36,750 nucleotides of DNA, taken from Bacillota bacterium. Lineage in GTDB: Bacteria > Chloroflexota > Dormibacteria > Dormibacterales > Dormibacteraceae. Numbering within the stretch: the stretch's first letter is position 1; every line of letters begins with the position of its first letter. The notes under the pieces were generated by a model. The model saw only the letters and a list, made by a program, of their open reading frames with translations. It was not told the DNA's origin and did not search any database. Below are positions 1 through 36,750 of this stretch, piece by piece. The DNA lies in NCBI GenBank assembly GCA_021323605.1, contig JAJPKS010000012.1:1-36750 (forward strand), written 5' to 3'. Both the position numbers and the translations under genes were made by a program.

Positions 1-264
1 AAGGTCCTGGACCAGGCGGCGGACAGGATCGTGGACACCGCCCGGCGGGCCAACGCGCGCACGGCCGGCCCCATCCCCCTGCCCACCGAGATCCGCAAGC
101 ACACGGTGATCCGTTCGCCGTTCATCGACAAGGACTCTCGGGAACAGTTCGAGATGCGCACCCACAAGCGCATCGTCGACATCCTGGATCCCAACCCACG
201 TGTGGTGGACTCGCTGATGCGGCTCAACCTGCCCGCCGGCGTCTCCATCGAGATCAAGCTGTAG
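1..264 (+). CDS. rpsJ: 30S ribosomal protein S10 (5' end outside window)
   Basis: Small-subunit protein of the 30S head, also a transcription antitermination partner (NusE). The reading frame is open from the first base, so the N-terminus lies outside the window; 87 residues remain of about 102. The visible part carries the family core: GPIPLPT, then the [14 protein letters not shown] segment, and ends VSIEIKL, like other S10 proteins. First gene of the S10 block, three bases before rplC, as in most bacteria. Confidence 0.96.
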
Positions 265-267
265 GCG

Positions 268-906
268 ATGACGAAAGGACTCCTGGCCCGCAAGCTGGGC
301 ATGACCCAGGTCTTCAACCCGGACGGCACGGTGGCGGCCGTCACCGTCCTCGAGGCCGGTCCCTGCCGGGTGCTCGACCTGCGCACGCCGGAGCGGGACG
401 GTTACCGCGCGGCCCGGCTCGCCTTTGGCCCCGTCGACGCCCGGCGCCTGAGCAAGCCCCGGCTGGGCGAGTTCCGCAAGGCCGGTCAGGAGCCGGCCCG
501 ACGGATCGTCGAGATCCGCGACTACGAGGGCGTGGAGCCCGGCCAGGAGCTGACCTGCGAGATCTTCGGCGAGGGTGAGCTGGTGGACGTGACCAGCACC
601 TCGAAGGGGAAGGGCTTCCAGGGCATGGTCAGGCGGCACGGGTTCGGTCGCGGCCCGGAGACCCACGGCTCGATGAACGTCCGCAAGCCGGGCTCGATCG
701 GGGCGACCGACGCCGCCCGGGTATTCAAGGGTCTGCGCATGGCCGGGCACATGGGCCACGTGCGCGCCACCGTGCAGGGGCTTCGGGTCCTGCGGGTCGA
801 TCCCCAGCGCAACCTCCTGCTGGTGCACGGCAGCGTACCCGGTCCGAAGGGCGGGGTGGTCGTGGTGCGCGGTTCCGTCAAGCAGAGGACGAAGAAGAAG
901 GGCTGA
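268..906 (+). CDS. rplC: 50S ribosomal protein L3
   Basis: Early-assembling large-subunit protein reaching towards the peptidyl transferase centre. It starts GLLARKLGMTQVF, the standard L3 N-terminus, and has the loop SKGKGFQGMVRRHGF and the GSIGATDAARVFKGLRMAGHMG signature near residues 130-170. At 212 residues it is of normal length. The ATG follows the rpsJ stop by three bases and the gene ends two bases before rplD, so it is probably translationally coupled within the S10 operon. Confidence 0.97.
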   Translation: MTKGLLARKLGMTQVFNPDGTVAAVTVLEAGPCRVLDLRTPERDGYRAARLAFGPVDARRLSKPRLGEFRKAGQEPARRIVEIRDYEGVEPGQELTCEIFGEGELVDVTSTSKGKGFQGMVRRHGFGRGPETHGSMNVRKPGSIGATDAARVFKGLRMAGHMGHVRATVQGLRVLRVDPQRNLLLVHGSVPGPKGGVVVVRGSVKQRTKKKG

Positions 907-908
907 CG

Positions 909-1685
909 ATGGCGAAGACGAGGACCGTGGACATCGCACCCGGGTCGGCCGTCCAGGAGATGGACCTATCCCGCCTGACCGTGCCCCGCTACGACGTCAA
1001 CGGGGAGCACGTCGGGGAGGTCGAGCTGCCGGCCTCGGTGTTCGCCGAGCGGCCGAACATGGCCGTGATGCACCAGGCCCTGGTCCGGCAACTGGCGAAC
1101 GCGCGCCAGGGGACGGCCTCCACCAGGACCCGCGCCATGGTGCGCGGCGGAGGGGCCAAACCCTATCGCCAGAAGGGCACCGGCCGGGCCCGGCACGGGT
1201 CCGTCCGTGAACCGTCGATGGTGGGCGGCGCCACCGTGTTCGGGCCGCATCCGCGCAGCTACCGCCAGCGGATGCCCCGGAAGATGCGCCGGCTGGCCCT
1301 GCGGTCGGCGCTGAGCGTCAAGGTCGCCGAGGGCAAGGTCGCCGTGCTCGACGGCTTCGCCCTCGAGGAGCCACGAACCCGGCCCATGGTCGAATTCCTG
1401 CGTCGGATCGGCGTGGAGCGATCGGTGCTGGTGGTCCTGCCCGCCCCCAACGACGTGGTCGCCCGCTCGATGGGCAACCTCCCCTGGGCCAAGCCGATCC
1501 TGGCCTACAACCTGAACTTGCGCGATCTCTTCACGCACGAGCAGCTGTTGATCGCGAACGACGCCGTGGGGCTGATCGCGGAGGTCCTCGCCTCCCCCCG
1601 CGCCCGCACCGGGGAGGAGGGATCCAATGACGTCTCCGGCCAGCGCCCGGGTGCGGTGGGAACCTCCGACGAGGTGGAGAGATGA
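909..1685 (+). CDS. rplD: 50S ribosomal protein L4
   Basis: Lines part of the peptide exit tunnel; in some bacteria it also represses its own operon. The core is clear: the tunnel-loop region with [19 protein letters not shown] (about residues 78-96), then [15 protein letters not shown]. At 258 residues it is longer than the usual ~205, with about 20 extra residues at the N-terminus and a polar tail of about 35 residues after the core. A later ATG at residue 18 could be the true start, but the first ATG sits two bases after rplC. The stop overlaps the rplW start (ATGA). Confidence 0.96.
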
Positions 1686-1987
1686 GCCGGTCGCCAGCCG
1701 AGGTCATCCTGGGACCCGTCATCACCGAACGTTCCTACGCCCTCTTCCAGCAGGGTCGCTATACCTTCCGGGTCGCGAACGATGCCACCAAGCCGGAGAT
1801 CGCCCGGGCCCTGGAGGAGCACTACAAGGCGCAGGGCGTGAAGGTGGCCAGCGTGAACACGATCCACGTTCGTGGCAAGGTGCGACGGACCGGTCGCGGC
1901 CGGACCACGAAGCGGACCCCGGACTGGAAGAAAGCCGTCGTGACGTTGTCCGCCGGCAAGTTGGAAGGACTGTTCGGAGGGGTCTAG
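1682..1987 (+). CDS. rplW: 50S ribosomal protein L23
   Basis: Protein at the tunnel exit, the docking site for trigger factor and SRP. The family pattern is visible: [14 protein letters not shown] near the start, [20 protein letters not shown] in the middle and [12 protein letters not shown]. At 101 residues it is the usual length. It starts within the last four bases of rplD and ends one base before rplB, so coupling with both neighbours is likely. Confidence 0.97.
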
Positions 1988-1988
1988 G

Positions 1989-2822
1989 ATGCCGGTTCGC
2001 AAGTACAAGCCGACCAGTCCGGGCCGTCGTTTCATGGCCACGCCCGGCTTCGAGGAGATCACGCGCTCGAAGCCGGAGCAGAGCCTCCTGGAGAAGCTGC
2101 CCCGGCGAGCCGGTCGCAACAACCAGGGGCGGATCACCGTGCGCCACCGCGGCGGCGGCGGACGGCGTATCTACCGGAAGATCGACTTCAAGCGCGACAA
2201 GATCGGCGTGCCGGGGACGGTGAAGAGCATCGAGTACGATCCCAATCGCACGGCCCGCATCGCGCTGGTGGCCTACCGGGATGGAGAGAAGCGCTACATC
2301 CTCGCCCCGCTCGGGCTCAAGGTGGGTGATCGGCTCATGAACGGCCCGGAGGCACCCATTCGAGTCGGCAACGCCTTGCCCCTGGCCCGGATTCCGGTCG
2401 GTTCGACCATCCACAACATCGAGCTGACCCTGGGCAGAGGAGGTCAGCTCGTCCGATCCGCGGGGACCTCGGCGCAGCTCCTCGCCAAAGAGGGCAACTA
2501 CGCGGTGGTGCGCATGCCGTCCGGCGAGCTGCGTCGCATCCACGTCCGCTGCATGGCCACCATCGGTCAGGTCGGGAACCTGGAGCACGAGAACGAGTCG
2601 GGGGGCAAGGCTGGCCGGTCGCGCTGGCTCGGCCGGCGCCCGGCCGTGCGCGGTTCCACCATGAACCCGAACGACCATCCGCACGGCGGTGGTGAGGGCA
2701 AGACGGGGCCAGGCGGCAATCCGAAGACGCCCTGGGGCAAGCCCGCGCTCGGTCTGCGCACGCGCAAGCCCAAGAAGGCCTCCAACAAGTTCATCATCCG
2801 TCGTCCGGAGCGGAAGCAGTGA
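1989..2822 (+). CDS. rplB: 50S ribosomal protein L2
   Basis: Large, highly conserved RNA-binding protein needed for subunit joining and peptidyl transfer. It opens with the typical [14 protein letters not shown], has [16 protein letters not shown] near residue 48, and the C-terminal signature [16 protein letters not shown], which holds the conserved histidine near the active centre, followed by [13 protein letters not shown]. The length of 277 is normal. A 20-base gap with a purine-rich GGGGAG site separates it from rpsS. Confidence 0.98.
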
Positions 2823-2842
2823 GCGAGGATGGGGAGTAGGCG

Positions 2843-3127
2843 ATGTCGAGATCGCTGAAGAAGGGTCCCTACATCGATCCAAAGCTGGCCGAGAAGATCG
2901 CCCGGTTGAACGCCACCCATGAGAAGCGGGTGGTGCGTACCTGGGCCCGGGCCTCGACCATCTTCCCGGAGATGGTCGGCCACACGGTGGCGGTCCACGA
3001 CGGTCGCAAGCACGTGCCCGTGTTCATCACGGAGAACATGGTCGGCCACAAGCTCGGTGAGTTCGCCCCCACGCGCCATTTCCGTGGCCACGGGGGGAAG
3101 ACCGAGCGCGGGAGCCGGGTGCGATGA
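2843..3127 (+). CDS. rpsS: 30S ribosomal protein S19
   Basis: 30S head protein contacting S13 and the intersubunit bridge. The start [12 protein letters not shown] and the signature region [35 protein letters not shown] with TRHFRGHGG are standard. At 94 residues the length is normal. It overlaps rplV by four bases (ATGA), a coupling arrangement repeated many times in this block. Confidence 0.98.
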
Positions 3128-3591
3128 GCCGTCCCGCCGAGCCCTTCGCGCGGGCCAGGTACGTCAGGCGGTCACCACGCAAGGTGCGGCTGGTGGCGGG
3201 TCTGGTGCGCGGCCTGCGCGTCAGTGACGCGCTCGCCCAGCTCCAGTTCTCGCCCAAGCACGCAGCCCGCGACCTGGCCAAGGTGATCCGCTCGGCCGCG
3301 GCCAACGCCGAGCACAACTGGGATCTTCCCCGGGACCAGCTGTGGGTGAAACAGGTGGTGGTCGATCCCGGGCCGACCATGAAACGGATTCGACCGGTGA
3401 GCCGGGGCATGGCGCACCAGTACTTCCATCGCACGTGCCACATCACGGTCGTGGTCGAGGAGCGCCCGGAGCCGGCCGGCGGCCGGTCGGGCCGGCGGCG
3501 GTCCCCGGCGAGGAGGCCGGAGGCGCCGGCGGCGGAGGGCGAAGTGCCCGCGCAGCCCGAGACGTCGGACGAGGCCAGCGAGGGGGAATAG
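3124..3591 (+). CDS. rplV: 50S ribosomal protein L22 with C-terminal tail
   Basis: L22 lines the exit tunnel with L4. Residues ~6-118 form the normal domain: [19 protein letters not shown] near the start, the beta-hairpin region, and [28 protein letters not shown]. The last ~37 residues, from [13 protein letters not shown] onward, are an extra tail, first arginine-rich and then rich in Ala, Pro and Glu, probably disordered. Usual length is about 110-115, here 155. It ends four bases before the TTG start of rpsC. Confidence 0.96.
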
Positions 3592-3595
3592 TCCA

Positions 3596-4594
3596 TTGGG
3601 TCACAAGGTCCACCCGAACGCGTTTCGACTCGGGATCTACCGGGGCTGGGAGGCGAACTGGTTCGCCACCGGGAAGGACTACACCAAGCTCCTCCACGAA
3701 GACCTCGAGATGCGGCGCCTGATCGCCTCCCGGCTGCGCAACGCGGGCATCGCCCGGATCGAGACCGAGCGCTCGTCCAACGCCCAGATGACGATCACCA
3801 TCCATACCGCCAAGCCGGGCATCGTGATCGGCAAGGGCGGGGCGTCCGTCGATCAGCTGCGCGAGGATCTGGAGAAACAGTTCGGCAACCGGGTTCGCAT
3901 CTCCATCCAGGAGATCAAGCAGCCCGAGCTCGATGCCCAGCTGGTGGCCGAGAACATCGCCTCGCAGCTGGAGCGGCGGATCAGCCATCGGCGGGCGATG
4001 AAGCAGTCGATCCTGCGCACCATGCGGGCCGGCGCCCGGGGCGTCCGGATCGAGCTGAGTGGTCGTCTGCGTGGGGCGGAGATGGCCCGGCGTGAGTGGG
4101 ATCGCGAGGGCCGGGTGCCGCTCCACACGCTGCGGGCCGACATCCAGTTCGGCCAGGCGACGGCGCGGACGACGTTCGGGGTGATCGGCGTCAAGGTGTG
4201 GATCTACCGGGGCGACGTCTCGCTGCGGCGTGGTGAGCAGCTCGCCGAGTCGGCCGCGGAGCCGGCCGCGGGGGAGCAGGTGGCTCCCGCAGCCCGGGCC
4301 GAGCAGGCCGCCGGCGGTCCGGGAGCCGGCCAGGGTCAGCAGCCCGGTGGCCAGCGCCGCCGGCGTCGCGGCAGCCGCGGCGGCCAGGGGGGTGGGCAGG
4401 CCCGGGCGCAGCAGGGCCGTCAGGGCGGCGGGTCCCAGGGCCCCAGGCCGGGGCACGCTCGGGACCAGGTCGGGCCCTCCGGCGAGCACGCCGGTACCGC
4501 GCCGGACGACACCACCGCGGCCACGCCGTCCGGGAGGTCCGATGAGGTCGCGCCCGAGGCGGGTCAGGAGGGGAGTGACAATGCTCCTGCCTAA
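3596..4594 (+). CDS. rpsC: 30S ribosomal protein S3 with long Gly/Arg/Gln-rich tail
   Basis: S3 lies at the mRNA entry channel. The TTG start is fixed by the N-terminus [19 protein letters not shown], which matches the family, and by a GAGGGGGA ribosome site just upstream. The KH domain shows [20 protein letters not shown] near residue 80, and the C-terminal domain ends around [10 protein letters not shown] (~residue 205). From ~218 to 332 follows a low-complexity tail: Ala/Glu, then a Gly-Gln-Arg run with five arginines in a row, then an acidic end. S3 is usually 210-280 residues. It overlaps rplP by 14 bases. Confidence 0.96.
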
Positions 4595-5024
4595 GCGGGT
4601 CAAGCACCGCAAGGTCCAGAAGGGCCGCCGGAGGGGGATCGCGAGCCGCGGGAACACCATCTCGTTCGGGCAGTTCGCCCTGCAGGCGGTCGAGGCCTGC
4701 TGGATGACGAACCGGCAGATCGAGGCGGCTCGACGGGCGATGACCCGTCACGTTCGTCGTGGCGGCCAGATCTGGATCCGGGTCTTCCCGGACAAGCCGG
4801 TGACCAAGAAGCCCGCCGAGACCCGCATGGGCTCGGGGAAGGGCAACCCCGAGGGCTGGGTCGCCGTCGTCAAGCCCGGACGCATCCTGTTCGAGATGGG
4901 CGGGGTGGATCCCGAGGTGGCCAGGGAGGCCATGCGCCTGGCCGCGGCCAAGCTGCCCATCAGGACCCGCTTCCTGTCTGCGGCCGAGGGCCAGGTCGGG
5001 CACGCCGGGGGTGCGGAGAGGTGA
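4581..5024 (+). CDS. rplP: 50S ribosomal protein L16
   Basis: L16 sits near the A site and the peptidyl transferase centre. The ATG inside the end of rpsC gives the exact family N-terminus [19 protein letters not shown]; longer upstream extensions in this frame are only the shadow of rpsC. Other hallmarks are [32 protein letters not shown] and [19 protein letters not shown]. Length is 147 residues, slightly over the usual 137-144. The stop overlaps the rpmC GTG start (GTGA). Confidence 0.97.
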
Positions 5025-5404
5025 AGGCTGAGGAGCTGAGGGCGCTGGACGTCGCCGAACTCGAGGACCGGCTCAAGGGCGCACGCCGCGAGCTGTACGA
5101 GCTGCGCTTCAAGCTGGCGGTCGGCCAGCTCGAGAACCACCGGCAGATCCGGAGGACGCGGAAGGACATCGCCCGCATCCTGACCGTGCTGCATCAGCGC
5201 CGGCTGGAGAGCTCGCTGGAGGACGCGGCCGTCCCCGCGGCGGTGGCGGCCTCGTCCGCCGCCGAGGTGTCGGCCCCCGTCCAGGAGACGCCCGAACACG
5301 TGGAAGCTCCGAGGCCGGGCGAGCCAGGGGCGACCCCGCCGCGCGACCAGGGGTCGGGGGACCCCGGAGGTCCGGGCACGGATCGAGAGGAAGACGATGA
5401 CTGA
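5021..5404 (+). CDS. rpmC: 50S ribosomal protein L29 with acidic C-terminal extension
   Basis: L29 lies near the tunnel exit. The first ~65 residues are a normal L29: [29 protein letters not shown], then [26 protein letters not shown]. The remaining ~60 residues are an unusual tail rich in Ala, Pro, Glu and Asp ending in a run of acidic residues, likely disordered. Typical L29 is 60-75 residues, here 127. GTG start overlapping rplP; its end overlaps the rpsQ start by eight bases. Confidence 0.95.
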
Positions 5405-5669
5405 GGCACAGACCCAGCAGCGCGGTTACCGGAAGGTGCGGACGGGACGCGTCGTCTCCGACCGGATGGACAAGACGGTGGTGGTTCAGGTGTCCAACCT
5501 GAAGCCGCACCCGCTCTACAAGAAGGTGATCCAGCGCCGGGTCCGCTTCAAGGCGCACGACGAGCGCAACGAGTGCCGCGTGGGCGACCTGGTGCGGATC
5601 ATGGAGACCCGGCCGCTCTCGAAGGACAAGCGCTGGCGCGTGGTCGAGATCGTGGAGAAGGCTCGCTGA
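5397..5669 (+). CDS. rpsQ: 30S ribosomal protein S17
   Basis: Primary 16S rRNA-binding protein with an OB fold. The family segments [71 protein letters not shown] are all present. At 90 residues it is normal, with about ten extra polar residues at the N-terminus. Starts within the rpmC tail and ends two bases before rplN. Confidence 0.97.
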
Positions 5670-5671
5670 CC

Positions 5672-6040
5672 ATGATCCAGCAGGAGACCAGGCTCAAGGT
5701 CGCCGACAACAGCGGGGCCCGTGAGCTGCTCTGCATCCGCGTGATGGGCGGCAGCAAGCGCCGCTACGCCCGGGTGGGCGACGTCATCACCGCCACCGTC
5801 AAGTCGGCCCAGCCGGGCGGCCAGGTCAAGAAGGGCGAGATCGTACGGGCCGTCGTCGTTCGCGTGGCCAAGGAGTATCGGCGCCCGGACGGCTCGAACA
5901 TCCGCTTCGACGACAACGCGGCCGTCCTCATCAACCCCCAGAACAACCCCAGGGGCACCCGCATCTTCGGCCCGGTGGCGCGAGAGCTGCGGGAGCGGAA
6001 CTTCATGAAGATCGTGTCCCTGGCCCCGGAGGTGTTGTAG
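5672..6040 (+). CDS. rplN: 50S ribosomal protein L14
   Basis: Intersubunit-face protein, 122 residues, exactly the family length. The ATG before [15 protein letters not shown] was chosen because this is the canonical start; upstream in-frame sequence is the shadow of rpsQ. Further signatures are [50 protein letters not shown] and [28 protein letters not shown]. The GTG of rplX follows the stop directly. Confidence 0.98.
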
Positions 6041-6427
6041 GTGCTCAGGAACAAGCCGCGCCCCCGGCCACGGCGGCTGGACCTCGCGCCCGGCGACACG
6101 GTGCTCGTGGTCGCCGGCAAGGACCGGGGCAAGACCGGTGAGATCCTGCGGACGCTGCCGCGCGAGGGCAAGGTGGTGGTGAAGGGCGTCAACATCCTGA
6201 AGCGGCACGTCAAGGCGGGCCGGCGCGCGGGCGGCAACACGGCCATGCAGGGCGGCATCGTCGATTTCGAGGCTCCCCTGGACCGGAGCAACGTGATGTT
6301 GCTCTGCCCGTCCTGTAACCGGCCCACCCGCATCAAGCACATCGTGCTCGAGAACGGCGAACGGGCGTTGCAGTGCCGCCGCTGCGGGGAACCCTACGAG
6401 CGGCCGAGGAGGGTCGAGGCCCAGTGA
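6041..6427 (+). CDS. rplX: 50S ribosomal protein L24 with C-terminal zinc ribbon
   Basis: Assembly-initiating large-subunit protein. The KOW motif region [21 protein letters not shown] is near residues 18-38, followed by [11 protein letters not shown] and [17 protein letters not shown]. The last third carries two CxxC knuckles (CPSC and CRRC, ~28 residues apart), a probable zinc ribbon, intact here. Length 128 against the usual 102-110. GTG start directly abutting rplN, and GTGA overlap with rplE. Confidence 0.97.
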
Positions 6428-6990
6428 GCGTCGCCACCGTGACCAGGGAACCCAACCTCCTCGTCCAGTACCGGGAGAAGGTGGTCCCGGCCCTCATCCG
6501 GGAGTTCGACTACTCCAACGCGATGCAGGTTCCCCGGATCGCCAAGATCGTGGTCAACATCGGCATCGGGGAGGCCAAGGACAACCCGCAGGCCCTGGAG
6601 GCCGCGGTCCAGGACGTGCGCGCCATCACGGGTCAGCAGCCGATCGTGGTCAAGGCCCGGAAGTCGGTGGCCGCCTTCAAGCTGCGCGCCGGCATGCCGG
6701 TGGGCATCAAGGCGACCTTGCGCGGTCGCCGGATGTGGTATTTCCTCGAGAAGCTCGTCACCGTGGCCCTGCCTCGCATCCGGGACTTCCGGGGCATCGA
6801 CCCGGACGGCTTCGACGGTCGCGGCAACTACTCACTGGGGTTGCGGGAGCAGATCATCTTCCCGGAGATCGACTACGACAAGATCGACAAGCTCCGTGGG
6901 CTCGAGGTGGTGATCGTGACCACGGCGAAAACGGATGAAGAGGGCCGCTCGCTGCTCGTGCAGCTGGGCATGCCGTTCCGCAAGAGGTAG
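6424..6990 (+). CDS. rplE: 50S ribosomal protein L5
   Basis: Central protuberance protein that binds 5S rRNA. The GTG overlapping the rplX stop gives [23 protein letters not shown], and the body has [59 protein letters not shown] and [21 protein letters not shown]. About 188 residues, the normal size. Four bases separate the stop from the TTG of the next gene. Confidence 0.97.
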
Positions 6991-6994
6991 GAGA

Positions 6995-7180
6995 TTGGCC
7001 AAGAAGGCAGCGATCGAACGCTGGAAACGGCCTCCCAAGTTCAGGGTTCGGTTTCACAACCGGTGCCGGCTCTGCGGCCGCCCGCGGGCGTACATGAGGC
7101 AGTTCGGCATGTGCCGTATCTGCTTCCGGAGGCTGGCCGCCGAGGGCCGTATCCCCGGTGTGACCAAGTCGAGCTGGTGA
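6995..7180 (+). CDS. rpsN: 30S ribosomal protein S14, zinc-binding type
   Basis: A 61-residue S14 of the short zinc type. Start is TTG, giving [23 protein letters not shown], with a GGTAGGAG ribosome site directly upstream. The zinc site is two CxxC pairs, CRLC and CRIC, 12 residues apart, and the C-terminus [10 protein letters not shown] is typical. The long non-zinc form seen in many proteobacteria is absent here. The last base of its stop is the first base of the rpsH ATG. Confidence 0.97.
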
Positions 7181-7605
7181 TGGCGAAGAAGACAGGAGTC
7201 GGCGTCCCCTCCGATCCGATCGCCGACATGCTGACCAGGATCCGGAACGCGAACGCGGCCCGGCACGCCGAGGTGCGGGTGCCCTCCTCCAGACTCAAGC
7301 TGGAGATGGCCAGGGTCCTCAAGGAGGAGGGGTACATCGCGGACTACGAGGTCGAGCCGGCGGTGGGGCAGGCGGGCGAGGTGCTGAAGATCACGTTCGT
7401 GTCGCGTCCGGACCGCCGCCGGGTCATCTCCGGGGTGAAGCGCATCAGTCGTCCCGGCCTCCGGGTGTACGCTCGCAAGACCGAAATCCCCCGTGTTCTG
7501 GGCGGCCTGGGCATCGCCATCCTCTCCACCAGCAAGGGCGTGATGAGCGGCCGCCAGGCGCTGCGCGCCGGCGTGGGTGGTGAGGTCCTCGCCTACGTCT
7601 GGTAG
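7180..7605 (+). CDS. rpsH: 30S ribosomal protein S8
   Basis: Primary binder of the central domain of 16S rRNA. After a short N-terminal addition of about nine residues it reads [19 protein letters not shown], and it ends with [21 protein letters not shown]...GGEVLAYVW, the standard S8 C-terminus. 141 residues against the usual ~130. The ATG shares a base with the rpsN stop (TGATG), so translation is probably coupled. A 20-base gap precedes rplF. Confidence 0.97.
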
Positions 7606-7625
7606 GACGCGAGGTGACAGGGTAG

Positions 7626-8171
7626 ATGTCGAGAATCGGAAGACTCCCCATTCGGATCCCGGACGGTGTGACCGTCAGCGTGGACGGCAACCGGGTGGCG
7701 GTTCAGGGGCCCAGGGGGCAGCTGGAGCGCGCCGTCCCGGCGCAGATCACCGTGCGCGTGGAGGACGGCCAGGTGCTCTGCGAGCGTCCCAGCGACGGCC
7801 GGGTGCACCGCTCCCTGCACGGGCTGACCCGCACCCTGGTGGCCAACATGGTTCAGGGCGTCTCGCAGGGCTTCCGCAAGGAGCTGGAGCTGGTCGGCGT
7901 CGGCTACCGGGCTCAGAAGCAGGGTGAGGACCTGGTCCTGAGCCTCGGCTTCTCGCATCCGGTGCGCTATCGTCCGCCGGCGGGGGTGAGTATCGAGGTC
8001 TCGGACCCGACCCACTTCGCGGTCAGCGGCATCTCCAAGGAGCAGGTGGGCCAGGTGGCGGCCGATCTCCACCGCCTGCGGCCGCCCGAGCCGTACAAGG
8101 GCAAGGGCGTCATGTATCGGGGCGAGCAGGTCCGGCGCAAGGCCGGCAAGGCCGGCAAGGGGGCCAGGTAA
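7626..8171 (+). CDS. rplF: 50S ribosomal protein L6
   Basis: Protein near the factor-binding site of the 50S subunit. [33 protein letters not shown] is the typical N-terminal domain start; the second domain has [19 protein letters not shown] and the C-terminal signature [24 protein letters not shown]. 181 residues, the normal length. Two bases before rplR. Confidence 0.98.
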
Positions 8172-8173
8172 CC

Positions 8174-8527
8174 ATGATCACACCCTTCGATCGCAAGGCC
8201 GCGCGCCGGCGTCGCCACCGCCGGGTGCGGGTCGAGCTGAAGGGCACGGCCCGGCGGCCGCGCCTGGCCGTGTACCGGAGCCTGCACCACGTGTACGCCC
8301 AGGTCATCGACGACGAGTCGGGGCGCACCCTGGCGGCGGCCTCGACCCTGCAGCTCCGCTCCGGCGCCAAGAACCTCGAGGCCGCGGCGGCGGTTGGGCG
8401 CGCCATCGCCGAGAAGGCCAGGGCGGCGGGGGTGACCCGCGTGGTGTTCGACCGTGGCGGGTTCCTCTACCACGGTCGCGTCAGGGCGCTCGCGGACGCC
8501 GCGCGCGAGGCCGGATTGGAGTTCTAG
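8174..8527 (+). CDS. rplR: 50S ribosomal protein L18
   Basis: 5S rRNA-binding protein. Basic N-terminal stretch ([14 protein letters not shown]), then [62 protein letters not shown], all typical of L18. 117 residues, normal. Sixteen bases separate it from rpsE. Confidence 0.97.
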
Positions 8528-8543
8528 TCGATGGGAGCACGCC

Positions 8544-9107
8544 ATGGGGATGCGCAGCCCGACGTACGCTGACCGCTCCGAGCTGACCGAGCGCGTGGTC
8601 AGCCTGAACCGCGTGGCCAAGGTCGAGAAGGGCGGACGCCGCTTCTCGTTCTCCGCTCTGATCGTGGTCGGTGACATGAACGGGCGGGTCGGTGCCGGCC
8701 TGGGGAAGGCCCGGGAGGTGCCCGAGGCCATCCGCAAGGGCGTCGAGATCGCGAAGCGAAACATGATCACGGTTCCCATGGTCGGGACGACGATCCCGCA
8801 CGAGGTCCGCTTCAAGTGGGGAGCGGCCAGGATCCTGATCAAGCCGGCGGCGCCCGGCACCGGGGTGATCTCGGGAGGCGCGATGCGGGCCGTGATCGAG
8901 CTGGCCGGCATCAAGGACATCCTCACCAAGTCCCTGGGCAGCAACAATCCCATCAACACGGTTCGGGCCACGATCGAGGCCTTGCGTTCCCTGCGCACCG
9001 CCCAGGAGGTGGCCGAGCTGCGCGGCAAGGAGGTGGAGCAGATCGTCGGGCCGCGCCTGGCCGCCGCCTATCGGGCGGCGGAGCAGGATGGAGGGGTTCA
9101 GGCATGA
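8544..9107 (+). CDS. rpsE: 30S ribosomal protein S5
   Basis: 30S protein important for decoding accuracy and mRNA helicase activity. The ATG giving [23 protein letters not shown] fits the family; in-frame sequence further upstream belongs to rplR. Core motifs: [38 protein letters not shown], and [22 protein letters not shown], then [16 protein letters not shown]. 187 residues. Overlaps rpmD by four bases (ATGA). Confidence 0.97.
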
Positions 9108-9421
9108 CCGCGACACCAACCTCGAGCCGGGGGGCGGCGGCTCCGACCGGGGACGGCGACCGGCTCCCGGCGACGATCCGGGCGACCTGGAAGAAGAGCG
9201 CGATCGGATACTCTTGGAAGGTCAAGGCGACCATCCGGTCCCTGGGCTTCCGCAGGCTGAACCAGGTCAGAGAGCTGCCGGATACGCCTGCGGTACGCGG
9301 CATGCTGGCCAGCGTTGGCTTCCTGGTGGCGGTCGATGGGCAGCCGTGGCGTCCGCCCCGGCGGGCCAGGTACAAGACACCGCGGGCCCGTTCGGCCAAG
9401 AAGCACTCGAGGGGTAGGTAG
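9104..9421 (+). CDS. rpmD: 50S ribosomal protein L30, extended at both ends
   Basis: The central ~60 residues are L30: [55 protein letters not shown]30 is normally about 60 residues; this one has 105. About 24 polar residues precede the core and ~28 basic residues follow (ending in AKKHSRGR). The start overlaps the rpsE stop as ATGA, which supports the long N-terminus; internal starts are not obvious. Two bases before rplO. Confidence 0.93.
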
Positions 9422-9423
9422 CG

Positions 9424-9900
9424 GTGGAGTTGCACGATCTCCGGCCGCCGGTGGGCGCCCGCCGCCGGCGGGTACGCGTCGGCCGCGGCACCGGTTCGGG
9501 ACGCGGCAAGACATCCGGGCGGGGGCAAAAGGGTCAGCTCGCCCGAAGCCAGGGTTTTCGCCTCGGCTTCGAGGGCGGTCAGATGCCCCTCGGCCAGCGC
9601 CTGCCCAAGCTGGGGGGATTCAAGAACCCGTTCAAGCGCGTCTACGCGGTGGTCAACCTGACCGGGCTGAACCGCTTTGCCGACGGTGCGACGATCGGTG
9701 TCCAGGACCTCTACGAGACCGGCCTGGCCCGGCCCGGAATGCCGGTGAAGCTCCTCGGCGCCGGCGAGCTGCGCCGCCGGCTGGAGGTCTCGGCCCACGC
9801 CGTGAGTGATCGGGCCCGTTCGGCCGTCGAGGCGAAGGGCGGCCGGGTGACGATCGTCGAAGAGCCTGCCCGACCCCGGCGCAGGACGGCGCGCGGATAG
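9424..9900 (+). CDS. rplO: 50S ribosomal protein L15
   Basis: Late-assembling large-subunit protein. GTG start preceded by GAGGGGTAG; the protein begins MELHDLRPPVGAR and has the glycine-rich GRGTGSGRGKTSGRGQKGQ, then GFEGGQMPLGQRLPKLGGFKNPFK. 158 residues, normal for the family. This is the last gene of the uninterrupted block; a 216-base non-coding gap follows before secY. Confidence 0.97.
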   Translation: MELHDLRPPVGARRRRVRVGRGTGSGRGKTSGRGQKGQLARSQGFRLGFEGGQMPLGQRLPKLGGFKNPFKRVYAVVNLTGLNRFADGATIGVQDLYETGLARPGMPVKLLGAGELRRRLEVSAHAVSDRARSAVEAKGGRVTIVEEPARPRRRTARG

Positions 9901-9921
9901 GACGGTCCGAGGGGTGCGTCC

Positions 9922-9972
9922 GCCGGCATGCGGCCGCCGCGTCGCCGCCGGAGCCCGGCGCCGCATGCCGGC
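9922..9972 (+). other. Long inverted repeat in the rplO-secY gap
   Basis: Two perfect 13-base arms, GCCGGCATGCGGC (9922-9934) and its complement (9960-9972), flank a 25-base centre that holds a smaller GCCGG/CCGGC hairpin (9947-9959). No T-run follows, so it is not a classical rho-independent terminator. It could be a U-less terminator, an attenuator or an RNA processing site between the spc ribosomal genes and secY. The rest of the 216-base gap holds nothing else recognisable except a possible -10 near secY. Confidence 0.6.
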
Positions 9973-10092
9973 AGCGGGATCGCGCCCGCGTCGGCGTCGC
10001 CCGCCGGGCCGGCCCGACCGGCTCGCCCGTTCGCGGTCGGGTCCTGGAGAGGTCGGGAGCCGGTCCGGCTGGCCCCCGGGGGCGCGGAGCGG

Positions 10093-10098
10093 TAGGCT
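10093..10098 (+). promoter_or_regulatory. Possible -10 element for secY
   Basis: TAGGCT lies 18 bases before the secY ATG in an otherwise very GC-rich gap. No convincing -35 hexamer is seen 16-18 bases upstream. Weak call, made because the gap also contains a hairpin that could end transcription from the upstream operon. Confidence 0.25.
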
Positions 10099-10116
10099 CA
10101 ATATGGGTTAGGGCAG

Positions 10117-11457
10117 ATGAACCTTCTCGAAGCCATCACCAACGCCTTCCGGCTGCCGGAGCTCCGCAACAAGCTCCTCTTCACGGCGGCGATACTGGTG
10201 ATCTTTCGCCTCTTCGCCAACATCGAGATCCCGGGGGCGAACCAGGCTGCCCTCCAGAGCCTCTTCAACAACCAGCCCATCCTGGGGCTCCTCAACCTCT
10301 TCTCGGGCGGCGGGCTGTCGACCTTCAGCATCGTCGCCATGGGCCTCAACCCCTACATCAACGCCGTGATCATCATGCAGCTGATGACGGTGATCTCCGA
10401 GCGGATCAAGGAGATCTCGCGGGAGGGGGAGCTGGGCCAACGCAAGATCACGCGCTGGAGCCGGTACCTGGCGGTGGCCCTGGCCCTGGGTCAGGCCTAC
10501 GGGTACACGGTGCTCTTCCAGAACAACCCGGGCACTCCGATCCTGCCCCCGGACCTGGACTGGTTCTCGCGGGCGACGATCATGCTCACCATGACCGCGG
10601 GTACGATCCTGGCCATGTGGCTGGGCGAGCTGATCACCGAGTACGGGATCGGGAACGGGGTCTCGCTGATCATCTTCGCCGGCATCATCGGGCGGGGTCC
10701 TCGTACCGTGTACTCGGCCATCGCCGGTCACCTGGGCGGAGGCGGCGGCCTGGCCGACATCCTGCCCTTCGTCGGCCTGGCCGTGATCGCGCTGGTGGCG
10801 GTGGCGTTCGTGATCGAGGTCCAGCAAGCGGTTCGCAAGATCCCCATCCAGTCCGCTCAGCGGCTGACGGGGGGGCGGACCGTGCAGGGACGGCAGAGCT
10901 TCCTGCCCCTCCGGGTCAACCAGGCCGGGGTGATCCCGATCATCTTCGCCATCTCGATCATGACCTTCCCGAACATCGTGTCGAACTACCTGACCGCCGC
11001 CCCGAGCAACTCCTGGTGGCACCAGGCGGCGCTGTGGGTGAACGGCAACTTCGTGCCTGACGGTCCCAACCTGGCCGCCATGATCGTCTACAACGTGCTC
11101 TACTTCCTCTTCATCTTCGGCTTCACGTACTTCTATACGGCCGTGACCTTCGACGTGAACGACGTGGCGGACAACCTGCGCCGTTACTCCAGCTTCATCC
11201 CCGGTATCCGGCCCGGGCGCTCGACCGCCGAGTACCTGGGCGCGGTCATGAACCGCGTCACCTTCGCCGGCGCGATCTTCCTGGGGGTGATCACCGTCGT
11301 CCTGCCGCTGGTGGCGTCCCGTGTCACCAACATCCCTCGTACGGAGATGTACCTCGGCGGGACGGCGCTGCTGATCGTGGTGGGCGTGGCGCTGGACACG
11401 ATGAAGCAGCTCGAGACCCAGCTCGTCATGCGGCAGTATCGGGGGTTCATCAGGTGA
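10117..11457 (+). CDS. secY: Protein translocase subunit SecY
   Basis: Central channel of the SecYEG translocon in the inner membrane. The 446-residue protein has ten expected membrane spans. Clear landmarks are LFRLFANIEIPGAN-type N-terminus after MNLLEAITNAFRLPELRNKLLFT, the plug and second span region with SIVAMGLNPYINAVIIMQLM, ITRWSRYLAVALALGQ, ELITEYGIGNGVSLIIFAGI, the cytosolic loop IQSAQRLTGGRTVQGRQSFLPLRVNQAGVIPIIFA, and the C-terminal FIPGIRPGRSTAEYL. Full-length. Ribosome site is weak (AGGG close to the ATG). Confidence 0.97.
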   Translation: MNLLEAITNAFRLPELRNKLLFTAAILVIFRLFANIEIPGANQAALQSLFNNQPILGLLNLFSGGGLSTFSIVAMGLNPYINAVIIMQLMTVISERIKEISREGELGQRKITRWSRYLAVALALGQAYGYTVLFQNNPGTPILPPDLDWFSRATIMLTMTAGTILAMWLGELITEYGIGNGVSLIIFAGIIGRGPRTVYSAIAGHLGGGGGLADILPFVGLAVIALVAVAFVIEVQQAVRKIPIQSAQRLTGGRTVQGRQSFLPLRVNQAGVIPIIFAISIMTFPNIVSNYLTAAPSNSWWHQAALWVNGNFVPDGPNLAAMIVYNVLYFLFIFGFTYFYTAVTFDVNDVADNLRRYSSFIPGIRPGRSTAEYLGAVMNRVTFAGAIFLGVITVVLPLVASRVTNIPRTEMYLGGTALLIVVGVALDTMKQLETQLVMRQYRGFIR

Positions 11458-11505
11458 CCCCGGTGCGGTCGCCGAACTGACCGGCCGGGATGGTGATCGG
11501 CGTCC

Positions 11506-11548
11506 CGCGGTCGCCGGAAGGTGACTCGGTCCTTCCTCTGCGACCGCG
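11506..11548 (+). other. Extended stem-loop in the secY-adk gap
   Basis: Outer arms CGCGGTCGC (11506-11514) and GCGACCGCG (11540-11548) pair perfectly, and inside them GGAAGG (11516-11521) pairs with CCTTCC (11531-11536), leaving a 1x3 internal loop and a 9-base apical loop. It ends 19 bases before the adk ribosome site AGGAGG (11568-11573). There is no T-run. A terminator, attenuator or protein-bound leader are all possible. Confidence 0.6.
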
Positions 11549-11579
11549 AGCATGGTCTGACTAGGAAAGGAGGGGCAGA

Positions 11580-12266
11580 GTCAAACGCGCGCATCCGCTC
11601 GTACTCACGCTGTTCGGGCCTCCCGGCAGCGGTAAGGGCACCCAGGCCGGCCTGCTCGTCGAGCACTTCGGCATCCCCCAGGTGGCGACCGGGGACCTGC
11701 TGCGCAACGAGGTCAGGGCCGGTACCGAGCTCGGCCGGCGGGCGAAGGTCTACATGGACCGGGGCGAGCTGGTGCCCGACGCGGTCATGCTGGAACTCTT
11801 CCGGCGGCGCCTCGAGCAGCCGGACTGCGAGCGCGGCGTCCTGCTGGACGGCTTCCCTCGCACCGTGGCCCAGGCGCGGGAACTGGACCGCATGCTCGTC
11901 GGCCTCGGCCGGCGCATGGATCACGTGGTCTTCCTGCGAGTGCCGGAGAGCGTGCTGGTGCGACGCCTGGCCGGTCGGCTGACGTGCCCGTCGTGCGGGC
12001 GAACGTACCACGTCGAGCTGGCGCCGCCGAAGGTGAACGCGGTCTGCGACGTGGACGGCACGGCCCTGGTCCAGCGGGAGGATGACCGGCCGGAAACGGC
12101 TCGACGTCGGATCACGGTGTATCTGGAACAGACGTTGCCGGTGCTGGAGCACTATCGGGAGCAGGGCGTGGTCAGCGACGTCGACGGCACCGGCTCGATC
12201 GAGGAGGTGCAGGTGCGCATCCTGGCCGCGATCGAGGCCGGGTGCGCCGCGGGGGACCAGAGGTGA
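11580..12266 (+). CDS. adk: Adenylate kinase; start codon non-standard (GTC)
   Basis: Converts AMP and ATP to two ADP in the cytosol. P-loop GPPGSGKGTQ, AMP-binding region VATGDLLRNEV, GVLLDGFPRTVAQA, and a zinc-type LID with CPSC followed by VCDVDG (Cys3-Asp pattern). The frame opens after a stop at 11562-11564 and holds no ATG, GTG or TTG before the P-loop. A strong AGGAGG is followed after six bases by GTC, given here as the start (228 residues). A GTG at 11682 would remove the P-loop and is not credible. Either a sequence error (GTG read as GTC) or a rare start. Overlaps map by four bases. Confidence 0.85.
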   Translation, partial: VKRAHPLVLTLFGPPGSGKGTQAGLLVEHFGIPQVATGDLLRNEVRAGTELGRRAKVYMDRGELVPDAVMLELFRRRLEQPDCERGVLLDGFPRTVAQARELDRMLVGLGRRMDHVVFLRVPESVLVRRLAGRLTCPSCGRTYHVELAPPKVNAVCDVDGTALVQREDDRPETARRRITVYLEQTLPVLEHYREQGVVSDVDGTGSIEEVQVRILAAIEAGCAAGDQR

Positions 12267-13039
12267 TCAGCCTGAAGACCGACCACGAGATCGAGATGAT
12301 GGCCCGGGCCGGACGGCTCCTGGAGTCCGTCGTCGAGGAGCTGCGCGAGGCCTGCCGGCCGGGGGTTCGAACCATCGAGCTCGATCGCCTGGCCGAGCGA
12401 CGGATCCGGGCCGCCGGCGCGCGTCCGGGCTTCCTCGGCTACCAGGGGTTTCCCAATTCCATCTGCGTCTCCATCAATGACGAGGCCGTGCACGGGATCC
12501 CGGGCCGGCGGCGGATCCAGGAGGGCGATATCGTGAGCCTGGACCTGGGCCTGGTGCTCGACGGCTTCTGGGCCGACATGGGGTGCACGGTCCCGGTGGG
12601 CGCGGTCAGCCCCGAAGCGGAGCGCCTGGTCCGGGTGACGGAGGAGTGCCTGGCCCTCGGCATCGAGCAGGCCCGGCCCGGCAACCGGCTGTACGACATC
12701 TCCGCCGCCGTCCAGCGACACGCGGAACGCCATGGTTACTCGGTGATCCGGCAGTTCGTCGGTCACGGCATCGGACGGCACATGCACGAGGAACCGCAGC
12801 TCCCCAACTTCGGCCAGCCCGGGACGGGCCCGGAGCTGAAGCCGGGCATGACGCTTGCCATCGAGCCGATGATCAACCAGGGGGGGCCGGAGGTCTACGT
12901 GAAGCCGGACGGCTGGACCGTCTGCACCTCGGACGGATCCCTGTCGGCCTACTTCGAGCACACGGTCGCGGTCACCAGGCACGGCCCCCGGGTGCTGACC
13001 AGCTCGACCGGTTCGATGCGGATGCGGGCGGCCGTCTGA
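12263..13039 (+). CDS. map: Type I methionine aminopeptidase
   Basis: Removes the initiator methionine from nascent proteins. The five metal ligands are recognisable: two Asp in SLDLGLVLDGFWADMG, His in QFVGHGIGRHMHEEP, Glu in TLAIEPMINQG and Glu in YFEHTVAVT. 258 residues, normal for the short type I form with no N-terminal zinc domain. The GTG overlapping the adk stop (GTGA) was chosen; an in-frame GTG seven codons earlier is possible. In most relatives infA follows; here a 242-base non-coding gap does. Confidence 0.96.
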   Translation: MISLKTDHEIEMMARAGRLLESVVEELREACRPGVRTIELDRLAERRIRAAGARPGFLGYQGFPNSICVSINDEAVHGIPGRRRIQEGDIVSLDLGLVLDGFWADMGCTVPVGAVSPEAERLVRVTEECLALGIEQARPGNRLYDISAAVQRHAERHGYSVIRQFVGHGIGRHMHEEPQLPNFGQPGTGPELKPGMTLAIEPMINQGGPEVYVKPDGWTVCTSDGSLSAYFEHTVAVTRHGPRVLTSSTGSMRMRAAV

Positions 13040-13281
13040 GGTACGGGGACGACCGGCGGGAGGGAGTCGGCTCGGTTGTTGTAGAATGACGGCTCGTACC
13101 CCGGCTCTCCGTGCCCGTCGGAGGGCCGATCGTGGGGGACGGCTGGCCGCGCCCACGACGGGAGGTACAGCCAGGTTCCTCGCCCACATCGCCGCTCGGT
13201 CCCCGCATCGCCCGGTGTGTGAGGGGTGATCGTCGGAGCCGAGGAGCCGTTACGCGAGGAAGGATGACGGAAGCTGTTGAG
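13040..13281 (+). promoter_or_regulatory. Structured leader upstream of rpmJ; infA absent
   Basis: This 242-base gap sits where infA is usually found, but no reading frame in it resembles IF-1. It contains a possible -10 (TAGAAT, 13082-13087) without a good -35. Downstream come a 10-bp stem with one G-U pair (13102-13111 with 13119-13128, 7-base loop) and a 7-bp stem TCGTGGG/CCCACGA (13130-13136 with 13152-13158). Transcripts from this point would have a leader of nearly 190 bases before rpmJ, a size suited to ribosomal-protein feedback control. The promoter is uncertain; the inverted repeats are seen directly. Confidence 0.45.
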
Positions 13282-13395
13282 ATGAAGGTTCGTCCATCGG
13301 TCAAGAGGATGTGTCCGAAGTGCAAGGTGATTCGGCGCGAGGGCGTCGTACGCGTGATCTGCGCCAATCCCAAGCACAAGCAGAGGCAGGGATAG
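13282..13395 (+). CDS. rpmJ: 50S ribosomal protein L36, zinc type
   Basis: Smallest ribosomal protein, 37 residues: [21 protein letters not shown], with the zinc site CPKC, a third Cys in [10 protein letters not shown] and the following His. The ATG at 13282 gives the exact family N-terminus and has GGAAG eight bases upstream. An in-frame ATG six codons earlier touches an AGGAAGG directly and has no usable spacer. Three bases before rpsM. Confidence 0.97.
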
Positions 13396-13398
13396 GTC

Positions 13399-13791
13399 GT
13401 GGCGCGCATCGCCGGGGTCGACGTCCCCAACGACAAGCGGGTCGTGATCGCGCTGACCTACGTCCATGGCATCGGACGAGCCACATCCGAGAGGCTGCTG
13501 CGGATGGCCAACCTGAACCCCGACGCCCGGGTCAAGGACCTGGCCGACGACGAGCTGACCCGGCTGCGGCAGCTCATCGATCGCCTTGCCGCCGACAAGG
13601 AGATCCTGATCGAGGGGGACCTGCGCCGCGAGGTGGCCATGAACATCAAGCGGCTGCAGGAGATCGGTTGCTACCGCGGCCTGCGACACCGTCGCGGCCT
13701 GCCGGTGCGCGGCCAGCGGACCCGGACCAACGCTCGTGCCCGGCGGGGTCCGCGTCGCCCCGTCGCCGGTCGCAAGAAGCGAGGCAAGTGA
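13399..13791 (+). CDS. rpsM: 30S ribosomal protein S13
   Basis: 30S head protein of the B1 bridge. GTG start giving [26 protein letters not shown], then [54 protein letters not shown]. 130 residues, slightly longer than usual. Unlike the tight spacing elsewhere, 154 bases separate it from rpsK; that gap has two strong hairpins and a small open frame starting on the last base of the rpsM stop. Confidence 0.97.
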
Positions 13792-13934
13792 TGGCACCGG
13801 TCGGCATCGCCGGAGCACACCGGACCGGTGTGGATCGTCCGGGCGTCCGGCACCATCGCCCGGACGCGCGCGGCGCTCGTGGGGAGGAGACCGGTGCCTC
13901 CCCCGCCCGGTCCTCGGTGGTCGAGGGCGAGTAG
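13791..13934 (+). CDS. Hypothetical 47-residue small protein (uncertain)
   Basis: An ATG frame sharing one base with the rpsM stop (TGATG), the same coupling seen at rpsN-rpsH and rplQ-rplM, and ending 11 bases before rpsK. The product is [17 protein letters not shown] followed by an Arg/Gly/His-rich middle and the acidic end SSVVEGE. No recognised domain, no membrane segment. The same stretch is full of strong inverted repeats, which could equally mean it is a non-coding RNA structure and the frame is chance. Confidence 0.3.
13816..13866 (+). other. Two inverted repeats in the rpsM-rpsK gap
   Basis: First, CACACCGG and CCGGTGTG separated by one base (13816-13832), able to form a 6-bp stem with a 5-base loop. 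Second, CGTCCGGGCG (13836-13845) and CGCCCGGACG (13857-13866), a perfect 10-bp stem with an 11-base loop. No T-run follows either. They lie upstream of rpsK, in the operon that in E. coli and B. subtilis is controlled by S4, so an RNA control element is possible but not shown. Confidence 0.55.
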
Positions 13935-13945
13935 GGGAAACGAGC

Positions 13946-14344
13946 ATGGGTAAGCAGAAGAAAAAGAACACCCGCACCCGACGCCGTGAGCGCAAGAACG
14001 TGGCCGTGGGCCAGGCGCACATCCAGAGCACGTTCAACAACACGATCATCTCGATCAGCGACCTCCAGGGCAACGTCATCACCTGGGGCTCGGCCGGCTC
14101 CCAGGGCTTCAAGGGCAGTCGGAAGTCCACCCCCTACGCTGCGCAGGTCACGGCCGAGGCCGCTGCCCGTCGGGCCATGGAGCACGGTATGCGGTCGATC
14201 GAGGTGTTCGTGAAGGGTCCGGGGGCCGGCCGGGAGGCGGCCATCCGTGCCTTGCAGGCGGCGGGGCTGGAGGTCACCGCCATCACGGACGTAACGCCCA
14301 TCCCCCACAACGGCTGTCGTCCGCCCAAGCGGCGGCGGGTGTGA
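13946..14344 (+). CDS. rpsK: 30S ribosomal protein S11
   Basis: 30S platform protein at the E site. The ATG giving [18 protein letters not shown] has a GGGGAAA ribosome site. The body reads [79 protein letters not shown] and ends [16 protein letters not shown]. 132 residues, normal. A 117-base gap follows, less GC-rich than its surroundings at its start. Confidence 0.97.
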
Positions 14345-14377
14345 GATTGAATTTGAAGATTGAGATGAGGAGGGTGG

Positions 14378-14416
14378 ACCGGCCGGGCAGGGATTGGGTA
14401 CGTCCCGCTGACCGGT
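14378..14416 (+). other. Imperfect stem-loop in the rpsK-rpsD gap
   Basis: ACCGG (14378-14382) can pair with CCGGT (14412-14416), and inside it GC-A-GGGA (14387-14393) with TCCCGC (14403-14408), leaving a 9-base loop. It precedes the rpsD ribosome site AAGGAG (about 14445-14450). In other bacteria S4 binds RNA structures in this operon; whether this one does is inference. Confidence 0.35.
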
Positions 14417-14461
14417 GGGGGTCGGGAATGATGCATGGACGACAAGGAGTTCAACTGAACG

Positions 14462-15088
14462 TTGGCTAACTACCACGGTCCGGTCTGTCGATTCTGCCGT
14501 CGTGAGGGCGCCAAGCTCTTCTTGAAAGGGGAGCGCTGTTACACGCCCAAGTGCGCGATCGAGCGGCGGGCGGTGCCGCCTGGCCAGCATGGGCAGGCGC
14601 GCCGTCGCAAGACCTCCGATTACGGCCTGCAGCTGCGGGCCAAGCAGAAGGCGCGCCGGACCTACGGCCTGCTCGAGAAGCAGTTTCGCAACTACTTCGA
14701 GATGGCCGAACGGGAGCCGGGGGTGACCGGCCTCAACCTGCTCCGGCACCTGGAGCTGCGCCTGGACAACGTGGTCTATCGCCTGGGTCTGGCCGCCTCC
14801 CGCAAGCAGGCCCGTCAGCTGGTATCGCACCGGCATTTCACGGTGAACGGCCGGACGGTCAACATCCCCTCCTTCCAGGTCAAGCCGGGCGACGAGATTC
14901 GGACCCGCGAGCCGGCGAGCCCGGTGATCTCGGTGGCGCTGGAGTCGTCCCGGGTCCGCACCGTGCCCTCCTGGCTCGCCCTGAACGAGGCCGAGCGCTC
15001 CGGCAGAGTGCTCGCTCTGCCGGAGCGAGACGAGATGGAGTCGGGGGTCGAAGAGCAGCTGATCGTGGAGTTCTACTCCCGTCGATGA
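14462..15088 (+). CDS. rpsD: 30S ribosomal protein S4, zinc type
   Basis: Assembly-initiating 30S protein and, in model bacteria, translational repressor of its own operon. TTG start giving [15 protein letters not shown]; the zinc site is CRFC plus CYTPKC, the four-Cys form. Then [22 protein letters not shown] and the S4 RNA-binding domain [34 protein letters not shown]. 208 residues, normal, ending [12 protein letters not shown]. Twenty-four bases before rpoA. Confidence 0.97.
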
Positions 15089-15112
15089 GGATCCCCAGGA
15101 GGTTGCGGTTCC

Positions 15113-16078
15113 TTGGCCATTGACACCAGACTGGTCGTGAGCCCGGCGGTTCGGAAGATCGCCGGGGACGAGACCTACGGGAAGTTCGAGATCGAGCCGC
15201 TCGAGCCGGGCTTCGGCACGACGCTCGGTAACACGCTACGGCGGGTGCTCCTCAGCTCCCTCTGGGGGGCTGCGGTCACGTCGATCCAGATCGAGGGGGT
15301 TGCCCACGAGTTCACGTCCATCGCCCACGTCAAGGAGGACGTGACCGAGATCATCCTCAACTTGAAGCAGCTGCGCTTGAAGAGCTTCACCGAGGATCCG
15401 GTCACCCTCACTCTGGACGTGAAGGGACCGGCCGAGGTCCGCGCCGCCGACATCCAGACGCCGGCGGATGTGGAGATCGTCAACCCCGACCTCTACATCT
15501 GCACCATCGCCGACAAGGGTCATCTGCGCATGGAGCTGACGGCCGAGCGCGGCAAGGGATATGTACCCGCGGAGCGGAACAAGCGGGAGGGTCAGCCCAT
15601 CGGGGTGATTCCAATCGATGCCGTGTTCTCCCCGGTGGTCAAGGCCAACTTCCTGGTCGAGAAGACGCGCGTCGGGCAGGCCACGGATTACGACCGGCTG
15701 AACCTGGAGGTCTGGACCGACGGGACCATCACGCCCGAGGAGGCCGTGAGCGGTGCCGCCATGCTCTTCACCCAGCACCTGGAGCTGTTCGTCCGCTTCG
15801 GCGAGAGCATCCGGGAGGAGGAGGAGGGCCACGGGCTGCAGCCGTCCGGCGCCAATCGCATCGATCAGATCCCGATCGAGGAACTGGACCTCTCGGTGCG
15901 GGCCTTCAATTGCCTGAAGGCCAACGACATCACCACCGTCGGGCAGCTCCTGACGAAGAAGGAAGACGAGCTGCTGAGCCTGCGCAACTTCGGTCGAAAG
16001 TCGCTGGACGAGATCAAGGAGAAGCTGGTCGAGAAAGGCTTCGTGGAGCCCGACCAGATGGAGACGGTCTTCCGGTAG
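15113..16078 (+). CDS. rpoA: DNA-directed RNA polymerase subunit alpha
   Basis: Alpha forms the dimer platform of RNA polymerase and its C-terminal domain contacts promoters and activators. TTG start with AGGAGG upstream. The N-terminal domain shows FEIEPLEPGFGTTLGNTLRRVLLSSLWGAAVTSI and HEFTSIAHVKEDVTEIILNLKQL. The C-terminal domain has IDQIPIEELDLSVRAFNCLKANDITTVGQLL and LRNFGRKSLDEIKEKL. 321 residues, full length. Four bases before rplQ. Confidence 0.98.
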   Translation: MAIDTRLVVSPAVRKIAGDETYGKFEIEPLEPGFGTTLGNTLRRVLLSSLWGAAVTSIQIEGVAHEFTSIAHVKEDVTEIILNLKQLRLKSFTEDPVTLTLDVKGPAEVRAADIQTPADVEIVNPDLYICTIADKGHLRMELTAERGKGYVPAERNKREGQPIGVIPIDAVFSPVVKANFLVEKTRVGQATDYDRLNLEVWTDGTITPEEAVSGAAMLFTQHLELFVRFGESIREEEEGHGLQPSGANRIDQIPIEELDLSVRAFNCLKANDITTVGQLLTKKEDELLSLRNFGRKSLDEIKEKLVEKGFVEPDQMETVFR

Positions 16079-16082
16079 GACG

Positions 16083-16436
16083 ATGAGGCACCTCAAGAGC
16101 GGCCGTCACTTCAACCGCGACACCGACGCCCGGAAGGCGTTGCTGCGCAACCTCTGCACGGCGCTGCTGGAGCATGGGCGGATCACGACCACCGAGGCGC
16201 GAGCCAAGGAGCTCCGGCGGCGGGTCGAGCGGCTGATCACCGAGGCCAAGGCGGACGATGTCGCCGCCCGCCGGCGGGTCGCGCGCGAGATCTCGAATCC
16301 GGAGGTGGCCGACCGGTTGTTCCGCACCGTGATGCCCAGACTCCGGGAGCGGCCGGGCGGCTACACCCGCATCATCCGTAAGGGCCCGCGGCTCGGGGAT
16401 GCCGCGCCCATGGTCGTCATCGAACTGGTGAACTGA
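16083..16436 (+). CDS. rplQ: 50S ribosomal protein L17
   Basis: Protein at the bottom of the 50S subunit near the tunnel exit. MRHLKSGRHFNRDTDARKALLRNLCTALLEHGRITTTEARAKELRR is the standard start, and YTRIIRKGPRLGDAAPMVVIELV the standard end. 117 residues, normal. Its stop shares a base with the rplM start (TGATG). Confidence 0.98.
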   Translation: MRHLKSGRHFNRDTDARKALLRNLCTALLEHGRITTTEARAKELRRRVERLITEAKADDVAARRRVAREISNPEVADRLFRTVMPRLRERPGGYTRIIRKGPRLGDAAPMVVIELVN

Positions 16437-16903
16437 TGGTCGCGAAAACGAAGACCTGGACGGCCAGGAAGGAGGACCTGAGGAGCGATTGGTACGTGGT
16501 CGACGCCACCGGCCTGCCTCTCGGCCGACTGGCGAGCAATGTCGCCAGGATCCTCAGGGGCAAGCACAAGCCGATCTATACGCCGCACCTGAACACGGGC
16601 GATCACGTGATCGTTGTCAACGCCGAGCGTGTGCTCGTCACCGGCCGCAAACTCGACCACAAGGTGTACACGCGGTACACGGGTTATCCGGGTGGACTCC
16701 GCACCCGGACGCTGCGTCAGCAGCGAGATCTCGACCCCACCTTCCCCGTCTACCACGCGGTGCGGGGGATGTTGCAGAAGAACCGGTTGGGCCGTGACAT
16801 GCTGCGCCGGCTCCGCGTCTACGCGGGTCCTGAGCACCATCACCAGGCCCAGCGTCCGACCCGGATCACCTTCAACGAGAAGGGGGACATCCAGATTGGC
16901 TGA
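16436..16903 (+). CDS. rplM: 50S ribosomal protein L13
   Basis: Early-assembly 50S protein. Motifs: [68 protein letters not shown], and [34 protein letters not shown]. 155 residues, about ten more than usual at the C-terminus. It overlaps rpsI by eight bases. Confidence 0.97.
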
Positions 16904-17306
16904 GGAGCAGGAGCAGCCGCAGCGGATCTACCGGGCGGTCGGCCGGCGGAAGACCGCCATCGCCCGCGTTCGTCTCGTCCCCGGCGAGGGCCGGTACGTC
17001 ATCAACGACAAGGATCCGCTGCACTATCTCGGTGTGCGCCGCCTGGAGAACGCGGTGCGTCAGCCCCTCAGGCTGGTGGATGGCGTGCGTCGCTTCGACG
17101 TGAGCGTCAAGGTGGAGGGTGGCGGCGTGACCGGCCAGGCGGGCGCCATCGCCCAGGGCCTTGCCCGGGCCCTGATCCAGCACGATCCCGAGCTGCGTCC
17201 GGTGCTGAAACGGGCCGGTCTCCTGACCCGCGATGCGCGCATGAAGGAGCGCAAGAAGTACGGCCTGAAGCGCGCTCGCAAGGCCCCGCAGTACACCAAG
17301 CGCTGA
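16896..17306 (+). CDS. rpsI: 30S ribosomal protein S9
   Basis: 30S head protein whose basic tail reaches the P site. TTG start within the end of rplM giving [26 protein letters not shown]. Then [40 protein letters not shown], and the end [20 protein letters not shown] with the invariant terminal Lys-Arg. 136 residues, normal. Last ribosomal gene of this block, followed by a palindrome. Confidence 0.97.
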
Positions 17307-17320
17307 GCCGGTGACCGTGG

Positions 17321-17344
17321 CCGGCGCGGGCATGCCCGCGCCGG
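17321..17344 (+). terminator. Perfect palindrome after rpsI, possible U-less terminator
   Basis: A 24-base perfect palindrome starting 14 bases after the rpsI stop; as RNA it forms a 10-bp stem CCGGCGCGGG/CCCGCGCCGG with a CATG loop. No T-run follows. Its place at the end of the ribosomal operon favours a terminator, but it could be a DNA operator for truA. Confidence 0.55.
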
Positions 17345-17423
17345 GGGACCAAGAGCACGGCGTTCGCGACCGTGAGACAGCGGGCGACGAGGAGGGACCG
17401 GTGATCGCCGTTGGAGGTCTCGC

Positions 17424-18191
17424 CTGCGCAACCTTCGGCTGCTGATCGAGTACGACGGCGTCGCCTTCTCGGGCTGGCAGTTCCAGGTCGGGGGGCGGAC
17501 CGTCGAGGGTGAGCTGAGGCGGGCCATTCGGGAGCTGGTCGGGGAGGAGCCGCGGCTGCAGGCGGCGGGACGGACGGACGCCGGCGCCCACGCCGAGGGT
17601 CAGGTGGTCAACTTCTCCTACCCGGGCCGCCTCGGCCCGGAGCGCGTCCGGGCGGCGCTCAACGCGCGGCTGCCGCCGGACGTGGTCGTCCTCGAGGTCG
17701 AGGATGCGCCGCTCGATTTCCACGCCCGGTACTCCGCGCGCTGGCGCCGCTACCGCTACCGGTACCTGGATCGGCCGGTGCGTCCCGCCCTCGACCGCGG
17801 CCGCTGCTGGCACCTGCGGGACCGGCTGGACGTGGAGGCGATGGCCGAGGCGGCCCGCGGCCTGGTCGGCCGGCACGACTGGACCACGTTCTGCTCGGCC
17901 GTCGAGCCGCCCCGCGGTCGGGTGCGAACCATGCGTGAGGCCCGCGTCGTCCGGGAGGGCCGGTTCGTGGACCTCCATGTGTGCGCGGAGGGGTTCCTGC
18001 GCGGCCAGGTGCGGAGCATCGCCGGGGCCCTGGCCGAGGTCGGACGGGGGCGGCGACCACCGGGCTGGCTGGGCGAGATCCTGGCCGCACGCGATCGTCG
18101 CCTCGCCCCCCGGACCGCGCCGGCGGCCGGCCTGACCCTGGTCGCGGTGGTCTACGACGACCGCTCGCCGGACGAAGGGGAGGATGGCTGA
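17424..18191 (+). CDS. truA: tRNA pseudouridine(38-40) synthase TruA; CTG start
   Basis: Makes pseudouridine in the tRNA anticodon arm. The catalytic Asp is in AAGRTDAGAHAEGQVVNF; other motifs are LLIEYDGVAFSGWQ near the start, RYSARWRRYRYRY and GFLRGQVRSIAGAL. The open frame after the stop at 17373-17375 has no ATG, GTG or TTG before the conserved N-terminus. A CTG at 17424 gives LRNLRLLIEYDG, exactly where relatives start, six bases after GGAGG (17413-17417). A GTG at 17401 with its own good ribosome site is in another frame and stops after 14 codons. 255 residues, normal. Confidence 0.9.
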   Translation: MRNLRLLIEYDGVAFSGWQFQVGGRTVEGELRRAIRELVGEEPRLQAAGRTDAGAHAEGQVVNFSYPGRLGPERVRAALNARLPPDVVVLEVEDAPLDFHARYSARWRRYRYRYLDRPVRPALDRGRCWHLRDRLDVEAMAEAARGLVGRHDWTTFCSAVEPPRGRVRTMREARVVREGRFVDLHVCAEGFLRGQVRSIAGALAEVGRGRRPPGWLGEILAARDRRLAPRTAPAAGLTLVAVVYDDRSPDEGEDG

Positions 18192-18223
18192 CCCCGGCCG
18201 TCCGGGCCGGATCGTCTCCTGCC

Positions 18224-18252
18224 TTTACGAAGCCCGCGACGGGGGCTAGAGT
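18224..18252 (+). promoter_or_regulatory. Candidate promoter of the acyl-CoA ligase gene
   Basis: TTTACG (18224-18229) and TAGAGT (18247-18252) are separated by 17 bases, a sigma-70/SigA-type layout. Seven bases later comes a GTG (18260) that opens the next gene, which has no ribosome site. This arrangement predicts a leaderless or nearly leaderless mRNA. Confidence 0.5.
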
Positions 18253-18259
18253 TCCTCAG

Positions 18260-19747
18260 GTGAGGACGGTGGCCGAGGTGGTGCGCTGGCGCGCGCGCCG
18301 TCATCCGCACCTTCCCGTGAGCTGGTACCGGGGGCGTTCGCGGAGTTTCGCCGAGATGGACGCCTCGTCCTCGGCGCTGGCCGGAGGGCTGGTCTCGAAG
18401 CTGGGGGTCGAGCCCGGAGACCGGGTGGCGATCCTGGACAAGAACTCCGACGACTACCTGGAGCTGGTGTTCGCCATCGACAAAGCCGGAGCCGTCTGCG
18501 TTCCCATCAACTGGCGCCTCACCGCCGAGGAAGTGGGCCAGGTGGTCGAGGACGCCGAGCCGAAGCTGCTGGTGGTGGGAGAGGAGTTCCGGGACCGCGC
18601 CGAGCGGGTAGGCGTCCGCGTGGCTGGCTTCTCCGAACTGCCCCGGCAGGGTGGGGACCCCCGCCGGGATCGGGAGGAGGCCGTGGCCTGGATGCTGTAC
18701 ACCTCCGGCACCACCGGCCGGCCCAAGGGGGTGATGCTCCGCAACCTCAACCTCTTCTCGCTGACCGGCCCCCTCAGCTTCGAGGTGCCGGAGCTGGGCG
18801 AGGGTACCGGCGCCCTGGTGGCCATGCCCCTGTACCACATCGGCGGGATCGGCTGGGGGTTGGCCGTGGTCAGCTCGGGCGCGACGGCGGTGATCGCCCG
18901 CGAGGTGGTGCCCGAGGACCTGCTCCGGCTGCTGGTCGAGCGTCGCGTGGCCACCGGCTTCGTGGTCCCGGCCGTGCTGCTCTTCCTCACCCAGGTGCCC
19001 GGGGTGCAGGACATGGAGTTCCCCGACCTGCGCAACCTGATCTACGGCGCCTCGCCCATCGCCGAGGACCTCCTCCGGCGGTCGATCGAGACCTTCCGCT
19101 GCCGGTTCACTCAGGTCTACGGCCTGACCGAGACCACGGGAGCGATCACCGCCCTGACCCACGAGCACCACCGGGGGCCACGGTTGCTCTCCTGTGGAAG
19201 GCCCATGTTCGGGCAGGAGATCCGCGTCGTCGGGCCCCGGGGCGAGGATCTGCCGGCGGGCGAGGTCGGGGAGGTGGTGTACCGGGGCCCCGGGGTCATG
19301 GCCGGGTACTGGCGCCAGCCCGAGGAGACGGCCGCGGTGCTGCACGAAGGCTGGTTGCACACCGGGGATGCGGGCTGTCTGGACGCCGACGGCTTCGTCT
19401 ACATTCGGGACCGGATCAAAGACATGATCGTCTCCGGCGGTGAGAACGTGTACCCGGCCGAGGTCGAGGGCGTGCTCGCCGCCCATCCCGCGGTCGCCGA
19501 CTGCGCGGTGATCGGGGTGCCCGACGAGCGATGGGGGGAGGCGGTGAAGGCGATCGTCGTCCGCCGCCCGGGAACGGGAGTGACGGAGGAGGAGCTGATC
19601 GCGTGGACCCGTGGTCGCCTGGCCGGGTTCAAGCGTCCGCGGTCGGTGGACTTCGTCGAGTCCATCCCCCGCAATCCCAGCGGGAAGATCCTCAAGCGCG
19701 AGCTGCGCCAGCCCTACTGGGCGGGCCGCGAGCGCCGCGTCAACTGA
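18260..19747 (+). CDS. Acyl-CoA ligase (ANL family, FadD-like)
   Basis: Adenylate-forming enzyme that activates a carboxylic acid and transfers it to CoA. Motifs in order: MLYTSGTTGRPKGVML (P-loop, ~residue 140), AMPLYHIGG, VYGLTETTG (~residue 285), the hinge YIRDRIKDMIVSGGENVYPAEVEG (~residue 380), GVPDERWGEAVKA, and IPRNPSGKILKREL with the catalytic Lys near the C-terminus. 495 residues, full length. Substrate cannot be read from sequence; medium/long-chain or aromatic acids are possible. Start is GTG 18260, judged from the promoter; GTG 18269 is an alternative. Confidence 0.88.
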   Translation: MRTVAEVVRWRARRHPHLPVSWYRGRSRSFAEMDASSSALAGGLVSKLGVEPGDRVAILDKNSDDYLELVFAIDKAGAVCVPINWRLTAEEVGQVVEDAEPKLLVVGEEFRDRAERVGVRVAGFSELPRQGGDPRRDREEAVAWMLYTSGTTGRPKGVMLRNLNLFSLTGPLSFEVPELGEGTGALVAMPLYHIGGIGWGLAVVSSGATAVIAREVVPEDLLRLLVERRVATGFVVPAVLLFLTQVPGVQDMEFPDLRNLIYGASPIAEDLLRRSIETFRCRFTQVYGLTETTGAITALTHEHHRGPRLLSCGRPMFGQEIRVVGPRGEDLPAGEVGEVVYRGPGVMAGYWRQPEETAAVLHEGWLHTGDAGCLDADGFVYIRDRIKDMIVSGGENVYPAEVEGVLAAHPAVADCAVIGVPDERWGEAVKAIVVRRPGTGVTEEELIAWTRGRLAGFKRPRSVDFVESIPRNPSGKILKRELRQPYWAGRERRVN

Positions 19748-19787
19748 TCCGAGGCGTCGGCGGTATCGTCGGCGTGGAGAGGACAAG

Positions 19788-20336
19788 GTGACGTTCGCGC
19801 GCTCCAATCGCTCTACGCTGCGCTTCGCCCTCGGTGCGCTGGCGACGACCGCGCTGCTGGTCGGCCTGGCCGCCTGGGCGCTGGTCGTGGGGGAGCAGGC
19901 GGTGGCCGCCTTGCTCGGGCCGCTGGGGCTGATCTCCCTGGCCGTCGTCCTTCGCACCGCGCTCCGTCTGCGGCGCGGGCCGGCGGGCCGGCTGGGCTTC
20001 TTTCGGGACCGTCTGGTCCTGCTCGGCCGTCGGGGCCAGCTCCAGGTCCGGTGGGACGAGGTGGAGGTGGCGACGTTGGCGGACCAGGGCGACTGGGCGA
20101 TGGAGCGATGGCCCGAGGTCCGGCTCACCCAGCGGTTGACGATCCGGCTGCGGAGTGCCCGGCGGTTCAGCTTCCGTCCCGTGGCCTTCGGGCTGGAGCC
20201 GGCCGCCTGTCGGGACCTGATCCTGAGGCTGCGCGACGACCGGGCCCTGCGGGGTCGGCTGCCGGAGTTCGAATCCATCGCCGCGGTGCTCGCCCGGCCG
20301 CCGCGGACCGGTGAGCTGATCGACCCTCGGCTCTGA
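19788..20336 (+). CDS. Small membrane protein with PH-like C-terminal domain (unknown function)
   Basis: 182 residues. GTG start with GGAGAGGA upstream. Two hydrophobic segments at about residues 12-35 and 38-56 form a membrane hairpin. After them comes a cytosolic domain with alternating strands (GFFRDRLVLLGRRGQLQVRWDEVEVATL, RLTIRLRSARRFSFRPVAFGL) and a final helix, the layout of bacterial PH-like proteins such as the YdbT/YcxB groups. That assignment is by fold impression only. It lies 40 bases after the ligase gene. Confidence 0.6.
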   Translation: MTFARSNRSTLRFALGALATTALLVGLAAWALVVGEQAVAALLGPLGLISLAVVLRTALRLRRGPAGRLGFFRDRLVLLGRRGQLQVRWDEVEVATLADQGDWAMERWPEVRLTQRLTIRLRSARRFSFRPVAFGLEPAACRDLILRLRDDRALRGRLPEFESIAAVLARPPRTGELIDPRL

Positions 20337-20463
20337 GGGCGAGAGCCCGGCGCGGCGATACGTGTCGAGGCGGGATCGCGGCGGAAGGCAGGGGTCGAAT
20401 TCATCCTCGGGAGAGGCGCATACTCACCTGCTGTACGCCGCGAATCAAGGTAAGGTGACCTCC

Positions 20464-21375
20464 GTGGCAACCCGCACGCTGCAGCGCCTGAGGGGGGCGG
20501 ACTTCCTCGACATCGCGCAGCTGGACGCCTCCCAGCTGCGCGAGATCCTGGATTTGGCGGGCGAGATCAAAGCCGGACGATGGTCGGGCCTTCCGCTCCG
20601 CGGACGGCGGCTGGCGCTCCTCTTCCAGAAGCCCTCGCTGCGCACCCGGGTTTCCTTCCAGGTGGGCATCGAGCGCCTGGGGGGCAGCGCGCTGGTGCTC
20701 GGCGAGCAGGAGGTCGGGCTCGGCCAGCGGGAGGCGGTGGAGGACGTGGCCAGGGTGCTCGACCGCTACGTAGACGGGATCGTGGCCAGGTTGTTCGCCC
20801 ACCGGGATCTGCTCGCTCTCGCCGGGGCCGCGAGCTGTCCCGTCATCAACGCGCTGACCGACGGCTCGCATCCCTGCCAGGTGCTGGCCGACCTGCTCAC
20901 CATGGAGGAGGTGCTGGGGCGGCTCGACTCGGCCACCCGGGTAGCGTTCGTGGGCGACGGCAACAACGTGGCCCGCTCCCTGATGGAGGCGGCGGCGATC
21001 ATCGGTTTCCAGCTGGTCGTGGTCTCGCCTCCGGAGCACCAGCTGGCGGTGACCGCGATGCCGGCCTGGGTCCAGGTCACGGCCGATCTCGACGCCGTTC
21101 GGGGAGTGGACGTCGTGTACACGGACGTGTGGACCTCGATGGGCCAGGAGACCGAAGCTCGGGCACGGAGGGCCCGGTTCCGGGAGTACCAGGTGAACGC
21201 CGAGCTGATGGCCAGGGCGCCGGGGGCGGTGTTCATGCACTGCCTGCCGGCCCATCGCGGGGAGGAGGTCACCGCCGAGGTCATCGACGGGCCGCGGTCG
21301 GTGGTCTTCGATCAGGCCGAGAACCGCCTGCACGCCCAGATGGCGCTGCTGGCCGCGATCTTCGGAGGGGTCTGA
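20464..21375 (+). CDS. argF: Ornithine carbamoyltransferase
   Basis: Makes citrulline from ornithine and carbamoyl phosphate in arginine synthesis. Carbamoyl-phosphate site KPSLRTRVSF (Leu in place of the common Thr), HPCQVLADLLTMEE, the VVYTDVWTSMGQE loop for ornithine, and HCLPAHRGEEV, the OTC signature with its Cys. 303 residues, normal. GTG 20464 was chosen for AAGGTGA five bases upstream; GTG 20455 is also possible. The 127-base gap upstream holds no clear promoter. It is alone among arginine genes here and its stop shares a base with the cdaA start, so both are probably cotranscribed. Confidence 0.95.
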   Translation: MATRTLQRLRGADFLDIAQLDASQLREILDLAGEIKAGRWSGLPLRGRRLALLFQKPSLRTRVSFQVGIERLGGSALVLGEQEVGLGQREAVEDVARVLDRYVDGIVARLFAHRDLLALAGAASCPVINALTDGSHPCQVLADLLTMEEVLGRLDSATRVAFVGDGNNVARSLMEAAAIIGFQLVVVSPPEHQLAVTAMPAWVQVTADLDAVRGVDVVYTDVWTSMGQETEARARRARFREYQVNAELMARAPGAVFMHCLPAHRGEEVTAEVIDGPRSVVFDQAENRLHAQMALLAAIFGGV

Positions 21376-22232
21376 TGGCCTTCCTCGGCGAGGCGCTGCA
21401 CCAGCTGCTGGCCATGCTGGCCCGGGTGGGGCCGGTCGAGATCATCGACGTGGTCGTGGTGGCCTTCATCCTCTATCAGCTGCTGCGGCTGGTCCGCGGC
21501 ACCCAGGCGATGCAGCTCATCGTCGGCCTGATCCTGCTGGGGATGCTGGGCCTGGCCGCCAGCTGGCTGCACCTGATCCTGCTCAGCTGGCTGTTCCAGA
21601 CCGCGGCCCCGTTCGTGGTCATCGCCATCATCGTGCTGTTCCAGCCGGAGCTCCGGCGGATGCTGGACCAGGTGGGACGTATCGGCCACCTGGGACGGCC
21701 TCTCTTCGCCTCCAACCCGCAGATCTTCAACCGCGCGGTCGCCGAGGCCATCAGGGCGGCGGAGCGGCTGGCGGCCCGCCACGTCGGCGCCCTGATCGCC
21801 TTCGAGCGGGAGGTCGGCCTGGAGGACTATGCCGCCACCGGCGTGCGCATCAACGGCGAGGTCTCGGCCGAGTTCCTGCAGAGCATCTTCTTCCCCAACT
21901 CCCCGCTGCACGACGGGGCCGTGATCGTCCGCGGCAGCACGATCCTCGCGGCCGGGTGCCTGCTGCCGCTCGCCGATGAGGCGACCGTTCGCGACCGCCT
22001 GGGCACCCGGCACCGGGCGGCCATCGGGCTGTCCCTGGCCTCCGACGCCCTGGTCCTGGTCGTGTCCGAGGAGACGGGGGGCATCTCCGTGGTCGAGAAC
22101 GGCCGTATCACCCGCAACCTGGACGTCGAAGGGCTGCGCCGGCGGTTGACGGGCGGGCTGGAGCCCTCCCGCCCGGCGGGGGGTGCGCGTCAACACCTGC
22201 TGGGCTGGCGGCTCACCGGTCCCAAACCATGA
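21375..22232 (+). CDS. cdaA: Diadenylate cyclase CdaA
   Basis: Membrane enzyme that makes the second messenger c-di-AMP from two ATP. Three hydrophobic segments at about residues 22-40, 45-64 and 66-90 precede the DAC (DisA_N) domain. The catalytic motifs are DGA at 180-182 in SPLHDGAVIV and RHR at 212-214 in GTRHRAAIG, followed by SEETGGISVVENG. 285 residues, normal. ATG preceded by GGAGGGG and joined to argF as TGATG. Followed by ybbR, its usual membrane regulator. Confidence 0.96.
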   Translation: MAFLGEALHQLLAMLARVGPVEIIDVVVVAFILYQLLRLVRGTQAMQLIVGLILLGMLGLAASWLHLILLSWLFQTAAPFVVIAIIVLFQPELRRMLDQVGRIGHLGRPLFASNPQIFNRAVAEAIRAAERLAARHVGALIAFEREVGLEDYAATGVRINGEVSAEFLQSIFFPNSPLHDGAVIVRGSTILAAGCLLPLADEATVRDRLGTRHRAAIGLSLASDALVLVVSEETGGISVVENGRITRNLDVEGLRRRLTGGLEPSRPAGGARQHLLGWRLTGPKP

Positions 22233-22247
22233 GATGAGGTGAGGGCC

Positions 22248-23324
22248 ATGCGCGGGATGAGCACGCCCCTGGCCTGGATCGTCACCAACTGGCGCCTGAA
22301 GCTGCTGGCGCTGGTGCTCGCGGTCGGTCTCCTGGGCGCCGTGGCCTTCTCCGAGAACCCACCGGAGATGGCCACGGTGCCGGTCAAGATCACCTACCAG
22401 GGGTTGCCCTCGAACCTGGTGCTGATCGATCCTCCCGGCAGTGTCGGCGTGCGGGTGGTGGGCCTGCAGGACGACGTGCGCCAGTACCGGCAGAGCGCGG
22501 CCGGAGTCACCATCGATCTGTCGCACGCGACCGTGGGTGACCACCTCTACGATGCCCAGCCCAGGGTGGACGTGCAGGGGGTGACGCCCCAGGACACGGT
22601 CATCCCCCTCCACCTCCGGATCGAGGAGCTGCGAACCGTGATGCTGGGGGTCGAGGTTCGGACGCCGAAGAAGGCACCGGGGATCGCGGTGGTGCCGAGC
22701 CAGACCTACGCCACCTGCGGGAACGCCAACGTGCCCTGCCAGGTGACGGTGACCGGACCGGCAGAGCTCGTCGATGGCCTCCACGCCTACGTGAACTACG
22801 ACGTGGCCATTCAATCCGCCAACGTCCAGACCAGCCCCGACCAAACCATCCTCTTCGAGAAGGGCGGGCATCCGGTGGACCTGAGGAGCTGGCACACCAT
22901 CCCGCCCCCGAGCTGGACCCCCAACGTGGTGACGGTCCAGGTGGCGACCGTCGGCGGCACCACCACCCGGACGGTGGGCCTGACCGTGCGCCCGATCGGC
23001 GTCCCGGCCTGTGGCTACGCCGTGGCCGGGGTGGACGTCCAGCCTGGCAGCTTCGTCACCGTGACCGGCCCCATCGGCCAGGTGGCCCGGTTGGGCGACA
23101 GCATCGGCCTCGACCCGGTCGACATCAGCGGCATCACCTCGACCCAGTCCTTCACCCGTGCCGTCCGCACCGGCTCCGATCAGATCACGGCCAGCCCGGC
23201 CTCGGTCCGCGTGGTGGTGAGCGTGGTGCCGGCCTTCAGCTGCGCGGCGCCCACGCCGGGGGCGGCCGGCCCTCGGCCCTCGCCCTCGTCCACGCCCAGC
23301 GCCGGTCCATCCTCCCCGCCCTGA
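22248..23324 (+). CDS. ybbR: YbbR-domain protein, CdaA regulator CdaR
   Basis: Single-span membrane protein with an extracytoplasmic YbbR region that in Firmicutes controls CdaA. The N-terminus TNWRLKLLALVLAVGLLGAVAF is a signal anchor (about residues 12-34). After it come three or four repeats of ~85 residues, recognisable by VPVKITYQGLP, VRVVGLQDDV, VTVTGPAELVDGL and VTVTGPIGQVARLG. The last ~30 residues are Pro/Ser/Ala-rich. ATG 22248 was chosen for the AGGTGAGG just upstream; GTG 22239 is possible. 358 residues. Confidence 0.92.
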   Translation: MRGMSTPLAWIVTNWRLKLLALVLAVGLLGAVAFSENPPEMATVPVKITYQGLPSNLVLIDPPGSVGVRVVGLQDDVRQYRQSAAGVTIDLSHATVGDHLYDAQPRVDVQGVTPQDTVIPLHLRIEELRTVMLGVEVRTPKKAPGIAVVPSQTYATCGNANVPCQVTVTGPAELVDGLHAYVNYDVAIQSANVQTSPDQTILFEKGGHPVDLRSWHTIPPPSWTPNVVTVQVATVGGTTTRTVGLTVRPIGVPACGYAVAGVDVQPGSFVTVTGPIGQVARLGDSIGLDPVDISGITSTQSFTRAVRTGSDQITASPASVRVVVSVVPAFSCAAPTPGAAGPRPSPSSTPSAGPSSPP

Positions 23325-23435
23325 TGGCGTCCACCCCCGGCGCCGCCCAGGTAACCGCCGGTCTCCGGCCCGCGTTCAACGTGCGAGCCCGGTGCGGCCC
23401 CCCTCCCTGTGCCGGCGAGTCCCAGGAGATCGACC

Positions 23436-25268
23436 ATGTGCGGCATCATCGGTTACCTCGGAACGAGAGAGGCGGCACCCGTGTTGATGGACGGGCTCCG
23501 GCGCCTGGAGTATCGTGGCTACGACTCCGCGGGGGTCGCGGTCGTGTCGCCCGGGGCCGAGGTCGCCAGCGTGGTCAAGTGCGCCGCCCGGGTGGAGCAG
23601 CTGATCGAGCAGCTGCGAACCGACATGCCCGCCGGCAGCCTGGGCGTCGGCCACACCCGCTGGGCCACGCACGGCAAGCCCACGGTGCTCAACGCCCATC
23701 CCCACACCGACTGCGGGCGCCGCATCACCGTCGTTCACAACGGCATCATCGAGAACTTCCGTGAGCTGAGGGAGGAGCTGGAGGGGGCCGGCCACGAGTT
23801 CCTGTCCGACACCGACACGGAGGTCGTGCCCCACCTGATCGAGCACCACTACCGGGGCGATTTCGTGGCCGCGACCCGGCACGCCCTGGGGCGCTTGCGG
23901 GGAGCCTACGCCCTGGTCATGTTCAGCCTCGACGAGCCGGAGCTGCTGGTGGGCGCCCGGTTGAACGCGCCGCTGGTGGTGGGGCTGGGCGAGGGCGAGT
24001 ACTTCATCGCCTCCGACATCGCCGCCATCGTGGCCTACACCAAGAAGGTCCTGGTCCTCGGCGAGGGAGAGATGGTCGTCGTGACCTCCCTGGGCCCCGT
24101 CGTCACCTCCCTGGACGGCATCCCGGTCGAGCCTCGGGTGCTCCACGTGGACTGGGACGTCAGCCAGGCGGAGCGGTCGGGGTACCCGCATTTCATGCTG
24201 AAGGAGATCCACGAGACCCCCGAGGCCGCCGCCAACGCCCTCCGGGGCCGGCTCGACCGCCAGGGTCACGTCGAGTTCACCGAGTTCGAGATGGACGACG
24301 AGCGGCTGCGGTCGCTGGAGGAGGTCCGTCTGCTGGGCATGGGCACCTCGCTCCACGCCGCCCTGGCGGGCGAGCACGTGATCGAGGATTGGGCCGGCCT
24401 GGCCGCGCGCGCACAGGATTCGTCGGAGTTCCGGTACCGTCGCCCGGTGCTGGGCGGGAACGCCCTGGTGGTGGCCATCACCCAGTCCGGCGAGACGGCC
24501 GACACCATCGTGGCCCTGCGGGCGGCCCGGGCGACGGGGGCGCTGGGAGTCGCGGTCACCAACGTCGTGGGCAGCACCGCGGCCCGGGACGCGGACGGGG
24601 CCATCTACCTGCAGGCGGGACCCGAGATCGGCGTCGCCTCCACCAAGACGTTCGTCGCCCACCTGGTCAGCCTCTATCTGCTGGCCTTGCGCCTGGCCAC
24701 CGCTCGGCGCCGGATGTCGCCGGAGCGGTGCGAGGAGCTGGCCGCGGAGTTGCGCTCGCTGCCCGACGCCGTTCGCCACCTGCTGGCCGGGGAGCCGGAG
24801 ATCGCCCGGCTGGCCCATCGCTACGCTGGCTACCGCAACTTCATGTACGTCGGCCGCGGCCTGGCCTACCCGGTGGCGCTGGAGGGCGCCCTCAAGCTGA
24901 AGGAGATCAGCTACGTCCACGCCGAGGGCACCTCCGGCGGCGAGCTCAAGCACGGCCCGATCGCGCTCCTGGACGCGGAGTTCCCGGTGGTCGCGGTCTG
25001 CACGGCAAGCCCGGTCAGGGAGAAGACGGTCGGCAACGTGCACGAGGTGGTGGCCCGGGGAGCGCCGGTGCTGGCCGTGGTGAGCGAGGGAGATCGGAGC
25101 CTGGAGGGGGTGGCCAGCGACCTGCTGGAGATCCCCCGCACCGGGGAGGCGGCGTCGGCGGTGCTGGCCAGCGTAGCCCTTCAGCTCTTCGCCTACCACC
25201 TCGCCGTCGAGCTGGGCCGCGACGTCGATCGGCCCCGGAACCTGGCCAAATCGGTCACGGTGGAATGA
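23436..25268 (+). CDS. glmS: Glutamine-fructose-6-phosphate aminotransferase (isomerizing)
   Basis: First step of amino-sugar synthesis for the cell wall. Start is fixed because catalytic Cys follows Met directly (MCGIIGYLG), with AGGAGAT upstream. The glutaminase domain shows LEYRGYDSAGVAV, GHTRWATHGKP, VHNGIIENF and SDTDTEV. The two SIS domains show MGTSLHAAL, TQSGETADT, VGRGLAYPVALEGALKLKE and EGTSGGELKHGPIALL, and it ends KSVTVE. 610 residues, full length. The 111-base gap upstream is too short for, and shows no sign of, a glmS ribozyme. glmM, usual between ybbR and glmS, is missing. Confidence 0.97.
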   Translation: MCGIIGYLGTREAAPVLMDGLRRLEYRGYDSAGVAVVSPGAEVASVVKCAARVEQLIEQLRTDMPAGSLGVGHTRWATHGKPTVLNAHPHTDCGRRITVVHNGIIENFRELREELEGAGHEFLSDTDTEVVPHLIEHHYRGDFVAATRHALGRLRGAYALVMFSLDEPELLVGARLNAPLVVGLGEGEYFIASDIAAIVAYTKKVLVLGEGEMVVVTSLGPVVTSLDGIPVEPRVLHVDWDVSQAERSGYPHFMLKEIHETPEAAANALRGRLDRQGHVEFTEFEMDDERLRSLEEVRLLGMGTSLHAALAGEHVIEDWAGLAARAQDSSEFRYRRPVLGGNALVVAITQSGETADTIVALRAARATGALGVAVTNVVGSTAARDADGAIYLQAGPEIGVASTKTFVAHLVSLYLLALRLATARRRMSPERCEELAAELRSLPDAVRHLLAGEPEIARLAHRYAGYRNFMYVGRGLAYPVALEGALKLKEISYVHAEGTSGGELKHGPIALLDAEFPVVAVCTASPVREKTVGNVHEVVARGAPVLAVVSEGDRSLEGVASDLLEIPRTGEAASAVLASVALQLFAYHLAVELGRDVDRPRNLAKSVTVE

Positions 25269-25349
25269 CCGGGGACGGAGGCGTGCCGGGCGTGGACGGC
25301 CCGCGGCCACCCGATTCGTGGACGGGAGGCGTCCTGGCCGCTCCCTAGC

Positions 25350-26597
25350 ATGGATGGTGAGGCCGTGCTGCATCGACACGGGATCGACGTGCTCGAGATC
25401 GCGCGCATGGAGACGGCGCTGAACCGCTCCGGGCCGGGTTTCCTGGCCCGGGCCTTCACGCCGGCCGAGGTCGCGGAGTGCGGCGGCGTCGCGGCCAGGC
25501 TGGCCGGACGCTGGGCGGCGAAGGAGGCGGTGATCAAGTGCTTCGCCGCCACCCCCATCTGCTTCCCGCGCCGGCGGATCGAGGTCCTGAGCGGTCCGGG
25601 CGGGGAGCCGCAGGTCCGCCTGCTCGGCGACGCTCGGGGCGCCCGGGTCCAGGTGACCATCACCCACGACGCCGGCCTGGCCATCGCCAGCGCCTGGCTG
25701 GAGATGCCCGAGCCGGGGGAGCGGCCACCGGCGCCCCCCGAAGCGGTGCGGCTGCCGGAGCGGCCGCCCGACGGCCACAAGGGCACGTTCGGGACCGTGG
25801 TCGTCGTGGCCGGCAGCCGTGGTCTGACCGGAGCGGCGTACCTGAGCGCCACCGCCGGCGTCCGGGCCGGGGCGGGCCTGGTGCGTCTCCTGGTCGCCGA
25901 GGGGATCTACCCCATCCTGGCCGTGAAGTGCACCGAGGCGATGGCCACGCCGCTGCCCGAGGACGCGCCGGGGGCGCTCGGGCCGACCGCCCTGGAAGCG
26001 GTGGAGGAGCACCTGCGGGCGGCCCGGGCCGCGCTCCTGGGGCCGGGCCTGGGGCGTCATCCGGCCACCTGGGAGCTGGTCCGGCGATTGGTCCCCCGGG
26101 TCGGCTGCCCGCTGGTGCTGGACGCCGACGCCCTGAACGCCCTGGGCGAGGTCCACGACCGGCTCGACCGGCTCGACGGCGTCCCTCCCGTGCTCACCCC
26201 CCACCCTGGCGAGATGGCCCGCCTGACCGGACGGTCGACGCGTGAGATCCAGGGGGCGCGCCACGAGATCGCGGCCGCCGCCGCGCGGGAGTGGGGAGCG
26301 GTGGTCCTGCTCAAGGGCGCGCGGACCGTGGTCGCCGCCCCGGACGGACGGCTGTCCGAGGACCCCCACGAGGTGCCCGCCCTTGCCTCGGGAGGCACCG
26401 GCGACGTGCTCGGGGGCCTGGTCGCCGGCCTGATCGCCCAGGGGCTGGACCCCTACACCGCCGCCGTCACCGGGGTCTACGTCCACGCCGAGGCAGGGCG
26501 ACGTCTCCAGGCGCGCCTGGGGACGGCCGGTTTGCTGGCCTCGGAGCTGCTGGGTGAGATCCCTCCGGTGATGAAGTCCATGAGGGAGTCCGGGTGA
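25350..26597 (+). CDS. Fusion of holo-ACP synthase (AcpS) and ADP-dependent NAD(P)HX dehydratase (NnrD)
   Basis: Two domains in one 415-residue frame. Residues ~5-119 are AcpS, which puts phosphopantetheine on acyl carrier protein: HGIDVLEIARM with Asp13, RAFTPAEVAEC, GRWAAKEAVIKCF with Glu59, and ITHDAGLAIASAW at its end. After a proline-rich linker (~120-136), residues ~137-410 are the NnrD half of YjeF, which repairs hydrated NADH: HKGTFGTVVVVAGS, TPHPGEMARLTG, SGGTGDVLGGLVAGLI, YVHAEAG. The partner epimerase domain NnrE is not here. No ribosome site before ATG 25350; GTG 25365 is an alternative. The 81-base gap upstream has no clear promoter. GTGA overlap with alr. Confidence 0.92.
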   Translation: MDGEAVLHRHGIDVLEIARMETALNRSGPGFLARAFTPAEVAECGGVAARLAGRWAAKEAVIKCFAATPICFPRRRIEVLSGPGGEPQVRLLGDARGARVQVTITHDAGLAIASAWLEMPEPGERPPAPPEAVRLPERPPDGHKGTFGTVVVVAGSRGLTGAAYLSATAGVRAGAGLVRLLVAEGIYPILAVKCTEAMATPLPEDAPGALGPTALEAVEEHLRAARAALLGPGLGRHPATWELVRRLVPRVGCPLVLDADALNALGEVHDRLDRLDGVPPVLTPHPGEMARLTGRSTREIQGARHEIAAAAAREWGAVVLLKGARTVVAAPDGRLSEDPHEVPALASGGTGDVLGGLVAGLIAQGLDPYTAAVTGVYVHAEAGRRLQARLGTAGLLASELLGEIPPVMKSMRESG

Positions 26598-27733
26598 GCG
26601 TCCCCGTCGCGGCGGCCGCGGCCACCGGTCGGTGGGCAGAGGTCGACCTCGGAGCCGTCCGGGCGAACGTGCGTCAGCTCCTCGGCCGTCTGCCGGACGG
26701 CTGCCGGCTCATCGCCGTGGTCAAGGCCGATGCCTACGGGCACGGCGCCCGGCCGGTGGCGGGGGCGGTGCTGGAGGCCGGCGCCTGGGGCCTGGCCGTC
26801 TCCACGCCCGAGGAGGCGCTGTCGCTGGTCGACCTGTGCGGGGGCGAGCGGCTCCTGATCATGGGGGGGCTGGCGCCGTCGTCCTGCGAGGCCGCGGTCA
26901 GGGTGGGCTGCGCCGTGGTGTGCTCGGCTCCCTGGATGGTCGAGGCCCTGGAGGCCGTGGTGCCGGCCGGACGCCGGCTGCCGGTGCACCTCGAGATCGA
27001 CACCGGCCTCCACCGACTGGGGTGCGCGGAGGAAGAGGCGCCGCGGCTGGCGAGCAGGATCGCCGGCTCCGGGCGGCTGCGCCTGGCCGGGACCATGACC
27101 CACTTCGCCTCCTCGGACAGCGATCCCCGCTTCACCCGCCTCCAGCTCGAGCGCTTCTTGGAAACGCTCTCCCGGTTCGACGTCGATCCCGGCATCCGAC
27201 ACGCGGCCAACTCCTGGGCGATCCTGCGCCATCCGGAGGCGGCGCTGGACGCCGTCCGCCCCGGGATCGCGCTCTACGGCTGCGCCGGGCAGCTCCGGCC
27301 CGCGCTCGCCCTGCACGCGCTGGTGACCCAGGTCCGAGACGTGCGCAGCGGGCACTCGGTGGGCTACGGACGGACCTGGATCGCTCCCCGTCCGGCGCGC
27401 ATCGCCACGGTCGCGATCGGGTACGAGGACGGGATCATGCGCAGCCGCTCCAACCGTGGCCACGTGCTGGTCCGGGGCGTTCGGGCCCCGCTGGTCGGGC
27501 GGGTGAGCATGGATTCGATCACGGTCGACGTCAGCGACGTCCCCGACGTGGAGCCGGGAGACCCGGTCACCCTGATCGGCGGGGGGATCACGGCCGAGGA
27601 GGTCGCGGCCTGGAGCGGGACCATCCCCTACGAGGTGCTGACCTCGCTGGGGAACCGGGTGGCCCGGGTCTACCGGGAGACCGCGGAGCGGACCGTGCCG
27701 ACCGGGGATCGCGCCCGGGGTCAGGAGGAATAG
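26594..27733 (+). CDS. alr: Alanine racemase
   Basis: PLP enzyme that makes D-alanine for peptidoglycan. PLP-binding Lys44 lies in VVKADAYGHGA near the N-terminus, and the second catalytic residue, a Tyr, in SVGYGRTWIA. Other signs: HLEIDTGLHRLG, FASSDSDPRFTRLQLERF, RPGIALYGC, GYEDGIMRS and RVSMDSITVDVSDVP. 379 residues, normal. GTG start overlapping the fusion gene; the acpS-nnr-alr order is common in Gram-positive-like bacteria. Its stop codon bases form part of the candidate promoter of the next gene. Confidence 0.96.
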   Translation: MSVPVAAAAATGRWAEVDLGAVRANVRQLLGRLPDGCRLIAVVKADAYGHGARPVAGAVLEAGAWGLAVSTPEEALSLVDLCGGERLLIMGGLAPSSCEAAVRVGCAVVCSAPWMVEALEAVVPAGRRLPVHLEIDTGLHRLGCAEEEAPRLASRIAGSGRLRLAGTMTHFASSDSDPRFTRLQLERFLETLSRFDVDPGIRHAANSWAILRHPEAALDAVRPGIALYGCAGQLRPALALHALVTQVRDVRSGHSVGYGRTWIAPRPARIATVAIGYEDGIMRSRSNRGHVLVRGVRAPLVGRVSMDSITVDVSDVPDVEPGDPVTLIGGGITAEEVAAWSGTIPYEVLTSLGNRVARVYRETAERTVPTGDRARGQEE

Positions 27734-27752
27734 GCGCTCTCCCGGCGCGGTT
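27727..27752 (+). promoter_or_regulatory. Candidate SigR-type promoter of the ECF sigma gene
   Basis: GGAAT (27727-27731) and GTT (27750-27752) are exactly 18 bases apart. Published promoters of Streptomyces SigR and mycobacterial SigH follow this GGAAT-N18-GTT pattern. Transcription would start a few bases before the sigma gene ATG at 27764, as expected for self-activation. The -35 uses the last bases of alr. Confidence 0.5.
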
Positions 27753-27763
27753 CCGCGGACGGA

Positions 27764-28450
27764 ATGACTACCATGGTCGAAGTGGCAGAGGACGCTGCTG
27801 AGACCAGGGGACCGGCTGCGGAGCCCACCCCTGACCATCCCGTGCGACCGGACGACGGCACCGGAGGGTCGGATCGGGGCCGGTCGGGCCGAGATGAGGG
27901 GTCCTCTCGGAGCTTCGCCGAGGAGGCGATCGGCCATCTGGACACGCTCTACCGCGGTGCGCTGCGGCTGACCCGTGATCCGGCCCAGGCCGAGGACCTG
28001 GTGCAGGACACCTACCTCCGTGCGCTGCGGTACCAGAACAGCTATCAGGCTGGCACCAACATGAAGGCCTGGCTGTTCGCCATCATGCGCAACCTCTTCT
28101 GGGACCGTTTCCGGGGCGGCCGGCCGGAGGACGTGAGCCTCGATGGGGACGGCGAGGTCTCCTTGTACGACACGCTGCGGGATCAGACGGCGATGCCCGA
28201 GGCCGAGGTCCTGGACCGTATCGCCACCGACGAGGTGGTTCGGGCGGTGGAGCGGTTGCCGGAGCTCCACCGGGAGGTGGTGCTGCTGGTGGACGTCGAA
28301 GGGTTCTCCTACAAGGACGCCGCGGAGGTCCTGGGGGTCCCCATCGGCACCGTGATGTCCCGTCTCCATCGGGCGCGACGGCAGCTCCAGAAAGCGCTCT
28401 ACGAGTACGCCCGCGAATCCGGCATCGTCCATGCGGATAGGGACCGATGA
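27764..28450 (+). CDS. ECF RNA polymerase sigma factor, SigR/SigH-like
   Basis: 228 residues. About 50 acidic and polar residues precede region 2: LYRGALRLTRDPAQAEDLVQDTYLRALR, then NMKAWLFAIMRNLFWDRFR. Region 4 near residues 170-215 is LPELHREVVLLVDVEGFSYKDAAEVLGVPIGTVMSRLHRARRQLQ, the -35-binding helix-turn-helix. ATG 27764 or 27773 are both possible starts. The next gene, overlapping by four bases, is an RsrA-like anti-sigma factor, which with the GGAAT-N18-GTT promoter argues for a thiol-stress sigma of the SigR/SigH type. Confidence 0.9.
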   Translation: MTTMVEVAEDAAETRGPAAEPTPDHPVRPDDGTGGSDRGRSGRDEGSSRSFAEEAIGHLDTLYRGALRLTRDPAQAEDLVQDTYLRALRYQNSYQAGTNMKAWLFAIMRNLFWDRFRGGRPEDVSLDGDGEVSLYDTLRDQTAMPEAEVLDRIATDEVVRAVERLPELHREVVLLVDVEGFSYKDAAEVLGVPIGTVMSRLHRARRQLQKALYEYARESGIVHADRDR

Positions 28451-28665
28451 ACTGCCAGGACTGCCTGGAACGGCTGGACCGGTACGTGGACCGGGAGCTG
28501 ACCGACGCCGAGATCGAGGAGGTGAAGCGCCACCTCGTCGACTGCCCGCCCTGTGAGGACCACTTCCGTCTGCAGGTTCACCTGAAGCGGCTGGTCAAGG
28601 TCTGCTGCGACCAGGGCGGGGCGCCGGCGCACCTCCGCGCGAAGCTGCGCCAGATCCTCTTCTGA
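28447..28665 (+). CDS. Zinc anti-sigma factor, RsrA-like
   Basis: 72 residues, cytosolic, no membrane segment. It has HLVDCPPC, the HxxxCxxC mark of zinc anti-sigma factors (His29, Cys33, Cys36), plus Cys3 and Cys6. These match RsrA of Streptomyces: three zinc ligands plus Cys3, and a redox Cys (Cys11 in RsrA, here Cys6). The LVKVCCDQGGAPAHLRAKL end also matches RsrA, including the Cys pair. By analogy it holds the sigma factor until disulfide stress releases zinc. ATGA overlap with the sigma gene. Confidence 0.88.
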   Translation: MNCQDCLERLDRYVDRELTDAEIEEVKRHLVDCPPCEDHFRLQVHLKRLVKVCCDQGGAPAHLRAKLRQILF

Positions 28666-28735
28666 GCCTTCTGAACCCCGGAGCGGGTCCGGTTGCTGCG
28701 TGGCCCGACCGACGAGCGGTGGCTCGAGCGGGTCT

Positions 28736-28763
28736 TTTAGATTCTAAATTTTTTGGCTAGAAT
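28736..28763 (+). promoter_or_regulatory. AT-rich promoter island with a palindrome
   Basis: TTTAGA (28736-28741), 16 bases, then TAGAAT (28758-28763): a plausible SigA-type promoter. The -35 overlaps the palindrome TTTAGATTCTAAA (28736-28748), followed by six T. This is the most AT-rich spot in the window. It could instead be read as a weak terminator of the sigma operon. The rest of the 115-base gap holds only a small CCGGA/TCCGG hairpin (28678-28692). Confidence 0.5.
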
Positions 28764-28780
28764 GAGCCTCACTTCGTAAC

Positions 28781-29230
28781 GTGGTTGTGGGGAAGGGGAG
28801 CAGGCTGTGGAGAGCCATGCTCGAGGACGCGAACCGAGACATTCAGCGACTGACCCGTGAAGCCATCCGCAGGCGCATCCGCCAGGAGCAGCTGGACCGT
28901 GTGGTCCGGGCGATCGACGATCTCCTGTTCCAGCTCGAGGACCTGAATCTGCAGGGCGTGGACCGGGTGCCGGCGACGCTACGGCAGCGCGCCGGGCGCA
29001 TCCTGGAGGCCCTGCCGCGCCGGGACGAGTCGGACGGGATCCGCATCCGTTATCGCGTGGTCCCGATGATGGACGTCCTGTTCCGGGCGCAGGAGATGCT
29101 GTTCAGGCTGCGGGATCCCCGTCGGGCCGACTACGAGGCCGAGGACGAGGCGGTGGAGCGAGCGGAGCGGGCCGAACAGCTTCAGCGAGTCCAGCAGATC
29201 GCAACCGAGATCACCGAGTCGAATCCCTGA
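28781..29230 (+). CDS. Hypothetical helical protein, unknown function
   Basis: Up to 149 residues, charged and almost wholly alpha-helical by composition, with no membrane segment, cysteine or recognised domain. Long runs of Arg, Glu and Leu (RRRIRQEQLDRVVRAIDDLLFQLEDL; EDEAVERAERAEQLQRVQ) suggest coiled coils. GTG 28781 has no ribosome site; ATG 28817 has GGAG four bases upstream and would give 137 residues, which may be the better start. It has its own candidate promoter and is followed by a hairpin. I do not recognise the family. Confidence 0.7.
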   Translation: MVVGKGSRLWRAMLEDANRDIQRLTREAIRRRIRQEQLDRVVRAIDDLLFQLEDLNLQGVDRVPATLRQRAGRILEALPRRDESDGIRIRYRVVPMMDVLFRAQEMLFRLRDPRRADYEAEDEAVERAERAEQLQRVQQIATEITESNP

Positions 29231-29247
29231 CGCGGTGCGGCACCGCG
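29231..29247 (+). terminator. Short hairpin directly after the hypothetical gene
   Basis: CGCGGTG, a CGG loop and CACCGCG form a perfect 7-bp stem starting on the base after the stop codon, in the gap between two converging genes. No T-run. The remaining ~85 bases of this gap show nothing else. Confidence 0.45.
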
Positions 29248-29332
29248 CCCGATCCGATGGGTCTCCGCGCGATGGCCGGGCCGACGGTGACGGCAGTCGT
29301 GCCGGAGCCGGGCGGTTGCGCGTCCGACCGCC

Positions 29333-30334
29333 TCAGGCGCAGTCGGCGAAGTCCTGGGTGAACATCTCCTCGTAGCCGCCGAGGCCGCGATAGGCCCCGA
29401 TGCCGACGCAGCGGAAGTCGGGGTTCAGGATGTTGGCGCGGTGATCGGGGCTGGCCATGAGGAGGCTCCACGCCTGGTCCAGGTTCTCGGCGAAGGCGAT
29501 GTTCTCTCCGGCGGTGACATAGTGGAAGTGCAGGGCCTGGAGCCGCTGGTAGGGGGTCTGCCCGGTGGGGGTGCGGTGGGAGAAGTAATGACGTCGATAC
29601 ATGTCCAGACTGTGCTGACGCGCCGCCTCACGGAGCACCGGGTTCATCACCAGCGGCGCCAGGCCGGCCTGGGCGCGCGCCTGGTTGATCTGCTGGAGCA
29701 TGGCCTCCTCGTCGGCCGGGGCGGGCTGGACCTGGAGATCGGCCGGGAGCTTCAGGCGATAGAAGGCGTCCTGGCCGGGGTTCATGGGCGGGGCGCTGAC
29801 CAGGATCTGGTCCGAGGAGGGCGCTCCCGGCACCAGCAGGCGCTGGAGGGGCTCCTGCAGAGGTGCGGCCAGGTTGGTGATCTCGGGCGCGAGGAGGGAT
29901 CCCTGGACCAGTTGCTGGGCGCCGCTGAAGGGGACGACCAGGAGCGATGAGAGCCCCAGGGTCGAGACCAGGGCCGCCACCCCGAGGGCGGGGATGGCGC
30001 TCGCCACCGCCCGGGGACGGGGGGGAAGGCCACCGGCGGCGACCGCAAGCCGGCCGCAGAGCTTTCCCATCGGAGTCTGCACCAGCGCGTGCACGATGGC
30101 CAGGGGGACGAGGAAGGCCCCGAACCCGGCCACGTTCTGAGGGATGCCGACGTGCCGGTGGATGAACTGCCCTGCGGGCCAGGCGAGGGGGAGGGCCACG
30201 GCCAGGGCGGCCACGAACGCCACCAGCTCGGTGAGGTAGGGTACGAAACCACGTCGTGCCGCGTGGACGACGAGGGCGGCGGTGCCGCCGATCAGGATCG
30301 GATCGAGCAGGTTGGCGTGAAACGGCAGGTGCAC
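29333..30334 (-). CDS. Membrane protein with CvpA-like N-terminus and C-terminal CAP domain
   Basis: 333 residues, the only gene on this strand. The N-terminal half has about four hydrophobic segments (PILIGGTAALVVHAARR; LTELVAFVAALAVALPLAW; FGAFLVPLAIVHALV; AIPALGVAALVSTLGLSSLLVV) resembling CvpA/colicin V production proteins. The C-terminal ~125 residues are a CAP/SCP domain: INQARAQAGLAPL, HSLDMYRRHYFSH, GENIAFAENL and SPDHRANILNPDF, similar to bacterial YkwD-type proteins. It is probably anchored with CAP outside. Role unknown. GTG start, no ribosome site; TATACT (30344-30349, complement) ends nine bases upstream. Confidence 0.85.
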   Translation of the reverse strand: MHLPFHANLLDPILIGGTAALVVHAARRGFVPYLTELVAFVAALAVALPLAWPAGQFIHRHVGIPQNVAGFGAFLVPLAIVHALVQTPMGKLCGRLAVAAGGLPPRPRAVASAIPALGVAALVSTLGLSSLLVVPFSGAQQLVQGSLLAPEITNLAAPLQEPLQRLLVPGAPSSDQILVSAPPMNPGQDAFYRLKLPADLQVQPAPADEEAMLQQINQARAQAGLAPLVMNPVLREAARQHSLDMYRRHYFSHRTPTGQTPYQRLQALHFHYVTAGENIAFAENLDQAWSLLMASPDHRANILNPDFRCVGIGAYRGLGGYEEMFTQDFADCA

Positions 30335-30343
30335 CGGGTGAGG

Positions 30344-30349
30344 AGTATA
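30344..30349 (-). promoter_or_regulatory. -10 element of the CAP-domain gene
   Basis: TATACT on the minus strand, nine bases before the GTG of the CAP gene. No good -35 is seen. Together with the missing ribosome site it suggests a leaderless or very short-leader mRNA. The element lies in the 21 bases between two divergent start codons. Confidence 0.4.
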
Positions 30350-30355
30350 GGTTCG

Positions 30356-31009
30356 GTGAGCCCGACCCGACGGCAGGCGCTGGAGCGCATCCGCACCGCC
30401 CGCTTGTACGCCATCACCCCCGAGGCCGCTCCCGAGCGAATCGTTTCCCTGGTGACGGCCTGGCTGCGTGGCGGCGTGGACGTGGTGCAGCTGCGGCTGA
30501 AGCGGCTCCCGCGTGGGCAGCTGGTGCGGCTGGCCGACCGCCTGGCGCCGGCGTGCGCGGCCGCGGGCGTGCCCTTCATCGTCGACGACCAGGTGGACGT
30601 GGCCCTGCTCAGCGGTGCCACCGGGGTCCACGTGGGTCCCGACGACCTGAGCGTGGCCGCGGTGCGGCGTGTGTCCGGCGACCTGGTGGTGGGGGCCTCG
30701 GCGGCGACGCCGGAGGAGGCGCGGGAGGCGGTGCGCCAGGGGGCCGACTACCTCGGCTCCGGGCCCGCCTATGCCACCCCGATCAAGACCCGAAAGCCCG
30801 TGATCGGCCCCGCCGGTGTGGCGGCGGTGGCGGCGGCGGTGACGGTCCCGGTGTTCGCCATCGGCGGCATCGAGCGATCGCGCCTGGCCGAGCTCCAGTC
30901 GGCGGGGGTGGGACGGGTCTGTGCCATCCGTGCCCTGAGCGAGGCCGCCGACCCCGAGGCGGAGGTGCGGGCCTGGCGCCGGGCGCTGTACGGGTCACCG
31001 CTCCGGTGA
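30356..31009 (+). CDS. thiE: Thiamine-phosphate synthase
   Basis: Joins the pyrimidine and thiazole halves of thiamine. Motifs: RLYAITPEA, GVDVVQLRLKRLP (usual VQLREK, here Leu for Glu), FIVDDQVDVALL, GATGVHVGPDDL, ASAATPEEAREAVRQGADYLGSGPAYATPIKTRKP, and PVFAIGGI. 217 residues from GTG 30356; GTG 30338 in the same frame is possible. It is divergent from the CAP gene with at most 21 bases between starts. GTGA overlap with thiL. Confidence 0.92.
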   Translation: MSPTRRQALERIRTARLYAITPEAAPERIVSLVTAWLRGGVDVVQLRLKRLPRGQLVRLADRLAPACAAAGVPFIVDDQVDVALLSGATGVHVGPDDLSVAAVRRVSGDLVVGASAATPEEAREAVRQGADYLGSGPAYATPIKTRKPVIGPAGVAAVAAAVTVPVFAIGGIERSRLAELQSAGVGRVCAIRALSEAADPEAEVRAWRRALYGSPLR

Positions 31010-31863
31010 ACGAGCTGGAGCTGGTCGCCACCCTCCTGCCCTACCTCGCCGCGGCAGACGGCGACCTGGTGATCGGCGCCGGCGAGGACGACGCGGCCGC
31101 CTGGCGCGAGCCCGACGGTTCCTTCACCGTGGCCACCTGCGACACCTCGGTCGAGGGGGTGCACTTCGACCTCTCCCGGCAGCAGCCGGAGGACGTCGGC
31201 TGGCGGGCCCTCTGTTTCGCGCTCGGCGACCTGGCCGCCAAAGGAGCCCGCCCCACCTACGGGCTGGTCTCGCTGTCGGTGCCGCGGCGCTGGGGGCCGG
31301 GGATCGCTCCGGGCGTCTATCGGGGGCTGGCTCAGCTGGCGGGGCGGGTGGGCCTGCGTCTGATCGGGGGCGACACCACCGCCGCCCCGCACGACGGCTC
31401 CCTCACCCTCGCCCTGCTCGGGACCACGCGGGTCCGGCCCGTGCCCCGCTCGGCGGCCCGGCCGGGATGGGAGGTGGGGGTCACGGGACCCCTGGGGGGG
31501 GCCTCGCTTGAGTGGGCACGACCCGAGCCGCGGCTCGAGCTGGGCGCGCGGCTCGCCGCGGCCGGGCTCTGCTGCGGCGACGTGAGCGACGGCCTGCTGC
31601 GGGAGATGGACAAGTTCGCGGCCGCGGCCGGTGTGGGGGCGCGCCTCCGCCTCGACGCGGTACCGCTGGCGCCGGGGGTGACCGACCCCCGGCGGGCCCT
31701 GGCCAGCGGCGAGGAGGTCGAGCTGGTGTGCTGCGGACCGGGGCCGTTGCCCGCCGGGCTGATCACGGTTGGGGATCTGACGGAGGATGGAAAGGTGATC
31801 GTCGTCGACGCTCGGGGCCGGGTGGTCGAGGTGGAGGATCGTGGCTACGACCACTTCGCGTGA
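31006..31863 (+). CDS. thiL: Thiamine-monophosphate kinase
   Basis: Phosphorylates thiamine monophosphate to the diphosphate. PurM-like fold. Signs: GAGEDDAAAW (divergent form of the GDDxA metal site), DTSVEGVHFDL, ALGDLAAKGARPTYGLVSL, LIGGDTTAAPHDGSLTLALLG, GDVSDGLLREMDK, SGEEVELVCC and the end RGYDHFA, matching the usual WDHF end of ThiL. 285 residues, somewhat below the usual ~310-330. GTG start overlapping thiE, and a 23-base overlap with tsaE. Confidence 0.92.
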   Translation: MNELELVATLLPYLAAADGDLVIGAGEDDAAAWREPDGSFTVATCDTSVEGVHFDLSRQQPEDVGWRALCFALGDLAAKGARPTYGLVSLSVPRRWGPGIAPGVYRGLAQLAGRVGLRLIGGDTTAAPHDGSLTLALLGTTRVRPVPRSAARPGWEVGVTGPLGGASLEWARPEPRLELGARLAAAGLCCGDVSDGLLREMDKFAAAAGVGARLRLDAVPLAPGVTDPRRALASGEEVELVCCGPGPLPAGLITVGDLTEDGKVIVVDARGRVVEVEDRGYDHFA

Positions 31864-32278
31864 GCTGGTGACCGTCTCCGCCGCCGGGACCGAGGCGGCC
31901 GCGGAGCGACTGGCGCGTCACCTGCGCCGCGGCGATCTGGTGCTGCTGGTGGGTGACCTCGGTGCGGGCAAGACCACCTTCGTGCGGGGGCTGGCCCGGG
32001 GATTGGGCTCGCCCGCGGACGTGATGAGCCCCACCTTCCAGCTGGTTCGGGTCTACCCTGGACGGGTGCAGCTGGCCCACGTCGATCTCTACCGCCTCGT
32101 CGACCCCGACGAGTTGGGCGACCTGGGGCTCGACGAGCTCCTGGAGGAGGGTGCCGCGGTCGTGGAGTGGGGCGAGCGCCTGGACGGCCCGGCCACCGCT
32201 CGCGTCTCCTTTGAGATGCTGGAGGACGACCGTCGACGGCTGCGGCTGGAGGAGGCACCGCCGTCGTGGTCCTGGTGA
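31841..32278 (+). CDS. tsaE: tRNA t6A biosynthesis ATPase TsaE
   Basis: ATPase of the TsaBDE complex that adds threonylcarbamoyl to A37 of tRNAs reading ANN codons. Walker [14 protein letters not shown] at residues ~38-50, [20 protein letters not shown] and VVEWGERL are family marks. 145 residues, normal. GTG start inside thiL with GGAGGATC upstream. It overlaps tsaB by 13 bases. Confidence 0.95.
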
Positions 32279-32847
32279 TCGATACCTCCTCCACCCGTTC
32301 CGCCCTGGCCCTGGTCGAGGCCGGCGAGCCGCTGGCGGAGGACGTGCGCGAAGGAGGGCGCGAGCGAGACCTCCCTGGGCGGGTGACGGCGCTGGTGGGT
32401 TCGAGCTGCCCCGCGGCCGTGTGCGTGTCGCTGGGGCCCGGGTCCTTCACCGGCCTACGCGTCGGCGTCAGCTTCGGGGTGGGGTTCGCCCTTGCGCTCG
32501 GCGTCCCCCTGCTCGGCCTGGGCTCGCTGGAGCTGCAGGCGGCGCGGGCCCGGGGACCGGCCACGGCCGTGGTCGAGGCGGGCCGCGGGCGCGTGTACTG
32601 GGCGGCGCCGGGTGGGGCGCCTCGGCACGGCGATCCGGAGGATCTGCCCCGCCAGCACCCGGTGGTGGGCTGGTTGCGGCCGCCCACCGCGGAGCGGCTC
32701 CGGAGGATGGGGCTGCGACTCCTGTGCGAGCCGGAGGCGGACGGCTTTGCGATGGCGGCGGCCCGTCTCCTGGGGCGGGCCCGGGAGCTCGGCTATGATA
32801 CGGTCGAGCTGGAGTACATGCAGTCGGTCGGTCGGGTGCGGGTGTAG
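32266..32847 (+). CDS. tsaB: tRNA t6A biosynthesis protein TsaB
   Basis: Inactive TsaD relative that scaffolds the t6A complex. [19 protein letters not shown] at the start and VSLGPGSFTGLRVGVSFGVGFALALGVPLLGLGSLE in the middle are diagnostic. 193 residues, slightly short of the usual 220-230, with a reduced C-terminal half. GTG start within tsaE; 17 bases before rimI. Confidence 0.93.
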   Translation: MVLVIDTSSTRSALALVEAGEPLAEDVREGGRERDLPGRVTALVGSSCPAAVCVSLGPGSFTGLRVGVSFGVGFALALGVPLLGLGSLELQAARARGPATAVVEAGRGRVYWAAPGGAPRHGDPEDLPRQHPVVGWLRPPTAERLRRMGLRLLCEPEADGFAMAAARLLGRARELGYDTVELEYMQSVGRVRV

Positions 32848-32864
32848 GGACCGGGAGCTGGACA

Positions 32865-33437
32865 GTGGTGCAGGTGCGCGAGCAGCTTGCGATCGAGCCC
32901 ATGCGCGAGGCGGACGTGCCGGTGGTGCAGGAGATCGAACGTCGAATCTTCACCACGCCATGGCCGCGTAACGCGTACTATCGCGAGCTCTCGAGCCGCA
33001 ACAGCGCCTATTACATCGTCCTCAGGCGGGAGATAGGGGGGCACAGCGAGATCATCGCCTACGGCGGAATGTGGCGCATGTACGACGAGGCCCACGTGAC
33101 CACGATCGGGGTGCGCCACGACCTGCAGCATCGCGGCTACGGACGCATCGTGTTCGCGGCCCTGCTCCAGGCCGCCTATGACACGGGGGCCCGGTGGGTG
33201 ACGCTCGAGGTCCGGACCTCCAACGAGAACGCGATGCGGATGTACGAGAGTTTCGGGTTCAAAGTCATCGGCCGCCGCAAGGGCTACTACACGGACAACG
33301 GCGAGGACGCCATCGTGATGTGGTCGGACTCGATCTACGCCCCCAGGTTCCGCCGTGCCTACGAGGCCAACCTGGAGCGGATCGAGGCCGAGGTGAAGGG
33401 GCTGCGCCGCGGGGTGGGCCCGATCCGGGATCGCTGA
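32865..33437 (+). CDS. rimI: RimI-like N-alpha-acetyltransferase (GNAT)
   Basis: GNAT acetyltransferase; RimI acetylates the N-terminus of ribosomal protein S18 in E. coli. PMREADVPVVQEIERRIFTTPWPRNAYYREL at the start, acetyl-CoA loop VRHDLQHRGYGRIVF, LEVRTSNENAMRMYESFGFKVIGRRKGYYTDNGEDAIVM. 190 residues against the usual ~150, with a helical C-terminal addition of about 35. GTG start with GGGAG upstream. The tsaB-rimI-tsaD order is widespread. Confidence 0.92.
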   Translation: MVQVREQLAIEPMREADVPVVQEIERRIFTTPWPRNAYYRELSSRNSAYYIVLRREIGGHSEIIAYGGMWRMYDEAHVTTIGVRHDLQHRGYGRIVFAALLQAAYDTGARWVTLEVRTSNENAMRMYESFGFKVIGRRKGYYTDNGEDAIVMWSDSIYAPRFRRAYEANLERIEAEVKGLRRGVGPIRDR

Positions 33438-33461
33438 ACCGGGCGCCCGAGGTCGACCGGC

Positions 33462-34442
33462 GTGCTCACCCTCGCCATTGAGTCCAGCTGCGACGAGAGT
33501 TCGGTCGCCCTGGTGGAGGACCGGCGCGTGCTGGCCAACCTGGTGTTCTCCCAGGAGGCCGCGCACGCGCCCTTCGGCGGGGTGGTACCCGAGCTGGCGG
33601 CACGGGCCCATCTGCGCAAGCTGCCCGCCCTGGTCCGGACGGCCCTTGACCGGGTGGGGGTTCGGGGCCCCGACGTCGACCTGATCGGGGTCACCCGCGG
33701 CCCCGGACTGATCGGCAGCCTGCTGGTCGGCATCGGCCTCGCCCAGGGCCTGGCCAGGGGTTGGGGGAAGCCGCTTCGGGGCGTCAACCACCTCTGGGGC
33801 CACGTGTACGCCGCGATGCTCGCCCGTCCCGAGCTGGAGCCGCCGCTGCTGGCCCTGGTCGTGAGCGGTGCGCATTCGGACCTGGTGCGCATGCCGGCCC
33901 ACGGCACGTTCGAGGTCCTGGGTCGCACCCGCGACGACGCGGCCGGCGAGGCGTTCGACAAGGCGGCCCGGATGCTCGGCCTCGGCTATCCCGGTGGCCC
34001 GGCGCTGGACCGACTGGCGCGAACCGGGGATCCGACACGGCAGCCGCTGCCGGTCCCTTCCCTGCCCGGCCTGGAGTACAGCTTCAGCGGCTTGAAGACC
34101 GCCCTCCTGTACCGCATCCGGGACCTGGGCGGCGTCGAGGCGCTCGACGAGGGGAGTCGGGCGGACCTGGCGGCGGCCTTCGAGCGGTCGGTGGTGGAGT
34201 CCCTGCTGGAGAAGGTCCGTGTGGCCTGGAGCCGGTGGCCGGTTTCCGAGGTCGTGGTCTGTGGCGGTGTGGCCGCCAACAGCCTGTTGCGGCGCCGGGC
34301 CGCGGAGGTGGTGGGGGAGGGGGCCCGGCTGACGATTCCCCCCCTCGGCCTGTGCACGGACAACGCGGCCATGATCGCGGCCGCCGCCGTCCATGCCCCG
34401 GAGGAGCCCGAGGTGGGCGCCGATGCCTCGCTGGGATGGTGA
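33462..34442 (+). CDS. tsaD: tRNA N6-adenosine threonylcarbamoyltransferase TsaD
   Basis: Transfers threonylcarbamoyl to tRNA A37. TLAIESSCDESSVALVED at the start, VVPELAARAHLRKL, RGPGLIGSLLVGIGLAQGLA, the metal histidines H110 and H114 in GVNHLWGHVYA, LVVSGAHSDLVRM, GRTRDDAAGEAFDKAARMLGLGYPGGP and GGVAANSLLRRR. 326 residues, normal. GTG start; no strong ribosome site. Confidence 0.96.
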   Translation: MLTLAIESSCDESSVALVEDRRVLANLVFSQEAAHAPFGGVVPELAARAHLRKLPALVRTALDRVGVRGPDVDLIGVTRGPGLIGSLLVGIGLAQGLARGWGKPLRGVNHLWGHVYAAMLARPELEPPLLALVVSGAHSDLVRMPAHGTFEVLGRTRDDAAGEAFDKAARMLGLGYPGGPALDRLARTGDPTRQPLPVPSLPGLEYSFSGLKTALLYRIRDLGGVEALDEGSRADLAAAFERSVVESLLEKVRVAWSRWPVSEVVVCGGVAANSLLRRRAAEVVGEGARLTIPPLGLCTDNAAMIAAAAVHAPEEPEVGADASLGW

Positions 34443-34445
34443 GAG

Positions 34446-34682
34446 GTGGGGGCCACCGCACCCGACGGCTGGGCGGAGGTCTTCCGTGGCCCGTGTGTTC
34501 GGGCCGACGTGATCCAGACGGTCCTGGAGGCCCATGGCCTGCACCCGACCCTGCAGCGGTTCAGCCCCCAGGGATGGTGGTCGGGGGCGGTGCTGGAGGA
34601 CTGCGCGGTGTACGTCCCCGTCGAGGAGGCGTCCCTGGCCCGGGAGGTGCTGTCCCGGCCGGGCCCGGAGCCTGAGGGATGA
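34446..34682 (+). CDS. DUF2007-like small protein
   Basis: 78 residues, soluble. The pattern EVFRGPCVRADVIQTVLEAHGLHPTLQRFSP followed by VYVPVEEASLAREVLS is that of the DUF2007 family, small ferredoxin-fold proteins often called signal-transducing, with no settled role. GTG start three bases after tsaD with GAGAGG partly overlapping the tsaD stop, so it belongs to this operon. Confidence 0.65.
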   Translation: MGATAPDGWAEVFRGPCVRADVIQTVLEAHGLHPTLQRFSPQGWWSGAVLEDCAVYVPVEEASLAREVLSRPGPEPEG

Positions 34683-34740
34683 GGCGGCATCCGGCCTTGC
34701 CGTCGCCCCCGCGGCGGCCTCGTCGTTTCCCCGGCGAGGA

Positions 34741-34767
34741 TTAGCACTCGCGGTCGCCGAGTGCTAA
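34741..34767 (+). promoter_or_regulatory. CIRCE operator (HrcA site)
   Basis: Perfect match to CIRCE: TTAGCACTC (34741-34749), nine bases, GAGTGCTAA (34759-34767). HrcA binds this to repress groESL until heat shock. It overlaps the promoter given separately. The 58 bases between the DUF2007 gene and CIRCE show no clear element. Confidence 0.97.
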
Positions 34768-34770
34768 AAT
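34741..34770 (+). promoter_or_regulatory. groES promoter overlapping CIRCE
   Basis: TTAGCA (34741-34746) and TAAAAT (34765-34770) are 18 bases apart, a SigA-type promoter whose -35 and part of its -10 are built from the CIRCE arms. HrcA binding would block RNA polymerase. Confidence 0.65.
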
Positions 34771-34795
34771 TGGCGCTCGGCACGGGCGAGCGCCA
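34771..34795 (+). promoter_or_regulatory. Second inverted repeat at the groES start site
   Basis: TGGCGCTCG (34771-34779), seven bases, CGAGCGCCA (34787-34795): perfect 9-base arms directly after the -10. It spans the predicted transcription start, so it may be a second operator or, if transcription begins at its left edge, a 5' hairpin protecting groESL mRNA. Confidence 0.55.
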
Positions 34796-34858
34796 GACGC
34801 CCGAGCCCGACGTATGTCAGGCACATCATCAGATCAACCACACCGCGGAGGATCGAGC

Positions 34859-35155
34859 ATGCAGCTGAGGCCGTTGGGCGACCGGGTGGTGCTGAAGCCG
34901 GTCGAGCGTGAGGAGAAGACCAAGAGCGGTATCGTGCTCCCGGACACCGCCAAGGAGAAGCCCCAGGAGGGTATCGTTGAGGCGGTCGGCACCGGCCGCA
35001 TCCTCGACAACGGGACCAAGGTCCCGATGGAGCTCAAGGTCGGCGACCGGGTGCTGTACGCCAAGTACGCGGGGAACGAGTTCAAACTCGACGACGTCGA
35101 GTACCTGATCATCAGCGAGAAGGACGTCCTCGCCGTCGTCAACGGCAAGGCCTAG
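34859..35155 (+). CDS. groES: Co-chaperonin GroES
   Basis: Heptameric lid of the GroEL chamber. The ATG giving [16 protein letters not shown] has GGAGGATC upstream. The mobile loop is [19 protein letters not shown] (~residues 18-36), followed by [44 protein letters not shown]. 98 residues, normal. Controlled by the CIRCE site upstream. Confidence 0.98.
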
Positions 35156-35208
35156 CGTTCGCTCCCGCAGCGAGGAACCAACCAGCGAGGAGGTTCGGAT
35201 AACCACAG

Positions 35209-36750
<1,542 letters not shown>

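Follow-up and report, generated by a model that had tools for sequence, protein, structure and literature searches.

A conserved AcpS-NnrD fusion gene in Dormibacteria, with the epimerase NnrE encoded elsewhere

The window, by which we mean the whole 36,750-nucleotide stretch of DNA analyzed here, contains a gene in which an AcpS-type phosphopantetheinyl transferase is joined to the dehydratase NnrD. This joining of two enzymes is real, under selection and recurrent; the enzymes themselves are known, and so is their being encoded side by side. Most likely the product is a single bifunctional housekeeping protein, flexibly tethered, with a separate NnrE acting in trans. Dormibacteria are a class of uncultured soil bacteria; the window genome is a draft metagenome-assembled genome (494 contigs, 88.8% complete) and the genomes compared with it are drafts of the same kind.

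Results

One reading frame, two complete domains

The gene and its parts are as follows.

25350..26597, + strand: acpS-nnrD fusion gene, 415 aa; a homologous frame is present in 60 of the 61 Dormibacteria genomes
25350..25709, + strand: AcpS-type phosphopantetheinyl transferase domain, residues 1-120 (Pfam ACPS, invariant residues, Foldseek); codons of D13 at 25386-25388, E59 at 25524-25526 and H106 at 25665-25667
25710..25760, + strand: linker, residues about 121-137, differing among members of the class in both length and sequence (alignment A1, dN/dS)
25749..26579, + strand: NnrD, ADP-dependent (S)-NAD(P)H-hydrate dehydratase domain, residues 134-410 (TIGR00196, phmmer, Foldseek); codon of D352 at 26403-26405

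The initial annotation, made from the letters of the window, described AcpS and NnrD in one frame without a stop, and translation, Pfam and NCBIfam searches show this to be genuine. The frame has no internal stop codon; translation may in fact begin at the GTG at 25365, since most relatives start near there, and the finding is unaffected by this choice. Pfam ACPS (PF01648) matches residues 11-111 (E 4.4e-13; 49.7 bits, cut-off 25) and Carb_kinase (PF01256) matches residues 150-405 (E 1.1e-55; 189 bits, cut-off 27), while the NCBIfam model for NnrD, TIGR00196, scores 206.5 bits against a cut-off of 129.85. A search of the 415 aa with the NnrE domain (YjeF_N, PF03853) gave no match. As first suggested, AcpS occupies the N-terminal place usually held by NnrE.

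The N-terminal part clears the general phosphopantetheinyl transferase model TIGR00556 (55.6 bits, cut-off 45.35) and falls below the stricter AcpS equivalog TIGR00516 (42.6 bits, cut-off 59.8). It is nonetheless best read as a divergent AcpS, because a fused homologue from another Dormibacteria family (L036) clears TIGR00516 with 77.1 bits. The fusion carries the metal-binding Asp and Glu, KEAxxK and the conserved His of AcpS. Identity as an Sfp/PptT-type enzyme, which is about 220 aa long and two-lobed, was ruled out by the single AcpS-length domain. The initial claim that the motifs of both enzymes are complete was confirmed in alignment A1, where 21 of 21 diverse fused relatives keep D13, K58, E59 and K63, at least 90% keep H106, and the NnrD motifs TPHPxE and GxGDVL (with D352) are invariant. 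In their longer forms GGTGDVL, TPHPGE and HKGTFG are invariant or nearly so, and they align to TM0922 and YxkO.

An AlphaFold2 model of the fusion, computed as a monomer with an alignment of the window and locus proteins (A2), folds both domains confidently (pLDDT 92.6, pTM 0.81), even though the C-terminal half of the stand-alone AcpS rows in A2 is misaligned. Its confidence is lowest at residues 68-70, the shortened loop following KEAxxK. In Foldseek searches the C-terminal part matched TM0922 (E 7.6e-25) and B. subtilis YxkO (E about 1e-20), and the N-terminal part matched S. coelicolor AcpS-CoA (2wdy/2jbz) and H. pylori AcpS (5xuk) at E about 1e-8 to 1e-7.

The fusion is conserved and under selection throughout the class

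Of the 61 Dormibacteria genomes compared, the window's own counted, 60 have the same fusion, and so do all 34 of high quality; it covers 4 families and 26 genera, with fused homologues at about 38-71% identity. A sequencing or binning error would be conceivable in a draft assembly of 494 contigs, but the fusion recurs in frame in separately assembled genomes, with its flanking genes conserved. This refutes an artifact, to which we attach practically no probability, and it disposes of a frameshift or stop between the domains, which the initial annotation had named as grounds for giving up the fusion.

Incomplete copies are mostly cut by contig ends (G024, G045, G056 and G060). In G034 (L054, G034:C359, 5104-6206) two overlapping frames take the place of one, probably through an assembly frameshift. 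In G048 (L233, G048:C59, about 1990-2030) the stretch of the AcpS part from GVDVAAI to KEAIGKA is shorter by about 35-40 codons; this deletion lies at a short GGCGATC repeat and may be real or an assembly collapse. Two fusion copies (contigs C68 and C16) and two nnrE genes occur in G042, which could reflect duplication or a bin that mixes strains.

Across eleven pairs, dN/dS ranged from 0.01 to 0.37 for the AcpS part and from 0.06 to 0.25 for the NnrD part. Both domains are under purifying selection. The linker reached 0.86 and was relaxed relative to both domains in most pairs. A flexible, variable linker would suit an arrangement in which the single frame yields two proteins, by internal initiation or proteolysis, with no functional fusion in the cell; however, alignment A1 shows no conserved start codon in the linker, and we regard such processing as very improbable.

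Apart from the two copies in G042, the fusion is the sole full NnrD of each genome, other matches being weak and partial. It is also the sole PF01648 match in about 49 of 60 genomes, including G037 (1.5 Mb, 98% complete), and an acyl carrier protein was found in 8 of the 8 genomes tested. The window genome encodes in addition a PptT-like transferase as a separate gene (L004, G000:C14, 1195-1857), and carrier domains lie in open frames of 2169 and 1620 aa (contigs C186 and C280). Together the PptT-like enzyme and the long carrier frames suggest NRPS/PKS-type megasynthases in this genome; the PptT-like transferase would then serve secondary metabolism, which the long carrier frames fit.

These observations bear on whether the AcpS domain is only a structural or regulatory appendage, with a PptT/Sfp-like transferase activating the carrier protein instead. 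The shortfall against TIGR00516, the long branches within the Dormibacteria AcpS clade and the PptT-like enzyme in the window genome all point that way. We nevertheless hold it to be unlikely, on the grounds that: (i) Asp13, Lys58, Glu59 and Lys63 are invariant in the 21 relatives and His106 is nearly so; (ii) the AcpS part has the low dN/dS values given above; (iii) most relatives, G037 among them, have no other ACPS-family match and (iv) the fused homologue L036 passes the AcpS cut-off.

The epimerase NnrE is encoded separately

The initial annotation stated that NnrE is missing, which holds for the window but not for the genome, where a single-domain nnrE lies on contig C382, unlinked to the fusion. 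The search for a separate NnrE gene that it proposed was equally productive across the class; 56 of 61 genomes (33 of the 34 of high quality) have a standalone NnrE, on contigs other than that of the fusion. Lys179, Asp117 and Asp150 are invariant in 30 aligned copies. In E. coli YjeF the conserved lysine K192 has been reported as essential for epimerase activity (PMC5938422), and Lys179, the candidate catalytic lysine, would be its equivalent. The same source gives a half-time of 40 min for the spontaneous interconversion of the R and S epimers (PMC5938422). How the R epimer is handled, a question raised at the outset, is therefore no puzzle, given a standalone NnrE and epimers that equilibrate spontaneously.

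In the window's family the standalone nnrE is the middle gene of a conserved trio, with a distant SufR-like HTH regulator on one side and a metallo-beta-lactamase-fold gene on the other (L001 at G000:C382, 242-2756, and L147-L150, L153-L156 and L158-L162). Within the flanks examined, the trio context was absent from the nnrE loci of families f2-f4.

Gene neighborhood

The genes flanking the fusion in the window are these.

20362..21375, + strand: argF-like ornithine carbamoyltransferase (Pfam OTCace), a conserved neighbor by synteny
21372..22232, + strand: cdaA, diadenylate cyclase (Pfam DAC/CdaA_N), a conserved neighbor by synteny
22239..23324, + strand: cdaR/ybbR-like (Pfam YbbR), a conserved neighbor by synteny
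23409..25268, + strand: glmS (Pfam SIS/GATase), upstream of the fusion class-wide
26594..27733, + strand: alr, alanine racemase (Pfam Ala_racemase_N/C), 3' of the fusion in most relatives

The order argF-cdaA-cdaR-glmS-fusion-alr-tsaE is kept across Dormibacteria, with local gaps. The GTG start of alr overlaps the stop codon of the fusion, so the two are probably translationally coupled. Within 22239-25268 glmS follows cdaA-cdaR directly, with no glmM between, and L165 has a glmM-like frame before glmS. Further along, at 29333-30631 on the - strand, a 432-aa frame combines a CvpA-like (Colicin_V) membrane domain with a CAP domain.

Unfused relatives and a second origin in Clostridia

Elsewhere in the Chloroflexota sample, acpS usually precedes a fused nnrE-nnrD. 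In some genomes, however, acpS is followed directly by nnrD with no nnrE between (5 of 5 checked in family f32, G238 of f39 and G284 of f76), the two genes being separated by a few to 48 bases or by one stop; in G325 (f32) the order is glmS-acpS-nnrD-alr. These intermediates support the initial suggestion that the fusion grew out of neighboring genes, and unfused acpS|nnrD is the expected precursor, although f32, f39 and f76 need not be sisters of Dormibacteria. G284, considered as a fusion in another Chloroflexota family, was rejected for the stop codons between acpS and nnrD, and G325 for a TAA between the genes.

The architecture is also present in Clostridia. It was found in genome L060, and at least 30 of 391 sampled genomes of that class have one stop-free match across both domains; when 20 Clostridial loci were inspected, 16 were single-frame fusions, 2 had a stop between the domains and 2 were acpS|nnrE-nnrD. 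The notion that the fusion is unique to the Dormibacteria lineage was thereby rejected and, with the architecture class-wide in Dormibacteria as well, the rarity implied by the initial annotation did not hold.

In the AcpS trees the Dormibacteria domains lie to the same side of one branch with SH-aLRT 92-94, and an NnrD tree keeping Dormibacteria together has a likelihood 18.8 log units above that of the free quick tree. A single clade of Dormibacteria and Clostridial fusions was rejected for both AcpS (p-AU 0.002) and NnrD (p-AU 2e-63), the Clostridial group tested having taken in two adjacent-gene loci. With L060 alone added, a single clade was not rejected for NnrD (p 0.36), whereas the larger Clostridial set rejects it. 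Since the single clade is rejected, the fusion arose at least twice.

Discussion

The likely history of the gene starts from acpS next to a fused nnrE-nnrD, from which the nnrE part would have been lost or relocated to leave acpS|nnrD. The stop of acpS would then have been lost, in Dormibacteria a single time, ahead of their radiation, and in Clostridia independently.

Whether the joining brought any advantage is the point at which a serious rival enters. Co-transcribed neighbors may simply have lost a stop, leaving two independent enzymes that gain nothing from being joined. Stop loss is an easy step to fusion where unfused relatives keep the genes so close together, and the linker is unconserved in both sequence and length. 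On the other hand, the fusion is fixed class-wide, with no reversal in the sampled genomes, and recurs in Clostridia, which exceeds the simplest expectation from drift, although common ancestry accounts for most of the Dormibacteria count. We give this neutral origin somewhat less than an even chance; it differs from our preferred reading only in the matter of advantage, and the likelihoods that we assign to the two overlap.

Our preferred reading remains the tethered bifunctional protein. The AcpS domain would move 4'-phosphopantetheine from CoA to the acyl carrier protein of fatty-acid synthesis by way of the metal-binding Asp13 and Glu59, the NnrD domain would dehydrate S-NAD(P)HX to NAD(P)H with ADP (or ATP), and the R epimer would be handled by the unlinked NnrE in trans, aided by spontaneous epimerization. 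At the level of the polypeptide, carrier-protein activation is indeed tied to NAD(P)H repair, as was first proposed. The benefit could lie in fixed stoichiometry and in expressing NADPH repair together with the activation of a fatty-acid synthase that consumes NADPH. Such a dosage benefit is most likely, rather than passage of substrate between active sites, because the tether is flexible and poorly conserved, and a flexible tether that fixes the dosage of the two functions is the most economical mechanism.

There are points that count against this reading. The window's AcpS domain is divergent and shortened after KEAxxK, it falls below TIGR00516, and a PptT-like transferase is encoded in the same genome. 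The comparison rests on draft genomes, and one of them, G048, has the deletion inside the AcpS domain described above. AcpS is a homotrimer with its active site between subunits and NnrD is a tetramer or octamer, which would raise a problem of assembly when the two are joined. It is also conceivable, though we consider it quite improbable, that the fusion is a functional coupler. In that case the state of NAD(P)HX, ADP or 3',5'-ADP at NnrD would gate how the AcpS trimer activates the carrier, or vice versa, and the trimeric and the tetrameric or octameric enzyme might together form a large closed assembly. If so, fatty-acid synthesis would be switched on only where the NADPH pool stays clean.

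When two enzymes have been fused more than once independently, this is classic 'Rosetta stone' evidence of a joint function, and the recurrence seen here suggests a real link between carrier-protein activation and NADH/NADPH repair. There is precedent for this association at the level of gene clusters. Niehaus et al. 2018 (PMC5938422) describe nnr genes as clustering in seven phyla with genes for holo-ACP synthase; they call the significance unclear and name the use of NADPH in making lipids as a possible reason. The same paper considers 1,248 genomes that contain both epimerase and dehydratase genes and reports a fusion of the two in 97% of them. With unfused pairs so seldom seen, the earlier clustering is ambiguous as to epimerase or dehydratase, and it does not reveal which nnr activity is the one linked to enzymes of vitamin B6, alanine racemase among them (PMC5938422). 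Dormibacteria part the pair, the dehydratase staying by acpS and alr while the epimerase lies elsewhere, and this separation makes the question of which activity is the linked partner directly testable.

As to whether the fusion is already common and described, which the initial annotation had left for checking, it is recurrent, but we found no paper describing it in the open-licence literature, and the passages of PMC5938422 on acyl carrier protein or fusions do not mention it. Provisionally, then, the AcpS-NnrD fusion is undescribed; its parts and neighborhood are known and the architecture is new.

The fusion can be set against several known systems. With the bifunctional NnrE-NnrD proteins (E. 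coli YjeF/Nnr and T. maritima TM0922) it shares the C-terminal NnrD, at 36% identity to TM0922, but its N-terminal partner is AcpS rather than NnrE, which is separate and unlinked. Stand-alone NnrD, as in B. subtilis YxkO, has the same dehydratase fold and motifs without a fused transferase. Stand-alone AcpS (group I PPTase; 2jbz, 5xuk) shares the fold, the Asp/Glu metal pair, KEAxxK and the conserved His, whereas in the fusion the loop after KEAxxK is shortened and variable and the C-terminus is joined to NnrD. The acpS-yjeF clusters of Niehaus et al. 2018 (PMC5938422) show the same acpS/nnr association, but as separate genes. Finally, the C-terminal PPT domain of fungal FAS alpha (phmmer E about 1e-5) is likewise an AcpS-like domain within a larger polypeptide; there it is joined to the synthase that it activates, whereas here AcpS is joined to a metabolite-repair enzyme.
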